This document shows, piece by piece, positions 1 through 64,000 of a stretch of DNA of 64,000 nucleotides. Below the pieces are notes generated by a model. That model was not told the origin of the DNA. It saw only the letters and a program-made list of their open reading frames with translations, and made no database searches. Positions within the stretch are counted from its first letter, which is position 1, and the number at the start of each line of letters is the position of its first letter. A program made the translations under genes and the position numbers. This DNA is from an uncultured bacterium. Its GTDB lineage: Bacteria > Hydrogenedentota > Hydrogenedentia > Hydrogenedentales > CAILVY01. The DNA lies in contig CALEDJ010000018.1 of NCBI GenBank assembly GCA_937951485.1, positions 40,902 to 104,901 on the forward strand, written 5' to 3'.

Positions 1-1218
1 GCGGGTGAGGATGCCGTCCTGATCCGTCCAGTAGTGGTGGATGAGGGTGCCGCGCGGCGCTTCAACGATGCCGACGCCTTCCCCGGGAATCTCCACAGGC
101 ACGGTGCGAATTTGCGGGCTTGTGATTTCCGGGTCTTCCAGGAGTTCCTTCATGCGTTCGGCGGCGTAGAGCGCCTCGATGAGGCGCGCCCAATGGGTGG
201 CCAGCGTGCAGTGGGCTGGTTTGCCGCCGAGCACTTCATACATGCGTTCGTAGGCTTCCTGGGCGAGCGGGGTGGCCATGCCGGCGGCGGCGTTCAGGCG
301 GGCGAGCGGCGCGACGCGGTAGATGCCGCTGGCGGAACCATCGGTGAACCCTTTCCAGCCCACGTTTTTCAGAAAAGGAAAGGTGATGTAGGTCCACGGT
401 TCAACGTGTTCCGCGATATGCCGGGGATAATCTCTGGGGGCGAATCTGGCGAATTCGACGCCGTCAGGGTCCACGACGCGGACCATGCCGTCGTAGAAAT
501 TGACCCTGTTCTTCTCATCCACCAGGCCCATATAGTAGGTCTTGTGGGCGTATGCGTCGTTGAGAATGAGGTCTACGTAATCCCGGTTTGCCAGCACGAC
601 ATCATTGAAGAGTTGCAGGGTGAACTGGGCAAAGTCCACGGCGAAGCCCGCGGTCTCCAGAAATTTGCGCCGTTCTTCGTCGGTGATGCCTTTGGATACG
701 CCGCCGGGCAGGCCGAACACCGGATGGATTGCCTTGCCCATCATCGTTTCGAGAATTTGCCGGCACTCGCGCCGCACCCGGATGACCTGCCCCGCAATGT
801 TCAGCCCGACTTTCCCAATGACGCCGAGGATGTTGCGCTCTGCAGCGGGGGCCGTAGGCCCGACCACGAAATCCGGCCCCGCAAGGAAGAAGAAGTGGAT
901 ATAGTGGTCCTCGACCATGAAAGTGCTGTATGCCAGTTCACGGAGTTTTTTTGCGGCCGAGGGCGGTTCGACGCGCCACAGGTCGTCCAGACATTTGGTT
1001 GCGGCCATGTGATGCGCGGTGGGGCAAACGCCGCAGATGCGCGGCGTAATGCGGGGCATTTCCTCGGCGGGGCGGCCCAGGCAGAAGGTTTCGAAGCCCC
1101 GCAACTCCGGCACCTGGAAAAAGGTGCGCTCGACGTTGCCGGCATCATCGAGGAATATCTCAATCTTGCCGTGGCCTTCCAGGCGCGTGATCGGATTGAT
1201 GGTGATTCTTTTGCTCAT
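1..1218 (-). CDS. mvhA: Mvh-type [NiFe] hydrogenase large subunit, partial (3' end outside window)
   Basis: The reading frame opens at an ATG ending at 1218 and stays open to the window edge, giving about 406 residues without a stop. It begins MSKRITINPITRLEGHGKIE, a typical start of a group 3 [NiFe]-hydrogenase large subunit. Residues 60-70 carry the proximal L1 motif RICGVCPTAH, whose cysteines (62 and 65) bind nickel. The distal L2 motif (DPCxxC) would lie beyond the window, so an intact active site cannot be confirmed. The start overlaps the stop of the small-subunit gene by 4 nt, so the two are translationally coupled. With MvhG and MvhD it should form the H2-splitting module of a soluble Hdr-linked complex. 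Family identity is secure; assignment to group 3c rather than another group 3 type rests mainly on the neighbours. Confidence 0.9.
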   Translation of the reverse strand, partial: MSKRITINPITRLEGHGKIEIFLDDAGNVERTFFQVPELRGFETFCLGRPAEEMPRITPRICGVCPTAHHMAATKCLDDLWRVEPPSAAKKLRELAYSTFMVEDHYIHFFFLAGPDFVVGPTAPAAERNILGVIGKVGLNIAGQVIRVRRECRQILETMMGKAIHPVFGLPGGVSKGITDEERRKFLETAGFAVDFAQFTLQLFNDVVLANRDYVDLILNDAYAHKTYYMGLVDEKNRVNFYDGMVRVVDPDGVEFARFAPRDYPRHIAEHVEPWTYITFPFLKNVGWKGFTDGSASGIYRVAPLARLNAAAGMATPLAQEAYERMYEVLGGKPAHCTLATHWARLIEALYAAERMKELLEDPEITSPQIRTVPVEIPGEGVGIVEAPRGTLIHHYWTDQDGILTR

Positions 1219-2195
1219 AACGCCTCTTCTTTCTCAATGCAGCGCCGTTTCAAGAGGGATGCCGGAAGGCTGAAACGATACAGCGTGCCAATCGGGTCCG
1301 CCAGGGTGCCGGCGAGCGCCATTGCCGTTCCATCGGAATCCGCTTCGCCCAGCGTCCCCAACGCACCGAGCATCTTCGTTCCCATGTCCAACGCCCCGGG
1401 GGTCGGGCCAAAACATCCGCGACAGGGCATATTGCCGTGGATGCACCGCTCGCCGCAGCCGGACCGCGTGGCAGGTCCCATGCACACATAGCCTTGGGCG
1501 AGATAGCACCTGTCGGGTTCGGGCGTGCTCGTGGCCACGCGTTTGAACTCTTTGATGGCCAGGGTTTCTGGTTTAGTTTCGTTGAGGGGGCAGGACTCAC
1601 AGAGGGATTTTTCAGGGGCGAGCACGGATCCTTTCGGCGGCAGCGCGCCCTTCAGAATGGCATCCACGGCCTGTGCAACAAGCGCGGTCGGCGGGGGACA
1701 TCCGGGAAGATAGTAGTCCACGTCAATGACAGCATCGAGCGGCTTGACGTCTTTCCAGAAAAGCGGAAGTTCCAATTCATAACCGTTGACCGTGCAGGCG
1801 GTGCGCGGTTCGACGCGGTTGGGGTTATCCACCGTGAGGCTTCGGTGGTACTTGTTGGCGAGGATTTCCTCGCGGGTGGTATCGTTGGCCAGCCCCGGAA
1901 TGCCGCCGAGATGCGCACAGGAACCAAACGCGATCACCAGGGGGCACTTTTCGCGAAGCAACCGGACCCATTCGTGTTGCTCGGACAACCGGACCGCACC
2001 GTTGATGAACGCCACCGCGACTTCACCGGGTTGCCAGGTTTCGACATCCTTGAGTTTGAAGTCCAGCGCCACGGGCCACAGCGCGATGTCCACGGCTTCG
2101 ACCACCTTGAGAATATCTTCTGCGAGATCCACCACCGTTTCTTCGCACCCCCCGCAAGAGGCGCACCAATAAAATGCTACTTTCGGCTTGGCCAT
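1215..2195 (-). CDS. mvhG: Mvh-type [NiFe] hydrogenase small subunit
   Basis: The 326-residue product is the electron-transfer subunit of the hydrogenase and passes electrons from the NiFe site through [4Fe-4S] clusters to MvhD. The N-terminus (residues 9-18, YWCASCGGCE) holds the CxxC pair for the proximal cluster, and further cysteines follow at GSCAHLGG, LPGCPPP and the C-terminal CMGPATRSGCGERC and MPCRGC segments. There is no Tat signal, consistent with a cytoplasmic group 3 enzyme. The ATG is preceded by an AGGA box. The gene lies 15 nt downstream of mvhD and overlaps mvhA by 4 nt (ATGA). It could equally be named by the generic F420-non-reducing hydrogenase small-subunit name; nothing suggests F420 use here. 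Confidence 0.92.
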   Translation of the reverse strand: MAKPKVAFYWCASCGGCEETVVDLAEDILKVVEAVDIALWPVALDFKLKDVETWQPGEVAVAFINGAVRLSEQHEWVRLLREKCPLVIAFGSCAHLGGIPGLANDTTREEILANKYHRSLTVDNPNRVEPRTACTVNGYELELPLFWKDVKPLDAVIDVDYYLPGCPPPTALVAQAVDAILKGALPPKGSVLAPEKSLCESCPLNETKPETLAIKEFKRVATSTPEPDRCYLAQGYVCMGPATRSGCGERCIHGNMPCRGCFGPTPGALDMGTKMLGALGTLGEADSDGTAMALAGTLADPIGTLYRFSLPASLLKRRCIEKEEAL

Positions 2196-2210
2196 GGCAT
2201 GTCCTGACCT

Positions 2211-2654
2211 CTATGCGCTTTCACTGAGCGCCGCCACCCGTTCCTCCCAGCGGAGCGGGCCGAGCGCGCGCACCTGTTCCGTAAATTCCTTCACCAAGGC
2301 GGCGAACTGTTCGCCTTCCGACGCAGACACCCATTCCAGACGGAGCCGCGCCGGTTCAATACCGAACTGAGAGAGCAGATTTTTGAGCATCGGGACCCGG
2401 CGCATGGCTTTGTAGTTGCCCTCAAGATAGTGGCAGTCGCCGGGGTGACACCCCGCGATGAGGACGCCGTCGGCCCCGTCCGCAAAGGCCTTTACCACGA
2501 AGGTGGGATCCACGCGACCGGAGCACATCACGCGGACGGCGACCACATTGGAAGGATACTGGACGCGACTCGTTCCCGCGAGGTCCGCTCCCGTATAAGA
2601 ACACCAGCGACACAGAAATCCCACGATTTTCGGTTCAAAAGACGCCTCTTCCAC
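2211..2654 (-). CDS. mvhD: Hydrogenase iron-sulfur linker subunit MvhD
   Basis: The 147-residue protein is the [2Fe-2S] linker that connects MvhAG to HdrA in methanogen-type complexes. Conserved cysteines are visible in LCRWCSYTGAD, VMCSGRVDP and AGCHPGDCHY, the standard MvhD pattern. The start is a GTG five bases after the stop of the upstream NuoG-HdrA fusion gene, with a GGGAG box; an overlapping ATG is out of frame. In many bacteria mvhD is fused to hdrA, but here it is a separate gene immediately after the gene that ends in the HdrA C-terminal half. That gene order fits direct contact between MvhD and the HdrA C-terminal ferredoxin domain. Confidence 0.92.
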   Translation of the reverse strand: MEEASFEPKIVGFLCRWCSYTGADLAGTSRVQYPSNVVAVRVMCSGRVDPTFVVKAFADGADGVLIAGCHPGDCHYLEGNYKAMRRVPMLKNLLSQFGIEPARLRLEWVSASEGEQFAALVKEFTEQVRALGPLRWEERVAALSESA

Positions 2655-2659
2655 GGCAT

Positions 2660-4474
2660 TTACTCCCTCAAAACCGGTTCAGTCTCCGGGTGCAAAATAC
2701 CCTCTATCTCGGCGTAAATCTGAACATCCTCGAAGTTCCGTTGTCGGGCCGCCCCGGAAGGACACGCGGCGACGCAGGTGCCGCAGCCCTTGCACAATTC
2801 TTCGATGACCCGGGAGATTTTCTTTTCTTCATCGAATTCGATGGCGACATAGGGGCAACTGGCGATGCAGATTTTGCAGCCCGCACAGAGTTTCTCATCT
2901 ATCTCGCTGGTGATTGGTTCGAGCACCACTTTGCCGCCGTCGATCAGCGCCAATGCGCCCGCAGCGGCGGCGGCTCCCTGCGCCACGGCATCGGGGATGT
3001 CTTTGGGACCCTGACAGGCTCCGGCGAGGAATATCCCGTCGGAAGCGGTGTCCACCGGCGCGAGTTTCGGATGTTTTTCGAGATAGAACTGTCCCTGGGT
3101 GCAACTGAGCGAAAGCAGGCGGGCGAGTTCCTCCGCGCCTTGCGCCGGTTTGATTCCCGTCGAGAGGATCACCATGTCTACGGGAATGCGGCGCGTCAGA
3201 CCGAGCAGCGTATCTTCCCCGATGACGATGAGTTTGCCCTTTTCCTCGGGCGATTCCGCCGCATCGGTCACCTCGGCGGCCTTGCCCCGGATGAAATAGA
3301 CGCCTTCGGCGAGCAGCCGCTTGTAGAATTCCTCATAACCTTTTCCGAATGCGCGCATGTCAATGTAGAAGTTGTAGACATCAGCGTGCGTTTTCTCCCG
3401 GATGAGGTGTGCGAATTTGAGGGAATACATGCAGCATACACGTGAACAATATTTCTGATAGTTTTCGTCGCGGCTGCCGATGCAATGCAGAATGGCCACG
3501 GATTGGGGCGGCGTGCCGTCTTTCTTCAGAACTTTACCGCCGGTCGGCCCGCTGGCGTGGCTGATCCGCTCAAATTCCAGCGCGCTCAGCACGTTATCGA
3601 AGCGTCCATAGCCGTATCGGACCAGTTGGCGGGCGTCGAAAAGTTGAAAGCCTGTGGCCACGACAATGGCGCCCACGTCCAATTCAACCATCTCGTCCTC
3701 CTGCGCATGCCGAATGGCCTTGGCCTCGCAATTGTCTTCGCAGACCTTGCAGCCGTTGGTCTTGAAATGCATGCAGGTGTGCTTGTCAATGACAGGCACG
3801 CGCGGCACCGCCTGGGCGAATGGAATGTAAATTGGTTTGCGGTGTGTAAGACCTTCTTCAAATTCAAAGGGGATGCGTTGCGGCACATGTTCCCAAATCC
3901 GGTGATGCTCGATGGCGCCGGTGGGACAGATCGAACTGCACGCACCGCAGGTCATGCAGACATCCGAAGGTTCGCCGAAGGGCGTGGTGACGCGCCGCCC
4001 GCCGCCGCGTCCCTCGAAACTGAGTGCGCCAATCTTCAGCACGTCATCGCAGAGGCGCACGCACATGCCGCAGAGGATACAGCCCTCCTCACCCACGATG
4101 CTGCTCGGCTCGCCGACCGGTTTGCGGAAGCGGCTCTTTGTGACGTTGAATTGGGCGGCCAATTCCCGGATGACTTTCGAGTCCGGACATCGGGCCAGGA
4201 ACAATTCCGCCAGCATTCTGCGGATGCGCATGACTTTTTCAGACTTGGTGTTGACTTCCATGCCCTCCGCCACCGGCAACGTGCACGATGAGACCAGCCT
4301 GGTCCTGCCTCGCTGCGTGACCTCAACGAGACAGATGCGGCATGACCCATAAGGCGGCAGCGATTCATGGTGGCATAGCGTTGGGATCTCGATGGCGGCG
4401 CCGCGCGCCGCGTTGAGGACCGTTGTGCCTGATTCCGTCCTCACGGTCTTGCCGTCAATCGTCAGTGTGATCAT
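2660..4474 (-). CDS. Fusion of NuoG/HoxU N-terminal iron-sulfur module with C-terminal half of HdrA
   Basis: The 604-residue protein has two parts. Residues 1-195 are a NuoG/HoxU-type module: a [2Fe-2S] domain with C34, C45, C48 and C64, then two [4Fe-4S] motifs (C132/135/138/142 and C173/176/179/183). From about residue 200 the sequence is the second half of HdrA. It starts at the RKPIYIPFAQAVP segment, continues through a cysteine group (C234/242/245/249), the AIVVATGF and FIDMRAFGKGYEEFY-type stretches and the HPKLAPV and AGACQGPKDIPDAVAQ flavin-domain motifs, and ends with two ferredoxin-like clusters (CAGCKICIASCP, CKGCGTCVAACP). It lacks the HdrA N-terminus and its GxGxxG FAD motif, which are encoded two genes upstream. 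The ATG has a GAGGAGAGGT box. It should bridge NuoF to HdrA and MvhD. Confidence 0.88.
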   Translation of the reverse strand: MITLTIDGKTVRTESGTTVLNAARGAAIEIPTLCHHESLPPYGSCRICLVEVTQRGRTRLVSSCTLPVAEGMEVNTKSEKVMRIRRMLAELFLARCPDSKVIRELAAQFNVTKSRFRKPVGEPSSIVGEEGCILCGMCVRLCDDVLKIGALSFEGRGGGRRVTTPFGEPSDVCMTCGACSSICPTGAIEHHRIWEHVPQRIPFEFEEGLTHRKPIYIPFAQAVPRVPVIDKHTCMHFKTNGCKVCEDNCEAKAIRHAQEDEMVELDVGAIVVATGFQLFDARQLVRYGYGRFDNVLSALEFERISHASGPTGGKVLKKDGTPPQSVAILHCIGSRDENYQKYCSRVCCMYSLKFAHLIREKTHADVYNFYIDMRAFGKGYEEFYKRLLAEGVYFIRGKAAEVTDAAESPEEKGKLIVIGEDTLLGLTRRIPVDMVILSTGIKPAQGAEELARLLSLSCTQGQFYLEKHPKLAPVDTASDGIFLAGACQGPKDIPDAVAQGAAAAAGALALIDGGKVVLEPITSEIDEKLCAGCKICIASCPYVAIEFDEEKKISRVIEELCKGCGTCVAACPSGAARQRNFEDVQIYAEIEGILHPETEPVLRE

Positions 4475-4492
4475 GAATACCTCTCCTCAACG

Positions 4493-6370
4493 CTAATTAC
4501 GCAATACGGCGTTATATCTGCACATGTCATAGCAGACGCCGCACTTGGTGCACTTGGCCGGATCAATCGTGTGCGGCTGTTTCTGTTCGCCATGGATCGC
4601 CTCCGCGGCGCAGTTGCGTGCGCACAGCATGCACCCAGTACACTTCTCGGGGTCAATCGAATACGTCACAAGCGCCCTGCACACCCCTGCGGCGCACTTC
4701 CGATCGCGCACATGCGCTTCGTACTCTTCGGGGAAATAACGCAAGGTGGTCAACACGGGATTGGGCGCGGTGATGCCCAACTGACACAGCGACGCCTCGC
4801 TCACGACTTCCGCCACCTCCTCCAAAAGGGGGATGTCCTCCGGTTTTCCCTTGCCTTCGCAGATATCGGTCAAAATCATTCCCATTTGCACAATGCCTTC
4901 CCGACACGGGGTGCACTTGCCGCAGGATTCGTTTTCCAGGAATCGGGTGAAAAAGCGCGCAAAATCCACCATGCAGTTGTCTTCATCCATGACAATCATG
5001 CCGCCGGATCCCATCATGGTGCCCGCTTCCACCAACTGATCGTAGTCAATCGGCAGGTCAAGATGGCGTTCGGCCAAAACGCCGCCGGAGGGGCCGCCCG
5101 TCTGCACGCCCTTGAGTTTCTTGCCGCCCTTCACGCCGCCGCCAATGTCGAATACGACCTGCCGCAGTGTTGCGCCCATCGGGACTTCGACCAGACCGGT
5201 ATTGTTGACCTTGCCGACGAGCGAGAATATCTTCGTCCCCTTGCTGCCGCCCCATGGGCTTTTCGTCACATCCCCCGTGCCGATACGGGTGAACCAGTCC
5301 GCGCCTTTGTTGATGATCAAGGGGATGTTCGCCCATGTTTCGACATTGTTGAGATTGGACGGTCGGTCCCACAGCCCGCTTTCCACGGTGTGGATATGTT
5401 TTGCGCGCGGCTCGCCGACGCGTCCTTCAATTGAAGCCATCAATGCGGTGGATTCGCCGCAGACGAAGGCCCCGCCGCCGCGGACGATGCTGATGTCAAA
5501 GCGCAGCCCCGTGCCGAGAATGTTTTCGCCAAGCAATCCCATCGCTCGCGCGTCGTTGACCGCCTGCGCCATAAGGTCAACAGCGAGCGGGTATTCAGTG
5601 CGCACATACACATAGCCCTCCAACGCGCCGATGGCATATGCGCCGATAATCATGCCTTCGACAACGCTGTGCGGGTTGCCCTCCAGGAGACTGCGGTTCG
5701 CATAAGCGCCCGGATCACCCTCGTCGGCGTTGCATATCACGTATTTGTGATTCCCCGGGGCTTTGCGGCACGAGGCCCATTTCACCCCTGCGGGAAAGCC
5801 CGCCCCGCCGCGCCCGCGCAGGCCGGACCGCGTGACTTCCTCGATGATTTGCTCAGGGGTCATGCGCGTCAGCGCTTTTACGAGAGCGCTGTACCCGCCG
5901 ATGCGGAGGTAGTCGTCAATGCTGCGGGGATCGAGTTCAAGATTCGCACCGAAAATCAGCCGGGTCTGCCGCTTATAAAAGGGGATGTCATCCTGTTTCT
6001 CGAAGATGCGCCCGCTCGCGTCCTTGTAGAACAGCCGTTCAATGCGTTCGCCGTTCAGGACCGTCTTCTCTACGATTTCTTCGGCGTCGTCGGGCGTCAC
6101 CGACACATACAAGAGCCTTTCCGGCAACAGCACCACCAGGGGGCCCTGCTCGCAGAAGCCATGGCAACCGGTAATCCGAAGCCCTACCTTATGGTCCAGT
6201 TCGTGTTTTGCCAGAACTTCGCGAAACGCGGCTATCACTTCGCCCGCCGCGTTGGCCAGACACCCCGTACCCCCGCAAATGAGGATACAGGGGCGCTGGG
6301 GATCGTACATGCCGATGAGGCGTTCCCGGTAGGCGGCGACTTGTTCAGGAGTTTTCAATGTGGCTGGCAT
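4493..6370 (-). CDS. nuoF: NuoF/HoxF-like NAD(P)H-oxidising FMN subunit with extra ferredoxin domain
   Basis: The 625-residue flavoprotein would exchange electrons with NAD(H) or NADP(H) through FMN. An N-terminal thioredoxin-like region (residues 25-105) retains four cysteines (C32, C37, C69, C73) that could bind [2Fe-2S]. The FMN/NADH core begins with RGRGGAGFPAG near residue 185, followed by CNADEGDPGAY. The [4Fe-4S] N3-type motif ESCGKCTPCREG lies near 481-492 with its fourth cysteine at SLCQLG. The C-terminus adds two [4Fe-4S] motifs, as in HndC/HydB-type subunits of NAD(P)-linked hydrogenases. The gene lies 7 nt downstream of the hdrA-nuoE fusion and 18 nt before the nuoG-hdrA fusion, so it is the middle of the cassette that splits hdrA. 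NADH versus NADPH preference cannot be read from sequence by eye. Confidence 0.92.
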   Translation of the reverse strand: MPATLKTPEQVAAYRERLIGMYDPQRPCILICGGTGCLANAAGEVIAAFREVLAKHELDHKVGLRITGCHGFCEQGPLVVLLPERLLYVSVTPDDAEEIVEKTVLNGERIERLFYKDASGRIFEKQDDIPFYKRQTRLIFGANLELDPRSIDDYLRIGGYSALVKALTRMTPEQIIEEVTRSGLRGRGGAGFPAGVKWASCRKAPGNHKYVICNADEGDPGAYANRSLLEGNPHSVVEGMIIGAYAIGALEGYVYVRTEYPLAVDLMAQAVNDARAMGLLGENILGTGLRFDISIVRGGGAFVCGESTALMASIEGRVGEPRAKHIHTVESGLWDRPSNLNNVETWANIPLIINKGADWFTRIGTGDVTKSPWGGSKGTKIFSLVGKVNNTGLVEVPMGATLRQVVFDIGGGVKGGKKLKGVQTGGPSGGVLAERHLDLPIDYDQLVEAGTMMGSGGMIVMDEDNCMVDFARFFTRFLENESCGKCTPCREGIVQMGMILTDICEGKGKPEDIPLLEEVAEVVSEASLCQLGITAPNPVLTTLRYFPEEYEAHVRDRKCAAGVCRALVTYSIDPEKCTGCMLCARNCAAEAIHGEQKQPHTIDPAKCTKCGVCYDMCRYNAVLRN

Positions 6371-6377
6371 GGTGGTG

Positions 6378-7667
6378 TTATTCCTGTGTGTATCGCTTCA
6401 AGACTTTCTCAAGTTTGCTGCGATTCAGGTTTCCATGATATTTCCCGTCTATGACGATTACCGGAGAAAGGGCGCAGGCTCCGAGACAATTCACAGTCTC
6501 CAGCGTGAATTTGAGGTCTTTGGTCGTCTCTCCCGCTTTAATTTCCAGGCGCTCCCCCAGGGCGTCCAGCAGGCGCTGCGCGCCGCGAATATGGCAGGAC
6601 GTGCCGACACAGACCTTGACGGCATGCTCGCCGCGCGGCGTCAGGCTGAATGCGGTGTAGAAGGTGGCAACGTGATATACACGCGAAAGCGGCAGCCCAA
6701 GCCGCCGGCTGATGTACTTGAGCGCTTCGGGGGGCAGGTACCGGAATTCGAGATTGATGTCTTGCAGGACGGAGATCAACGGCGCGCGTTCGTGGCGGTG
6801 GAGGTCCAAGGCTTTGTCAACGGCCACCTTCAATTCCGGGCGGATTTCCACCGGGACACGGCGGCGTGCATCGCCGTTTGTGGGCCGGTATTGCACGGGA
6901 CATCGCGTCATGCATTGGCCGCACCCCGTGCATTTCTTCTCGTCCACGTAGCGCGCCTTGCGTCGCACCTTGACCTTAAAGTTGCCGACATAGCCCGCGA
7001 CATGCTCAATTTCGGAGTAGGTCATCAGTTCGATGTTCTTGTGCTGTCCGACGGCGACCATTTTCGGGGTGAGGATGCAGGCGGCGCAATCGAGCGTAGG
7101 GAAGGTCTTGTCGAATTTCGCCATGTGGCCTCCGATGGAGGGTTCGCGCTCCACCAGATACACCTTCTTACCCGCGTCGGCCATTTTCAGGGCCGCTTCA
7201 ATGCCGGCGATCCCCGCGCCCACCACCATGGCCTTCGGCTGTACGGCGACCTCCCGTTCTTCCATCGGCCTGTGGTGCTTTACGCGCCGAACAGCGGCAG
7301 CCACCAGGCGCTTGGCTTTCTCCGTGGCTTTTTCGTGGTCCATGTGTACCCAGGAGCATTGCTCCCGGATGTTGGACATCTGGAAGAGAAAGCGATTCAA
7401 TCCGGCGTCCTCGCAGACATTGCGGAAGGTGATCTCGTGCATCAAGGGGGAACAGGAAGAAACCACGACGCGGGTGAGTTGATGGTCCGCGATGTCTTTT
7501 TTGATCAATTCCTGGCCGGGACTGGAGCACATGTATTTGTACTCCTTGGTCACCACGACGCCGGGCAGGGTGCGGGCAAAGTCGGCGACCGCCGCCACGT
7601 CCACGGTTTGGGCGATGTTTGTGCCGCAATGGCAGATATAGACCCCGATACGTTCGTCGTTGTTCAT
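6378..7667 (-). CDS. Fusion of N-terminal half of HdrA with NuoE-type [2Fe-2S] subunit
   Basis: The chosen ATG at 7667 overlaps the hdrB stop by 4 nt, giving 429 residues; an in-frame ATG six bases upstream is the alternative. Residues 1-262 are the first half of HdrA: the CHCGTN N-terminus, the C47 and C72 region, the FAD motif GAGIAG (150-155), GGHMAKFDKTFPTLDCAAC (C194, C197), and one [4Fe-4S] motif (C246/249/252/256). The HdrA sequence stops inside its inserted ferredoxin domain. From about residue 283 the protein is a complete NuoE/HoxE thioredoxin-like domain with ligands C353, C358, C394 and C398 (VCVGTSCHIRG, VNCLGACALSP). The missing half of HdrA is fused to a NuoG module two genes downstream. 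The FAD site is therefore made of two polypeptides, if it assembles. Confidence 0.88.
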   Translation of the reverse strand: MNNDERIGVYICHCGTNIAQTVDVAAVADFARTLPGVVVTKEYKYMCSSPGQELIKKDIADHQLTRVVVSSCSPLMHEITFRNVCEDAGLNRFLFQMSNIREQCSWVHMDHEKATEKAKRLVAAAVRRVKHHRPMEEREVAVQPKAMVVGAGIAGIEAALKMADAGKKVYLVEREPSIGGHMAKFDKTFPTLDCAACILTPKMVAVGQHKNIELMTYSEIEHVAGYVGNFKVKVRRKARYVDEKKCTGCGQCMTRCPVQYRPTNGDARRRVPVEIRPELKVAVDKALDLHRHERAPLISVLQDINLEFRYLPPEALKYISRRLGLPLSRVYHVATFYTAFSLTPRGEHAVKVCVGTSCHIRGAQRLLDALGERLEIKAGETTKDLKFTLETVNCLGACALSPVIVIDGKYHGNLNRSKLEKVLKRYTQE

Positions 7668-8557
7668 GGGCATGCCACCTTTTCCGTCAGCAGCGCTTCC
7701 ACGGGCGTGAGCGAATCCCGGAGCGCCAATGCGTCTTCTTCCAGTCCAAACGCATATCCCATCAACTGCGTGAAATACAGCACCGGGATGGCGCAGTCGC
7801 GCCCCATCACCGCGCTGACCTGGTGCTGATAGGCTTCCAGGTTCATCTGGCACAGCGGGCAACACGTCACTACACAGTCCGCCCCGGACTCCCTCGCCAG
7901 TTGCAGAATCTTCCCCGTGAGCGTCCGCCCCACCTCCGGTTGCGTTGTCATCATCAGTCCGCCGCAACACTTCGCCCGCAACGAGAACGGCACGGGGTCC
8001 GCACCCAGCCATTGCACCAATTGATCCAGGGACTGCGGATTTTCTTCGTCATCAATTTCTCCGAAAGGGCGACTGATCTGACATCCGTAGTAGCACGCCA
8101 CGCGCAATCCGGCAAGGGACCGGGTCGCGCGTCCGCGAATGGCGTCTTCGCCCGCATCATTCACGACAACATCCAGGAAATGGCGGACCCGGACGCTCCC
8201 CCGATAGGCCATGCCGCCCTTGGCAAGGGCCTGGCCAATCTCGGACCGCAGCCGCTCATTCTCCGCCATATACTTGTTCGCCTTGCGCAGCACCACGTAG
8301 CAACCGCTGCATGGCGTAACCAAGTCGCGTTCCGAGCGCTCGGCAAGCGCCAGATTGCGCGCAGACAATACAAACGCCTGCTTTTCCCGAATGGCGACAT
8401 AGGCCGTCGCCCCGCAGCAGTTCCAATCCTCCAACTCGTTCAGTTCCAATCCCAGGGCATGCGCGACGCCCCGCGTCGAGATGTCGTAGGCTTTGTTGGT
8501 CGCCATTTGCGAGCAACCCGGATAGTACGTGTAGGTGTGTGCCGTCGCCGTGTTCAT
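7664..8557 (-). CDS. hdrB: Heterodisulfide reductase subunit B-like
   Basis: The 297-residue protein carries two CCG-domain motifs (WNCCGATAY near residue 46 and KCCGGLMMT near residue 197), each with upstream cysteines (YYPGC, YYGCQ) and downstream CxxC partners (CSGCY, CCPLC). In characterised HdrB these bind the two non-cubane [4Fe-4S] clusters at the disulfide-reducing site. All ligand groups appear present, so an active HdrB-like site is plausible. In bacteria the substrate is usually unknown. The gene overlaps hdrC and the hdrA-nuoE fusion gene by 4 nt each, so translation of the three is coupled. Confidence 0.92.
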   Translation of the reverse strand: MNTATAHTYTYYPGCSQMATNKAYDISTRGVAHALGLELNELEDWNCCGATAYVAIREKQAFVLSARNLALAERSERDLVTPCSGCYVVLRKANKYMAENERLRSEIGQALAKGGMAYRGSVRVRHFLDVVVNDAGEDAIRGRATRSLAGLRVACYYGCQISRPFGEIDDEENPQSLDQLVQWLGADPVPFSLRAKCCGGLMMTTQPEVGRTLTGKILQLARESGADCVVTCCPLCQMNLEAYQHQVSAVMGRDCAIPVLYFTQLMGYAFGLEEDALALRDSLTPVEALLTEKVACP

Positions 8558-9123
8558 GGGGATGCGTTCTCCTCAATGGCCGCCATCATCTTGCGAAGTT
8601 CCTCCCGGCCCTTAATCCTGTGCGGCCGTAATCGCATCCGGCCCCGCGACAAGAGCCGAAGCCCCAGGATGACCTGGCTCAGAAATCGCAGTGGATTGGT
8701 GCGCAGGTAGTAATTCCGAATCAATTCCGGCTCGTGATTGCGCCCATAGCGGTCCACGGACGCCACAAACGCCTGCGCCATCACTGCATTCGTGGTCCCC
8801 TTCGGATACAACCCGTATTTCACCCCCAGACGCTTGAGTTCATACATTACGTCGGTAAACGGGATACCCGCCGGGCAGCGCACTGTGCAGGAGTAACAGG
8901 ACGAACACAGCCACACCGTGTTGGACTTCAGCACCCGCTCCAGCATCCGCGCGCGCAACGCCGCGATTACCTCCCGAGGACTGTATTCCATTGCCGTCGC
9001 CGTCGGACACGACGCTGAACAGGTCCCGCATTGCAGACACTCATTGATCTTCGATCCATTCGGAATTGCGCAAATCTTCCGCAGGAACACGTCGCAAAGA
9101 TCTTTAGACGCCGCCGCTTCCAT
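8554..9123 (-). CDS. hdrC: Heterodisulfide reductase subunit C-like
   Basis: This is the first gene of the hydrogenase operon. The 189-residue product has two [4Fe-4S] motifs, CLQCGTCSASCP and CSSCYSCTVRCP, which carry electrons between HdrA and HdrB. The ATG at 9123 is preferred over an upstream in-frame start because a GGAGG box lies eight bases before it, and the sequence from MEAAASKD matches the family start. A C-terminal basic tail (residues 165-189) follows the second cluster. No convincing promoter was found in the upstream 870-bp gap. Confidence 0.9.
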   Translation of the reverse strand: MEAAASKDLCDVFLRKICAIPNGSKINECLQCGTCSASCPTATAMEYSPREVIAALRARMLERVLKSNTVWLCSSCYSCTVRCPAGIPFTDVMYELKRLGVKYGLYPKGTTNAVMAQAFVASVDRYGRNHEPELIRNYYLRTNPLRFLSQVILGLRLLSRGRMRLRPHRIKGREELRKMMAAIEENASP

Positions 9124-9991
9124 GTCAGGCCTCCATTGCCGCACGCGCATTCTGCGCCATTGCAACCCAGGCGATTGACAGGTCTTGTCACAAGCCCTTC
9201 ATCACCAAGACGGCATTTTGTCGGCGCACCTGTGGAATGCTGGCGACTGCGACACCCCGAGACGGCAGGACGCCGCTTCGCTATCAGGAGGAAAGATGGT
9301 GGGAAGAACTCGGAACGGTCTTGTGTCCGTTCCTTTGCTTTCATGAGCGCGGTAACCGGCCCGCACCCCCCCGGTCACGAAAACCGTATTGTCCCCGTGT
9401 ACGGCACTTCGCGGCACGACACTTCTCCTTTGCACCCGCAGGTACTGCTGATACTGCCGAAGAAACTGCTCGCGCCATAGTTCCGGTGTAAACCACCCGC
9501 CGTAACTTCTGGCCAATAATGAAATAATCTTATCATAGTCCAAAGCAAAACGCAAGGGTCCGCTTCCGGGTATTCGCCTTCGCACCAGGTGCGCTCCGTA
9601 TCCGATGGTCACTTGAACTTCTGAACCTGAAACGGGCGCAAAGCGCATCGCCGTCCGGACCGTGATGCATTGAATGCCCGGTCCACATGCCATGCAAGCC
9701 CCTTGGGCATTGTTTTTGGGCTTCGATGCACCGTTCCGGTGAAATGACCGCTTCAAGGGCGCTTCCGAGGAGGATTCAAGTCATGCGGCAAGCCCGGCGG
9801 CACGCCGCATTTGCGGCCTAATCTGACAGCAAGACCACCGGTTTGCGCGCGGTCAAGGCGATACAAATGCATATCCCGGCAGTCTGACACGCTTTCCAAG
9901 GAATGTGAATTCCACGTCAGGAAGCCCTATTCTGATAGGAAGGCCGTATCGTAATCCGTGCGCACAAACGGAAAGAGAGGAACCAGGCGTA
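9124..9991. other. Divergent intergenic region between hdrC and the sulfatase gene
   Basis: No secure gene is visible in these 868 bases. A minus-strand open frame at 9202-9756 (184 codons) has no recognised domain, an odd cysteine-poor composition and no convincing ribosome site. It has some protein-like stretches in its middle, so a decayed gene is possible. A perfect 5-bp hairpin (cttgt/acaag around 9184-9194) lies upstream of hdrC and could be regulatory, but it is too short to assign. Promoters for both flanking operons presumably lie here; I could not place them. Confidence 0.4.
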
Positions 9992-11533
9992 ATGACACCT
10001 GCCTTTGGATGCCATCCGAATCTAACCCGCAGAACCTTTCTCCAAGCGCTGACGGCGTCGGGACTGCCGGCCATGTTAGCGCCATTCCGCCGCGCGACCG
10101 CGCAGCGAGCGCCGCTTCCAAATATTGTCATCATGTATGCGGACGACATGGGCTACGGCGACCTGGCCGCGCAAAATCCGGATTCGAAGATTCCTACGCC
10201 CCATCTGGACAGGCTTGCGCAGGAAGGCATTCGGTTCACGGATGCGCACAGTTCTTCGGGAATCTGCACGCCGAGCCGCTTTGCTTTATTAACCGGCATA
10301 TATCATTGGCGGAAGTTTCACGGTATTGTGAACAGTTTTGAAGGACCGGTGTTCGGGGATGAAATGACGCTTCCGACCATGCTGCGGCAACGGGGCTATG
10401 GCACCGCATGCATTGGCAAGTGGCATCTGGGCTGGGATTGGGATGCGATCCGGATTGGTGACCGGTCTCCGGCGCAAGAAATACCGCGTCCCGATGATTT
10501 TGACTGGCTGCGGCCTGTGCCGGGCGGACCACTCTCCCGTGGCTTTGACTATTATTTCGGCGATGATGTGCCGAATTTTCCGCCGTATGCGTGGATCGAA
10601 AATGACCGCTTGGTGACGGTTCCCACTGAAATGTACACGCCCGACCCCGTGCCGGAGGAAGGGCATCATGAAGGGCGGCCTGGCCCGATGACGCCCGGCT
10701 GGAAACTTGACGCGGTGATGCCACACCTCACGGAACGCGCGGTTTCCTGGATCGCCGCACAAAAAGGTTCTGCGCGACCTTTCTTTCTTTACTTCCCTTG
10801 GACTTCGCCCCATACTCCCATTGTTCCCGCGCCTGAGTTCAAAGGGCGCACCGGGGCCGGCCCGTATGGCGATTTCGTACACCAGGGCGACTGGTCGGCG
10901 GGACAGGTCCTGCAAGCGCTTGATGCGCATGGTTTCCGTGAAAACACCCTCGTCATTTTCAGCAGCGATAACGGTCCGGAACATTACGCCTATGAACGCG
11001 TCCGCACGCACGGTCACCGGAGCATGGGGCCGTTGCGGGGACTCAAACGGGATATCTACGAAGGCGGACATCGTGTGCCGTTGCTGATGCGTTGGCCAGG
11101 AGTCATTTCGCCGGGCAGCGTGAGCGACGCGCTCATAAGCCAGGTGGATCTGATGGCCACCATTGCCGCGTTGACGGGCTGTGCGCTTCCAAGCGGCGCT
11201 GCCTTGGACAGTTACGACATGTCGCCATTATTGCGCGGCGAGCCACCCGATTCGCCCATCCGAACGGTTCATGTGCATAACACTTTTGAGAATCATTACG
11301 CTTTGCGGCAAGGGGACTGGGTGTATTTGGATGTGAAAAGCGGCGCCCATTCGAAGGTGCCCGAATGGTATGACGAAGAACACGGCTATGTTGCCAATCC
11401 GCACGAAAAGGCGCTCTACAATCTCCGCGATGACATCAGTCAGCGCGTGAATCTTATAGGTCAATATCCGGAACGCGCAGCGGCAATGAAAGAAGCGCTT
11501 GAACAAGTGATGAAACAAGGACACAGGGTATAA
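9992..11533 (+). CDS. Tat-exported sulfatase (family S1-like)
   Basis: The chosen ATG at 9992 gives 513 residues; an upstream in-frame ATG at 9905 would place 29 unlikely residues before the signal. The N-terminus has a twin-arginine signal ([14 protein letters not shown]), so export of a folded enzyme is expected. The sulfatase core begins [17 protein letters not shown] with metal-binding aspartates. The formylglycine motif is [11 protein letters not shown] near residue 95, the cysteine-type signature. GKWHLG and SSDNGPE supply further active-site residues. The substrate is not predictable. The Cys-type motif can be matured by the anaerobic radical SAM maturase encoded at 43892-45211. The gene stands alone and is followed by a transposase remnant. 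Confidence 0.93.
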
Positions 11534-11549
11534 TATCTTTCGCAGGGAT

Positions 11550-12080
11550 CATGCGCGCCAACATCTGCGATGTCCGCTTGTCGAGGTTCTTTTCATGCTC
11601 TTGCGTCTTCATCAGGCATTCCGTGCGGATCGGAAGGCGCGCAACGTCCGTTCGTAAAGCCGTGTGTTGTTGCCGCTTGTGGCGCAACTCGCGCACCCCC
11701 TCGTGCTCAACAATGTGTGCGACAGCGCCGCGGGAGCGTCGAAGCCATACTCCAAACAGATCAAGCAGACCCTCCAACTCGCCAATTTCCTCGGCCACAA
11801 CGAAAACGCGATCCAATGACAAATCCGGACGGCGCTTCCGGTCCATATCCTGCTGCGTTATCTTGCCTGGTGCAGGCAATGGCCCCATTGTGTCACCCGC
11901 CAGCGTGTCTTGCTCTGGGACGGACGCGATATTCTATCTGTACCCAAAAACGGTTGGACAGCAGGCGGCATGCCGCAACTGCTGTGGATGCCGACGCAGA
12001 CATATTCGCCGGGATTAACATGGGTCCGTCCATCTCACTTCGCAATGCTGTGGGACAGCATGTGGCCGCTTTCGGCATAG
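11550..12080 (+). pseudogene. Remnant of an IS4-like DDE transposase
   Basis: One reading frame carries transposase-like sequence broken by stops. After a TAA at 11655 it reads LVLNNVCDSAAGASKPYSKQ, then KQTLQLANFLGHNENAIQ, a TGA at 11817 where the family would be expected to have Trp, and then QIRTALPVHILLRYLAWC up to a TAG at 12078. This resembles the C-terminal part of IS4-type transposases (KQIKQ..L...LG.SENAV..Q followed by a hydrophobic helix). No terminal inverted repeats or catalytic DDE residues could be placed, so only a 3' fragment remains. The match is from memory of the family and needs a profile search. Confidence 0.5.
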
Positions 12081-12196
12081 CCCCCATGAAAATTCGAAAT
12101 AACGCTGCACACTTGCTATTCTAAAGACGCTGTTCATGCACTGAAAACATAGAACCTGCAAAGAAAGATCAATCCCTGCTGGATGACTGCGATTTA

Positions 12197-13567
12197 ATGT
12201 CCTTGCACGACCATCCGATCTTATCGCCGACGGAGGGGCCTTGCGTCCGGAAAATCCGCACCACGGCAGGCGACTTGGAACAGGAAGCCAAGTCGCGTCG
12301 CTATAATTTTCTCGAAGCCGTGGGCATGATGACGTTCATCCTGGTGCTGCTCTGGCCGGTGGCGTATCTGTTCGGCGTGTATGGCGGCATCCAGGCGGTG
12401 AACACCGGGGTAAATCTGTTGATGGTCGCGGGGGCGTGCTGCCTGCTGTTTGTGTCGCCGTTCGTACACCGGGACACGGCGGAATCCTGGGGACTGGGGA
12501 ATCCGCGTGCGTTGTGGCGCATGCTGCGCGACGCATCGCCGACGCGGCGCGCGGCGCTGGCAGCGATTCTCGCCGCGCTGTTTGTGGCGTTGAATTACGC
12601 GAACTACAGCCAGTGGCATGAGGTGGAGGGGTTTTTCAAATTCGATAGGGTGGCGGCCTTTTTCGGCATGCCCGACGCCAATATCCGCGCTTACAACACC
12701 CATTTTCCCGGGCGCATCGTCGTGCTGGCCTTCGGATCGGTATTGTCCGGGCTGATCGTGACATGTTGCATTCGCTATGACAATTTCACGTCCGCGTTCA
12801 AAACCGCGATGTGCTTTTCGCTGCCGTTGCTCGCGCTGATTTTTATCGGTGCATTCCTGCAACGAGGGCCGGCGGCGTTCGCGCATTTCAGTTTCCGGAT
12901 GTGGGCCATCGGCGTGCTCGGTTACATCTGCTGGGGATTTGTGCAGCAGTTGCTTTTCAGTTCCTATTTCGGCACACGCTTCCGCAAGGCGTTTGCGCCT
13001 TCCACTGACCCGGCCAACCGCGTGCCTGCCGGATACCGGCTGCCGTTTGTGTCGCGTTTTGCGGCGGGGGCCGCGTTGGGCGCTGTCGCCCTGAGTTATA
13101 TGGGCATCCGTTATGCCCATGGTCCCGGCCATGCGACGCCGGCCGTGCTGCTCGGCGTTGGCATCGCGGCGGCGTTCACCGGCGCATTCTATGGCTGGGC
13201 CTATTGCCTGGACAAGAAGCGGTTGCTCGTCGCCACGGCCTGCGCCAGTTGCTTCGGGCTGATTCACATCGCCTCCTATGGGCTGGTCGCGGTAACCTGG
13301 TTGCTCGGCATTTTTCTGGTGTACGTTTTCATGGAAGACAAGAACCGGAACCTTATCGCGCTGGGCTTCATCCACGGCCTTTTGGGCAGCACCTTCGGCC
13401 AGTTGTTTTCCAAGGGCGCCGCGGGCGCGCTGGAAGTGGACTACCGCGTCGGCCCCTGGAACATCCGCGAACCGTCGCTTGCCTCGCTCGTGTTTCCCAT
13501 GGTCTGCATCGCGGCCTATGTGGCGTTTATGGTCTGGGGGATGCGCACTATCCGCGAGGAGGGGTGA
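12197..13567 (+). CDS. Polytopic CPBP-like membrane protein with degenerate catalytic motif
   Basis: The 456-residue protein has about ten hydrophobic segments, starting near residue 40. The second half resembles CPBP (CAAX-protease/bacteriocin-processing) membrane proteins: a motif-1 region at GFVQQLLFSSYFGTRF, and later GLIHIASYG and GFIHGLLGS, which fit the motif 2/3 histidines. The glutamate pair expected in motif 1 (EExxxR) is replaced by QQ, so normal protease activity is doubtful. It might instead act as a scaffold or have drifted in function. The upstream ribosome site is weak and there is no operon partner. The start is the first ATG after the transposase remnant. Confidence 0.6.
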   Translation: MSLHDHPILSPTEGPCVRKIRTTAGDLEQEAKSRRYNFLEAVGMMTFILVLLWPVAYLFGVYGGIQAVNTGVNLLMVAGACCLLFVSPFVHRDTAESWGLGNPRALWRMLRDASPTRRAALAAILAALFVALNYANYSQWHEVEGFFKFDRVAAFFGMPDANIRAYNTHFPGRIVVLAFGSVLSGLIVTCCIRYDNFTSAFKTAMCFSLPLLALIFIGAFLQRGPAAFAHFSFRMWAIGVLGYICWGFVQQLLFSSYFGTRFRKAFAPSTDPANRVPAGYRLPFVSRFAAGAALGAVALSYMGIRYAHGPGHATPAVLLGVGIAAAFTGAFYGWAYCLDKKRLLVATACASCFGLIHIASYGLVAVTWLLGIFLVYVFMEDKNRNLIALGFIHGLLGSTFGQLFSKGAAGALEVDYRVGPWNIREPSLASLVFPMVCIAAYVAFMVWGMRTIREEG

Positions 13568-13825
13568 GCGACGAAGCCGAAGCCCCTTCCGGGGAGCGCA
13601 GGCGTCCCGCCTGCAAGGTTCTGGCAATCCTGTGGTGGGTCGGACATGCCGGACCAGTCGGACGAGTCGGACGGTTTTGCGGGAGGAAGTTCTGGAGTGC
13701 AGGCTTCAGCCTGTGGAGGATACAGGCGGGGACGCCTGCGCTCCCGGAATGCCTGTTTGACTTCACGAATCCGCGACGCCAAGAATACGCCACACGCCAA
13801 ATACGCGCCGGAAGGAGGCACAGGC
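13568..13825. repeat. Palindromic dispersed-repeat cluster upstream of the GH38 gene
   Basis: This 258-bp gap holds two kinds of short palindromes. One is gcaggcgtcccgcctgc at 13598-13614. The other is tggagtgcaggcttcagcct, starting near 13693 and followed by a second hairpin built on caggcggggacgcctg. Related copies occur at 36330-36425 and 58020-58080. No coding sequence is convincing. The GH38 ribosome site (GGAGG, 13814-13818) lies just after. Confidence 0.65.
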
Positions 13826-16636
13826 ATGCCCGCGAAGCCGTTTGTAATCCATGTCATCTCGAACACGCACTGGGATCGGGAGTGGCTCTACAATTTCCAG
13901 GAAACCCGGATGCTCCTGGTGGCGTTTTTCGACGGTCTCCTGGAGATCCTCGACCGGCGCCCGGAATACCGCGCTTATGTGCTCGATTCCCAGACCGTGC
14001 CCGTCGAAGATTATCTGGAAGTCCGTCCGGAACAGCGCGACCGCATTGTCCGCCATGTGCGCGATGGCCGCCTTCTGATCGGCCCGTGGTACACTTGCCC
14101 GGAGGGCTTCGAGGTCAACGGCGAGTCGCTGGTGCGCAACCTCCTTTACGGCCATCGCGTGGCGCGGGCCTTCGGCGGGGTGATGAAGGTCGGGCACACA
14201 CCCTTCTCCTACGGCCAGAATTCTCAGATGCCGCAGATTTACGCGGGCTTCGGCATTGACACCATCCTCTTTTACCACGGCGTGAGCCATGATGAGGTGA
14301 AAAACGAATGGATTCTTGAGGGGGCGGACGGCACGCGGCTGCTTGCCAGCCAGATGAGCAGCGGTGCGCGGTACAACTTTTATCATGGCGTGTATCGGCC
14401 GGTACGCTGGGGAAAGGAGGCCGCGGAGCGCGAGTACGGCTGGAACGAATGCGGCATGCAGTTCCACCCCGGCGGGCCGGACTTCGCCATGGACCATCAT
14501 CTGATTCTCGATCCGCAGCCGGGTCTCGACCTGGCGAAACTCACGGACCGTGTGCGCGCACTGCGCGAAAATGAAATCCGCGTTGCCACGACGCGCCATC
14601 TCGCCTTCATGATGGGGCATGACAGCAGCATCGCCGACGAAGCGGAGATCGCCATGATCGAAGCGGCGCGCGCCGCGTTGCCCGACGACGAGGTCCGCCA
14701 TGCCTCGTACCCGGAGATGATGGCCGCCATCAAGGCGGAGGTGGATTGGGACAAACTATCCGTGCTGCGCGGGGAGCGCCGCACGCCGAAACCCATGCCG
14801 ATCGCGCTGCACCTGTACAGCGATGTGCTGTCCAGCCGCGCGCGGATGAAACGGCGCAACGCGATCGCGGAGATGTGGCTGCAACGCCGCGCGGAGCCGT
14901 TCGCCGCCGCCGCCGCGATGCTGGGCTGCGAGTATCCCGCCGGGCTGCTCGACATCGCGTGGAAGACGCTGCTCAAATGCCACGCGCACGACAGCATCTC
15001 CGGCAGCGGCGTGGATGACATCGAGGAAGACATGATGGACCGCCTGCGCCAGGTCATCAACCTGTCCAAGGGCATCCTGAAGCAGGCGCTCGGCCGCATC
15101 CAACTGCGCATTGACAATGGCGCGCACGGGCGCGACGCCGTCCTGATCACGGTCTTCAATCCCACGCCGCAGCGGCGCACGGCAGTGGTGACCACGGTGG
15201 TGGACCTGCCGGATGCAGGGCCGCGCGGCGAGTTCCGGCTGGTGGATGTCGAAACGGGCGAAGCGACCGTTGTGCAGGACGCGGGCCGTCGTCCGTATTG
15301 GGCCGTGGTGAAACACTTGGGCGATGCCGCCGCAATGGTCAAAAGCCGCCGTTTTTGCATCCACTTCGAGGCGCGCAATGTCCCGGGCCTGGGGTATGCC
15401 GTGTACAAGGTGGACCGGAGCGGCATGTTCGACCGCGGCAGCCTGGTGATGGCGGCGAACACGCTGGAAAACGCGCATCTGCGGGCAAAGGTCGAAAACG
15501 ACGGGACGATTACGCTGCTGCACAAGGCGACCGGCGTCACGTACCGCGATCTGGGTTATGTATTGGACAACGGCGAGGCGGGCCATGCCTGGATGCACCA
15601 CAACCCCGCGCATGACGCCGTGATTGACAGCCGGGGATTTCCCGCGAGCATCGAAATGGAAGAGGACGGCCCGCTGCTTGCGCGCCTGCGCGTGCACCAC
15701 GTGATGCGAGTGCCGGCGCGGCTGGAGGAAAACGGCGGCGATGCCTGGCAGCGGCTCGACGGCGTCGGCAACAATGCGCGTCGTTCCGAGGAGACGCGCC
15801 CGATGCCGGTCTCGGTGTACGTCACACTGCGGCGGGACGCGCCCGGCCTGGAACTGCGGGTCTGCTTCCACAACAGCGCCGAGGACCACCGGATCAGGAT
15901 GGTCTTTCCCACGCGGCGCGCAGGAACGCTGTGCCACGCGGAAAGCGCCTTCGACGTGGTGGCGCGGGAGACCGTGTTCGGCCCGGAGAGTCCCTGGCAC
16001 GGCGCGCGCGGCGTGACGTTTCCCATGCAGCGCTTTGTGGACGTAAGCGACGGCGCCGCCGGGCTGGCGATCATCAACGACGGCCTGCGCGAATATGAGG
16101 TGACGCAGGATCAGGACCGCGCAATCGCCGTCACGCTGATGCGCGCCTATCAGGTGAGCCTCACAACCGTCAGCCACCGCTGGGAGGAGCGCCCGGAGAT
16201 GAAACTCGCCCAGTGCCCCGGCGCCCACGAATTCCGCCTGCTGGTCTATCCGCATGCCGGCGACTATGCGACGGGCGGCGTCCTCGCGGCGGCGGAACGC
16301 TTCGCCGCACCGATGGAACCCGCCCAGGCGGGCGCGCATGGCGGCGACCTGCCGCCCCGGCACGGCTTCCTCCACATTGAACCCGACGCGATCGCCCTCA
16401 GCGCCTTCAAACGCGCAGAGAATGGCGACGGCTACATCGTGCGCCTGTGGAATCCGACCGAAGAAACCGTGGAGGGAACCCTGCGATTCGGGCGACCGCT
16501 CCAATCCGCCGAATGCGTCTCGCTTGAAGAAATTTCCCTCGAACCGGCGTCCACCCGTGGCAATGTCGTTGCGCTGCGGATCGGTCCCAAAAAGATTATG
16601 ACGGTGCGTGTGCGATTCGAGCAGCCACAGGGCTGA
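13826..16636 (+). CDS. GH38-family (alpha-mannosidase-like) protein lacking the usual nucleophile Asp
   Basis: The ATG at 13826 has a GAAGGAGG box eight bases upstream and gives 936 residues. The N-terminus VISNTHWDREW supplies the zinc ligands H15 and D17, and the KCHAHDSISG segment near residue 390 supplies the second zinc-binding His. C-terminal all-beta domains continue to the end, as in bacterial GH38 enzymes. In GH38 enzymes the nucleophile Asp sits in a PDSFG-like motif; here the aligned segment is VGHTPFSYGQ, so residue 127 is Phe. The rest of the fold looks intact. Either it uses another residue or it is not a retaining alpha-mannosidase. No signal peptide is visible, so a cytoplasmic location is likely. 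Confidence 0.85.
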   Translation: MPAKPFVIHVISNTHWDREWLYNFQETRMLLVAFFDGLLEILDRRPEYRAYVLDSQTVPVEDYLEVRPEQRDRIVRHVRDGRLLIGPWYTCPEGFEVNGESLVRNLLYGHRVARAFGGVMKVGHTPFSYGQNSQMPQIYAGFGIDTILFYHGVSHDEVKNEWILEGADGTRLLASQMSSGARYNFYHGVYRPVRWGKEAAEREYGWNECGMQFHPGGPDFAMDHHLILDPQPGLDLAKLTDRVRALRENEIRVATTRHLAFMMGHDSSIADEAEIAMIEAARAALPDDEVRHASYPEMMAAIKAEVDWDKLSVLRGERRTPKPMPIALHLYSDVLSSRARMKRRNAIAEMWLQRRAEPFAAAAAMLGCEYPAGLLDIAWKTLLKCHAHDSISGSGVDDIEEDMMDRLRQVINLSKGILKQALGRIQLRIDNGAHGRDAVLITVFNPTPQRRTAVVTTVVDLPDAGPRGEFRLVDVETGEATVVQDAGRRPYWAVVKHLGDAAAMVKSRRFCIHFEARNVPGLGYAVYKVDRSGMFDRGSLVMAANTLENAHLRAKVENDGTITLLHKATGVTYRDLGYVLDNGEAGHAWMHHNPAHDAVIDSRGFPASIEMEEDGPLLARLRVHHVMRVPARLEENGGDAWQRLDGVGNNARRSEETRPMPVSVYVTLRRDAPGLELRVCFHNSAEDHRIRMVFPTRRAGTLCHAESAFDVVARETVFGPESPWHGARGVTFPMQRFVDVSDGAAGLAIINDGLREYEVTQDQDRAIAVTLMRAYQVSLTTVSHRWEERPEMKLAQCPGAHEFRLLVYPHAGDYATGGVLAAAERFAAPMEPAQAGAHGGDLPPRHGFLHIEPDAIALSAFKRAENGDGYIVRLWNPTEETVEGTLRFGRPLQSAECVSLEEISLEPASTRGNVVALRIGPKKIMTVRVRFEQPQG

Positions 16637-16909
16637 CTATAGGGGGCGCGGAACGCGCCGTGATTGAGGGGGGGCGGGGCCGGTGGTCGAAATGGACGAT
16701 AGGGACGGCTGATGTGGACGCGGCATCCAGCCGCGACTGAGTCGGAGACCTTCGGTCGGGAGGGCGGCGGGGTCGAGAGATCGGCCACAACAACAGGTAT
16801 TATTGTAATATAAGTTATATTTTTATATGCACATATTGAATCAAAACCAAAAAAGCAACTTTCATGCCCAAAACAGCGCGATTTTTGGGGGTTCATGCAG
16901 ATTTTTTTC
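16637..16909. other. GC-rich hairpins followed by AT-rich tract
   Basis: Downstream of the GH38 stop is a perfect short hairpin (ggcgcg-gaa-cgcgcc, about 16645-16659) without a T-tract, and a second one (gcggc/gccgc near 16720). From about 16795 to 16909 the composition turns sharply AT-rich, unlike the rest of the window. This tract lies directly upstream of a consensus promoter and could act as an UP element. No gene is seen. Confidence 0.55.
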
Positions 16910-16938
16910 TTGGCAAATTGCGGCGTTCGTGTTATAAT
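16910..16938 (+). promoter_or_regulatory. Consensus sigma-70 promoter for the structured RNA candidate
   Basis: TTGGCA (16910-16915) and TATAAT (16933-16938) are separated by exactly 17 bases, with an AT-rich tract immediately upstream. The predicted start is near 16945. No good open reading frame follows, which points to a non-coding transcript. Confidence 0.7.
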
Positions 16939-16944
16939 TGGGGC

Positions 16945-17349
16945 GTGAGTTGAGGCAAGACCGCGGCGGTGGCCACGAAGAAAAACCACCGGGGTGGGGC
17001 CCGGCATGGATGGATGGCGCCGTCGGGCCGGTCGCTCAACCCGAGAGGCGAGGCTGTCGTTCGCGCGCGAACGTTGGTGTGTGGCCGCGCGTGAAAATGA
17101 CGACGGCTCGCACGGTATAGAGCGGGCGACGCCAACCGTCAGGCGCATGTCCCATGATGGGACGACAGTGGCCATGTGGAGCGCCCAGACAATGCAGCGT
17201 CGTGTCACGGCTGGGCGACCCGCTCAGAGACGCGCGGAAGTTGCGTAGCGAGAGGTTTGACGAGGCCGTGGACAGATTCTTCCGGGGCCGCGTGGGCGGC
17301 ACGGCGATGGCCCGCAAAATCTTCCCCACGCAACTTCCGCGATTTTTTT
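16945..17349 (+). ncRNA. Candidate structured non-coding RNA of unknown family
   Basis: The stretch runs from a strong promoter to a run of seven T (17343-17349). It holds many nested or consecutive helices: gttgag (16949-16954) pairs with ctcaac (17035-17040) and encloses a tetraloop hairpin (16986-16997) and an 8-bp helix (16998-17005 with 17022-17029). A 16-bp perfect palindrome lies at 17058-17073 and another hairpin at 17149-17163. Finally 17233-17246 pairs over 14 bp with 17328-17341, just before the T-run. I looked for hallmarks of RNase P, tmRNA, 6S and SRP RNA and found none convincing. High GC makes chance helices common, so the promoter, T-run and long terminal helix carry most of the weight. 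Confidence 0.45.
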
Positions 17350-17350
17350 G

Positions 17351-18678
17351 TCAGTGCGCCTGGGCGCATTCCACGAGGACGTGGTGCACAGCCCAATAGG
17401 CGGGCTTTTTCCAGAGCAATTCCACGGTGTCGGGGGTATCGGGGTTGTCGCCAAAGAGGAGGGGCATGTGCACATGGGGATTCCTGCAAACAGGCAGCAG
17501 GTCGGACCTGTCCGTCTTCGCGAAGAAGGGTCCGAGCCAGGAATCGCGGTCGCGCACGCCCCAAAAAGTGACGCCGGAAACCCCCCGCACGGCCAGGCAT
17601 GCGCCAAGCACATCGCGGATGATCTGCGCCTGAAGCGCGAGCGCTTCAGGGGTGGCGACGGGGCGGACGTCCGGCGTGTCGCAGTATTCGCGATACAGGT
17701 CCATGAGGCTGACATCCATCTCGGTGATTTCCACCATAACGCCGCGGTTTGTGAGGCGCTCCGCGAAGTGGCGCAGCCGCCGCGTGAAGCAGGCGGGATC
17801 GCGCCGGTAATGGTCCACGGCGTGGAGGTGCATCTGAACGCCGACGCCGTCAATGAGAGGGCGGCCGCCTTCCTCCAGCGCGCGCAAATGATCGATCAGC
17901 AATTCTGCGCGCCGGAGTTTCCAGCAGATCATGGCATCGAAGACGCCTGGAATCTCCGGACAGGGCGGGTCGCAGGGGGCACGCGGCAAATCCGATTCGT
18001 GAAAATAGTCGTTGTAGAACAGCAGGGCGTCGGGGTCGGCGCGGCGCGCCGCGCGGAAGGCCGCCTCGATAAAGGCAATGCCGCTCTCCCGCTTCCAGGT
18101 GCTTTCCACCAGGCTTTCGGGGCCGAGCGTATGCAGGTTCTCACCCGGCAAGGGCGGCGCATCGGTCAATATCTCATTGATAACGTCCCACTGGTGGATG
18201 CGACCCCGGTAGCGCTGCACAACGTGGGTGATATGGTCCTCCATGCGGTCCAGTAATTCCCGGCCTTGCAGTGCGTCCACCCAAGGCAGGGTCTCCCGCT
18301 GAACCAGCACATGCCCGCGAACCCGCTGGCCGTGCCGCTCCGCGAAGTCCGCCACGCAGTCCGCCCATTCCCAGCGGAAGCGGCCCGGTTCCGGCTGGAT
18401 GTGGACCCATTTGAAGGCGTTTTCCTCGGTGATGGAATTGAATTCCGTCGCCGTGACGCGCTGATATTCCGGGTCCCCTTTCTCCGGCCACAGCGCCCCT
18501 GGCGGTCGCTCCTGGTCCAACCGGTATAAAGCCCGGCTTGCGCCGCAAGCGCGCGCAACGGCATTGCATCGGATGGGTTCTGCGCCAGGGGGGTGGATTC
18601 TCCACACGCGGCCAGGATCAGGCATGCGGGCAGGATTAGACTGCAACGGAACGCATCAGTAAACAGGATTCTTATCAT
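17351..18678 (-). pseudogene. GH10 endoxylanase-like lipoprotein gene with a frameshift
   Basis: The main frame (17351 up to about 18520) encodes a full GH10 TIM barrel. It has TEFNSITEENAFKW near the start, the acid/base Glu in WDVINEIL and the nucleophile Glu in VEITEMDVS. The expected N-terminus lies in another frame: an ATG at 18678 starts a lipoprotein signal (SLILPACLILAACGESTP, lipobox LAAC) followed by LRALAAQAGLYTG, which then runs out of frame. Joining GLYTG to LDQERPPG needs one extra base near 18519-18523, so one base appears deleted. It may be a sequencing error or a genuine recent lesion; catalytic residues are untouched. If repaired, the product is about 442 residues and surface-anchored. 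The start lies 11 nt after the glycosyltransferase stop. Confidence 0.75.
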
Positions 18679-18688
18679 GCTTGCGGCG

Positions 18689-19945
18689 TCATGTTGTGGG
18701 GGCACACTGCTGACGCAGCACGTGCTCCATACAGAGGATATATTCGGCCGCCCTGGCGCGGCGGCTGTAAGCGGCGACCGCGGCGGCGCGGCCGCGTTCA
18801 CCGTATTCCCGCCGCAGTGCCGGGTCTTCCGCCAGCCGCACAATCGCATCGGCGAAGGCGCGCGCATTTTCCGGTTCCACGACAATGCCCGCGCCGGTTG
18901 CTTCGAGCACCGCCTGTGCCTGTCCCCGCGCCCCCAGGATGATTGGTCGGGAGCAGGCCATGATCTCAAACATCTTCGACGGTATATTGAAGCGGAACAC
19001 TTCCAGGTCGCGCAGCGGCACCAGGCAGATGTCGGCCGTGGCGTAGCATTCCGGCATGCGCTCCCTCGGCTGCATGGGGAGAAATATAACATTGTCCAGT
19101 CCCATTTGTTTCGCCCGCGCGATGAGCGCTTCACGTTCCGCGCCGCTGCCGGCAAAGACGAAAAGAATCCGGTCGTGGCCCCGCAGCCGTTCCGCCGCTT
19201 CGAGAATGGTCACCAATCCCTGCGACATGCCGTGCGTGCCGACATACATGACGATGACCCGATCATGCCACCCGTGCTCCACGCGCAGGGGCGTCATGGG
19301 GTCCCGGGGGGCAAAAAACGTCTCATCAATGCCGTTGGTGATGACATGAATCTTCTCTGGGGGGATACCGCGCGCCGCGATGTGATCGCGCGTGGCGGGC
19401 GCCACCGTCACCACGGCCCGCGCCCTCCGGTACATGAACCGCTCCAGCCATGAAAGCAGGGCTATCGCCGCCGGGTTGCGGATGGCGCCCAAATCAATGA
19501 TTTGTTTCGGCCAGAGGTCGCGCACCTCCAGCACAAACGGCCGCCGCTTGAGCAACGATACCACGTAGCCCGCAATGCCGCACAGCATCTGCGGCGAGGT
19601 GGCGACGACCACATCGCATTGGCCCGAAAAAAAAGCCCCGGTGATGATCGCGGAAATCATGAAGGTGATGAAGCACAGGCTGCGCCGGAACACCCCCTGG
19701 TTCGGCGCGGCATAGAGCCAGCAACGCAGCACCTCGATGCCGTCCAGGCACTCGCGATACAGCAGCCTTCCCCGGTATTCCGGCGGCACCTCGCCTGTTG
19801 GGTGGTTCGGCAGCCCGCACACCACCGTCACCGCGTGCCCGGCCTGCACCCAATGGCGCGCATGCTCATGGGTCCGCGCCGCCGGCGCGTTCGACTCCGG
19901 TGGGAAGTATTGACACAGAAATAGAATCCGCACGTGATTATGCAC
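18689..19945 (-). CDS. GT4-family glycosyltransferase (WbuB-like)
   Basis: The 418-residue protein has the two-Rossmann GT-B layout. The N-terminal part starts RILFLCQYFPPESNAPAART, typical of WbuB/WcaI-like transferases. The C-terminal part contains MYVGTHGMSQGL, FAGSGAERE, and the donor-binding stretch FRFNIPSKMFEIMACSRPII, where a conserved EX7E-like region would sit. A central hydrophobic patch (residues 90-140) suggests membrane association. It would add a sugar to a lipid-linked glycan, but donor and acceptor are unknown. The start is a GTG with an AGGA box. Transcription would continue into the GH10 lipoprotein gene. Confidence 0.88.
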   Translation of the reverse strand: MHNHVRILFLCQYFPPESNAPAARTHEHARHWVQAGHAVTVVCGLPNHPTGEVPPEYRGRLLYRECLDGIEVLRCWLYAAPNQGVFRRSLCFITFMISAIITGAFFSGQCDVVVATSPQMLCGIAGYVVSLLKRRPFVLEVRDLWPKQIIDLGAIRNPAAIALLSWLERFMYRRARAVVTVAPATRDHIAARGIPPEKIHVITNGIDETFFAPRDPMTPLRVEHGWHDRVIVMYVGTHGMSQGLVTILEAAERLRGHDRILFVFAGSGAEREALIARAKQMGLDNVIFLPMQPRERMPECYATADICLVPLRDLEVFRFNIPSKMFEIMACSRPIILGARGQAQAVLEATGAGIVVEPENARAFADAIVRLAEDPALRREYGERGRAAAVAAYSRRARAAEYILCMEHVLRQQCAPTT

Positions 19946-20106
19946 TCTTCCTGCAATGACCGTCCGCCGTGTCGGCGGCGATTTCCAGGATACTATCCCC
20001 CCAATCGCCTCGAATCAACCTGAAGATCGTTCACAAAGACGAGACAGGGATTCGCGATGGTTTCCGCAGGGGCCTTACAATGTACCACATCGGGAGAGAG
20101 AAGGTC

Positions 20107-21004
20107 ATGAAAGAAAGCACACGACGGGAATTCATGCGGCGCGCCGCGGCGTCGGCGGGCGGTGATCCGGCGGCATACCCGTTGGACGGCGGTGATTTGA
20201 TGTCCGTACTCACACAGTCTTGTCCAAAACAGGTTATAGAGGATGGTGAGAGACCATGCCCAGAACCCTTGGAAAATCCTGTTGAATAAAAATGATGTGG
20301 GGGGACTTATCCTATACGCAAACCTCTCCGTGGGAATTTCTGAGGCATCATTGGCCCGTGTACCAAGGTGTCTTGTTTTTGTTTCCCCTCACCCCACCCC
20401 TCTCCCGGAGGGAGAGGGGGTACATGGCGAAACCGGAGGCATGCTGTCGCTCCCTCTCCCGGAGGGAGAGGGGGTACATGGGGAAACCGGAGGCATGCTG
20501 TCGCTCCCTCTCCCGGAGGGAGAGGGGGTACATGGCGAAACCGGAGGCATGCTGTCGCTCCCTCTCCCGGAGGAAGAGGGGGTACATGGCGAAACCGGAG
20601 GCATGCTGTCGCTCCCTCTCCCGGTGGGAGAGGGGTGGGGTGAGGGGAAAGATTAATATGACAAAAGACTTTTCTCAGAAGTCAGAATATTTTGGACACC
20701 ACTGGTGCTCACAGAAGACGCCATATCGCCACATGACGCGATTTTCTGGGAAATGAACGACCCGACGGCGGTGCGCCGCGGCCAATGGAAACTGGTCATC
20801 AACGGGCAACTGGTGGAAGGCGTGCCGCCGGAGGATGCGGTGCATCTCGCCGACCTGGGTAGCGCCGAGGGTGAGTGGCGCAATCTTCGCGATGCGCACC
20901 CCGATATCGTCCGCGAATTGCAGGCAATGGCCGAGGCGTGGCGCGCGGCCATCGAAACGCGCTTGAAAGAAGAATGGCAACCGCGTATCCGGGAACTGGC
21001 GTAG
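20107..21004 (+). pseudogene. Sulfatase gene remnant interrupted by a 54-bp repeat array
   Basis: The left piece starts at ATG 20107 with a Tat signal of the sulfatase type (MKESTRREFMRRAAASAGG). It jumps directly to a PLDGGDLMSVL segment that normally lies near the sulfatase C-terminus, so the catalytic middle is deleted. The frame then decays and is followed by the tandem repeat array. The right piece, from about 20690 to 21004, encodes a sulfatase C-terminal tail (EDAISPHDAIFWEMNDPTAV, then RRGQWKLVINGQLVEG) ending at TAG. No formylglycine motif or metal ligands remain. The three parts lie in the correct order, which suggests one ancestral gene disrupted by deletion and repeat insertion. 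Confidence 0.75.
20386..20647 (+). repeat. 54-bp tandem repeat array 1 with inverted ends
   Basis: Four units start at 20401, 20455, 20509 and 20563, each exactly 54 bp, and a partial fifth starts at 20617. Each unit begins with a hairpin (ctctcccggagggagag) followed by a 36-base linker containing gaggcatgct. The outer ends, ctcaccccacccctctccc on the left and gggagaggggtggggtgag on the right, are inverted copies of each other. The linkers are nearly identical, so this is not a CRISPR array. A homologous array in the opposite orientation lies at 63711-63978. Confidence 0.9.
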
Positions 21005-21460
21005 AGAGAACGCGGAATGCGGAATGGGGGAAAGCATAAAGGGTGATAGCGGCGGGGGATGTGAAAGACAAAACAGTGCGCCACGACAATCCATGTCACT
21101 CCGCTGAAGCATTACTGAATTATCGCCTTTTTGGCGTACGCAAGCCGTGCTTGTGCTTCCTCTTTCGCAGCACCGCAATCTTCAGGTTAACAGATAACCT
21201 TAACGCGCGCGCTGCCTGGAACCCAATCTGCGTCATTGCGAGTGAAACGAAGCATTTCAAAACAACGGCGGCCTCATGATGTCCGAGATTGTTTCGTTGC
21301 GCTCGAAAGGACAATGCCGTACCCGGAATGACTCTGTGTAATCAGTTGAGATGCAGGTATTTCCGGGTGTGCGAACTGCAGAGTGTTTTTTCGATGCTCC
21401 GGGTTGTGGGCGAAGGCCATGTTGGGGTATTGTTGGGAATCACCATGTGGGCGTGAACGC
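21005..21460. repeat. Intergenic region with dispersed inverted repeat
   Basis: No gene is seen in these 456 bases. A small hairpin (aggtta/taacct) lies at 21184-21200. A larger imperfect inverted repeat has a left arm at 21231-21258 (starting cgtcattgcgag) and a right arm at 21285-21319 (ending ggacaatgccg). It resembles the widespread cgtcattgcgag...gaagcaatc intergenic repeat type. The hemW ribosome site is weak. Confidence 0.6.
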
Positions 21461-22816
21461 ATGATCGCTATCTATGTGCACATTCCTTTCTGCCGCACGC
21501 GATGCCCCTACTGTGATTTCGTGAGCGAGGCCGTCTCGGGCGATCCGCCGCGGAACTATGTTGACGCGATTATCCGAGAGATAAATGAATTCTCCGTTAT
21601 CGCCCGCGGCCGAATAACAAACACGCAATCCGACCAAGCGCCCAGCGCTTCTCATTCCCGCCCCTCTTCCCGCCATTCCCGCGCAAATGGGAATCCATAT
21701 CCCTGTTCCTCCCGTCGCTTCCGCTCCCATGCCCGTTGCGGCCGGCCCCCCGACCGCCCTGGGGCGCCGACCGAAGGTCTCCAATTTTCCCGGCAGCGAA
21801 GGGGTGCAGAACCCGGCACGCTGAAGCGTGAACAACATACTTGGTGCGGGAATGAGGGGATTGTCGCAGGCGCGGGTGGGGTTCGCAGTGTCTTCTTTGG
21901 CGGCGGCACGCCGTCGCTGTTGGCGCCATCGGCGCTGCAACGCATTCTCGATGCCATCCGCAATCACATTGGCCTGAGGCCGGGCGCCGAAATTACGCTG
22001 GAGGCCAACCCCGACGATGTGACGCCGGGCCTGGCGGATGCCTGGCGGGACATGGGCATCAACCGCGTAAGCCTGGGCGTGCAGCATTTTGATGATCGCG
22101 TGCTGCGCTATCTGGGCCGTCGTCACGATGGGGACACGGCGCGGCGCGCCTGCGCCATCATCGCCGAACGATTCGTCAACTGGAATTTGGACCTTATCTT
22201 TGGCGTGCCGCCGCTCGAGGCCTGGGACGAAACCCTCGCCGCGTGCGCGGCCATCGCGCCGCCGCATATCGCCGCCTACGGGCTGACCTACGAGCCGGGC
22301 ACGCCCTTTGAGCGCCGTGCGGGCGATGCCGTCGGTGAAGAAACGTGGCTTGATCTCTATCAGCGGGCGGAGGCCGCGTTCGCCGGCTACGATCATTACG
22401 AAATTTCCAACTATGCCCGGCCGGGTTTCCAATGCGCGCACAATCTGGTCTATTGGCGCAACGAGGAGTACGTCGGATTCGGCACGGGCGCATACTCATT
22501 TCTCGATGGGGTCCGCGCCCGCAATCATCCCGAAACGGCGCAATATCTGGCGCGACCAGGGGAAAAAGCGGAATCGCTGCGTCTGAGTGAACGCGAAATC
22601 CGCATCGAGACGCTGATTCAACACTTCCGCCTGCGGGCGGGGGTGTCCAAGACGTACTACCGGAGTCGCTTTGGCTGCGATGTGCGGGGGGATTTCGGCC
22701 CTCAATGCGATGCCCTGATTCGTCGTGGATTGTTGGAGGAAGATGCCGAATCCATTCGCCCCACCGCGATGGGGTTCCCGCTCAACAATGAAATCGGCCT
22801 TGCCCTTGTGGAGTGA
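21461..22816 (+). CDS. hemW: HemW-like radical SAM protein with a repeat-derived in-frame insertion
   Basis: The ATG at 21461 gives 451 residues. The radical SAM motif CRTRCPYCDF (residues 11-20) is intact, and FFGGGTPSLL, ITLEANPDD, RVSLGVQHF and FGVPP follow as in HemW/HemN-type proteins. HemW is a haem chaperone rather than a true coproporphyrinogen oxidase in characterised cases. Between VDAIIREINEF and VRSVFFGGGTPS the family has only a short linker, but here residues 45-140 are low-complexity, Arg/Pro/Ser-rich and encoded by palindromic DNA (21593-21881). That adds about 75-95 residues compared with the usual 370-380. The frame is kept, so the protein may still fold with an exposed loop. 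Confidence 0.85.
   Translation: MIAIYVHIPFCRTRCPYCDFVSEAVSGDPPRNYVDAIIREINEFSVIARGRITNTQSDQAPSASHSRPSSRHSRANGNPYPCSSRRFRSHARCGRPPDRPGAPTEGLQFSRQRRGAEPGTLKREQHTWCGNEGIVAGAGGVRSVFFGGGTPSLLAPSALQRILDAIRNHIGLRPGAEITLEANPDDVTPGLADAWRDMGINRVSLGVQHFDDRVLRYLGRRHDGDTARRACAIIAERFVNWNLDLIFGVPPLEAWDETLAACAAIAPPHIAAYGLTYEPGTPFERRAGDAVGEETWLDLYQRAEAAFAGYDHYEISNYARPGFQCAHNLVYWRNEEYVGFGTGAYSFLDGVRARNHPETAQYLARPGEKAESLRLSEREIRIETLIQHFRLRAGVSKTYYRSRFGCDVRGDFGPQCDALIRRGLLEEDAESIRPTAMGFPLNNEIGLALVE
21593..21881 (+). repeat. Palindromic repeat element inserted in frame within hemW
   Basis: The DNA of this segment contains intergenic-style hairpins: attccc/gggaat around 21675-21694 and cacgct-ga-agcgtg around 21818-21831. 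The encoded residues have no counterpart in HemW. It looks like a coding-region repeat insertion similar in principle to Rickettsia palindromic elements. Exact ends are uncertain by about 10 bases. Confidence 0.6.
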
Positions 22817-22824
22817 AACATAAT

Positions 22825-22858
22825 CGGACCGATCAGCCGGATCAGACCGATCGGTCCG
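22825..22858. terminator. Inverted repeat between convergent genes
   Basis: cggaccgatc (22825-22834) and gatcggtccg (22849-22858) form a perfect 10-bp stem with a 14-base loop between the convergent hemW and isomerase-like genes. There is no T-tract on either side, so its role as a bidirectional terminator is inferred from position only. Confidence 0.45.
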
Positions 22859-22885
22859 CTGCCATTGCGCCGCAGGATGAATTGC

Positions 22886-23719
22886 TCAGCAGAACTGTTC
22901 CAGGTACCATGCGCCGCGCATGAAGCCTTCCTCGCGGGTCTGCGTGCTGTCTTCGTGTTCGATACTCAGCACGCCGTCGTAGCCGTTGGCGCGCAGATGG
23001 CTCACGTATTCACCCCAGTTGATGTTGCCGAATCCGGGGATGACATAGCGCCACCAGCCATTCGCGTAAATGCCCATGCGGGCGCGCCTGGCCTTGTCCA
23101 CCAGCGTGTCCTTCGCGTGCGTGTGGAAGATGCGGTCCTTGAACATCGAGACCGGCAGCAGGTGGTCGCATTCCTGGTGGTAGAGGTGCGAGGGGTCGTA
23201 GTTCAACCCGAAATTGGCGTCTGGTATTGCCTCGAAGAGCGCCTCGAAGGTGTCAATCCCCTGCAGGCAGGTCTGGAACCAGTTCTCCAGGGCGATGTTG
23301 ATTTTGTGCTTGCGGGCGTGCGCGAGGATCGGCTTGAACGCCTTGGGCAGCACCTTGCGGATGGTGTCCATCTTGCTCATGCCTTCGGCGGGGAATCCGC
23401 TGAGCATGCACACAACGGGCACGCCGAGTTTGACCGCCGCGTCAATGGTCTTTTTCGCCTGCGCCTGCACCTTGCCGACCAGTTTGGGGTTGGTGATGTC
23501 GCAGGTGTAGTAGGCCAGCGAACTGAATTCCAGCATGCGCTCGTCGAGCGCATCCAGAATGGTCTTCACGCGCTTGGGGGTGAGTTTGTCCGGGTCAATG
23601 TGCTTGCCGCCCGGCTGGGTGACGACTTCCAGGCAGGGGATGGACGCCGACTCGGCGAAATCCAGAACGACTTCCAGGTTTTCCGTGGCGAATGGCGCCG
23701 TTAACATGCCGACTTTCAT
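22886..23719 (-). CDS. Sugar phosphate isomerase/epimerase-like TIM barrel protein
   Basis: The 277-residue protein belongs to the xylose-isomerase-like AP endonuclease-2 fold. Metal-binding residues appear in order as expected: ALENW (Glu), NYDPSH (Asp and His), HTHAKD (His, Asp) and SIEHED (Glu). It starts MKVGMLTAPFATENLEVVLD with a GGAAGGAG box upstream. There is no signal peptide, so it should be cytoplasmic. Members isomerise or epimerise ketoses, or act on inositol- and keto-sugar derivatives; the substrate here is unknown. It stands alone, convergent with hemW. Confidence 0.85.
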   Translation of the reverse strand: MKVGMLTAPFATENLEVVLDFAESASIPCLEVVTQPGGKHIDPDKLTPKRVKTILDALDERMLEFSSLAYYTCDITNPKLVGKVQAQAKKTIDAAVKLGVPVVCMLSGFPAEGMSKMDTIRKVLPKAFKPILAHARKHKINIALENWFQTCLQGIDTFEALFEAIPDANFGLNYDPSHLYHQECDHLLPVSMFKDRIFHTHAKDTLVDKARRARMGIYANGWWRYVIPGFGNINWGEYVSHLRANGYDGVLSIEHEDSTQTREEGFMRGAWYLEQFC

Positions 23720-23896
23720 GATGGTGCTCCTTCCGTGGGCGCGTTCCCGCGCGCCAGGTGTTTCCGCGAAAAAGAACGCCGCCGCGTCGGCGGCGTGACG
23801 GCATCATATGCGATCCGGCGGCATTTTCCCAAATACGTGGCGCGCCGCCGGCGATGGGCCGCCGACGGCGCTTCAACAAGGGAATTGAGAAAGAGA

Positions 23897-25312
23897 CTAT
23901 GCGCCCTGTGCCATGCGGTATTCCGAGGTGGTCACGTCTTCCGGATAGGCTTCAATGCCCATTTCGCTCATGTCGAGGCCCAGGTATTCCTCTTCGGCGG
24001 TGACACGCAGGCCGAAGATCGCCTTGGTGATCAGCCACAGGACGAGCGATACGACAACGGTGAATGCACCCACCGCCGCAACGCCGATGGCCTGCACGAT
24101 CAGTTGTGTGATGCCGCCGCCGTAGAACACGCCCGTCTCCAGATTGAACAGCCCCACGGCCAAGGTGCCCCAGATGCCGTTGACCAGATGCACCGACAGT
24201 GCACCCACCGGGTCGTCAATGTGAATCCTGTCGAAACACAGCACCGCCTCCACTACCAGCACGCCCGCGATCAGGCCTATGATCACGCTGCCGAAGACGC
24301 TCACGCCATCGCATGGCGCGGTGATCGCCACCAGTCCCGCCAGACACCCGTTGATCATCATGCTGAGGTCCGGCGTACCTACGCGCAACCACGCATACAA
24401 ACATGCCGCCATCAGGCCCGCCGCCGCCGCCATGGCCGTGGTCACTGCGATATGCGCAATCGCGACAGGGTCCGCCGCCATCGTGCTGCCGGGGTTGAAC
24501 CCGAACCATCCCAGCCAGAGAATCAACCCGCCCAGCGTCGCCATCGCCATGTTATGGCCGGGAATCGGGCTGACGCCGCCATCCTGCTTGTATTTGCCCA
24601 GGCGCGGTCCAAGCAGAACCGCTCCCACCAACCCGGCCCAGCCGCCTACGCTATGCACCACCGTGGACCCGGCAAAGTCGCCGAAACTCGTGCCCATGAT
24701 GTCGCTCAGCCAGCCGCCGCCCCAAATCCAGTGCCCGGTGATGGGATACATGATCGCCACCAGCAACGCGGAGAAGAGAATATACGCCTGGAACTTGATC
24801 CGTTCCGCCACAACGCCGGACACAATGGTCGCGGCCGTCGCTGCAAACACCAACTGGAAAAAGAACTTCGCCTCAAGCGGCACTCCGGCCCAGGAGATCG
24901 CCGAATACACACCCCGATACGCATCCTCGATCGCGGGGCTGTTGTCCGCACCTGCCAGGAAGAAGCCCTTCAACCCCATCAGCGCGAAACCGTCGCCAAA
25001 CATCAGCGCGAAACCCGTCGCCCAGAAGGTGAGGCACGATATCGCGAAGACAATAAAGTTCTTCGCCAGGATGTTTACAGCGTTTTTGGATCGGCAGAAA
25101 CCCGATTCGACGAAGGCGAAGCCCGCGTTCATCCAGAAGACCAGGAATCCCGCGATCATCACCCATACGGTATCCATTATCACTTGGTTCGTGATTATCT
25201 CTTCGTCCGCATCCGATGCCATTGCCGCGCCCGCAGGCGTCAACAACACCAATATCATGGCTGCCACAGCCATGGCGGTTTTACCTTTTGTGACAAGCAA
25301 TAATTTTCTCAT
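23897..25312 (-). CDS. amt: Ammonium transporter
   Basis: The 471-residue Amt/Rh protein has a cleavable-looking signal (residues 1-33) and about eleven membrane segments. Signature [13 protein letters not shown] and the later [10 protein letters not shown] place both pore histidines of the twin-His site. The short C-terminal tail ([16 protein letters not shown]) is the canonical regulatory tail contacted by PII proteins, although no glnK lies in the window. A sigma-54 promoter is found 78-92 bases upstream, so nitrogen control is expected. The start has a GGAG box about eleven bases away. Confidence 0.95.
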
Positions 25313-25389
25313 GCTGCGCTGCGCTCCTTCGTTTCTCGCGTATGGATCTTCCGCCTTGTCCGGACCCGAGACAGTCCTTCAGGTAGGGC

Positions 25390-25404
25390 GCAATGATTGT
25401 GCCA
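25390..25404 (-). promoter_or_regulatory. Sigma-54 (-24/-12) promoter of amt
   Basis: Read on the minus strand the site is TGGCAC-AATCA-TTGC, a full match to the -24/-12 consensus with five-base spacing. Its distance to the amt ATG leaves a leader of about 65 bases. An NtrC-type activator site should lie upstream, within the AT-rich stretch to 25600, but I could not identify one. Confidence 0.75.
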
Positions 25405-25648
25405 AAAGAGTCCCAATCCTTTGGGAATGACAAAACAGTGCGCCGGAAATTCGCGTAAGATGCTTTTTCACAAAGAGATAGAAAGAGAATGCAATTTTTG
25501 ATTACAAGGGCAAAACACATGCGAGGCAGCCCCAAACAGGGGGTTCAATCTCGATTGGGAAAATCAAAGCATACGATTCTGTATGATTTTGAACGTCAAG
25601 ACCACGCAGCCGTAGTTTTTCCCGGAGGTGCGGCTGATCACAGGGGGG
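25405..25648. other. AT-rich region upstream of amt
   Basis: This stretch between the amt promoter and the end of the convergently placed HAD gene is more AT-rich than the surroundings. A short inverted pair, atacgattctgtat near 25571-25584, is visible. It probably contains activator sites for the sigma-54 promoter. No gene is seen. Confidence 0.4.
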
Positions 25649-26410
25649 CTAAACAGATATGACGCCCACCGACGGCAGGATGTGGGTCGGGCGGTAGGGG
25701 AAGGCGTCCACCATCTCGCGGCTGGTGACGCCGGTGAGCACGAGGATGGTTTCCAGGCCGGACTCGACGCCGGCGATGATGTCCGTGTCCATGCGGTCGC
25801 CGACCATGACGGTGTTTTCGGAGTGAACGCCGAGGTATTTCAGGGCGCTGCGCATCATGAAGGGATTGGGTTTGCCGATGAAGAACGGCGCTCGGCCCGT
25901 GGCCTTTTCGATCAACGCGGCCATCGCGCCGCAGGCAGGCACGATCCCGTCCTCTGTCGGCCCGGCGGGGTCGGGATTCGTGGCCACGAAACGCGCTCCG
26001 TCGGCCACGAGCCGGATGGCGCGGGTCACCGCCTCGAAACTGTAGGAATGGGTTTCCCCCAGCACGACATAGTCCGGGCGCTGATCCGTAATGACGTAGC
26101 CCGCCTGGTGGATGGCGCTGGTCAGGCCGCTTTCTCCGATGACATACGCGGAACCGCCGGGTTTCTGCGTCTGGAGAAACATGGCGGTCGCCATCGCCGA
26201 CGAGAAAATGTGATCCGGCGTGATGTCCAGGCCGATCAGGCGCAAGCGGTGTGATAAGTCGCCGGGAGTGAACAGCGGATTATTGGTCAGGACGAGGAAA
26301 CGCGCATCCTTCTCCCGCAATTGCCGCAGAAACCCCGGCGCTTCGGGGATCACCGTGCGCCCCCGCACCAGCACGCCGTCCATGTCAATCAGGTAGTTCT
26401 TTGTACTCAT
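25649..26410 (-). CDS. HAD-superfamily hydrolase, NagD-like (class IIA)
   Basis: The ATG at 26410, with a GGAA box, gives 253 residues; an upstream in-frame start would add 14 residues with no family match. HAD motif I is [11 protein letters not shown], motif II is LTNNPLF, and motifs III/IV are KPNPFMM and [10 protein letters not shown]. The cap region between motifs II and III has the C2a type of NagD phosphatases. It is expected to be a cytoplasmic phosphatase for small phosphorylated metabolites. It lies 38 nt downstream of the mannose-1-phosphate guanylyltransferase gene, so it may act on a sugar phosphate. Confidence 0.88.
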
Positions 26411-26448
26411 GTCGTTCCATTCATTTGCTGCCGCGCTCGCTTTGCGCA

Positions 26449-27546
26449 TCACAACTGCGCCGCGCCGCGCGCCTTCAATTCCGCAACGATGCGCCGCACT
26501 TCCTGTGCGCGTTCCTTGGGGATGACCAGCACGGCGTCGCGCGTCGCCACGACCACCATGCCGCGCAGTCCCACCGCGCCCACGGCCATCTCCGCATCAC
26601 CTGCATCGTTGAACACCACGCAATCATCGCAGTCCAGCAGGACAGGATTGCCGCGCGCGACATTGCCCCGCGCATCCTTCGGCAGCACCGTGTCCAGCGC
26701 GGGCCACGCGCCGACGTCGTCCCAGGGAAAATCCCCGCGCACCATCCAGACATTTCGCGCACGTTCCATGAGTGCGTAGTCAATGGAGATGTCTTCCAAC
26801 TCGGCGAAGATTGATTCTGCACGCGCAACCGCCCCCGTGCTCAATGCCGTCGCCATGTTTCGGACCGCCTCTGAAAGCGGGGGGCGGACGGCATCCAATT
26901 CCCGGAGGAAGACGTCGAGTTTCCAGAAGAACATCCCGCTGTTCCAGAAATAATCCCCGGACGCCACAAACGCCTGCGCCTTCTTCAAGTCGGGTTTTTC
27001 ATGAAAGGCGCGCACTGGACGCACCATGTCGGCGGCATCGCCGGGCGCTGCCTGGATGTAGCCGAAGCCTGTTTCAGGATATCGGGGCGGAATGCCACAG
27101 ACCACCAGCGCATCGCGCGACTCCGCCGTGTCCAGCGCGGCGCGCAGCGCCGCGCAGAAGGCGTCCACATCGCCGATGCGGTGGTCTGCCGTGGTCACCG
27201 CAAGTGACAGGCGGGCCGGGTCCGCATCTGGAATTGTCGCCAGAAGGTGCGCGACGATATAGGCCAGCGCGCCCGACGTGTTGCGCTTGCATGGCTCCGC
27301 CACCACATTTGCGTCCGGCACGCCCACGCCCGCTGCGCGGATGGGCGCGACGAGCGCCCGGCCCGTGATCACATAGATATGTTCCGGCGGCATCAGCCGC
27401 GCCACACGTTCCACCGCCTCGCCCAGCATGGACTTGTCCGGCGCGGTCAACGGCAATAACTGTTTCGGCCGCGCCTGCCGCGACAGCGGCCAGAACCGCT
27501 CCCCCGACCCTCCGGCCATAATCACACCTATCCGCTGATATGTCAT
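26449..27546 (-). CDS. manC: Mannose-1-phosphate guanylyltransferase
   Basis: The 365-residue protein catalyses Man-1-P plus GTP to GDP-mannose. The nucleotide-binding signature [12 protein letters not shown] followed by PKQLLPL is complete. [25 protein letters not shown] and FPWDDVGAW are typical of this family. The C-terminal isomerase domain found in bifunctional ManC is absent, so only the transferase is present. GDP-mannose would feed glycan synthesis by enzymes such as the GT4 and GT83 proteins in this window. It is the first gene of a two-gene operon with the HAD phosphatase. Confidence 0.92.
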
Positions 27547-27781
27547 CTTCTTCCAGACTCCCTGTCAACGCCATCACGCAACCAGGTTCTACATCCCCGG
27601 CGACCCGGGCGACCTCAAATCATTGGTCACCCTGCGCATATTCGCAGAAAGAGGGCTTCCCATGCAACGCCGTCCCGCGCCGGTGTGGATTGTTACGGTT
27701 CGGTGGCGGCGATTGGGCGGGTTGGATCGGTGGCGGGGTTTTTCTGCGCGGGGCGAGGCGCTTGTGATACCATAGGCGGCC

Positions 27782-28498
27782 ATGGCGGACAGAAGCGGCG
27801 ACAGCATTATTGTGGTGGAAAGCCTGACCAAGGTGTATGCAATGGGCGAAACCGAAGTGCATGCACTACGGGGGGTTTCGTTGGAGATTGCGGCGGGATC
27901 ATTTGTCGCCATCATGGGACCGTCGGGTTCGGGGAAGACCACGTTTCTCGATATTCTTGGGTGCCTGTCCCGGCCCACATCGGGCCACTATTGGCTCAAG
28001 GGTCAGAAGGTGAGCGATTTGCCTGAAACCCGATTGGCCGAATTGCGCAATCATGAAATAGGATTTGTTTTTCAGAATTTCAATCTGCTGAGCCGGGCGG
28101 ATGCGCTTGCCAACGTGGAATTGCCGTTGCTGTATGACGGGATTGGGCGGAGAGAGCGCCGGCGCCGGGCGCGGGAGGCGCTGGAGGCGGTGGGGCTGGG
28201 TGATCGCCTGGACCATCGCCCCAATGAGTTGTCCGGCGGCCAGCGACAGCGGGTTGCGATCGCACGGGCGCTGGTGAATCAGCCTTCAATCCTTTTTGCC
28301 GACGAGCCGACCGGAAATCTGGATACGCAGAGCGGCCAAAGCATAATGACGTTGTTCAGGGAGTTGCATCGGAAGGGAAACACGATTGTCATGGTGACCC
28401 ACGAGGCCGAGGTGGCGGCCTATGCGGAACGGGAAATCAGTTTCCGCGACGGTCTGCCGGTGAAGGACATATGCCGAGAAAAAACAACCGATCAATAG
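27782..28498 (+). CDS. ABC transporter ATP-binding protein, MacB/LolD type
   Basis: The 238-residue ATPase has Walker A GPSGSGKTT, Q-loop FVFQNFNLLSR, signature LSGGQRQRVAIARAL, Walker B ILFADEPTGNLD and the H-loop TH. The insertion pattern and EPTGNLD place it in the MacB/LolD/FtsE-type subfamily. It starts an operon with an adaptor and a permease: it overlaps the adaptor gene by 28 nt, and the adaptor overlaps the permease gene by 1 nt. The set would form a tripartite efflux or lipid/peptide export system spanning the envelope. The substrate is not predictable. Confidence 0.93.
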   Translation: MADRSGDSIIVVESLTKVYAMGETEVHALRGVSLEIAAGSFVAIMGPSGSGKTTFLDILGCLSRPTSGHYWLKGQKVSDLPETRLAELRNHEIGFVFQNFNLLSRADALANVELPLLYDGIGRRERRRRAREALEAVGLGDRLDHRPNELSGGQRQRVAIARALVNQPSILFADEPTGNLDTQSGQSIMTLFRELHRKGNTIVMVTHEAEVAAYAEREISFRDGLPVKDICREKTTDQ

Positions 28499-29724
28499 TG
28501 TGGCGCGCGACCGCCTGGCTGGTCGCGCTGGGCGTGGCGACCGCGGCGGGTGGCTACTTCCTCCTCAGAGAAACACCACTGGATGTCACGGTGGAACCGG
28601 TGCGCCGGGGGGTGGTGGAGCAGACGGTTGCCGCGATTACTTCGGGCACGGTGATGCCGCCCCGCCGCGCGATGGTGGCGGCCGCAACGATGGGCGTGAT
28701 CTCCCGCGTGTATGTGCAGGAAGGCGACCGCGTCGCTGCGGGCGATCTTCTGGTGGAACTGGAGCATGCCGAGTTGGACGCGCAAGTGGCGCTGGCCGAA
28801 GCGAACCTGAAAGTCGGGCGTTCGCGCCTGGAACAGGTCCGTATCGCGGCCCAGATATACCGGGAAATCGCGGCGGCGCAACTGGCGCAAAGCGCCGCGC
28901 AACTGGACCAGGCGGAAGCGGATTTTGAACGCGTGCGCGCATTGGCGGCCCGGAATGCGGTGTCCCAGAGTGATTATGACAAGGCGTCGCTGGCCCTGCG
29001 GGTGTCGCGCGAAACCAAAATAGCCGCAGAGGCACGCCAGAAGGAGAACCTGGTTCGAGAGGAGGAGCTGCGTTCGGCGGAGGCGGCGATCGAGCAGTTG
29101 GAAGCGGCGCTGCGGCTTGCGGAGGCCGCGCGGGACCGGGCGTTTGTGCGTGCCCCGTTTGACGGTGTGGTAGCGGCGGTCAATCTGAAAGAAGGGGAGG
29201 GGGTCGCGATGGGGCTGCCGCTGCTGCAGTTGGTACAGGACACAGACTGCTATATCGAAGCGCCTTTTGACGAGGCAAACGCGGCCCAGATTCATCTTGG
29301 CCAGTCGGTGCGGATTGAAGTGGACGCATACCCTGACAGGGATTTCCAGGGGGAGGTGTCTTATATTGCGCCGGTTGTGGCCATCAATATGGACCTCACA
29401 CGCACCTTGAACATCAAAGTCGCGGTAAAGGAAGAGCCGGAGTTGTTCTTGCCCGGAATGTCGGCGGATGTGACCATCATCACCGAGCGGAAGGAGGATA
29501 CCCTGTACGTGCCGAGCGAATCCCTGATCCGGGATCAGTTCGCCTACCTGATTGATCAGGGTCGGGTGGTCCGGCGCGATGTGGAAACGGGCATCGGTAA
29601 CTGGGAATCGCGGGAGATTCTGAGCGGGCTTGAAGAAGGGGAAATGGTCATCACATCTGTGGCGTTGCGAGGACTGCGGCCGGGTTCGAGAGTGCGGGTT
29701 GTGGAAGATTTGGCGGATTTCTGA
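28471..29724 (+). CDS. MacA/HlyD-type periplasmic adaptor protein
   Basis: The 417-residue protein has one N-terminal membrane anchor (about residues 9-26), a biotinyl-lipoyl-like half motif near AAATMGVISRVYVQEGDRVAAGD, and a long coiled coil (about 100-210) rich in Glu, Ala, Gln and Arg. The second lipoyl half follows at VRAPFDGVVAAVNLKEGEG, then a beta-barrel domain. It would link the MacB-like permease to an outer-membrane channel. No TolC-like gene is in the window. Its ATG lies inside the end of the ATPase gene, so expression is coupled. Confidence 0.92.
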   Translation: MPRKNNRSIVWRATAWLVALGVATAAGGYFLLRETPLDVTVEPVRRGVVEQTVAAITSGTVMPPRRAMVAAATMGVISRVYVQEGDRVAAGDLLVELEHAELDAQVALAEANLKVGRSRLEQVRIAAQIYREIAAAQLAQSAAQLDQAEADFERVRALAARNAVSQSDYDKASLALRVSRETKIAAEARQKENLVREEELRSAEAAIEQLEAALRLAEAARDRAFVRAPFDGVVAAVNLKEGEGVAMGLPLLQLVQDTDCYIEAPFDEANAAQIHLGQSVRIEVDAYPDRDFQGEVSYIAPVVAINMDLTRTLNIKVAVKEEPELFLPGMSADVTIITERKEDTLYVPSESLIRDQFAYLIDQGRVVRRDVETGIGNWESREILSGLEEGEMVITSVALRGLRPGSRVRVVEDLADF

Positions 29725-30929
29725 TGAGCGGCCTGGAACATGTTTTGACGGCGTTGCGCAGCATCGCCCAGAACAAAGTGCGCGCCTTCTTGACCACCTT
29801 GGGCGTGATCATCGGCGTGATGTCGGTGATCCTGCTGATTGCGCTGGGAGAGTCCGCCCAGGCATATGTGGAGCGGGAATTCGCCATTATGGGCAGCAAT
29901 GTGCTCATCGTGACCCCCGGCCGACAGGAAACCGCCGGCATGTTTCCCATCTCTGCGGGCAGTCACCGCAAGTTGACCTACGACATCGCCAAGGCCATCA
30001 AGCGTAAGGGGGTCGGGATCACCGGCGTCGCATCCAACGTCCTCGGCCTGGCGAATATCCGCTACCGCAATCGTCAGCGCAATGTGTTGCTGATCGGCAC
30101 CACGCCCGATTTCGAGCATGTGCGGCAGTTGTATACCCAAATCGGACGCTTCATCACCGAGGAAGACATTGCCCGCAACAACAAGGTCTGCATCATCGGC
30201 ACCACCCTCAAGCGCGAGTTATTCGGCGACCAGCGCGCCCTCTATGAAAAAATTTCTATCAACAGTTCCAAACATATGGTTGTGGGCATATTGGAGGACC
30301 GGGGCATGGCTTTGGGCATTGATCTCGGGGACATCGCCATCATCCCGTTGCCGAGCGCCCAGCAGATGTTCGGCCAGACCGAGATCATGGAAATCCTGGT
30401 CGGCGCGCGCAGCCAGGAAGACATCCCCCTCGCCCAGGAATCCATCCGGCGCATCGTGATGGCGGCGCATGACAACAACGAAGACTTCACCATCACCGAC
30501 CAGGATGGCATGCTGCGGACCTTTTCCCGCATTTTCGACATGCTGCGGATGATGCTCGTCGGCATCGCATCCATCTCGTTGCTGGTCGGCGGCATCGGGA
30601 TTATGAACATCATGCTGGTCTCCGTGCGCGAGCGCACCCGCGAGGTGGGCATCCGCATGGCGGTCGGGGCGACCCGCTCCGACATCGCGTTGCAGTTCCT
30701 TATCGAATCGGTCACCCTGAGCGTGTTGGGCGGCTGCGTGGGCGTGTCGCTGGGGGGGATTGGCACCGTTGTTATTCATGCGTTGTATCCCAGTTTGCCC
30801 ATCGGCGTGTCGCTGTGGGCGGCGCTTACGGCGTTCTTTTTCAGCCTGGGCGTGGGTGTTTTCTTTGGTGTCTATCCGGCGGTGAAGGCCGCCGGCGTGG
30901 ACCCGGTGGAAGCGTTGCGGTATGAATAG
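29724..30929 (+). CDS. MacB-like ABC transporter permease
   Basis: The 401-residue permease has an N-terminal membrane segment (TLGVIIGVMSVILLIALGE), a large extracytoplasmic domain (about 50-275), and three C-terminal membrane segments. The conserved GGIGIMNIMLVSVRERTREV motif and the terminal DPVEALRYE are typical of the MacB/FtsX family. Its stop-start overlap (TGATG) with the adaptor gene shows coupling. Here the ATPase is a separate gene, unlike E. coli MacB where both are fused. Confidence 0.93.
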   Translation: MSGLEHVLTALRSIAQNKVRAFLTTLGVIIGVMSVILLIALGESAQAYVEREFAIMGSNVLIVTPGRQETAGMFPISAGSHRKLTYDIAKAIKRKGVGITGVASNVLGLANIRYRNRQRNVLLIGTTPDFEHVRQLYTQIGRFITEEDIARNNKVCIIGTTLKRELFGDQRALYEKISINSSKHMVVGILEDRGMALGIDLGDIAIIPLPSAQQMFGQTEIMEILVGARSQEDIPLAQESIRRIVMAAHDNNEDFTITDQDGMLRTFSRIFDMLRMMLVGIASISLLVGGIGIMNIMLVSVRERTREVGIRMAVGATRSDIALQFLIESVTLSVLGGCVGVSLGGIGTVVIHALYPSLPIGVSLWAALTAFFFSLGVGVFFGVYPAVKAAGVDPVEALRYE

Positions 30930-30997
30930 CGCCTTGTCGGGGCGAAGGCCCGGCAGGCCGAATGCGCGTGGCAAGACGCACGGAAAGGAGGGGTTGC

Positions 30998-31636
30998 ATG
31001 GTTCTCTGCGCTGCAATCGTCGTCATCTGCATTGTCATAATGCTGGTGTGTCAGGATATCGGCCTGCCCCTGATAGCCGGCATTTTGAAGATGACGGCGT
31101 CCACCGCGTTTCTCGCGCTGGCGCTGCTCGCAGGCGCGTTTCACAGCGCCTACGGTGTGCTGGTGTTCATCGCCCTGTTCTTTTCCTGGTGGGGTGATTT
31201 ACTGTTGATATTCCGGCATCGGGCGCTGTTCCTCACGGGATTGGTCGCCTTCTTCCTCGCGCATCTCGGCTATGCGGCGGCGTTCGTGGTGGAAGGGCCG
31301 GACCTGTTCCGGAGCGCCGGCGCGCTTGTCCTGTTGGCGCTTCCCGCAGCGGGTGTGGCGTGGTGGTTGCGTGGACGCCTGGGCGAGATGCGCATACCGG
31401 TCTATGCGTATATCGGCGTCATCTCAATCATGGTGGCCCTGTCCGCGGGATTGGCCGCGGCCCTGTCGCTTCCCCTGTTGTTCATCGGCGCGGCGGCTTT
31501 CTACGTCTCCGACGTATTCGTCGCGCGCGACCGCTTTGTCTGCGCGGACCATTGGAACCGCTGGCTGGGACTGCCCTTGTATTATGGCGCGCAAATGATC
31601 CTGGCCTACAGCATTGCGCCGGTTTCGGCCATGTAA
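30998..31636 (+). CDS. YhhN/TMEM86-family (lysoplasmalogenase-like) membrane protein
   Basis: The ATG at 30998 has an AAGGAGG box seven bases upstream and is better than an upstream in-frame ATG. The 212-residue product has about eight membrane segments. The family motifs are visible: FFSWWGDLLLIF with its Asp in a membrane helix, FFLAHLGYAAAF, and SDVFVARDRF near residue 180. Characterised relatives cleave the vinyl-ether bond of lysoplasmalogens, and ether lipids are plausible in an anaerobe, but bacterial function is largely inferred. It follows the permease gene by 68 nt and may be co-transcribed. Confidence 0.82.
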   Translation: MVLCAAIVVICIVIMLVCQDIGLPLIAGILKMTASTAFLALALLAGAFHSAYGVLVFIALFFSWWGDLLLIFRHRALFLTGLVAFFLAHLGYAAAFVVEGPDLFRSAGALVLLALPAAGVAWWLRGRLGEMRIPVYAYIGVISIMVALSAGLAAALSLPLLFIGAAAFYVSDVFVARDRFVCADHWNRWLGLPLYYGAQMILAYSIAPVSAM

Positions 31637-31683
31637 TGCGCCAACGCCCCGTCGGCGCAGGCGCCCCTGGAAAAGCGGGCGGG

Positions 31684-31773
31684 CATTTGCGGAATGGGCT
31701 GTTTGCGCGCCTGGAGGCGAAATATTCGGGATTTTTGATAGAGATGAAGTCCGGAGCGCCCATTCTGCAAATG
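31684..31773 (+). mobile_element. MITE-like palindromic element, copy 1
   Basis: A 90-bp element is bounded by 16-bp inverted ends, catttgcggaatgggc (31684-31699) and gcccattctgcaaatg (31758-31773), differing at one base. Its inner part, cgaaatattcgggatttttg, recurs in inverted orientation in a second copy at 43658-43749. It encodes nothing. The flanks show no clear target duplication by eye. Confidence 0.6.
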
Positions 31774-31880
31774 CTTTGAGGCGGCAAAAGGTGGCGAAAT
31801 TCCGGTCTGTTCGGTAAAATAGCCCATGATTCTGTGGATGGTGACATTGCATCACGCGTCTATGAGGAGCACATACGGCA

Positions 31881-32954
31881 ATGTTTTCAGGCATGTTGGC
31901 GTTGATGCTGTCGGTGGTGGCGGCGGAGACGGGGAATGTGAATGTCGTGGAACCCCCTGCGACTGAAACCGTAGGCGGTCCCGCGTCCGAAGCGCCGGCC
32001 GGTGCGCAGGCAACAAGCCCAGCGCCGGCCATGCCAATGCCGCCGCTGCAAATGCCCGTGACAGGCGCACCCGCAACCATGCGTTCAGCGCAGCATCGTG
32101 TCATCACCAATTATTGGCGTCATCTCAACGATATTCTGTCGGCCGAAGCGGCCAAGCCGCAGCGGGATGATCGCCGCATGAATGTGCGCCATCCGCCGCC
32201 GCGCAGTTTCCCCTTTGAAGCGTTGCAGCATCTCACATGCCGCGATTTGCTTCGGGCGGCCCATGAAGGCATCCGTGAAGCGCGTCGTGCGAGCGCAGGA
32301 AAGCCGTCTGCGGAAACGGACCACCAGGTGGAGATAAACGTTGCCACGGCTCTGGAATACTACCCTCTTCTGGCCGCAAATGAAGAGGACTTCACGCCCC
32401 TGCTGCACCACATTGAGAATATCGCCACCGACCCCGTGATGCGCGTGTTCCTGATTCGCCGCTGTGTGCCGGGCCTGGTTCCACAGTCTCAACTTGCCAT
32501 ATATCTCCAGGAGGGCGTTCAGCGCAATCGCCAGGAAGTCCAGCGTCTTCTTCTGAAACTGGCGACGGATCCGACGGAGTATGCTGCAGTTCAGATGGCC
32601 GCCATGGAAGTCTGTTACCTGTTTCTCTATGAGGAATACCGCGGGGTATTGGCCAAGGATGTGGCGGTAATCGAATGGGCCGCGGCCCGCAATGTGCCGG
32701 TAACGCCACGAATGCTGAAAGCGGAAGATGCGCCGGAACCGGCGTCAGTAACGCAAGTCGGACTGGACCGTATTGGGTCGTACATGCAGGATTTTGCGGC
32801 GGCACTGGTGCGACTTCTTGAACCCGGTGCCAACCGCCCACCTGAGGTGCATGAGGCCGTGCGCACACTGGCGCGTCGGATGGAACAGGAATTCCCTCTG
32901 AAGGACCCCTCGGTGCTTCAGACTGCGTTGGCGGTCGCCGATGCCAATTCATAG
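31881..32954 (+). CDS. Hypothetical exported protein with Pro/Ala-rich N-terminal linker
   Basis: I do not recognise this 357-residue protein. It has a short signal-like N-terminus (MFSGMLALMLSVVAAE), then a Pro/Ala/Thr-rich linker (about residues 20-62), and then a mostly alpha-helical region (about 70-350) with regularly spaced hydrophobic residues. That region is compatible with HEAT- or TPR-like helical repeats, but no clear repeat unit can be read. A GAGGAGC box precedes the ATG. It lies between the YhhN-family gene and the GT83 gene, so an envelope role is possible. Confidence 0.65.
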   Translation: MFSGMLALMLSVVAAETGNVNVVEPPATETVGGPASEAPAGAQATSPAPAMPMPPLQMPVTGAPATMRSAQHRVITNYWRHLNDILSAEAAKPQRDDRRMNVRHPPPRSFPFEALQHLTCRDLLRAAHEGIREARRASAGKPSAETDHQVEINVATALEYYPLLAANEEDFTPLLHHIENIATDPVMRVFLIRRCVPGLVPQSQLAIYLQEGVQRNRQEVQRLLLKLATDPTEYAAVQMAAMEVCYLFLYEEYRGVLAKDVAVIEWAAARNVPVTPRMLKAEDAPEPASVTQVGLDRIGSYMQDFAAALVRLLEPGANRPPEVHEAVRTLARRMEQEFPLKDPSVLQTALAVADANS

Positions 32955-33063
32955 GAGATGATGCCCCGGTGCTGACGGGGTAAAGCCCTCCATAACACAA
33001 GATTCAGCGCCTGGGGATCGCCGATAGACATCCACCCATCGGCGCGGCAAGAGGATACACCGA

Positions 33064-34989
33064 ATGCGTTCACGTCGTCATGTGGTATTGCTGAGTGCGG
33101 CAGCCCTTTTTCTTTTCGGGTTGAATATCTGGGGTTATGATCTGTGGCCGCCCGATGAACCGCGATTCGCCGAGGTCACGCGGGAGATGATGGCGAGCGG
33201 CGACTATCTGACGCCCCGCGTCAACGGCATGCCCTATGACGAGAAGCCGCCGCTTCTCTTCTGGCTGATTGCCCTGGTTTCCGCGCCGGTCGGTGAAGTA
33301 AACGAATGGACCGCGCGGATTCCGTCTGTGCTGAGCGGCCTCGCGGTCGTCCTGTTTACCTATGCGTTGGCGCACAGCCTTTTCGGGGCGCGCGTCGCCT
33401 TCTGGTCGGCGATCGTGCTGATGACCAGTTTCAATTTCTGGTGGCATGCGCGCACGGCGCGCATTGACATGCTGCTGGCCGCCTGCATGGCGGCGGCCAT
33501 CTACGGTTTCTGGCGTTGGGAGGAGGAGCGCCGGAGGCGCTGGCGCGTTTTCCTGTTTCTGGCTGTTGTGGCGGCAACGTATGCCAAAGGCCCGATGGGG
33601 GTGCTGTTTTCGCTGCTTTTCGTGTTCGCGTTTTACTGGGGCAATCCGATGGCGCGGCGGCAACTCCATTGGTTCGCTGGTTCCGTCGCGGTGGTTGCGG
33701 CGGTGGCGGCGTGGTATGTGCCGGCGCGGTACATGGCCGCCCCTGCCGAAGGGGCGAGCGCGGAAAGCGCCATGGTCGCCAACGTGGTTCGCAATACCCT
33801 CGGCCGTTTTGTCGGGGTCAGCAAGGCGCAGGGGCCGTGGTATTACTTCTACACCGTGCCCAAGGACATGCTGCCATGGAGCCTGATGCTGCCGTGGATC
33901 GTCGTTTGGGTCTGGCGGCGACGCGGCGACAATAAAATGATGCGCTTTCTGCTGTGCTGGACCCTGCCCGCCTTTGTTTTCATGTCCATCGCGCTCGGCA
34001 AGCAGGCGCAGTACCTGCTGCCGCTCTTTCCCGCCTTTGCCATCCTGACGGCGGCGGCAATGCTCGATTTTCTCGATAGTCCCAACCTGCGGGCACGGCG
34101 TATCCTCGCAGGCATCTGGGGCGCCCTGTTGTGCGTGGCCGGTATTGCCGGGATCGCTGCGGCATTTGTTGCGGCGCATATCGCCCCGGAACTGGTGCGC
34201 CCAGACTGGTCGGGATGGCGGGTGGCGTTGTTGACACCTGATGGTACGGACATGCTGCCGCGCGTGGTCTTGTTTGCAATCGCCGCGATGTTGCTGGGCG
34301 TGTGCGCCCTGCTGCATTTGCGCAAATCCGATGTCCCCCGCCTGCATGTCCTGTTCGCATGGCAGAGCGCTGTCGTTTATGTTCTGGTGGCGATGCTCGC
34401 ATTTCCGGTGGTGAACGACTATAAATCAGCGAAAATGATCTGCGAACCCGTGCGGCAACTCGCCGAGTCCGGGGCGGATTTCGATCTCTATTCCGTGGGT
34501 TTCTCGCGGGAGGAATACGTGTTCTATTCGCGGCATTTCCATGAACCGGTTCTGATGAACATTATCGGCGCGCACCGCATTGCGCCTGCAGATTTCCGTC
34601 GCATATCCGATAAACAGCGGCGCGCCCGCAAATTGATTGCCCAGGCCGTGCAACAGGTGCCCGTGGCGGACATGGAACGCATCACCCCGGAGGAAAATGC
34701 CGCACTGCTTCGCGCCGTTGACGAGGCGATAGAAGCGACCGGGGAGCAGGCGGCAGCCCTCAAAGCCTTTGAGGTTGAACTTCAGGATGAAATAGACGTT
34801 TTCGCGCGGCGCTTCGCCGCATCACGCCCGGCCATGATGTTCGTTCAGGATGAGGACTGGCGGTGGATTTATCCTCTGCACCGCGACCCGCCGGAATACC
34901 ATGTCGTCCGCCACCGCACCGTCGGGAGCCGCCACGTATTGCTCCTTGCCAACCAGGCCGCGTGGGAATTACTGCGCCGGACACAGTAA
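33064..34989 (+). CDS. GT83 (ArnT-like) membrane glycosyltransferase
   Basis: The 641-residue protein has about 11-13 membrane segments. The first loop carries WPPDEPRFAEVTREM with the catalytic Asp-Glu of GT-C enzymes, followed by PYDEKPPLLFW, both hallmarks of the ArnT/PMT-like family. The C-terminal 200 residues form a soluble periplasmic domain. The enzyme would transfer a sugar from a polyprenyl-phosphate carrier to lipid A, another lipid or protein in the periplasm. The acceptor is unknown. It stands alone after the hypothetical exported protein gene. Confidence 0.88.
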   Translation: MRSRRHVVLLSAAALFLFGLNIWGYDLWPPDEPRFAEVTREMMASGDYLTPRVNGMPYDEKPPLLFWLIALVSAPVGEVNEWTARIPSVLSGLAVVLFTYALAHSLFGARVAFWSAIVLMTSFNFWWHARTARIDMLLAACMAAAIYGFWRWEEERRRRWRVFLFLAVVAATYAKGPMGVLFSLLFVFAFYWGNPMARRQLHWFAGSVAVVAAVAAWYVPARYMAAPAEGASAESAMVANVVRNTLGRFVGVSKAQGPWYYFYTVPKDMLPWSLMLPWIVVWVWRRRGDNKMMRFLLCWTLPAFVFMSIALGKQAQYLLPLFPAFAILTAAAMLDFLDSPNLRARRILAGIWGALLCVAGIAGIAAAFVAAHIAPELVRPDWSGWRVALLTPDGTDMLPRVVLFAIAAMLLGVCALLHLRKSDVPRLHVLFAWQSAVVYVLVAMLAFPVVNDYKSAKMICEPVRQLAESGADFDLYSVGFSREEYVFYSRHFHEPVLMNIIGAHRIAPADFRRISDKQRRARKLIAQAVQQVPVADMERITPEENAALLRAVDEAIEATGEQAAALKAFEVELQDEIDVFARRFAASRPAMMFVQDEDWRWIYPLHRDPPEYHVVRHRTVGSRHVLLLANQAAWELLRRTQ

Positions 34990-35078
34990 CCCCCGCGACC
35001 ACATCTCTTCCTTCCTCCCCTCCGACGGGTCCGACCTGATCGACCAATCTTTCCCGCACCGTCCGCCCTGCGCCCCGC

Positions 35079-36224
35079 TCAGAGCAGCGATTCCATCTCC
35101 CCCAGGTAAATGTCGGCGATTGCAGGATCATGGATGATGATCACGTTTTCGTCGTTCTGCGTATCGGCGTTTTTACTGAAGTTGTAACTGCCGGTGATCA
35201 CCGTTTTCCGGTCAAGGATCATCACCTTGTGATGCATGTTATAGGGATTCTTGTCCAGGTGGATTTCCGCGCCGTGCTGTTCGAGGAAACGGTGCTGGGA
35301 ATGCCTGGAGCCGGCGTTACGGGCTTCAACCAGGCCGCGCACCTTGACCCCCGCAGCCATGCGCGCCGCCAGCGCCTGGGCGATATCGCGACAGGTGAAG
35401 GCAAAGGCCATGAAATCAATGCGCTGCTTTGCGGCCTCAATCTCTGAAATGATTTCGCGGCGCACCCCGTCTTCCGGGGCAAAATAGTTTTCAATCACGA
35501 TGCCTTCCACCATGAGGATGGGATGCGGCGTGTTGCGCGGGGAACGCAGCCCGAATTTCCGATCCACAAACATCTCCTTGAATTCCGTGGTGAAGTTCGC
35601 CGCGAGTTCCGGCGACACCACCCAGATGGCGTTGTTGTTGTTGCGGTACATGCAGTTTTCGGTGATATTGGTGGAACCACTCCACACATGCACGCCGTCC
35701 ACCACGCAGAATTTGTTGTGCATGAAGGCGCTGCGCTGGTCAAAGACCACGGGGATGCCCGCGCGAATGCATGCCTGCACGGCCGGACGGGACTCATAAT
35801 GGCTGTCGGATACAACGCGAACATTTACGCCCGCCCTGTGTCGCTCGATCAATGCTTCGGATACCGCCGCCAGTTGGAGTTCGTAGAATGCGCAGTCAAT
35901 GCTGTGCTGCGCGTCTCTGATAAGTTGGACAATCTTCTTGTCAATACCCCAGGGGTCCAGAGAAGCCGCCGGCGCGAAAAAGACCTGGATGGGGGCGTCC
36001 GCGCGGAAGTTGTCAGGCGTCTGCGGCATTGGCGAAGCGGACTGATCGCCGGCCAGAAAACTGCGGGCCTGTTCCCAGCCATGTTGCGCAGCGAGATAGA
36101 GCGACGGAGTCCGGTTTGCGGGACAGAACTGGTATCCAACAACAACCGTTGCCAGCATCGCCAATGCGATGATGAACGGTGTCATGCGCCGCTGCGATTT
36201 CTTTGCCTTGCGTTTCATGATCAC
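35079..36224 (-). CDS. Membrane-anchored phospholipase D-like protein
   Basis: The 381-residue protein has an N-terminal membrane anchor (PFIIALAMLATVVVGYQF) and two PLD domains. Both HxKx4D motifs are intact: HNKFCVVD in the first and HHKVMILD in the second, each followed by the expected GSTN/GSYN stretch. Active-site pairing suggests a functional phosphodiesterase or transphosphatidylase, related to PLDc_2 nucleases such as Nuc and to cardiolipin synthases. Extracytoplasmic action is likely. Start is either of two adjacent ATGs (36224 or 36218). Confidence 0.85.
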   Translation of the reverse strand: MIMKRKAKKSQRRMTPFIIALAMLATVVVGYQFCPANRTPSLYLAAQHGWEQARSFLAGDQSASPMPQTPDNFRADAPIQVFFAPAASLDPWGIDKKIVQLIRDAQHSIDCAFYELQLAAVSEALIERHRAGVNVRVVSDSHYESRPAVQACIRAGIPVVFDQRSAFMHNKFCVVDGVHVWSGSTNITENCMYRNNNNAIWVVSPELAANFTTEFKEMFVDRKFGLRSPRNTPHPILMVEGIVIENYFAPEDGVRREIISEIEAAKQRIDFMAFAFTCRDIAQALAARMAAGVKVRGLVEARNAGSRHSQHRFLEQHGAEIHLDKNPYNMHHKVMILDRKTVITGSYNFSKNADTQNDENVIIIHDPAIADIYLGEMESLL

Positions 36225-36319
36225 ATATTACGACATGATCACGTTTTCGGCGCAATATCTGTTGGCATCATCCCATCCGCATCGGGTACGATCTCATGGC
36301 GGATGCAGGTGGAAAACCT

Positions 36320-36430
36320 GCACCAACGTTCTGGAGTAAACGTTCTGGAGTCCAGGCTTCAGCCTGTCAATGCGGGCGGGACGCCCGCGCTCCCGGTTCT
36401 GGAGTCCAGGCTTCAGCCTGTTTGTCTTGT
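36320..36430 (+). repeat. Palindromic dispersed-repeat cluster upstream of the PHP gene
   Basis: Two copies of ttctggagtccaggcttcag with the cctgaag-type hairpin lie in tandem, around 36340 and 36396, separated by a hairpin of the type gcgggcgggacgcccgcg. The same family occurs near 13690 and 58020. Confidence 0.7.
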
Positions 36431-36452
36431 CCGCCAAATCGAGGATTCGGCA

Positions 36453-37796
36453 GTGAGCATACGCGCGCAACTGGAGATCCAACTCAACGATTTCGATCCG
36501 GCCAGGCGTCAGGCGGCGTTCGAAACGCTGCTGCAGATGGTCGAAGACGGCGACCTGAGCGCGCCGGAACCGGGCCGTTTTTTCAACCTGCATTGTCACA
36601 GTTTCTTTTCCTACAACGGATACGGCTATTCTCCGATTGCTTTGGCGTGGAAAGGCCGCTGTGAGGGCCTGTGGGCGATGGGCCTGGTGGATTTCGATGT
36701 TCTGGACGGCGTGGATGAGTTTCTGACAGCGTGCCAGGCAGTCGGGTTGCGGGCCTGCGCGGGGATTGAAACACGCATCTTCGTGCCGGAATTCGCCACA
36801 CGGGTGATCAATTCCCCAGGCGAACCGGGCATCAGTTATCACATGGGCGTGGGATTCGTCACCGGCGCCGCCCGCGAAGCGGACCTTCTCAGGGAATTCA
36901 AGGCGGTGGCCCAGGCGCGCAACCGCAGCATGGTGGCGCGGATCAATCCCCATATGGCCCCCGTCACGCTGGATTACGATGCGGATGTATTGCCGCTGAC
37001 ACCGAAGGGCAATCCCACCGAACGGCACGTCTGCATGGCCTATGACGCCAAGGCCAAGGCGTTGTTTCCCGACCCGGAGGCGCGGGCGGCGTTCTGGGCG
37101 GAGAAACTCGGCGTTGCATTGCCCGTCGTGCGCGAATGCCTGGAAAATCCCGCCGCATTCCAAGGATTAATCCGCGCCAGAACCATGAAATCCGGCGGTG
37201 TGGGCTATGTGCAGCCGGATGGCGCGGATTTTCCCCGATTGGATCAACTGAATCAGTTTTCCCTGGCCAATGGGGCCATCCCCACCATGGCGTGGTTGGA
37301 CGGTACCACGCCCGCTGAGGAAGCCTTGGACGAATTGCTGGACGTCATGATCCGGTCCGGGGTCGCCGCCGTGAACATCATTCCGGACCGTAACTGGAAC
37401 ATCAAGAATCCGGAAGAACGCAAGCGCAAGGTGCAGGCGCTGCATGATTTTGTGCGTGTGGCGGACGCGCGATGTCTTCCGATTTTTGTCGGCACGGAGA
37501 TGAACGCTCCCGGTCAGCGATTTGTGGATGATTTTGATGCGCCGGAACTCGCGCCCCTTTATCCCGCCTTCCTGAAAGGGGCCTGTATCGCCCATGCCCA
37601 TACCCTGCTTCAGGCCCACGCCGGCATGGGGTATCTGAGCGAATGGGCAGCCACGAATTTCGGCTCCGTGGGTCAGAAAAATGAATTCTATGCTGCGGTG
37701 GGCCGTCGGTATATCCACGCGCAATCAGGCGCTTTTCTGACCGTCAACCCTGCGCGCACGCGCGCGGAAGTTGAACGTTCGTTGGGTTTGTCTTAA
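36453..37796 (+). CDS. PHP-domain protein of unknown function
   Basis: A GTG at 36453 with a GAGG box eight bases upstream gives 447 residues; the frame stays open further upstream but into repeat DNA. The N-terminal region (about 45-120) has a PHP metallophosphatase-like start, FFNLHCHSFFSYNGYGYSP with the HxH pair, then VDFDVLDGVDEF and CAGIETRIF. The C-terminus contains AHAHTLLQAHAGMGYLS and GRRYIHAQSG. This suggests a metal-dependent phosphoesterase or amidohydrolase-like enzyme. The specific reaction is unknown. It precedes a lipoprotein gene by 16 nt, so the two are likely one operon. Confidence 0.75.
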   Translation: MSIRAQLEIQLNDFDPARRQAAFETLLQMVEDGDLSAPEPGRFFNLHCHSFFSYNGYGYSPIALAWKGRCEGLWAMGLVDFDVLDGVDEFLTACQAVGLRACAGIETRIFVPEFATRVINSPGEPGISYHMGVGFVTGAAREADLLREFKAVAQARNRSMVARINPHMAPVTLDYDADVLPLTPKGNPTERHVCMAYDAKAKALFPDPEARAAFWAEKLGVALPVVRECLENPAAFQGLIRARTMKSGGVGYVQPDGADFPRLDQLNQFSLANGAIPTMAWLDGTTPAEEALDELLDVMIRSGVAAVNIIPDRNWNIKNPEERKRKVQALHDFVRVADARCLPIFVGTEMNAPGQRFVDDFDAPELAPLYPAFLKGACIAHAHTLLQAHAGMGYLSEWAATNFGSVGQKNEFYAAVGRRYIHAQSGAFLTVNPARTRAEVERSLGLS

Positions 37797-37812
37797 TACA
37801 GGAGAAAAACAT

Positions 37813-38484
37813 ATGTGCCTGATCAGGCGAAGACTTGTCCTGTCAATAGGGTTTCTGATCCTTCTGGCGGCGGGTTGCGAAGCCCCCAAGCCCCCTGAAA
37901 CCACCGAAGCGCCAGGCCCCAAGACCAAGGAGGACGTGCTGGCCATCATCCGGCCGATTCTCCAGCCCATCCGCGACACTGTCCGCCCGCCCGCAGGGGT
38001 CGCCCCGCCGGGTGTCAGCGACGAGCAGCGTGAGCAGATCATCGCCGCCCTGCGCGATGCCATCCTGCATTACGGCGACACAGAGCACGGACGCGAAGCC
38101 CTGCGGGCTTTGGGCCGCGAAATCGAGGATCTCGCAAAGGAAGCCCGCGACCTGGAGCGCTGGCGTCTGGTCAGTATTTGTGTGGACGCATATGACATGC
38201 TCAAGATGGAAAGCGCCGCCATCAAACGCCTCGATGAACGCGCCCGCATGATGCTTGCCCAGCCCAAGATAGAAGTCAAGGGATTCATGGAAGACAAGGA
38301 GAAAAATGACTATTACGTGTTCATGCATGTGACCGATCGCGCCACCGGCAGCCGCAGAACCGTCACCATGCGCGAAGGCGAAGAGGTGGACGATCTGCGC
38401 CTGGTCCGGATCATCGGCCGCAACAAGGGGGTGCGTCTGGAGTATCTGAAAATTGAGGGGTTGTTCTTCGACATTGAATTCTAG
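37813..38484 (+). CDS. Hypothetical lipoprotein
   Basis: The start at 37813 has a GGAGAAA box and gives 223 residues. A lipoprotein signal with lipobox LLAAGC (Cys near residue 22) is followed by a Pro/Glu-rich linker and a helical region (about 75-155) rich in Arg, Glu and Ala. The C-terminal part, from VKGFMEDKEKNDYYVF to the end, looks like a small beta domain with VTMREGEEVDDLRLVRI. I do not recognise a family. It follows the PHP gene closely. Confidence 0.8.
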   Translation: MCLIRRRLVLSIGFLILLAAGCEAPKPPETTEAPGPKTKEDVLAIIRPILQPIRDTVRPPAGVAPPGVSDEQREQIIAALRDAILHYGDTEHGREALRALGREIEDLAKEARDLERWRLVSICVDAYDMLKMESAAIKRLDERARMMLAQPKIEVKGFMEDKEKNDYYVFMHVTDRATGSRRTVTMREGEEVDDLRLVRIIGRNKGVRLEYLKIEGLFFDIEF

Positions 38485-38500
38485 GCGATCCGGGGCATTG

Positions 38501-38529
38501 TTGACGAAAGTATTCCGAAGGCATAGAAT
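38501..38529 (+). promoter_or_regulatory. Sigma-70 promoter of the NfeD/flotillin operon
   Basis: TTGACG (38501-38506) and TAGAAT (38524-38529) are spaced by 17 bases. The predicted start near 38536 leaves a leader of about 64 bases before the NfeD-like gene. Confidence 0.65.
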
Positions 38530-38599
38530 AAACACCGGGCCTGAAGTGTATTGATACAGAGGTGCGATTGTGCGCCAGAAGTCATCAGGAGTCCATCCA

Positions 38600-40237
38600 A
38601 TGTCCGGTGGCGCGTTTTTGAGAATCGGAGTTGTTGCGGTTTTGCTGACCGCATGCGCGGCAGGCGTTGTGGCGCAGTCCTCCGGTCCGTTCGTCGTAAT
38701 CTGCCCACTGGACTGGATGGTGGATGACGCCATGACGGTGGTGGTGGAGCGGGCGGTTCGCACCGCAAAAGGGGCCGAGGCGTTGATATTCGTGGTGGAT
38801 ACCCCCGGCGGGCGGGTGGATTCGGCCATTGACATCTCCAATGCCATCCTTGGGGCGACATGCCCCACCATCGCCTATATCGAAGGGATGGGCGCCATAT
38901 CGGCGGGCGCGCTGATCAGTTACTCCTGCAAGCAGATATACATGGCGCCGGGCACCAATATCGGCGCGTCGGCGCCGATTATTGTGGGGCTGGACGGCGG
39001 CGCAGGGGAGATTGATGAAAAAACAAAATCATTTCTGCGATCGCGCTATCGGGCGCTCGGCCAGGAAAACGGGCATGACCCGCTGCTGGGCGAGGCCATG
39101 GTGGACCAGCGGGTGGAACTGCGCGGATATCGCGGCCCGGATGGAAAATACGTCTTCAAGCGAAGCATCCGGGAGGACGTCCCCACGACGCCCCCCGCTC
39201 CCCGGTCGCCGACTGCGCCCGGCGTGCCGCCGCCGACCATCGAGGACTTGGGCCGGGAACTCGCCGAAAGGGCGCAGCAGGCGGTGCGGGAAATGGTGCG
39301 GGGCCAGACCCCGGACGTGACCGATTCCGACGAGCCGGCGCCGGAAAGCCCGCCCACGCCGGATATCCTCCCCGAAGAAATGGAACTGGTGTCTCCGGCG
39401 GGGGAATTACTCACCCTCACTACGGATGAAGCGCTCCGTTACGGTCTGATCGAGGCCAAGGTGGAATCGCTCGAGGAATTGATCGCCTTGAAAGGCCTGG
39501 AAAACGTGCGCCAGGAGTGGATTACGCCGAACTGGTCGGAGCGGCTCTTCAGTTGGTTGACCAGTCCGTTGATTTCCGGATTGTTGCTGATGATCGGTCT
39601 GGCGGCGCTTTACCTGGAGATTCGCACACCCGGCTTCGGCGCGGCGGGGATTGTCGGCATCATCTGTCTGGCCATCTTCCTGGGGTCTTATCTGATCATC
39701 GGCATCGCCAATTGGGCCGATGTGCTCCTGGTATTGGTCGGCATCGCGTTGTTAATGATCGAAGTGTTTCTGTTGCCCGGCTTCGGTTTTGTGGGCGTCA
39801 TCGGCGGCGTATGCATCATACTCGGCCTCTATCTTTCGCTGACCCGCGTGCCCATCCCGCAATACAGTTGGGATTTCGATCGCTTGGGGGATGCCGCCCA
39901 GACCATCGCCACGGCCTCAGGGCTGTTTCTGGTCTTCTGTGTGGCCACCTGGAAGATTTTCCCCAGAACCCCGGTGTACCGGCAATTGGTGCTTTTGCAT
40001 GCGCAGCAGCCGCAGGCGGGATATGTCGTGCAAACCGAGGACGACGCCAGACGCGCCGTCGGCCTGCGCGGCGTCTCGGAAACCATGCTGCGGCCCGCGG
40101 GCCGCGCGCGCATTGAAGGCAAATTGTATGATGTGGTGACGCGCGGAGAGTTCATTGAAGCGGGCCGCCCTGTCCAGATTATCGAAGTGTTGGGCAATCG
40201 CTACGTGGTGACGGAACTCAAGGAGAGTCGGGCCTGA
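38600..40237 (+). CDS. nfeD: NfeD1-type membrane serine protease (ClpP-class domain plus NfeD domain)
   Basis: The ATG at 38600 has an AGGAG box and gives 545 residues. After a signal peptide comes a ClpP-class protease domain: VVDTPGGRVDSA, then the nucleophile region GAISAGALIS, then APGTNIGASAPI. A Pro/Glu-rich insert (about residues 195-265) interrupts the domain before VTTDEALRYGLIEA-type sequence. Four membrane helices and a C-terminal OB-fold NfeD domain (MLRPAGRARIEGKLYDV) follow. Such proteins are linked to flotillin-like partners and to membrane protein quality control. It is the first of five coupled genes. Confidence 0.88.
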   Translation: MSGGAFLRIGVVAVLLTACAAGVVAQSSGPFVVICPLDWMVDDAMTVVVERAVRTAKGAEALIFVVDTPGGRVDSAIDISNAILGATCPTIAYIEGMGAISAGALISYSCKQIYMAPGTNIGASAPIIVGLDGGAGEIDEKTKSFLRSRYRALGQENGHDPLLGEAMVDQRVELRGYRGPDGKYVFKRSIREDVPTTPPAPRSPTAPGVPPPTIEDLGRELAERAQQAVREMVRGQTPDVTDSDEPAPESPPTPDILPEEMELVSPAGELLTLTTDEALRYGLIEAKVESLEELIALKGLENVRQEWITPNWSERLFSWLTSPLISGLLLMIGLAALYLEIRTPGFGAAGIVGIICLAIFLGSYLIIGIANWADVLLVLVGIALLMIEVFLLPGFGFVGVIGGVCIILGLYLSLTRVPIPQYSWDFDRLGDAAQTIATASGLFLVFCVATWKIFPRTPVYRQLVLLHAQQPQAGYVVQTEDDARRAVGLRGVSETMLRPAGRARIEGKLYDVVTRGEFIEAGRPVQIIEVLGNRYVVTELKESRA

Positions 40238-40238
40238 T

Positions 40239-40541
40239 ATGGATTCACGAAAGACCATGGTGCATATGTTGCGCCAGTTGCTGAAGGAGATGGAGATCGT
40301 CTCTTCGCAGGGGGCGGGCTATTACACCTGTGTTCCCTTTGCGCATCGTTTCAATCGCCTGCTGGAACAATGCCGCCGGCTTTTTCCGGAGACATCCGGC
40401 ATCCTGGAAACCTTCGATCCCATTGAAGAACTCGATCCCAAGGACCCTGCTGACAAAAGCAAGGCGCTACTGGGCATCCGCATCGAGACGAGTCAGTTGA
40501 TCTCGCTGCTGGAATCCATCGGGGAGGATCCAGTGCGATGA
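40239..40541 (+). CDS. Hypothetical small protein between the two NfeD genes
   Basis: This 100-residue soluble protein starts one base after the NfeD stop and overlaps the next NfeD-like gene by 4 nt, so it is tightly coupled to both. It has no signal peptide or membrane segment. It is mostly helical with one cysteine near residue 31 and one near 46, and an acidic segment (PIEELDPKDPADKSK). I do not recognise a family. A regulatory or adaptor role with the NfeD/flotillin proteins is a guess from context only. Confidence 0.78.
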   Translation: MDSRKTMVHMLRQLLKEMEIVSSQGAGYYTCVPFAHRFNRLLEQCRRLFPETSGILETFDPIEELDPKDPADKSKALLGIRIETSQLISLLESIGEDPVR

Positions 40542-41017
40542 TCTGGTGGGCAGTGCTGCTCTTTGTCGGGGGCATGGTGCTGATCCTGGCGGAGTTTTTC
40601 CTGCCGGGAGGGGTGATCGGCACGCTGGGGGTGATTTTTTTGGTGATCAGCGGCGCTATCGGAGTGTATTATTACCCCGACTATGCGTTTTTCATTATTC
40701 TTGGCGAAGCCGCCGGCGCGGTCGCGTGCATCATTGCCGGACTGCTCATTCTGGCGAAGACCAGTGCGGGCAAGCGCCTGCGACTGGAAACGGAACAACG
40801 CCCGGAAGACGGTTATATTCATATGGCCAGCGACATGTCGCTGGTGGGCGCGGAAGGCGTCGCTATGACCATGCTGCGCCCCGCCGGCACCATCGAACTG
40901 AACGGACGCCGTATTGACGCCGTAGCGAACGGCACCTTTATTGACCAGGGCCAGCGGGTCCGGGTAGTGGAAGTGCACGGCAACCGGGTGGTTGTGGAAG
41001 CGGTGAATGCGGACTGA
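40538..41017 (+). CDS. Short NfeD-like membrane protein
   Basis: The 159-residue protein has about three membrane segments (WWAVLLFVGGMVLILAEF and following) and a C-terminal OB-fold NfeD domain (MLRPAGTIELNGRRIDAV). It lacks the protease domain, so it is of the short NfeD type that normally pairs with flotillins. It closely parallels the C-terminus of the longer NfeD protein three genes earlier in sequence pattern. It overlaps the preceding gene by 4 nt and precedes floA by 82 nt. Confidence 0.88.
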   Translation: MIWWAVLLFVGGMVLILAEFFLPGGVIGTLGVIFLVISGAIGVYYYPDYAFFIILGEAAGAVACIIAGLLILAKTSAGKRLRLETEQRPEDGYIHMASDMSLVGAEGVAMTMLRPAGTIELNGRRIDAVANGTFIDQGQRVRVVEVHGNRVVVEAVNAD

Positions 41018-41099
41018 GTTCCATGTATGAACGGGTTGCACCGCGTGCTGCGCTTTGCGGCGCGGCGGTGTTGGAAAACAACACGAAAAGGAGGCGAAC

Positions 41100-42110
41100 A
41101 TGGCGGCTTTTGCAATGGTAGTGCTGATTGTCTGCGGAATCATCGGGTTGATTTTCTTCATCATCCTGGTGAATTTCTTCTCACTCTGGTTGCGGGCATG
41201 GCTTTCCGGCGCCAGTGTCAGCCTGTTGAGCCTTGTCGGCATGCGCCTGCGGCGTGTCAATCCCATGGTGATTGTGGACAGTCGCATCATGGCTGTGAAG
41301 GCCGGCTTGCGCATCAGCACGGAAGAACTGGAAGCCCACTATCTCGCGGGCGGCAACGTGACCAAGGTCGTCCAGGCGCTCATCGCCGCCAGCAAGGCCA
41401 ATATCCCTTTGGATTTCCAGCGCGCCACCGCCATTGACCTCGCGGGGCGCGACGTGCTTGACGCAGTCCAGACCTCCGTGCGCCCCAAGGTGATTGATTG
41501 CCCCGACCCCACCAAAGGCGCATCCACCGTGGCCGCCGTGGCCATGGATGGCATCCAGTTGAAGGCAAAGGCGCGCGTCACCGTGCGCACCAACATCCAG
41601 CGGCTGGTCGGCGGCGCGACGGAAGAGACCATTATCGCGCGCGTCGGCGAAGGCATTGTGACGACCATCGGTTCCTCCCCCACCCACAAGAAAGTGCTTG
41701 AGAACCCGGACTCCATTTCCAAGGTGGTGTTGTCGCGCGGCCTGGATTCCGGCACCGCGTTCGAGATTCTTTCCATTGACATCGCCGATGTGGATGTTGG
41801 CGAAAACATCGGCGCATACCTGCAAATCAAGCAGGCGGAGGCCGACAAACAGATAGCGCAGGCCCGCGCCGAAGAACGCCGCGCCATGGCGCGCGCGCGC
41901 GAAGCGGAAATGCAGGCGCAGGTGGTGGAAATGCGCTCGCGCGTGGTCGAGGCCGAAGCCGAGGTGCCCAAGGCGATTTCGGAAGCGCTTCGCAGCGGCA
42001 ATTTGGGCGTGCTCGATTACTACCGACTCAAGAATGTGATCGCCGACACTGAAATGCGCGACGCCATCGCCAAGGTGGGAAAGCCTGAGAACACCGGCGA
42101 ACAGCGCTAA
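41100..42110 (+). CDS. floA: Flotillin-like protein FloA
   Basis: The ATG at 41100 has an AAGGAGG box and gives 336 residues, the usual FloA length. A hydrophobic N-terminus (about 5-28) embeds it in the membrane. It continues with the SPFH-type core ([19 protein letters not shown] to [19 protein letters not shown]) and an Ala/Glu/Arg-rich coiled coil (about 245-300), ending in the [20 protein letters not shown] stretch typical of FloA/YqfA. FloA organises functional membrane microdomains and partners with NfeD proteins, which fits the operon. Confidence 0.92.
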
Positions 42111-42130
42111 CCCTATGCGGAGAAATTGAC

Positions 42131-42901
42131 GTGGACAGTTTTTTCGGGTTCCTCGTTTTTGTGGTCATCATGACCGTGGTCAGTCTTGTCCGGAAAATCC
42201 AGGAAGCCAAACAGGAAGCCGCGCGAAAAGAAGACGCATCGCTGCGACGCGAGAAACTTCCGGAAGCCACGCGGCGACGCCTTTACGGCGAAGGGCCGGG
42301 CGCGGATACGGATATCCCCGTGGCCCGACCGCGCACGCAGGCGCCTGCCGCAAGACCCGTGGCCCAGGGACCTGAAAGCGTGTACGACCGGCTGCCGGCG
42401 TGGGAACTTGAAACGCGCGATGAGCATGCGCTTGCGGGATGGGAGAAAGCCGCCCAGGAGGATCGCCGCGTGCCGTGGGAGGAGGCGGAGGAACGGCCCG
42501 TTCCCGCGGCGTCGCAGCGGCGCGCGCCGATACCCGTGCAGCAGCGACCCCGTCCCCAGCAGCCTGCGCCGCCGAGCGAAGAAGACCCGCTGCGCCAGGC
42601 CCGGGAACTTATGGAGCAGATTCTTGGGCGCTCTGCGCCGCCACAGGAACCCGCCCGGCCCTTGCGACCGCAGCGGGAGCGTCGGCGGCCTGCGGCGCGG
42701 AAACCTCAACCGCCTCCGGCCGCGCCAAAGCCCGCCCAAACACAGGCCGCGCAGGCGCGGCCTGAAGCGCCGGACGCCCCCCGCGCGGCGCGCGCAAAAA
42801 GCCATAAATTCTACGACCTGATTTCCGATATGGACAGCGTCCGGCGCGGCATAATACTTCTCGAAGTGCTCGGGCCGCCGAAAGCCCTTCAGGACCCCTG
42901 A
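42131..42901 (+). CDS. Hypothetical membrane-anchored protein with Pro/Ala/Arg-rich linker
   Basis: A GTG start with a GGAG box gives 256 residues. One N-terminal membrane helix (SFFGFLVFVVIMTVVSLV) is followed by a long low-complexity region rich in Pro, Ala, Arg and Glu (about 30-220). A short conserved-looking tail, DMDSVRRGIILLEVLGPPKA, ends the protein. It lies 20 nt after floA, so it belongs to the same operon. This tail pattern is common at the end of planctomycete-like hypothetical proteins, from memory. Function unknown. Confidence 0.78.
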   Translation: MDSFFGFLVFVVIMTVVSLVRKIQEAKQEAARKEDASLRREKLPEATRRRLYGEGPGADTDIPVARPRTQAPAARPVAQGPESVYDRLPAWELETRDEHALAGWEKAAQEDRRVPWEEAEERPVPAASQRRAPIPVQQRPRPQQPAPPSEEDPLRQARELMEQILGRSAPPQEPARPLRPQRERRRPAARKPQPPPAAPKPAQTQAAQARPEAPDAPRAARAKSHKFYDLISDMDSVRRGIILLEVLGPPKALQDP

Positions 42902-42932
42902 TTCGGAAATCGGGGAGCGAGTCGCGCGTGCG

Positions 42933-43559
42933 TCATCTTGTCGCCGACCAGATTGCGACGGCGCCGCGGGTGCGGCCAAGCCCGTCGAAGCGTCCGTGGA
43001 TATAACCTCGGCCGCCATTGAATGCGGGAACGGGGTCGTATTCTCCGCGGAGCGCCGCCTCGAGCGTCAACAGCGCCAACGGCGCCATCGCGTCGAATCT
43101 GCCCACGTTCTTCTTCGTTTTCAGGTCCACGAACTGATGCCCGCCCCAGTACAGGAGGCCGTACTCGCTCCGATGATGCGCGAACATGTGCGCAATCGCC
43201 GCTTTGGCCGCGTCCTTGTATTTCGGTTCGCCCCTCAGGTTCGTAAGCCCCGTCAGCGTGCGGAAAAGGTTCTGCTGGTTCGCCATGTTCGAGATGATCC
43301 AGACGTCGCCGTCAAAGCGCCACGTGACCGGCGCGCCCGTGTCCACGTTGATGCCGTCCACAAACAGCGGCGTCGGCGTGTCGTCGTAAACATCGCGACC
43401 CTTCTCCAGGATATTTTGAGCAAAGGTCACGACCGCCCGCAGCCGCGCGTCGTCCTGCGCGGTGCGCTCAACAGCGGCCGGGCCTTTGAGATTTTTCACG
43501 TCCGCTTCGGCAAGGGCGCGATCGAACGCAAGCAACATGCCTGCCACAATCGGCAACAC
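42933..43559 (-). pseudogene. Truncated polysaccharide lyase-like gene
   Basis: The open frame encodes 208 residues. It has a poor signal-like N-terminus and then the start of a pectate-lyase-like or six-hairpin-type protein (TPTPLFVDGINVDTGAPV, EWIISN-like DVWIISNMANQQNLF, GLLYWGGHQFVDLKTKK). After about residue 160 the sequence no longer matches and ends early, where relatives continue for several hundred residues. It therefore looks like a 5' fragment that has lost its catalytic remainder. A MITE-like element lies about 100 bp from its start codon. Confidence 0.55.
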
Positions 43560-43657
43560 AACAAGAACGGAAACACACGTTCTGCTGATGACAATGAAAC
43601 CTTTTTCTGTGCCGCAGGAAAAACCCGATATGCGGCTTTTCTCTTCATCAGATGAGA

Positions 43658-43749
43658 CATTTGCGAAATGGGCGTTTCGGACCCCCGTTCCATCAAAAAT
43701 CCCGGATATTTCGTGTTCTTAAACGCAAAAACGGTCCATTTCGCAACTG
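43658..43749 (-). mobile_element. MITE-like palindromic element, copy 2
   Basis: A 92-bp element with ends catttgcgaaatggg (43658-43672) and ccatttcgcaactg (43736-43749), imperfect inverted copies of each other. Read on the minus strand its middle, cgaaatatccgggatttttg, matches copy 1 at 31684-31773 at all but one base. It is non-coding. Confidence 0.6.
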
Positions 43750-43891
43750 TCGCTACATGCTTCAAGGCGATGTTCCCATGATGCGCAAGGGGATGTCAAG
43801 GCTTTCCGGGAGAATCGTGTTCGCCGGGGATTGCACCGGCGGTTGGATTCATCCATAATCGCCGCAGTTGACATGCAGGGATGCTGAGGCC

Positions 43892-45211
43892 ATGTGCGAA
43901 TCAGTGGAAAAAAGGATGCCGTGGGCGTTTCATGTAATGGCAAAACCCATCGGGCCGATCTGCAATCTGCAATGCGCCCACTGCTTCTACCTTGAAAAGG
44001 TCAAACTGTATCCGGAGGACAAGGCGTGGGCGATGTCGCCCGAAGTGCTCGAGCGGTATGTGCGGGATTATATCGCGGCGCAGCAGGCGCCGGAGGTGGT
44101 TTTCGCATGGCAGGGCGGCGAGCCTACGTTGTTGGGCCTGGATTTCTTTCGCCGGGCGGTGGCGTTGCAGCGGCAGTACGCGGACGGCAAGGTCATCCAC
44201 AATGCGCTCCAGACGAACGGCATGCTTCTGGACGATGAATGGGCAGCCTTTCTCGCGGAGCATCGGTTTCTGGTCGGCGTGTCGCTCGATGGGCCGAAGG
44301 CGTTGCACGACCGCTTTCGCCGCGACAAGTCGGGGCGGGGTTCCTTCGACCGCGTCATGGCGGGGATCGGATGCCTCAAGCGCCACAAAGTCGAGTTTAA
44401 TACGCTGACCTGCGTGCAGCGCGAAAATGCGAAGCGGCCGCTCGACGTGTACCGCTTTCTGCGCGAATCGGGCGTCGAATTCATACAGTTCATTCCGATT
44501 GTCGAGCGCATCAACGACACCCGTGAGGACGGCCTGCAACTCGTGGGGCCGGATGCGCCCGAGGCCGACATCGCGCCGTGGTCGGTGGACGGCCCCGCCT
44601 TCGGCGACTTCATGATCGCCATCTTCGACGAATGGGTCCGCCGCGACGTCGGCACGATCTTTGTGCAGATGTTTGATGTGGCGCTGGAAGCGTGGGTGGG
44701 ACGCAATCCCAGCCTGTGCGTGTTCAGTGCGACCTGCGGCCAGGCGATGGCGCTGGAGCACAACGGCGACCTTTACTCCTGCGACCATTACGTCTATCCC
44801 GAGTACCATCTCGGCAACATCATGGAAACGCCGATAGAGGAAATGGTTTCCAGCCCGTTCCAGCGGCGCTTCGGCGAACTCAAACATGACGCGCTCCCGG
44901 CGGTCTGCCGCGAGTGCCCGGTGCGTTTCGCTTGCAATGGGGGCTGTCCGAAACACCGCTTCTGCACGACGCCCGAAGGCGAGGCCGGCTGGAACTACCT
45001 TTGCGCGGGGTATCTGCGGTTCTTCCAGCACATTGACCCCTACATGCGCGCGATGGCGCGGGAACTCCGCGTGGGACGTCCCCCCGCCAACGTGATGCGC
45101 ATGCTTCGCGCGGAGGAACACCCGGAAAAACCCGAAGCGCCGCGCGCCAACGACCCCTGTCCCTGCGGCAGTGGCCGGAAATTCAAGAAATGCTGCGGCA
45201 GGGTCGTGTGA
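43892..45211 (+). CDS. Anaerobic sulfatase-maturating enzyme (radical SAM, SPASM) with C-terminal SEC-C motif
   Basis: The ATG at 43892 gives 439 residues; an upstream TTG (43868) and an ATG at 43916 are alternatives. The radical SAM motif is CNLQCAHCFYLEK (residues 23-35), the anSME form, and AWQGGEPTLLGLDFF and SLDGPKALHDRFR follow. SPASM auxiliary-cluster cysteines appear at LCVFSATCGQ, CDHYVYPEYHLGN, and CRECPVRFACNGGCPKHR. The enzyme oxidises an active-site Cys or Ser of sulfatases to formylglycine without oxygen. It ends with a SEC-C zinc motif (NDPCPCGSGRKFKKCC), an unusual tail for this family. Its likely client is the CTPSR-type sulfatase at 9992-11533 or others elsewhere in the genome. 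Confidence 0.92.
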   Translation: MCESVEKRMPWAFHVMAKPIGPICNLQCAHCFYLEKVKLYPEDKAWAMSPEVLERYVRDYIAAQQAPEVVFAWQGGEPTLLGLDFFRRAVALQRQYADGKVIHNALQTNGMLLDDEWAAFLAEHRFLVGVSLDGPKALHDRFRRDKSGRGSFDRVMAGIGCLKRHKVEFNTLTCVQRENAKRPLDVYRFLRESGVEFIQFIPIVERINDTREDGLQLVGPDAPEADIAPWSVDGPAFGDFMIAIFDEWVRRDVGTIFVQMFDVALEAWVGRNPSLCVFSATCGQAMALEHNGDLYSCDHYVYPEYHLGNIMETPIEEMVSSPFQRRFGELKHDALPAVCRECPVRFACNGGCPKHRFCTTPEGEAGWNYLCAGYLRFFQHIDPYMRAMARELRVGRPPANVMRMLRAEEHPEKPEAPRANDPCPCGSGRKFKKCCGRVV

Positions 45212-45212
45212 C

Positions 45213-46199
45213 ATGAATTCCAGGGAGACTGTTCTCAGGACGCTGGCGTATGAATCGCCCGAACGCGTGGCGCGTTCGTTCTGTGATGGCGATTTCGCAT
45301 GGGCCTCTTATGATGTCGCAACACCCGCAACGGACTGGGTGGAAGTGGGCGGGGGGCGCTGGGAACGCATGGATGAGTGGGGCAATGTCTGGGCGCGGCT
45401 GGACCGGTCCTCAAAGGGGGAGGTGGTCAAGGGCGTTCTGGATTCGCTGGACGATGCGGACGCGCTGACGTTTCCCAACTTTTCCAACCCCGCCGACTAT
45501 GCGCCGGTGCGCGCCGCGCGCGCCGCGCATCCCGACAAGTATCTGATCGGCGGCATGCCGGGCTTTGCGTTCAATATCGCGCGGAAGTTGCGGCGGATCG
45601 ACCATTATCTGCTGGACCTGCTGGAAAACCGGCCTGCGATACACGCCCTCCACGATCGGATTGACACGCTGCTGGAGACCATGATCGTGCAGTACGCCGC
45701 CAGCGGGGTGGACGCCGTCATGTTTCCGGAAGACTGGGGCACGCAAAACGGCCTGATGATCGCCCCGGAACTCTGGCGCGAGGAATTCTTTCCGCGATTT
45801 CTGCGCCTTTGCGCGCTCGCCAGGGCTTCCAGCGTTGCCGTGTGGATGCACTCCTGCGGGCAAATCGGCGCTATCGTGCCCGACCTGATGCGGGCGGGCA
45901 TCGCCGTGCTGCAATTTGATCAGCCCGAGTTGCATGGGCTGGAAACGCTCGCCGCACATCAGGCGCGCGGAAAAATCACGTTCTGGTGCCCGGTGGATAT
46001 CCAGAAAATTCTGCCCCGGCGCAATCCCGACCTGATTCGCGCCCGCGCCCGCGCCATGCTTGATCTCCTCTGGAAAGGCCGCGGCGGATTCATCGCCGGG
46101 TACTATGACGACAACGAATCCCTGGGGCTGGAATCGGAATGGCAGGGATACGCCTGCAAAGAGTTTTTGCAGCGTGGGCTTCAAGAGGTTTACCAATAG
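45213..46199 (+). CDS. Uroporphyrinogen decarboxylase (URO-D)-like protein
   Basis: The start at 45213 lies one base after the anSME stop and gives 328 residues. The fold is URO-D-like (AMIMFPEDWGTQNGLMI-type central segment, WMHSCGQIGAIVPDLMRAG, WCPVDIQKILPRRNPD). Cobalamin-dependent methyltransferases of the MtaA type share this fold, and the conserved HSCG cysteine would be compatible with zinc-binding methyltransferase use. The tight coupling to anSME is not a known functional pair. It is soluble. Confidence 0.85.
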   Translation: MNSRETVLRTLAYESPERVARSFCDGDFAWASYDVATPATDWVEVGGGRWERMDEWGNVWARLDRSSKGEVVKGVLDSLDDADALTFPNFSNPADYAPVRAARAAHPDKYLIGGMPGFAFNIARKLRRIDHYLLDLLENRPAIHALHDRIDTLLETMIVQYAASGVDAVMFPEDWGTQNGLMIAPELWREEFFPRFLRLCALARASSVAVWMHSCGQIGAIVPDLMRAGIAVLQFDQPELHGLETLAAHQARGKITFWCPVDIQKILPRRNPDLIRARARAMLDLLWKGRGGFIAGYYDDNESLGLESEWQGYACKEFLQRGLQEVYQ

Positions 46200-46335
46200 C
46201 CTTCTTGTTCCATAATCCCGTTGTCCACAGGTTTTCGGTGGACCGGGGAGGTGTTGACCACATGCAGGGGGGTGTGCTATTGCATGGATGCCGGGGAAGG
46301 CCAGACATGCGGCATGAAAAGAGAGGGAAACCCAC

Positions 46336-47391
46336 ATGAACGGGGTCAATTCAACACGGCGCATCATCAATGCGACCGCCCCCATCCGCATTTGTGATCT
46401 GGGCGGGTGGACGGATACGTGGTTTGCGGAACGGGGCGCGGTGTTCAACATCGGCGTCTATCCGTATGCGGAGGTGCAGGTCACGGTGACTGAAACGCCA
46501 CCGGGCGAGGATCGCAAGATCATCATCCACGCGGAAAATTTCGGCGACCGCTACCTGCTCGACGCCGGCCCGATTGAATATGACAAGCATCCGTTGCTGG
46601 AAGCCTCCATTGACATCATGGAAATCCCGGAGAACCTGTCGTTTGAGGTGAATCTCTTCTCGAATGCGCCCGCAGGCTGTTCGACCGGCACCTCGGCGGC
46701 GGTCAGCGTGGCGCTGTTGGCGGCGCTGGATGCGCTGACGCCGGGGCGTCTGACCCCACACGAAATCGCGAGTCTCGCGCACCGGGTGGAGACGGAAAAA
46801 CTGGGGCTGCAATGCGGCATTCAGGACCAACTCTGCTCGGCATACGGCGGCATCTGCTACATTGAAATGTACGCCTATCCCCATGCCTCGGTGTCGCAGA
46901 TCGTCGTGTCGAACAGCGTGTGGTGGGAGTTGGAGCGGCGCATGGTCCTGGTTTATCTCGGCCGTACGCACTCCTCCAGCGAAGTGCATGGGCAGGTCAT
47001 CCGGCGGCTGGAAGCCGAAGGCGCGGACAAATCGGCGCTCGAACCGCTGCGCCAGGCCGCGCGCGACGGCAAGAACGCCGTATACCGGGGCGATTTCGAC
47101 GCGCTGGGCCGCGCCATGATCGCCAACACCGAGGCGCAGGAAGCGCTGCACCCGGCGCTGGTGTCGGACGCTGCAAAAACGGTGATTGCGCTGGCGCGGG
47201 AGCACGGCTGCATCGGCTGGAAGGTGAACGGCGCGGGCGGCGAAGGCGGTTCGCTCAGCATCCTGTGCGGTCCCGAAAACGCGCGCAAGCGCGCCTTCAT
47301 TCAGGCGCTTCCTTCCGTGAATCCCGGGTTCCGCGTGATTTCCACCTACCTCTCGCGCATGGGTATCCGCCGCTGGGAAGTCGCAGAATAG
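46336..47391 (+). CDS. GHMP-family kinase (sugar kinase, HddA/fucokinase-like)
   Basis: The 351-residue protein opens with the substrate-binding stretch ATAPIRICDLGGWTDTWFAE of GHMP sugar kinases. The ATP-binding glycine-rich motif is APAGCSTGTSAAVSVALLAAL, and the C-terminal VNGAGGEGGSLSILC completes the active site. Closest family types are D-glycero-D-manno-heptose 7-phosphate kinase and L-fucose kinase; the substrate cannot be chosen from sequence alone. A GAGAGGG box precedes the ATG. It lies alone before convergent queE. Confidence 0.88.
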   Translation: MNGVNSTRRIINATAPIRICDLGGWTDTWFAERGAVFNIGVYPYAEVQVTVTETPPGEDRKIIIHAENFGDRYLLDAGPIEYDKHPLLEASIDIMEIPENLSFEVNLFSNAPAGCSTGTSAAVSVALLAALDALTPGRLTPHEIASLAHRVETEKLGLQCGIQDQLCSAYGGICYIEMYAYPHASVSQIVVSNSVWWELERRMVLVYLGRTHSSSEVHGQVIRRLEAEGADKSALEPLRQAARDGKNAVYRGDFDALGRAMIANTEAQEALHPALVSDAAKTVIALAREHGCIGWKVNGAGGEGGSLSILCGPENARKRAFIQALPSVNPGFRVISTYLSRMGIRRWEVAE

Positions 47392-47414
47392 CGCCTCGCG
47401 GAACGGCAGTCGCC

Positions 47415-48101
47415 CTACACCCCGCGCCGGTCCGGCGGCCAGATGTATTTGTGCAATTGCAGTTGGAGGCGGGCCGGCAGGCCGTCGGCCAGCATCCACG
47501 CCGCGAGTTCCTTCGGATCGAGTCTTCCATGCACCGGGGAAAACAGGACCGCCCGGCAGCGTTCGTGAAGGGCGTGGTCACGGAGCACCTCACGGCCCCA
47601 TTCATAATCCCGCCGACTGGCGCAGACGAGTTTCACCTCGTCGCGGTCCGGATGCAGCAATTCCAGGTTCGGCCAGTGGTTCTTGTCGCACATGCCGCTG
47701 TCGGGGCATTTCAGGTCCATGATCTTGATGGCCTGTTCCGGCAGACGGTCAATCGGGAGCGACCCGCCCGTCTCCACCAGAACGGTGTATCCCGCATCCA
47801 GCAGCAGCGCCGCAAGGTCGCCGCAGGCCCGCTGCGCCAGCGGCTCGCCGCCGGTAATCTCGACCAGCGGACAGCCCGCCCGCTTCACGGCGTCCAGAAT
47901 CGCCGCGAGCGACATGTGCTTGCCTTCATCGAAACTATACGCTGTGTCGCACCAGACACAGCGCAGATTGCAGCCCGTCAGCCGGATGAAAAAGCATGGC
48001 AGCCCCGCCCAGGTGGATTCCCCCTGGATGCTGTGAAACATTTCGCAGACCCGCAGCGTTTTCGCCGGCCGATTCTTTGCGTCGCCGCCCATGAATGGCA
48101 T
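47415..48101 (-). CDS. queE: 7-carboxy-7-deazaguanine synthase
   Basis: The 228-residue radical SAM enzyme converts 6-carboxy-tetrahydropterin to 7-carboxy-7-deazaguanine in queuosine synthesis. The motif CNLRCVWCDT follows FIRLTGC, as in QueE. ITGGEPLAQ, LVETGGSLPI and MDLKCPDSGM are family features. The protein is of the normal QueE length. It is convergent with the GHMP kinase gene with about 23 bp between stops. Confidence 0.93.
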   Translation of the reverse strand: MPFMGGDAKNRPAKTLRVCEMFHSIQGESTWAGLPCFFIRLTGCNLRCVWCDTAYSFDEGKHMSLAAILDAVKRAGCPLVEITGGEPLAQRACGDLAALLLDAGYTVLVETGGSLPIDRLPEQAIKIMDLKCPDSGMCDKNHWPNLELLHPDRDEVKLVCASRRDYEWGREVLRDHALHERCRAVLFSPVHGRLDPKELAAWMLADGLPARLQLQLHKYIWPPDRRGV

Positions 48102-48271
48102 GTCCTCCGCTGCGCATTATATGCCATGACATTGGACCGGGACGAAATCATGGAATCTCGAAAAGGGCAACATGCACGCGGCATTCCGAACGTGCTATCC
48201 TTGCGCCCCCATTCACTTTTCAGGCCGATGGCATCACAATAACGGCCCGGGCACGAAGGCGATATGTACTC

Positions 48272-49387
48272 ATGAAGGCGTGTGTGTTGCATGGTGTGGG
48301 CGATATGCGCACCGAGCAGGTTCCGGACCCGTTTCCGGGGCCGGGCGAAGTGCTGCTGCGCGTGCGCGCCTGCGGCGTGTGCGGCTCGGACATTCCCCGT
48401 ATCTTCGAGAAGGGAACGTACCGGTTTCCTCTGATCCCCGGCCACGAATTTGCGGGCCTCGTCGAAGCGGTCGGGGCGGGCGTGGATTCGGCTTGGACAG
48501 GTGCGCGTGCCGTGGTCTATCCCCTGGTCCCATGTCGCCGCTGCGCGGTGTGCGAGACGGGCGCCTATGCCCAGTGCGCGGACTACGATTACTTGGGATC
48601 TCGGCGCAATGGCGCATTCGCGGAGTTTGTCACCGTGCCGACGTGGAATCTGATTCGCATCCCGGAGGCGTTGGGTTTTGAAGAGGCCGCCATGACGGAA
48701 CCTGCGGCGGTGGCCCTCCATGCGCTGCGTCGCGCCGGCGTGGACACCGGCGATCGCGTGCTCATCTTCGGCGCGGGGCCAATCGGCCTGTTGATCGGCA
48801 AGTGGGCGGAACTCATGGGGGTGGGGGAGACGTTGATGGTGGATGTGGACCTTGCCAGACTGCGCTTTGCACAGTCCATCGGCTTTCGGCATCTGCTCGA
48901 CGGACGTCAGGCCGATCCCGCCGAATGGGCGCAAAAGAAAACCGGTCGCGGCGCGGATATCGTGATTGAGGCGTCGGGCAGCGCGGCGGCATTTGAACAC
49001 AGCATGGGCGCGGCGCGGACGGGCGGCGCGGTGGTGTTGCTGGGGAATCCCGCCGGGCCGATGTCGCTCTCGCAGGACGCCTATTGGGCGATACTGCGCA
49101 AGGAATTGCGGGTGCTGGGATCGTGGAATTCCGCGCGTGTGGCCATGCCCAAGGACGAGTGGCGGCTGGCGCTGGACGCCATGAGTTCCGGGCGTCTGCA
49201 GGTTGACCGGATGATCACGCACCGGGTGGGGTTGGACGATCTCTGGGACAGATTGCAAATGATGCGCGACCACTCCGAATTCCATTGCAAGGTGATGGCG
49301 GTGAATCCCCAGGGGATGGCGAAAAACAACGAGGACGGCGAGGACAACAGGGACGGCAAGCACGGAATTGACAGCAGCCATTTATGA
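48272..49387 (+). CDS. Zinc-dependent medium-chain dehydrogenase (copy 1)
   Basis: The ATG at 48272 is chosen because the protein then begins MKACVLHGVGDMRTEQVPDP, as the family does; it gives 371 residues. The catalytic zinc site uses Cys in ACGVCGSD and the GHEFAG histidine. The structural zinc loop reads CRRCAVCETGAYAQC. The nucleotide site is LIFGAGPIGLLIGKW. The last 25 residues (NNEDGEDNRDGK...) are polar, repeat-encoded and not family-like. The substrate is probably a polyol or sugar alcohol. It lies beside a second dehydrogenase of the same family. Confidence 0.9.
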   Translation: MKACVLHGVGDMRTEQVPDPFPGPGEVLLRVRACGVCGSDIPRIFEKGTYRFPLIPGHEFAGLVEAVGAGVDSAWTGARAVVYPLVPCRRCAVCETGAYAQCADYDYLGSRRNGAFAEFVTVPTWNLIRIPEALGFEEAAMTEPAAVALHALRRAGVDTGDRVLIFGAGPIGLLIGKWAELMGVGETLMVDVDLARLRFAQSIGFRHLLDGRQADPAEWAQKKTGRGADIVIEASGSAAAFEHSMGAARTGGAVVLLGNPAGPMSLSQDAYWAILRKELRVLGSWNSARVAMPKDEWRLALDAMSSGRLQVDRMITHRVGLDDLWDRLQMMRDHSEFHCKVMAVNPQGMAKNNEDGEDNRDGKHGIDSSHL

Positions 49388-49499
49388 ATGAAGAAACCTG
49401 ACACAATGGACTTTGATCGTCTTTGATCCCGTTTATGTCCTTTATGTCGCTTATGTCCTTTTCAATCTGCTCTGCCAGTCACGATACAGGAGACCATTG
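49388..49499 (+). repeat. Short imperfect tandem repeat between the two dehydrogenase genes
   Basis: Around 49427-49462 the bases repeat a unit like tttatgtcctttatgtcgct. The DNA at the end of the upstream gene (49320-49370, gaggacggcgaggacaacag-like) is also repetitive. No gene is seen. Confidence 0.5.
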
Positions 49500-50537
49500 A
49501 TGAAAGCGGCATTGCTGGAAGACCTGGACCGGCTCGTGGTGCAGGATATCCCCAAGCCGGAGGTGGACGCGGACAGCGTACTGGTCGCGGTGAAGGCTTG
49601 CGCGGTGTGCGGTTCGGACATCCGCATGCTGCATCACGGGAACAAACGCCTCAAGCCGCCCGCGGTGATGGGGCATGAGTCTGCGGGGGTGGTCGTGGCC
49701 TGCGGCGAGAACGTCACCCGCTTCAAGCCGGGCGACCGCGTCGCGATGGGCGGCGATGTGCCGTGCGGAGAGTGCGTCTTCTGCGAGGCGGGCATGGGCA
49801 ACAACTGCCAGACCAACTACGCGCTCGGCTATCAATTTCCCGGCAGTTTCGCGGAATATGTGTTGCTGAACCGCATGGTGGTGAATCATGGGCCGGTGCA
49901 TCGCATTCCGGACCATGTGAGTTTCGAGGAAGCGGCGCTCGCCGAGCCGGTGGGCTGCTGTCTTAATGCGCTGGAATTGTGCCGGGTGCGGTTGGGCGAC
50001 ACGATGGTGGTCATCGGCGCCGGGCCGATTGGCTGCATGCTGATGGAACTGGGCCGGATCATGGGCTGCGCGCGGGTAATCGCCGTGAACCGTTCCCGAC
50101 CGCGTCTGGAAACGGCGCGGTGTTTCGGGGCGGATGTCTGCATCTGTTCCTCCGAAGAGAATGCCGTGGATCGGGTGCTGGAGGAAACCGGCGGTCTGGG
50201 CGCGGAGGTCATCCTCACGGCATGTCCGTCGCCCCAGGCGCAGGCGGACGCGATCAAGATGGCGAAGAACCGCGGGCGCGTTAATTTCTTTGGCGGATTG
50301 CCCCGGGATCAGGGCATCGTTCCCATTGATACAAACACCATTCATTATCGGGAATTGTTTGTCATGGGTTCACATGGCTGCGTGCCGCGCCATCACCGGC
50401 AGGCGGTGGACCTCATTGCATCGGGTAAACTGAATATGAAACGCTATATTTCGCATCGCTTTCCACTGGACAAAACGCCGGAGGCTTTTCGCGCGGCGGA
50501 AAGCCGCGAAGGGATGCGCGTAGTGGTACTGCCATAA
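49500..50537 (+). CDS. Zinc-dependent medium-chain dehydrogenase (copy 2)
   Basis: The ATG at 49500 with a CAGGAGA box gives 345 residues. Features are KACAVCGSDIRM with catalytic Cys, GHESAGVV, the structural zinc loop CGECVFCEAGMGNNC, and VIGAGPIGCMLMELG for NAD. It resembles sorbitol/threonine-type dehydrogenases. It is clearly paralogous in layout to the gene at 48272, but the two are divergent enough that a recent duplication is unlikely. The two may act on related polyols or on successive steps. It lies 21 nt upstream of an outer-membrane protein gene. Confidence 0.92.
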   Translation: MKAALLEDLDRLVVQDIPKPEVDADSVLVAVKACAVCGSDIRMLHHGNKRLKPPAVMGHESAGVVVACGENVTRFKPGDRVAMGGDVPCGECVFCEAGMGNNCQTNYALGYQFPGSFAEYVLLNRMVVNHGPVHRIPDHVSFEEAALAEPVGCCLNALELCRVRLGDTMVVIGAGPIGCMLMELGRIMGCARVIAVNRSRPRLETARCFGADVCICSSEENAVDRVLEETGGLGAEVILTACPSPQAQADAIKMAKNRGRVNFFGGLPRDQGIVPIDTNTIHYRELFVMGSHGCVPRHHRQAVDLIASGKLNMKRYISHRFPLDKTPEAFRAAESREGMRVVVLP

Positions 50538-50558
50538 TGGGTTGGGAGGAAGGAACGC

Positions 50559-51563
50559 ATGACACGAAACAAGCCGACGAACGCGCCGGCTCCGGTGCGC
50601 ATCGTGATAGTCATATGCGGCCTGCTGGTCATTGGAAGCATTGCATCCGCCCAGTCTGACATGCAACTGCTGCTGAACGAGGAGGCCAGCCAGTTCCGGT
50701 TCATGCTGGAACACGACACCTTCGTTTTCGAAAATGCGGGGGACAAAGACGGCGGTCCGTTCAACCTGCTGGAAAATGCCATCCGGCTACGTTTCCCGAT
50801 ATGGATGAAGGAGCGGCATGAAGTCTTCGCGGGCGCGGACCTGCTCTGGCTCGATCTGAACACCGATGCCCGGCTTTCCGGCGTGCGGCGCTCGTTGCCC
50901 GAAGACCTCTACAATGTTGGGGCGGTCGTGGGCTACCGTGCGCGTTTCAAGGACGGGTGGATTGCGGGCGGGATGGCCAATTTCGGGTCTGCCTCGGACC
51001 GTCCTTTCCACAGCATCCATGAAATGAGGCTGCAATCCACCGCATTCCTGCGCATGCCGCACCTGAAAAACACCGCCTGGCTTTTCTTTCTGCATACCGA
51101 CACCAACAGCCCGGTCTTTCCGGTTGTTCCAGGATTCGGTTACCAGTTTCGGCTTGGCCCACAGTTCTATGGCATCGCCGGATTCCCCATCCTGATGCTG
51201 GGGTCCCAACCGCACGAGCAGGTGCGGCTTGGACTGAGTTACCTGCCGCTCAACAACATCAACGCCCATGTCGCGTATAGTCCCATTGAACGTCTGACCC
51301 TCACTGCGGCCTATGACTGGCGGTCCCGATTTTTCAATCGGGCGGGCCGCGACGACCATGACGACCGCCTCGAATTCCGCGAGATGCGCGCCACACTCAG
51401 CGCGGCGTATGATGTGGCGAAATTCGCCCGGCTGGAATTGAAAGGCGGATATGCATTTGAACGCAGTTTCCGGGAGGGGCAGGACCTGAAGGAACGCCGC
51501 CGGCGGGAGGCGGAAATGGGCGATGGCTGGTTTGGCGGGTTGAGCGGGCAAATCCGATTCTGA
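50559..51563 (+). CDS. DUF6268-like outer-membrane beta-barrel protein
   Basis: The 334-residue protein has a signal peptide (about residues 14-31, VRIVIVICGLLVIGSIASAQ). Alternating hydrophobic strands and aromatic girdle residues follow, for example VGAVVGYRARFKDGWIAGG and FGYQFRLGPQFYGIAGF. It ends with the C-terminal Phe (QIRF) typical of BAM-assembled barrels. The pattern resembles DUF6268 proteins. It supports a Gram-negative envelope. Function unknown. Confidence 0.75.
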   Translation: MTRNKPTNAPAPVRIVIVICGLLVIGSIASAQSDMQLLLNEEASQFRFMLEHDTFVFENAGDKDGGPFNLLENAIRLRFPIWMKERHEVFAGADLLWLDLNTDARLSGVRRSLPEDLYNVGAVVGYRARFKDGWIAGGMANFGSASDRPFHSIHEMRLQSTAFLRMPHLKNTAWLFFLHTDTNSPVFPVVPGFGYQFRLGPQFYGIAGFPILMLGSQPHEQVRLGLSYLPLNNINAHVAYSPIERLTLTAAYDWRSRFFNRAGRDDHDDRLEFREMRATLSAAYDVAKFARLELKGGYAFERSFREGQDLKERRRREAEMGDGWFGGLSGQIRF

Positions 51564-51633
51564 GTCCTGGAAATGAAACGTGCTTCCCGTTGGTTTCGTA
51601 GACAGTGGAACCCGGGGAGAAAGGAAACCTCTC

Positions 51634-52437
51634 ATGACGGAGACATCTGATGATCCGGTGTGGGACGCCATCCGTGCCGAGGCGATGGAGGCCATTGAGA
51701 AAGAGCCGACGCTGTCGAGTTTTCTTTACGCGGTCATCCTGAACCATGCGACACTCGAAGACGCCCTGAGTTTTCAACTGGCCGCCAAACTGGAAAGCGT
51801 CACCCTGCCCGCGCTTACGCTGCGCGAATTGGTGGACGAGGCTTTCAGAAACCAGCCTTTCATCGGCGAGGACATCCGCGAAGATATCCGCGCCGTGCGC
51901 CAGCGCGATCCCGCATGTCGCATGTTCTGCATGCCGCTGCTGTATTTCAAGGGGTTTCAAGCCCTGCAAGCGCATCGGGTCGCGCATTATTATTGGTGCC
52001 AAGGCCGGATGCACCTCGCCCTGTTCCTCCAAAGCCGCATGTCCGAGGTCTTCGCCGTGGACATCCATCCCGCCGCGCGCATCGGCAAAGGCATCATGAT
52101 TGACCACGCCACCGGTGTCGTGATCGGCGAAACCGCCATTGTCGGCGACAATGTGTCCCTGCTCCATGCCGTCACCCTCGGCGGCACCGGCAAGGAATGG
52201 GGAGACCGGCATCCAAAGATTCACGACGGTGTAATGATCGCCGCCGGCGCCAAGATTCTCGGCAATGTGACCATTGGCAAAGGGTGCAAAATCGCCGCCG
52301 GCGCCGTGGTGCTCCAGGACATGCCCCCCCATACCACCGTGGCCGGCGTGCCCGGCAAGCCTGTGGGAAGCGCCCGCGAGGAAGTACCCGCATTTGAAAT
52401 GAATCAAACCATTTCCGAGAACGGCAAGAGTATTTGA
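51634..52437 (+). CDS. cysE: Serine O-acetyltransferase
   Basis: The ATG at 51634 (GAGAAAGGAAA box) gives 267 residues; an upstream in-frame extension is not family-like. The helical N-terminal domain (about 1-140) is followed by a left-handed beta-helix of hexapeptide repeats (IHPAARIGKGIMIDHATGVV, then GVMIAAGAKILGNVTIGKG). The catalytic His pair fits at DHATGVVIGET and LLHAVTLGGT. CysE makes O-acetylserine for cysteine synthesis. No cysteine-synthase gene is near. Confidence 0.94.
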   Translation: MTETSDDPVWDAIRAEAMEAIEKEPTLSSFLYAVILNHATLEDALSFQLAAKLESVTLPALTLRELVDEAFRNQPFIGEDIREDIRAVRQRDPACRMFCMPLLYFKGFQALQAHRVAHYYWCQGRMHLALFLQSRMSEVFAVDIHPAARIGKGIMIDHATGVVIGETAIVGDNVSLLHAVTLGGTGKEWGDRHPKIHDGVMIAAGAKILGNVTIGKGCKIAAGAVVLQDMPPHTTVAGVPGKPVGSAREEVPAFEMNQTISENGKSI

Positions 52438-52735
52438 ACCGTAATGCTCAATTCCGGTCATTCAGGGCAGGGAAGACGGTGAAACAGGATGGTTACGCCG
52501 GATGTCGCACGGAGGGAGATGCCTGGGTCTGGGAGCGGGTTGCTCCGGCCGGACGAAACGATGCAGTGGCGCTTCTATCGGGTCAGGGAAAGCATCGCCA
52601 CCAGAGGGACGCCCCGTCCCCGTGTCTTGGCATGGGCGTATCGCCCTCCCCATTTAGCGGCATGGCACAGGTCCCCGCCATCTGCCCCCGTATCGCGGTC
52701 TGTCCCTGAATGGTCGAAGTATCCTGGATCATCAA
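52438..52735. other. Intergenic region with weak inverted ends
   Basis: No gene is seen between the convergent cysE and GH130 genes. cattcagggcag near 52459 and ctgtccctgaatg near 52700 are imperfect inverted copies about 240 bp apart, and a gggac/gtccc hairpin lies at about 52608. This could be a decayed non-autonomous element, but the inverted ends contain an indel and may be chance. Confidence 0.35.
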
Positions 52736-53764
52736 TCAGAAAATCGTTGAATTCGCTTTCAAAAAGTCCATGATTTCGTCCACGAAGGCAAAACACAGGC
52801 CTGTACAGGTGTCCGCCGCGCCGTAGTAAATGGCGAGGCGGCCGGTGGGGGCGTCGCAGATGGCGGCGCACGGAAAGCAGACATTCGGCACGAACCCCGT
52901 GGTTTCATAAGGTGCCGTGGGAAACAGCAGATACTTGTTCGTGCGGAACAGGACGCGGGAGGGGTTCTCCAGTTCCAGCAATGCCGCGCCCATGCTGTAC
53001 ACAAAGCCGTTGCAGGTGTTGCAGACCCCGTGATAGAAGAGGAGCCAGCCTTCGCGGGTTTCGATGGGGACAGGGCCTGCACCCACCTTTGTGCCCTGCC
53101 ACCACTGCCCGCCGGCGCCCATCACAAAGCGGTGGCGCCCCCAGTGAATCATGTCGGGGCTTTCGCTCACATAGATGTCGCCGAAGGGCGTGTGGCCGTT
53201 GTCACTCGGACGGCTCAGCATCATGTACATCCCGTTGATGCGCCGGGGGAAAAGAACACCGTTGCGATTGAACGGAAGGAAAGCGTTTTCGAGTTGTTCG
53301 AAGGTGACGAAGTCCCGTGTGCGGGCGACGCCGATGGTCGGGCCGTGGTAGTCCGTACACCACGTTACATGGTAGATATCCTCCCGGGAATCCCCTGATG
53401 TTTCATCCGTTTCCCGGAACCTGCACACACGCGGGTCGTAGGTGTAGGCGGGGCGGGCGATTTCGGGGTCGCCGCCCGTCAGGCGAATCTTCTCCGCTTC
53501 AATGGTCCAGTGGATGCCGTCCCGGCTATGCGCGGCATGCAGCCGGGGCATGCTGTCCTTGTGCTCGACGCGCATCACCCCGGCGAAGCCGTCGCCGAAA
53601 GGAACGGCGGCGCTGTTATAGACGCCTTGCGCGCAGGGAATGGGGTTGCGCGGAATGATGGGGTTGCCGCTGTAGCGCCACACCACGTCCGTACAACTCC
53701 GGGGCCGGTCTTCCCAAGGCAGATTGCCGACCGGCGCACCAACAACCATCGGCTGCGAAGACAT
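52736..53764 (-). CDS. GH130-like glycoside phosphorylase/hydrolase
   Basis: The 342-residue protein has the five-bladed beta-propeller sequence pattern of GH130: NPIIPRNPIP near the start, then AAVPFGDGFAGVMRVEHKD and LHAAHSRDGIHW, followed by AYTYDPRVCRF. A GWLLFYHGVCNTCNGFVYSM segment and VPNVCFPCAAI follow. Characterised GH130 enzymes phosphorolyse beta-mannosides such as mannobiose, which would fit the mannose-centred genes in the window. There is no signal peptide. A GGAGAG box precedes the ATG. Confidence 0.88.
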   Translation of the reverse strand: MSSQPMVVGAPVGNLPWEDRPRSCTDVVWRYSGNPIIPRNPIPCAQGVYNSAAVPFGDGFAGVMRVEHKDSMPRLHAAHSRDGIHWTIEAEKIRLTGGDPEIARPAYTYDPRVCRFRETDETSGDSREDIYHVTWCTDYHGPTIGVARTRDFVTFEQLENAFLPFNRNGVLFPRRINGMYMMLSRPSDNGHTPFGDIYVSESPDMIHWGRHRFVMGAGGQWWQGTKVGAGPVPIETREGWLLFYHGVCNTCNGFVYSMGAALLELENPSRVLFRTNKYLLFPTAPYETTGFVPNVCFPCAAICDAPTGRLAIYYGAADTCTGLCFAFVDEIMDFLKANSTIF

Positions 53765-53827
53765 GGCTCTCTCCTTTCCTCAAGGCGCGTCACGCGCAGA
53801 TGCTGGTCGAAAGCCACGGGAGCAAGA

Positions 53828-55297
53828 TCATCCGTTCCCCGTCTTTTCCGATGCCCGCGCCGACAAGTCCTTGAAAAGTTGCTCCAGTGTCGAGGAGGCA
53901 TTGCCCAGGAGCAGAACGACATTATCCTGATTGTAGAGAGGATTCTCTATGCCGGAGTAGCCGGGTCTGGTGTCCGCATTGCAGATGATGATGCGCCTGG
54001 CCTCGTGGGCGCGCAGGATGGGCATGCCGTAGATGGGTGTGCCCACGGCGGTGTTCGCCGCCGGGTTTACCACGTCGCACGCGCCGACGATGATGGCCAC
54101 ATCGGTCCGGGGGAATTCCGGGTTGATGTGTTCGATTTGGACCATTTTGTCGTAGGGGATGTCCACATCCGCGAGCAGTACAGTCATGTGGCCGGGCATG
54201 CGGCCCGCCACGGGGTGAATGGCGAATTTCACATCCGCGCCCCGGCTTTCCAGCAGTTCGTAGATGTCCCGGACTTGCCCCTCCGCCTCGCCCAGCGCCA
54301 TCCCGTATCCGGGGATGATGACGACGGATTTGGCTTCGATCAGGGCTTCCACGGGGTCGAATGGGGCACGGTCGGCGGCTTCCTTCCCCGCCACCGATTC
54401 CGGCCCCGGCGGCGCTGGAGATGTCGCAGTTTCCGTTTCCACCGGCTTTTGGCCGGCATACGCAGCATCCGGGACAGTGCCGGCGGCAGTGGCGCCCGTC
54501 AGCACCTGTGCCAGCGACCGGTTCATGGCGCCGCACATGATGCGGGTCAGGATGAAGCCCGATGCGCCGACGATGGCGCCCGCCGCCACGAGAAATGCAT
54601 TGTCCACCACAAAGCCGCAGATACTCGCCGCAATGCCGGACAGCGAGTTTAAAAGGGATATTGTGATGGGCATGTCCGCGCCGCCCACCGGCAGGGCCAG
54701 CACCACGCCGGCCATCAGGGCGCACGCGCCCAAGGCCGGCATCCATGCGGTCAATTCGACACCTGATGCCTGGCTCCGCATCAGCGGGGCCAGGAACAAC
54801 AGCGCGAGGAACCCGGCCACGACAAGGCGATACGCCAAACGAATCCGAACAGGTTGCTGCGACAGAATCCGGTGGAGTTTGCCCGCCGCGACGAGGCTTC
54901 CGCTGAGGGTAACGCCGCCGACCGCGACGGCGAGCCCGCCCGTAACCTGGTCGGCGAACGCTGCCGCGTCGCTCCTGTCGCCGAGCGCCACAATGGCCGT
55001 AAACATGGAGGCCGCGCCGCCCAGTCCGTTCAGCAGGGCCACCATCTGCGGCATTTGGAGCATGGTCACGCGCAACGCGAGGACGAGGCCCAACACAGCA
55101 CCGGCGGCGAGCGACACAACTATGATCGGCTGCGGCAGGATGTTGTTGCGCCAAAGCACCAATACGATGGCTGTGAGCAGGCTCAGGGCCGTCAGGCGGT
55201 TCCCCTGCACCGCCGTTTCCGGTGTGCTCATCAACCGGATACCCGCCAGGATGGCGGCCGCCAGCACTATCTCGACCCAGATAAACATGTCGGGCAA
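53828..55297 (-). CDS. pntB: NAD(P) transhydrogenase subunit beta
   Basis: The 489-residue membrane protein has about nine hydrophobic segments (residues 1-275) and a C-terminal NADP(H)-binding domain III: VVIIPGYGMALGEAEGQVRD, HPVAGRMPGHMTVLLADVD, then IVGACDVVNPAANT and CNADTRPGYSGIENPL. A loop between them is Pro/Glu-rich. With PntA1 and PntA2 it couples proton translocation to hydride transfer between NADH and NADP+. In this organism it could adjust NADPH made or used by the diaphorase part of the Hdr-Nuo complex. Confidence 0.95.
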   Translation of the reverse strand: MPDMFIWVEIVLAAAILAGIRLMSTPETAVQGNRLTALSLLTAIVLVLWRNNILPQPIIVVSLAAGAVLGLVLALRVTMLQMPQMVALLNGLGGAASMFTAIVALGDRSDAAAFADQVTGGLAVAVGGVTLSGSLVAAGKLHRILSQQPVRIRLAYRLVVAGFLALLFLAPLMRSQASGVELTAWMPALGACALMAGVVLALPVGGADMPITISLLNSLSGIAASICGFVVDNAFLVAAGAIVGASGFILTRIMCGAMNRSLAQVLTGATAAGTVPDAAYAGQKPVETETATSPAPPGPESVAGKEAADRAPFDPVEALIEAKSVVIIPGYGMALGEAEGQVRDIYELLESRGADVKFAIHPVAGRMPGHMTVLLADVDIPYDKMVQIEHINPEFPRTDVAIIVGACDVVNPAANTAVGTPIYGMPILRAHEARRIIICNADTRPGYSGIENPLYNQDNVVLLLGNASSTLEQLFKDLSARASEKTGNG

Positions 55298-55308
55298 TGT
55301 CCCCGGCC

Positions 55309-55578
55309 CTATCGTTTGGCGCGAAACTTCTTAAGAATCCGGTCGGTTACCACGAAACCGCCCGCCACATTGACCATGGCAAGAACAATCGCCAGCGCGC
55401 CCAACAGCCTGTTGCCGGTGGCCAGCGCCGCAGCGGTCGCGGTCAGCGCGCCCAGTACGGTCACGCCGGATATGGCATTCATGCCGGACATCAGGGGGGT
55501 GTGCAGGAGCGGCGGCACCTGTCGGATAACGCGGTACCCCAGCGCCGAGGCGATGACAAATACGGCGAAAAGCATCAT
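55309..55578 (-). CDS. pntA2: NAD(P) transhydrogenase subunit alpha part 2
   Basis: The ATG at 55578 overlaps the pntA1 stop by one base (TGATG) and gives 89 residues, preferred over a longer frame starting at 55614. Three membrane helices are visible (MMLFAVFVIASALGYRVI, VTVLGALTATAAALATGN, LLGALAIVLAMVNVAGGF) with TPLMSGMNAISG between them, as in PntA2. It separates the alpha subunit into two polypeptides, as in many bacteria. Confidence 0.93.
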   Translation of the reverse strand: MMLFAVFVIASALGYRVIRQVPPLLHTPLMSGMNAISGVTVLGALTATAAALATGNRLLGALAIVLAMVNVAGGFVVTDRILKKFRAKR

Positions 55579-56783
55579 CAGGCGCACGGCGTCGGCCCCT
55601 TCCTTTCGGCGCACAGCGCCATGGCCTCCAGTGCGCCTTCATGCACCACCTCGCCGTTCAGCGTAACCAGCGTTGGACCGATGATCTCGTCGTTGCGGTC
55701 GGCCCGCACACGGCCATCCTCCACCAGATACGAGAGGAAATGAAAAAGATTGTGCGAAAAGAGCCACGAGGCGCTTCGCGGCATATATCCTGGAATGTTC
55801 TTGACCCCGATGATGGTCACGCCGTGCTTGACCACGGACTTGCCGGGTTCTGTCAGGGCGCAGTTGCCGCCCTGGTCTATAGCGATGTCCACGATGACCG
55901 ACCCGGTTTGCATGTTCTTGACCATGTCTTCGGTAATGATGACCGGCGCCATGTGACCGGGCACCAGCGCCGACAGGATCACAATGTCCGCCTGCGCCAC
56001 GATATCCCGGATGGCTTCCTGTTCGCGCTTCAGCCATTCGGGAGGCAGGTCTTTGGCGTAACCTCCTTTGCCCATGGCGATTTCACCGGGTATCCCCGTC
56101 TCGACGATTTGAGCGCGGAGACTTCGGGCCTGTTCGACGGCCTCGGGCCGGATATCCGTGGCGAAATTGGACGATCCCAGCCGTTTCGCCGTGGCCAGCG
56201 CCTGGAGCCCCGCGACGCCCGTCCCCACGATGAATACCTTCGCGGGGGACAGCATCCCCACGGCGGTATTGGTCAATGGCATGAAACACCCCAGTTCGTT
56301 CGCCGCCATGATGACGCTTTTGTATCCCGCGATCGTGCTCATGGAGGTCAGCGCATCCATCGGCTGCGCATTGGTGATGCGCGGCACGCCGTCCAGCGTG
56401 AAACTGAGAACGCCGTGCGCCGCCAGGTCCCGAACCATTTGATGATTTGCGGGCGACGCCGGATGCAGGAACGCCACCAGGGTCTGCCCCCGCTTCATCA
56501 TCCCCACTTCATGCCGGTTCCTGCGGGAATCGAATTGCGGTTCCTTGACTTTGAGGATAATATCGGCGCGCGCGAAGACTTCCCCGCTGTCCGCAACCAC
56601 CTCCGCGCCGGCGCGCAGATACGCATCGTCCGCATGATGGGAATCCACACCGGCGCCGCGTTCAACAAGCACATGCGCCCCTTCCGCGACAAACCCCGCG
56701 ACCGTTTCAGGAATCGCCGAGACACGATACTCGTGCTCCATGATTTCCTTGGGAACCCCCAGCGTAAGCCCTTCAAACCGCAT
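55578..56783 (-). CDS. pntA1: NAD(P) transhydrogenase subunit alpha part 1
   Basis: The ATG at 56783, with a GGAGG box, gives 401 residues; an upstream in-frame start adds ten unlikely residues. The NAD-binding domain has VFIVGTGVAGLQALATAKRLG, TDIRPEAVEQ, and LVPGHMAPVIITEDMV. The N-terminal region GVPKEIMEHEYRVSAIPETV is that of the alanine dehydrogenase/PNT family. Because pntA2 and pntB follow directly, transhydrogenase is preferred over alanine dehydrogenase. Confidence 0.94.
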   Translation of the reverse strand: MRFEGLTLGVPKEIMEHEYRVSAIPETVAGFVAEGAHVLVERGAGVDSHHADDAYLRAGAEVVADSGEVFARADIILKVKEPQFDSRRNRHEVGMMKRGQTLVAFLHPASPANHQMVRDLAAHGVLSFTLDGVPRITNAQPMDALTSMSTIAGYKSVIMAANELGCFMPLTNTAVGMLSPAKVFIVGTGVAGLQALATAKRLGSSNFATDIRPEAVEQARSLRAQIVETGIPGEIAMGKGGYAKDLPPEWLKREQEAIRDIVAQADIVILSALVPGHMAPVIITEDMVKNMQTGSVIVDIAIDQGGNCALTEPGKSVVKHGVTIIGVKNIPGYMPRSASWLFSHNLFHFLSYLVEDGRVRADRNDEIIGPTLVTLNGEVVHEGALEAMALCAERKGPTPCA

Positions 56784-56813
56784 CGTGCAAACCTCCACTT
56801 CACAGTATTGCAC

Positions 56814-57233
56814 TTATAGATGATAGTCGCCCGCAGACTCGGGCTGATACAGCAACTCCTCGATCAGAAATTCCGTCCTGCCTTTGGGCAACTCCGCTTC
56901 GAAGGTATCACCCACTTTATAGCCCAGCATGGCCGCGCCCAGCGGCGCAAGCACCGAAATGCGTCCGTTTTCCGGGGATTGCTCCGAGGGATACACCACG
57001 GTGCATTCCATTTTTTTCTGACTCGCCACGTCTCTCAGGCGCACCCGCGAACGCATCGTTATCACGTCGGGCGGCGTTTCCATCGGGTCAAGTATAATCT
57101 GGGCGCGATGGATTTCCTTGTCGAGATAGCGGATATGCGGCAACTCCCGCTTGTCGGGAAATTCCTGCAATGTGGCCAGGCAATCCAGGAGACGCTGTCT
57201 GTCCTGCGCCGTGATAAAAATATGCTTTGCCAT
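56814..57233 (-). CDS. rnk: GreA/GreB-family Rnk-like regulator
   Basis: The 139-residue protein has an N-terminal coiled-coil-like region (ITAQDRQRLLDCLATLQEFP) and a C-terminal FKBP-like GreA domain (VLAPLGAAMLGYKVGDTFEA, followed by LPKGRTEFLIEELLYQPES). This short helical arm is typical of Rnk, which binds RNA polymerase without the usual GreA cleavage tip. The ATG has an AGGAGGT box. It sits just upstream of the pnt operon on the same strand, 30 nt before pntA1, so it may be co-transcribed. Confidence 0.85.
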   Translation of the reverse strand: MAKHIFITAQDRQRLLDCLATLQEFPDKRELPHIRYLDKEIHRAQIILDPMETPPDVITMRSRVRLRDVASQKKMECTVVYPSEQSPENGRISVLAPLGAAMLGYKVGDTFEAELPKGRTEFLIEELLYQPESAGDYHL

Positions 57234-58200
57234 GTGTTTACGACCTCCTGCGTCCTTTCCCGGCTAGCCATAGGGGATCAGCAACAATCATCCCTCTCAC
57301 CGCCGGCTGAAAGAGCAGTTATCTATCCCGCCTTTCGGAGCGTATGCACGGGTATCACAGAACAGGCGTTTTCTCAGCGCGGAAAAGGGCCGAAAAAACG
57401 TTGTCTATTTCGTCAAAGACTTGTCTCAGGATAGGCATTTGCGATCATGACTGTCAAGAATCCCAGATTCCTCTCCGCGTGTTTTCCATCGCCCTTGTTC
57501 CCATCATTGCGAACGAACCGCCTTCGGCCGGCGATTCGCTGAAGAAAGAGGATGTGCTTTCACAACATTTTTGGACAAATGAACGCGGTACTCAGTGGTA
57601 GTTCCCGTTGTTGGGTGTTTGCGGTGGCCTTGGGCGACGACTACAAGCACCCCGGAGGAGCGTTCTGGCCGCAGCACAAAAAGGCTCAACCGGAAGGTTC
57701 TCGTTTGCATCGGGAACATAGAAAAGAACTATCGGATTCGACTTCAATCTGCTAAAACATGACACACTTTCTTAGCAGGCATTTTTACGGCGCGGGCAGC
57801 AAACACAAGATGTCCACGTGCTGACACGGATTGATCAGTGACGGCGAGCAGACATCCTCGCACATGCGTTTTTCAAGGGTATGCCACGCCATTTCGGACG
57901 CCATCGAGGACTGTGGGCGACCCGGTGGCGGTAAAACCGTTTTCCCCGCCGATGCAAAAAGAGAACTTGCCGCCGCTACATTGTCAGGAAAAGTTCAGCA
58001 GCCGGAGGCGGGCCGGGGCAGAGTTTTGGAGTACAGGCTTTAGCCTGTTGGGGAGGGAGGTGAGACGCCTGCGCTACGTTGTCGGACATGTCGGACGCGG
58101 CGGACGGGTCGGACCTGTGCCTCCAGCCAACTTCCGCATTCCGAACGCCGCATTCCACTCTCGGCATTCCACACTCCGCATTCCGCATTCGGCACTCGTC
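57234..58200. other. Gene-poor region with repeat fragments
   Basis: Nothing convincing is coded in these 967 bases. A plus-strand open frame at 57831-58043 and a minus-strand one at 57504-57719 have weak protein-like composition and no recognised domain; they may be decayed genes. A dispersed palindromic repeat lies at about 58022-58080 (ttttggagtacaggctttag and following hairpin). From 58130 to 58200 the sequence repeats gcattccgcattc-like units that also appear near 59990. No tRNA or ncRNA was seen. Confidence 0.5.
58022..58080 (+). repeat. Palindromic dispersed repeat (third locus)
   Basis: A degenerate copy of the caggcttcagcctg-type element, here caggctttagcctg, with a downstream partial gagacgcctgcgct segment. 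It belongs to the family seen near 13690 and 36340. Confidence 0.6.
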
Positions 58201-59964
58201 TCACCGCGCATACCCCAGACTTTTCGGCGGCGCGGTGAATCGTCCGTCACCCCAGGGAATCAACCGCCCGCATTCGCGGTCGCCTTCGAGGGTGGCCTCG
58301 GTCATGATACGCACCGCTTCCGCCTGGAATCCCCGCACGTGGATTTCCATGGGCCGGTCGGCCAGGTTCACCCAGAACAGCGCGTTGCCGGCGCGCGCCG
58401 CCTTGACCCAATCGGGCTGCGTGGAGTCGCAGCGCCACACCGGATCGCCCGCGCGGGTGTTACGTGTGAAAGCCGCGACAACGTGGAAGATCGGACGGAC
58501 GCTCCAGCCGCGATCGCCGAAATTCCACAGGCCGAAGCGCATGGGCGTCTGGCCGCCGGGGTAATACATCTCGTGGATGCACCATGTGACGAATCCCGCG
58601 ACTCCCGCGTTCAGCCCGTCAATGAAGCACGCCTGGCTCCACAGCGCGTAAGGATATTCTTCCATGTACGGGTTTTTGTCAGGCGGCCGGGTGCGCTCAT
58701 CGGTCAGGCCGAATTCCGCGACGATGAAGGGCTTGCGCGGCGCGCGCGCCGCGAGCATCGCGACGCGGTCGCGGAACAGGTCCCCCGCAAAGGGCAGCGC
58801 CGATTCATGCAGGTAAAAATGGGAGGCGAAGAGGTCGCACGCCGCGAAGTAGTCGTCATTTTTCACGCAATGCGCGAACCAGATTTCCCCGTCGCCGTCG
58901 TCGCTGCCGACGATATTGACCTTCAACCCCCGCGCCTTGATTTCTCCGGCGACCAGTTGGTGGATGCGCACAAATTTCTCGAACGATTCGCCGGATTTGA
59001 TGTAGAACAGGTTGGGTTCGTTGGTGAGGGTCCAGTCCTGCACGCAGGTGTAGCCTTTGGTTTTGATCAGATGCTCGAGCAGCATGCCGATGGCCTTGGC
59101 GAGCCGTTCCGGATTCCCCCAAGGGTTTTCAACCGCCCACTCGACGCCGGTCACATTCACGCGCGCGCCGATCCGCTGGTACAAATCCAATGTGCGGTAG
59201 TGGCTGAGCATGTTGTCGCTGTCCCAGGTGAAGGTCTCCGCGTCCAGCGACGGGTTCCAATCGTTGTACCAGAAGAACATGCGAACATAGTCGGGCTGCA
59301 TCCATTCGATCCGCGCTTCGCGCAGCGCAATCGCCGCCTCATCCGCGCCGCGCGCGGCGTTTTCCCGGTTGTAGAACCAGCCGTCGTCTTCCGCGCCGAA
59401 CCCGATCAACGCGTCGCAGGTTTTCTCCTGCGTCACGGTGATCTCGGCGTAATCCGCCGTCGGCGCGAGCGCGCGGTCCGGGAGCCGGACGAGTCGCACA
59501 TTGCGGAACTCCGCACGTCCCCGGCCGTGCAGCAGCAGGAGCAGCCCTGCCCGGACGGTCCCTTCCGGCGCGCAGCCCCGCGCGGTCATGGCGGTCCACC
59601 CCTCCAGTCCCGGTTGGATGACGGCGTCGTTGTGCGCAATGCGGCGGTTGTCGGCATCATAGAACGCAATGGACAGATACAGTCCGTGGCCGGCGCGGAT
59701 TTTTTGACCCTGCCCCTCTGCTTCTGCGCGGAACATCATCCCCGGTTCCGCCGGCCACTTCTGAAAAACATGCCGCCACTTGACTTCTTCCGTGTCATCC
59801 GCTTCCAGCCGCAGCACCTTCCCCCACGGCGTATCAGTCACCACCGCGCGCGTGTCGTCGGGGTGCCGCGACCAGGTATCGAGACCATGGAGAAAATCCG
59901 GGTTTGCCAGCAGATTTTCGGGCTGCGCCGCCAGCGCGATCCAGGTGATCATATACAACGCCAT
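58201..59964 (-). CDS. Secreted GH-A clan glycoside hydrolase (GH5/GH39-like)
   Basis: The 587-residue protein has a short signal (MALYMITWIALAAQ), an N-terminal beta-sandwich of carbohydrate-binding type (about 15-165), and a TIM barrel. The acid/base Glu is in LTNEPNLFY and the nucleophile Glu in FIVAEFGLTD, which fits a retaining clan GH-A enzyme. MFFWYNDWNPS and FVTWCIHEMYYPGG are further barrel segments. A short beta domain ends the protein. The exact family cannot be assigned by eye. A GAGGAG box precedes the ATG. It is divergent from the GH13 gene. Confidence 0.82.
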   Translation of the reverse strand: MALYMITWIALAAQPENLLANPDFLHGLDTWSRHPDDTRAVVTDTPWGKVLRLEADDTEEVKWRHVFQKWPAEPGMMFRAEAEGQGQKIRAGHGLYLSIAFYDADNRRIAHNDAVIQPGLEGWTAMTARGCAPEGTVRAGLLLLLHGRGRAEFRNVRLVRLPDRALAPTADYAEITVTQEKTCDALIGFGAEDDGWFYNRENAARGADEAAIALREARIEWMQPDYVRMFFWYNDWNPSLDAETFTWDSDNMLSHYRTLDLYQRIGARVNVTGVEWAVENPWGNPERLAKAIGMLLEHLIKTKGYTCVQDWTLTNEPNLFYIKSGESFEKFVRIHQLVAGEIKARGLKVNIVGSDDGDGEIWFAHCVKNDDYFAACDLFASHFYLHESALPFAGDLFRDRVAMLAARAPRKPFIVAEFGLTDERTRPPDKNPYMEEYPYALWSQACFIDGLNAGVAGFVTWCIHEMYYPGGQTPMRFGLWNFGDRGWSVRPIFHVVAAFTRNTRAGDPVWRCDSTQPDWVKAARAGNALFWVNLADRPMEIHVRGFQAEAVRIMTEATLEGDRECGRLIPWGDGRFTAPPKSLGYAR

Positions 59965-60118
59965 CTTTGATGCTCCTCGTATGCTTTATTCCGCATTCCG
60001 CACTCCGCAATTGCCCGACTTGGTATCATCCCGCCGGAATGCGGTATCATTCAATGATCCACATGGCGGGGCGGTGACATGCCGCCGACAGGCAGACGTG
60101 GGAAGAATACTCGAAACA

Positions 60119-63100
60119 ATGCAGATTCGCCAGAAAAACCTCTCCTGGTCCGGCTTTTATCCCTATGGGTATCCGTTGTCCCGCGCGGCGCGCGCGCGTT
60201 TCGGCGTCAGCGCACCGTCGCCGGAGGCGCGTACCCAGGCGGGGCGCGTGCAGGCCGCGCGGCTTCTGGCCGCGCGCCTGAACGAACAGCGCGACTTCAG
60301 CCAGCCACAGACGCGCCCCGCGCGCGCGGGTGAAGTGCTGGGCATGGGGCTGCTCACGGAAATCCTCCGGTACGTTGCCGACCTCTACTGCTTCACGCAC
60401 TTTCCCGGCGCGATGCGCCTCGCGTTGACGTGGGCTGACGGCAAGACGGACGGTGCGGCGAACCGCACGTTTCCAGCGTTTGTTGACCTGTTTCCCCCGG
60501 AGGAGGTCTTCTCCGGGAAACGCGATGGCGCTGCATTCCTGAAAGGTGAAACGGCGGGCAGAAGTCACCGCGAACAAGCGGGCCGCGAGACACTGCTGCT
60601 CCGCATCACGTCGGAAAACCCGGCGCTGGCGCCCTATCGCGAACTTTTTGACGACGCGCCCTTGAAGGCGATTGCGCCCTATGAACCGCTGGTCAATGCA
60701 CTGGACCACTTTTTCGCGGATCAGCCGGTCATGCCGGCCACGGGCCAGACGCTGAGCGCCATGCTGCGCGCGCCGATGCTGGCCAGCCCGGATTCCATCG
60801 AGGGCCAATTGGAATATGTCCGCCACCAGTGGCGCGGACTTCTGCCGGAGGACCTTCTGGAGCAACTGCTGCTCGCGCAGGATATCCTGCGCGAGGAGAC
60901 CACATGGCGCGGCCCGGGTCCCGGCCCCATCGAGGCGTTGCGTTTCGGCTGGCTCGCCGACATGGGCTACGCGGAACCGGAAGCATTCAGCGTGGATATG
61001 GACTGGATGCCGAACCTGGTGCTCATCGCCAAGTCGGTTTATGTGTGGCTGTATCAGTTGTCGCGGCAATTCGGCCGCGAAATTGCGCATCTCGACCAGA
61101 TACCCAACGAGACGCTGGACCTGCTCGCAGGCTGGGGATTCACCGGGCTGTGGCTCATCGGCGTGTGGGAGCGTTCGCCCGCGTCGCGCGACATCAAGCG
61201 GATGATGGGCAACCCCGAAGCAGAATCGTCGGCCTATTCACTCTACGATTATCAGATTGCGGCCGACCTCGGCGGCGAAGCCGCCTACCGCGACCTGGCC
61301 GCGCGCGCCTGGCAACGCGGAATACGCCTGGCCAGCGACATGGTGCCGAATCACATGGGCCTCTATTCCCGATGGGTCATCGAGCATCCCGACTGGTTCA
61401 TCCAGTTGCCCTATCCGCCGTTCCCGTCCTACCGCTTTACCGGCCCGAACCTCTCGCACGATAGCCGCGTGGACCTCTACATCGAGGACGGCTACTGGAA
61501 CCATTCGGACGCCGCCGTCGTCTTCAAGCGCGTGGACCATGGGACCGGCGACACGCGCTACATCTACCACGGCAACGACGGCACGAGCATGCCCTGGAAC
61601 GACACGGCGCAGTTGAACTTCACACTGCCGCAGGTGCGCGAAGCGGTGATTCAAACCATCCTGCATGTGGCACGACTCTTTCCCATCATCCGCTTCGACG
61701 CGGCCATGACGCTCGCCAAACGCCATTACCAGCGCCTGTGGTTTCCCAAGCCCGGCGACGCCGGCGCGATCCCCTCGCGCGCCGAGCACGGCATGAGCAA
61801 AGCGGAATTCGACCGGGTATTCCCTGTCGAATTCTGGCGCGAGGTGGTGGACCGCATCGCGGCGGAAGCGCCGGACACGCTTCTGCTCGCCGAGGCCTTC
61901 TGGCTGATGGAAGGTTATTTCGTCCGCACGCTCGGCATGCACCGCGTCTATAACAGCGCGTTCATGAACATGCTGAAGATGGAAGACAACGCGAAATACC
62001 GCCAGACCGTGAAGAACGTGCTCGAATTCAGCCCGGAAGTGCTCCAGCGATTCGTTAATTTCATGAACAATCCCGACGAGGAAACCGCCGATGTACAGTT
62101 CGGGCGCGGCGATAAATACATCGGCGTCGCCGTGCTCATGGTCACCATGCCCGGCCTGCCCATGTTCGGTCACGGCCAGATCGAAGGCTTCCGCGAAAAA
62201 TATGGCATGGAATACCGCAGATCCTACTGGGACGAGACGCCCGACCCGCACCTGGTCTGGCGACATGAGACCGAAATCTTCCCCCTCATGCGACGGCGGC
62301 ACCTCTTCAGCGGCGCGCGCCATTTCGCGCTCTTCGACTTCGTCACCGACGCCGGGTGGGTGGACGAAAACGTCTTCGCCTACGCCAACCGCTGCGGCGG
62401 CGAGCGCGCGCTTATTGTCTATAACAACGCCTATGCGCGCACGCGCGGCACGCTGCACCTTTCGACGGCGATCAACGAAGGCTCGGTCGAGCAACCCCGG
62501 CTCCGCCGCGTGTCGCTGGCCGAGGCGCTTGCACTGAACGGCGCGGACACCTGCTACTACATCTTCCGCGACCACCGCACCGGCCTGGAATACCTGCGCC
62601 ACGCGCCGCGTCTCGCCGAGACGGGGCTGCGCATGGAACTCGGCGAGTACCAGTATTGCGCCTTTCTGGACTGGCGCGAAGTGCACGACCTCGACCACTC
62701 CTGGGGCCGCCTGCACGCCACCCTCGGCGAACAGGGTGTGCCCAGCGTCGAAGACGCCTACCACGAAATGCACCTGAAGTCCGTGATTGAACCGTTCCGC
62801 AACCTCGTGAGCGCAGCCTTGATACGCCGCATCGCCGAGGCGAAAGCGCCGAAGGGCTATCGCGGAGATTTCCGCCAGGCCATGCGCGCATTCCTTGAAG
62901 CCGCCGCACAGCGCCTCGACCGCGCCGCCGACCCCGCGCCCATCATCGCCGAAACGGAGGCCGACCTGCGGCGTGTCGCCACAGCGGACAAGTTGCTGAA
63001 AAAAGCCGGGCATTACCCCGAGGCCATCGCCTACCTGAAGTCGGGCATTCCCGACGGCGACCCGCAGGCGCGTTTCCGGCGAACGCTGGTTGTCTGGGCC

Positions 63101-63592
63101 ATGGTGCGCGGTATCGGCGCGCTTGCGCGCCCCGCATCCGGCGACGGCTTCGAAGTCGCCGCGACCAGCGCCGCCTGGCTTCACGAGTGGCACCTGCTCA
63201 AACAGATCGCCCGCGCCTTCCGCGAAATGGACGACGACCCCTGGCGGGCTGACATGGATGCGCGGCTCGTCCGCCTCTGCGTCGCCCACGCGCATCGGTT
63301 GCCCCTTCTGCACCAGGAACCCTGGGGGCCGGTGCTCGATCCGATTTTCCGCGATCCCGACGCCCGCGCCTTCCTGCAGGTGAACCGCTTTGGCGGCCGC
63401 GTATGGATCAACAAAGAACAGTTCGAGCGCCTGATGCACATGCTTGTGTTCAGCGTGGCCCTGGAAAACCTGGACGACGGCCCCGCCGCCGCCGACACCC
63501 TCATGTCCTGCGTCGAAGACGCCCAAACCCTGATCACCGCCGCCGCAGACGCCGGATACGACCTCCAGCGAATGCTTGACAGTGTGAAATAG
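60119..63592 (+). CDS. Large GH13-family (alpha-amylase superfamily) protein with C-terminal helical extension
   Basis: The ATG at 60119 gives 1157 residues; upstream GTG codons (60074, 60098) are alternatives because the ribosome site is weak. The barrel has region I DMVPNHMG, region II IRFDAAMTLAK with the nucleophile Asp, and region III LLAEAFW with the acid Glu. Region IV is FMNNPDEE: the usual NHD has Pro in place of His, which is unusual and may alter substrate binding. A 300-residue N-terminal part precedes the barrel, and about 270 helical residues follow its beta domain. No signal peptide is seen, so glycogen or maltodextrin metabolism in the cytoplasm is plausible. Confidence 0.83.
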   Translation: MQIRQKNLSWSGFYPYGYPLSRAARARFGVSAPSPEARTQAGRVQAARLLAARLNEQRDFSQPQTRPARAGEVLGMGLLTEILRYVADLYCFTHFPGAMRLALTWADGKTDGAANRTFPAFVDLFPPEEVFSGKRDGAAFLKGETAGRSHREQAGRETLLLRITSENPALAPYRELFDDAPLKAIAPYEPLVNALDHFFADQPVMPATGQTLSAMLRAPMLASPDSIEGQLEYVRHQWRGLLPEDLLEQLLLAQDILREETTWRGPGPGPIEALRFGWLADMGYAEPEAFSVDMDWMPNLVLIAKSVYVWLYQLSRQFGREIAHLDQIPNETLDLLAGWGFTGLWLIGVWERSPASRDIKRMMGNPEAESSAYSLYDYQIAADLGGEAAYRDLAARAWQRGIRLASDMVPNHMGLYSRWVIEHPDWFIQLPYPPFPSYRFTGPNLSHDSRVDLYIEDGYWNHSDAAVVFKRVDHGTGDTRYIYHGNDGTSMPWNDTAQLNFTLPQVREAVIQTILHVARLFPIIRFDAAMTLAKRHYQRLWFPKPGDAGAIPSRAEHGMSKAEFDRVFPVEFWREVVDRIAAEAPDTLLLAEAFWLMEGYFVRTLGMHRVYNSAFMNMLKMEDNAKYRQTVKNVLEFSPEVLQRFVNFMNNPDEETADVQFGRGDKYIGVAVLMVTMPGLPMFGHGQIEGFREKYGMEYRRSYWDETPDPHLVWRHETEIFPLMRRRHLFSGARHFALFDFVTDAGWVDENVFAYANRCGGERALIVYNNAYARTRGTLHLSTAINEGSVEQPRLRRVSLAEALALNGADTCYYIFRDHRTGLEYLRHAPRLAETGLRMELGEYQYCAFLDWREVHDLDHSWGRLHATLGEQGVPSVEDAYHEMHLKSVIEPFRNLVSAALIRRIAEAKAPKGYRGDFRQAMRAFLEAAAQRLDRAADPAPIIAETEADLRRVATADKLLKKAGHYPEAIAYLKSGIPDGDPQARFRRTLVVWAMVRGIGALARPASGDGFEVAATSAAWLHEWHLLKQIARAFREMDDDPWRADMDARLVRLCVAHAHRLPLLHQEPWGPVLDPIFRDPDARAFLQVNRFGGRVWINKEQFERLMHMLVFSVALENLDDGPAAADTLMSCVEDAQTLITAAADAGYDLQRMLDSVK

Positions 63593-63710
63593 CACGCCCC
63601 GCTTCGCCTGTCATTTTCAATGGCATGTAACGCCCGAGAAATCCAATCTTTCGGTCAGTGCTGTCCAAAATAATATGCTTAGCGTTGAGAATGGCCTTCG
63701 ATCATATTGA

Positions 63711-63978
63711 CCTTCCCCCTCACCCCACCCCTCTCCCGGAGGGAGAGGGAGCAGCGGCATGCCTCAGGCTTTGCCCTAAACCCCCTCTCCCGCTGGGAGA
63801 GGGAGCAGCGTCATGCCTCAGGTTGCGCGCTAAACCCCCTCTCCCTCTGGGAGAGGGAGCAGCGGCATGCCTCAGGTTGCGCGCTAAACGCCCTCTCCCG
63901 CTGGGAGAGGGAGCAACAGCATGGCTCAGGTTGCGCGCTAAACGCCCTCTCCCGCTGGGAGAGGGGTGGGTTGAGGGG
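63711..63978 (-). repeat. 54-bp tandem repeat array 2 with inverted ends
   Basis: Units start at 63731, 63785, 63839, 63893 and 63947, all 54 bp apart, each with a ctctcccgctgggagag-type hairpin and a 36-base linker containing catgcctcagg. The left end is ctcaccccacccctctccc and the right end gggagaggggtgggttgag. Read on the minus strand the linkers align well with those of array 1 at 20386-20647 (shared gaggcatgc core and tail gctcc), so the two are homologous and oppositely oriented. The rest of 63593-64000 holds nothing recognisable. Confidence 0.9.
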
Positions 63979-64000
63979 GGAACAAAACAGTACCCCCTGG

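Follow-up and report, generated by a model that had tools for sequence, protein, structure and literature searches.

In the stretch of DNA analysed here (64,000 nt from an uncultured member of the Hydrogenedentota; hereafter the window), the gene for HdrA, which separates electron pairs into electrons of high and of low energy, is interrupted by a bifurcating cassette, and each half is fused to a subunit of that cassette. We propose, with a probability of roughly 0.68, that the locus encodes an eight-subunit HdrABC-MvhADG-BfuABC enzyme in which the ferredoxin port of HdrA is hard-wired to an NADH/ferredoxin bifurcation core. The observations underneath this proposal are the identity of the modules, the exact junctions between them, the retained cofactor motifs, the tightness of the operon and the conservation of the arrangement across phyla. 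Together, the gene products probably make up a single large complex that is linked to hydrogen and couples energy at two sites.

All eight genes are arranged head to tail on the (-) strand, running from position 9165 to past window position 1 in the order hdrC, hdrB, hdrA-N/bfuC, bfuB, bfuA/hdrA-C, mvhD, mvhG and mvhA, and they either overlap by 4 bp or are spaced by gaps of 5-18 bp. HdrC (8554..9165; 203 aa) carries two CxxCxxCxxxC motifs, and HdrB (7664..8557; 297 aa) has two CCG domains with both non-cubane cluster motifs. The first fusion protein (429 aa, 7667-6378) opens with the N-terminal part of HdrA (6888..7667; residues 1-260), containing the GxGxxG FAD motif, Cys194/Cys197 and the first cluster of the inserted ferredoxin domain (C246/249/252/256), and ends in a BfuC/NuoE domain (6378..6821; residues ~283-429) with the [2Fe-2S] ligands C353/C358/C394/C398. 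In methanogens, the equivalent of Cys197 is a ligand in trans between HdrA copies (PMC9012536). The gene for BfuB/HydB (4493..6370; 625 aa) sits between the two fusion genes. The second fusion protein (604 aa, 4474-2660) begins with a BfuA/NuoG-N module (3908..4474; residues 1-189), which has a [2Fe-2S] site at C34/45/48/64 and two [4Fe-4S] sites at C132-142 and C173-183 and lacks a His-Cys3 cluster. Its remainder is the C-terminal part of HdrA (2660..3883; residues 198-604), with the second cluster of the inserted ferredoxin domain (C234/242/245/249), the cysteines C331/343/347/348, the rest of the FAD domain and the C-terminal 2x[4Fe-4S]. MvhD (2211..2654; 147 aa; FlpD match, E 4e-56), the group 3c-like [NiFe] hydrogenase small subunit MvhG (1215..2195; 326 aa; VhuG match, E 5e-58) and the large subunit MvhA follow; the last occupies 1..1218, extends beyond the window to 485 aa on the contig and bears the NiFe ligands C62/C65 and C455/C458. 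From these L1/L2 CxxC ligands, the MvhG match and the position of MvhD beside the hdr genes, we provisionally assign the hydrogenase to group 3c MvhADG. The FAD motif, the HdrA cluster motifs, the non-cubane motifs of HdrB, the HdrC motifs and the NiFe motifs of MvhA are thus all intact at the locus, and the cluster cysteines of HdrA-C and BfuA do not vary among 17 BfuA-HdrA fusions drawn from many phyla.

The position of the cut in HdrA can be defined closely. Residues 4-260 of the first fusion match solved HdrAs (8rvu, E 6e-102; 5odc, E 1e-101) and residues 283-427 match HydC/NuoE chains (8a6t_C, E 4e-44), as the preliminary description had stated in proposing that HdrA runs through its first inserted cluster into a NuoE domain. 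Residues 1-195 of the second fusion match HydA/NuoG N-terminal modules, and residues 200-595 match HdrA again (residues 267-654 of the 8rvu chain, E 4e-119). A NuoG-N module followed by HdrA had been described here as well, but the restart had been put exactly at IYIPFAQAVP, whereas HdrA homology resumes ~15 residues earlier, at about residue 198-200 (..PQRIPFEFEEGL). In 8rvu numbering the two halves join at 268|267, with no gap and no real overlap, and nothing is lost or duplicated; the expectation that the two pieces would make up one normal HdrA held. The cut separates the two [4Fe-4S] motifs of the inserted ferredoxin domain and is in frame on both sides, which confirms the earlier view that hdrA is divided within this domain by a NuoE-F-G(N)-like cassette. 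In place of the usual single polypeptide of ~650 aa, the chain is cut after residue 260 and its halves are joined to BfuC and BfuA, and the two chains together hold the N-terminal, FAD/thioredoxin-reductase, inserted ferredoxin and C-terminal ferredoxin domains with their cluster cysteines. Both halves derive from one hdrA, as they have the same nearest neighbours in separate trees. Single-chain AF2 models of the two fusions, built from shallow family alignments, reached moderate confidence (pLDDT 70.7 and 68.3); each model matches, as it should, an HdrA chain in one half and a HydA or HydC chain in the other, and the junctions are of low confidence.

We identify the cassette, by its domain content, as a HydABC or "Bfu" electron-bifurcating core and not as a diaphorase, because BfuB carries the domains of the published Bfu criterion and because of the form of BfuA. 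In that criterion, the N-terminal [2Fe-2S] and C-terminal 2x[4Fe-4S] domains of BfuB separate bifurcating Bfu enzymes from non-bifurcating homologues (Schut et al. 2022; PMC9304861). BfuB of the window has a Trx-like [2Fe-2S] domain at its N terminus, followed by the FMN/NADH domain, the SCGKCTPC cluster, a CxxxxC motif (559-564) and a C-terminal 2x[4Fe-4S] domain. It thereby contains the FMN/NADH, SLBB and NADH_4Fe-4S domains together with the extra ferredoxin domains (clusters B1-B5); in Pfam, PF01512, PF10589 and Fer4 score above the cut-off and SLBB aligns while scoring below it. Its best match is the bifurcating HydB of Acetomicrobium mobile, with which it aligns end to end (7t2r_B; residues 26-622, E 1e-227), and it also aligns with other bifurcating HydB proteins, whereas plain NuoF aligns with its core only (E ~1e-110). 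BfuC has the thioredoxin-like [2Fe-2S] domain (PF01257, E 2e-48, residues 284-426). BfuA is of Type 2, without an A3 or A5 cluster (the A numbers being our own assignment by inference), and its closest solved relative belongs to a bifurcating tungsten aldehyde oxidoreductase (9mqx_A, E 3e-40). The cassette had earlier been taken for a hoxEFU-like diaphorase, and a simple HoxEFU/NuoEFG module that merely exchanges electrons between NADH and HdrA would indeed share the NuoE, NuoF and NuoG-N folds. That reading now seems very improbable and is largely refuted: a diaphorase NuoF has no extra FeS domains, and BfuB, which aligns with HydB over its full length, has the N-terminal [2Fe-2S], the C-terminal 2x[4Fe-4S] and the CxxxxC of bifurcating HydB, all absent from NuoF/HoxF; on these domains we reject the diaphorase.

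Sequence comparison places the same hdrA split, between the two inserted ferredoxin clusters, in about ten phyla. Two further genomes of the same phylum (G058 and G045) have both fusions, with 52-53% identity in HdrA-N/BfuC. In a scan of the genome_contigs collection, the best 80 loci included split loci which, named by their locus titles, belong to Sedimentisphaerales (Planctomycetota), Armatimonadota, Glassbacteria (where the contig end cuts the locus), Sumerlaeota, Vicinamibacterales and Bryobacteraceae (Acidobacteriota), Aminicenantes, Ignavibacteria, Zixibacteria, Chlorobiaceae, Bacteroidetes and Neomarinimicrobiota. By our own count of matches that span both modules, the BfuA-HdrA-C fusion occurs in ~19/297 sampled genomes from the phylum of the Aminicenantes locus (L074) and in ~4/296 from that of the Bacteroidetes locus (L100). 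Searching genomes for HdrA-NuoE and NuoG-HdrA fusions, as had been suggested, thus recovered both, the BfuA-HdrA-C form being widespread and the HdrA-N-BfuC form confined to few loci. Of the two peptide links foreseen between cassette and HdrA, both are present in the window and a handful of other loci, but most relatives have only the BfuA-HdrA-C link, which is the general feature.

This recurrence in independent genomes of many phyla rules out an assembly chimera or a unique oddity, and the association of HdrA with Bfu by fusion is far beyond chance. The source assembly is a draft (94% complete, 77 contigs), which is the one ground for suspecting an artefact or a decaying gene; with intact frames, a tight operon, conservation of all ligands and the same hdrA junction in unrelated assemblies, we regard this as next to impossible. 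The contig itself is 105 kb long. An intact hdrA elsewhere that might serve the operon was looked for, and the source genome yielded only one other HdrA, a double protein of 1536 aa that is accompanied by an HdrBC and MvhD of its own.

Most relatives encode HdrA-N (about 280-300 aa) by a gene of its own, and their gene order is HdrA-N, putative regulatory genes, BfuC, BfuB and BfuA-HdrA-C. Read directly from their sequences, the genes after HdrA-N resemble the regulatory genes that accompany bifurcating FeFe hydrogenases (DRTGG, HATPase, hydrogenase-like sensor, PHP). By analogy, HdrA-C would in these relatives occupy the position of the H-cluster domain of a bifurcating FeFe hydrogenase. Two loci (L060/L150 and L102) have no BfuB between the HdrA halves, and BfuB in cis may accordingly not always be needed.

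The trees speak against simple descent of the split from one event. A genome of the same phylum (G040) has the operon hdrC-hdrB-hdrA-mvhD-mvhG-mvhA with an intact hdrA and no cassette, at 71-79% identity in every subunit. The split proteins lie scattered over the HdrA tree, and an AU test rejected one common origin for them (p 2e-6 with 18 rows; p 8e-33 with the 15 of the main clade). Two caveats apply: such scatter could also result from gene conversion between split and intact copies, and the groups were defined while looking at the trees. A single clade of all BfuBs from split loci was likewise rejected (AU p 6e-6). Between the window and locus L057, the HdrA halves are 78% and 72% identical and BfuC, BfuB and BfuA 43-53%; a clade of the two HdrAs as sisters was not rejected (p 0.63), whereas sisterhood of their BfuBs was (p 2e-7), and with it the sharing of one insertion of one cassette, which for this pair leaves a replaced cassette or two insertions. 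Because split HdrAs and BfuBs are both scattered and the BfuBs of the window and L057 are not sisters, the trees indicate that different Bfu cassettes have held the same HdrA site, through repeated insertion or replacement.

We attribute to the complex the following electron path, with direction and coupling taken from relatives. The two HdrA halves would reassemble, and the HdrA FAD site would then be shared by two chains. In methanogens, low-potential electrons leave HdrA through the inserted ferredoxin domain, which binds FmdF or MvhB (PMC9012536, PMC12350162). Because in the window this domain is covalently joined to BfuA and BfuC, electrons would pass into BfuA and then BfuBC, with the HdrA ferredoxin arm trading electrons directly with BfuA in place of free ferredoxin. 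By analogy with other Bfu enzymes, BfuBC would then couple the electron pair from BfuA to NAD(H) and ferredoxin. Two serial bifurcation sites, the HdrA FAD and the BfuB FMN, would thereby link H2 (at MvhAG), the disulfide substrate of HdrB, NADH and ferredoxin. In a fermenting host, the likeliest use would be confurcation, in which NADH and reduced ferredoxin, perhaps with thiols, are oxidised to yield H2; under excess H2 the reverse direction would be expected.

We favor this eight-subunit double-bifurcation reading because the halves are gap-free, the motifs are kept, BfuB is of the Bfu type and the G040 operon exists without the cassette; because the inserted ferredoxin domain is a partner-binding site that elsewhere holds NfnB/GltD modules; and because in several of the 15 genomes searched the matches listed include no HdrA other than the split one, and double-HdrA proteins show the same split in their first half (L148, L152, L153). 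HdrA might instead be a non-bifurcating structural or electron relay between MvhAG and Bfu, making the complex a bifurcating [NiFe] hydrogenase linked to NAD and ferredoxin, as in A. mobile HydABCSL, and having a single bifurcation site in BfuB. We consider this unlikely: A. mobile NiFe-Bfu does function without HdrA (PMC8880783, PMC9304861) and its HydB is the nearest solved structure to BfuB of the window, but the FAD motif, the HdrA cluster cysteines, Cys197 and the complete HdrB/HdrC disulfide-reductase motifs are all retained, and HdrBC would be pointless. Less likely still is a chance fusion of subunits from two separate enzymes, Bfu and HdrABC-MvhADG, that share no electrons. Such a reading would fit the separate HdrA-N and BfuC genes of most relatives, but in split loci BfuA and the HdrA-C half form one polypeptide, HdrA would be left as two free halves without the Bfu subunits, and the split is seen on several lineages of HdrA and of Bfu.

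The double-bifurcation enzyme that we propose has several known counterparts. One is the class II benzoyl-CoA reductase BamBCDEFGHI (Bam-Bfu), which also combines HdrA-type and BfuABC (BamGHI) modules in one complex and for which two serial bifurcation sites have been proposed (PMC9304861). In that complex, HdrA and BfuABC remain distinct subunits, and a tungsten enzyme provides the active site, whereas in the window HdrA is split with its halves fused to BfuA and BfuC, HdrBC and a NiFe hydrogenase are present, and none of the eight operon genes encodes a BamB/BamC tungsten subunit, which sets the locus apart from Bam-Bfu benzoyl-CoA reductases. HdrA9-11 of ANME-1 carries an NfnB-like NAD(P)H module in the same HdrA ferredoxin domain and has two possible bifurcation flavins (PMC9012536); there the insert, one FAD/NADPH protein, leaves HdrA a single chain, while that of the window is a three-gene FMN/NADH/Fd core that makes HdrA two proteins. 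Methanogen HdrABC-MvhADG (5odc, 8rvu) shares the Hdr and Mvh subunits and motifs, but its HdrA is one chain whose ferredoxin domain serves free ferredoxin or a polyferredoxin. A. mobile NiFe-HydABCSL (NiFe-Bfu, 7t2r), which provides the closest BfuB structure, similarly links BfuABC to a NiFe hydrogenase, but without HdrA, HdrB, HdrC or MvhD and with a longer BfuA (692 aa) containing more clusters. Wor-Bfu (9mqx) shares the short BfuA and differs in its third substrate, an aldehyde handled by a tungsten subunit.

The separate parts are thus already known, as is the combination of Bfu and HdrA as separate subunits in Bam-Bfu; relative to the open literature that we searched, the splitting of hdrA by a Bfu cassette is new. 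Our searches of the open PMC literature brought up no account of an HdrA that is split, fused or linked to NuoE, though reviews or supplements may mention one, and the splitting was likewise not found in a paper devoted to Bfu enzymes of the Hydrogenedentota (PMC11406978). Among cultured organisms, Caldithrix abyssi and Thermoanaerobaculum aquaticum are candidate carriers, their hdr/group 3c clusters as published being suggestive (PMC5317091). If the proposal is correct, many uncultured anaerobes would possess a natural enzyme in which two bifurcation mechanisms, HdrA FAD and Bfu FMN/FeS, are covalently joined, encoded by genes that are usually annotated as ordinary MvhADG/HdrABC plus separate nuo or hyd genes. 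The fusions would also serve as a genetic prediction of the chain contacts between Bfu and HdrA in Bam-type complexes. Metabolic models of fermenters with group 3c hydrogenases would need revision, with NADH joining ferredoxin as a partner in electron exchange.

The findings further point to the inserted ferredoxin domain as an interchangeable electron port of HdrA. Both the 1536-aa HdrA of the source genome and another genome (G048) have an NfnB/GltD-like NADPH module in-chain at this same site. We see about an even chance that the inter-cluster linker of this domain is a general plug-in port for NAD(P)H-bifurcating modules, which would have been inserted repeatedly (Bfu as genes that split hdrA, NfnB/GltD within the chain), each insertion producing a double-bifurcation enzyme and the Bfu cases a two-polypeptide HdrA flavin site. 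In G045, FAD/NAD-binding and FeS genes, assigned by reading their sequences, follow MvhD in place of MvhGA, and this apparent swapping of partners supports a modular hub.

The genome that carries the window encodes a second HdrA, a double HdrA of 1536 aa on contig C15 (locus L040, 14016-18623, plus strand), whose gene is adjoined by those for HdrC, HdrB, and MvhD. Within this protein, an NfnB/GltD-like NADPH module occupies residues of about 183-600, and the point of insertion lies directly behind the ferredoxin domain's first cluster.

A double HdrA was likewise observed in split form at three loci (L148, 10567-16593; L152, 4386-7640; L153, 4905-8177), where a single chain of 1076-1091 aa joins BfuA to the first HdrA's C part and to the second HdrA; at L148, BfuC is joined to the N part of the first HdrA. 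At L060/L150 and L102, HdrA-N adjoins BfuA-HdrA-C without an intervening BfuB, and the L060 genome harbors an additional complete copy, BfuB included, at L149.

Inside the split hdrA, between HdrA-N and BfuC, loci L064, L070, L072, L074, and L099 hold a set of genes whose products look like DRTGG, HATPase, FeFe-hydrogenase-like sensor, and PHP proteins; this set is similar to the regulatory genes in operons for bifurcating FeFe hydrogenases. In the split operon of the relative G045 (L044, 5703-8550), the genes behind MvhD are of FeS and FAD/NAD-binding (Flx/sulfhydrogenase-like) types and take the place of MvhG and MvhA; the electron-donor module thus seems to have been swapped. This contig (C157) and JAACEL010000106.1 (L061) are identical in length, gene content, and gene positions, whereas the taxonomic labels of their MAGs conflict (the window's phylum versus Nitrospiraceae).

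In Chloroflexota, the HdrA frames at L128, L131, L133, and L135 each contain a single in-frame stop, directly behind TFPTLDCS(A/T). This stop falls at the position of Cys197 and possibly encodes selenocysteine.

Because a sulfatase (9905-11533) and a GH38 alpha-mannosidase (13646-16636) adjoin the window operon, its gene neighborhood suggests a polysaccharide-degrading host.
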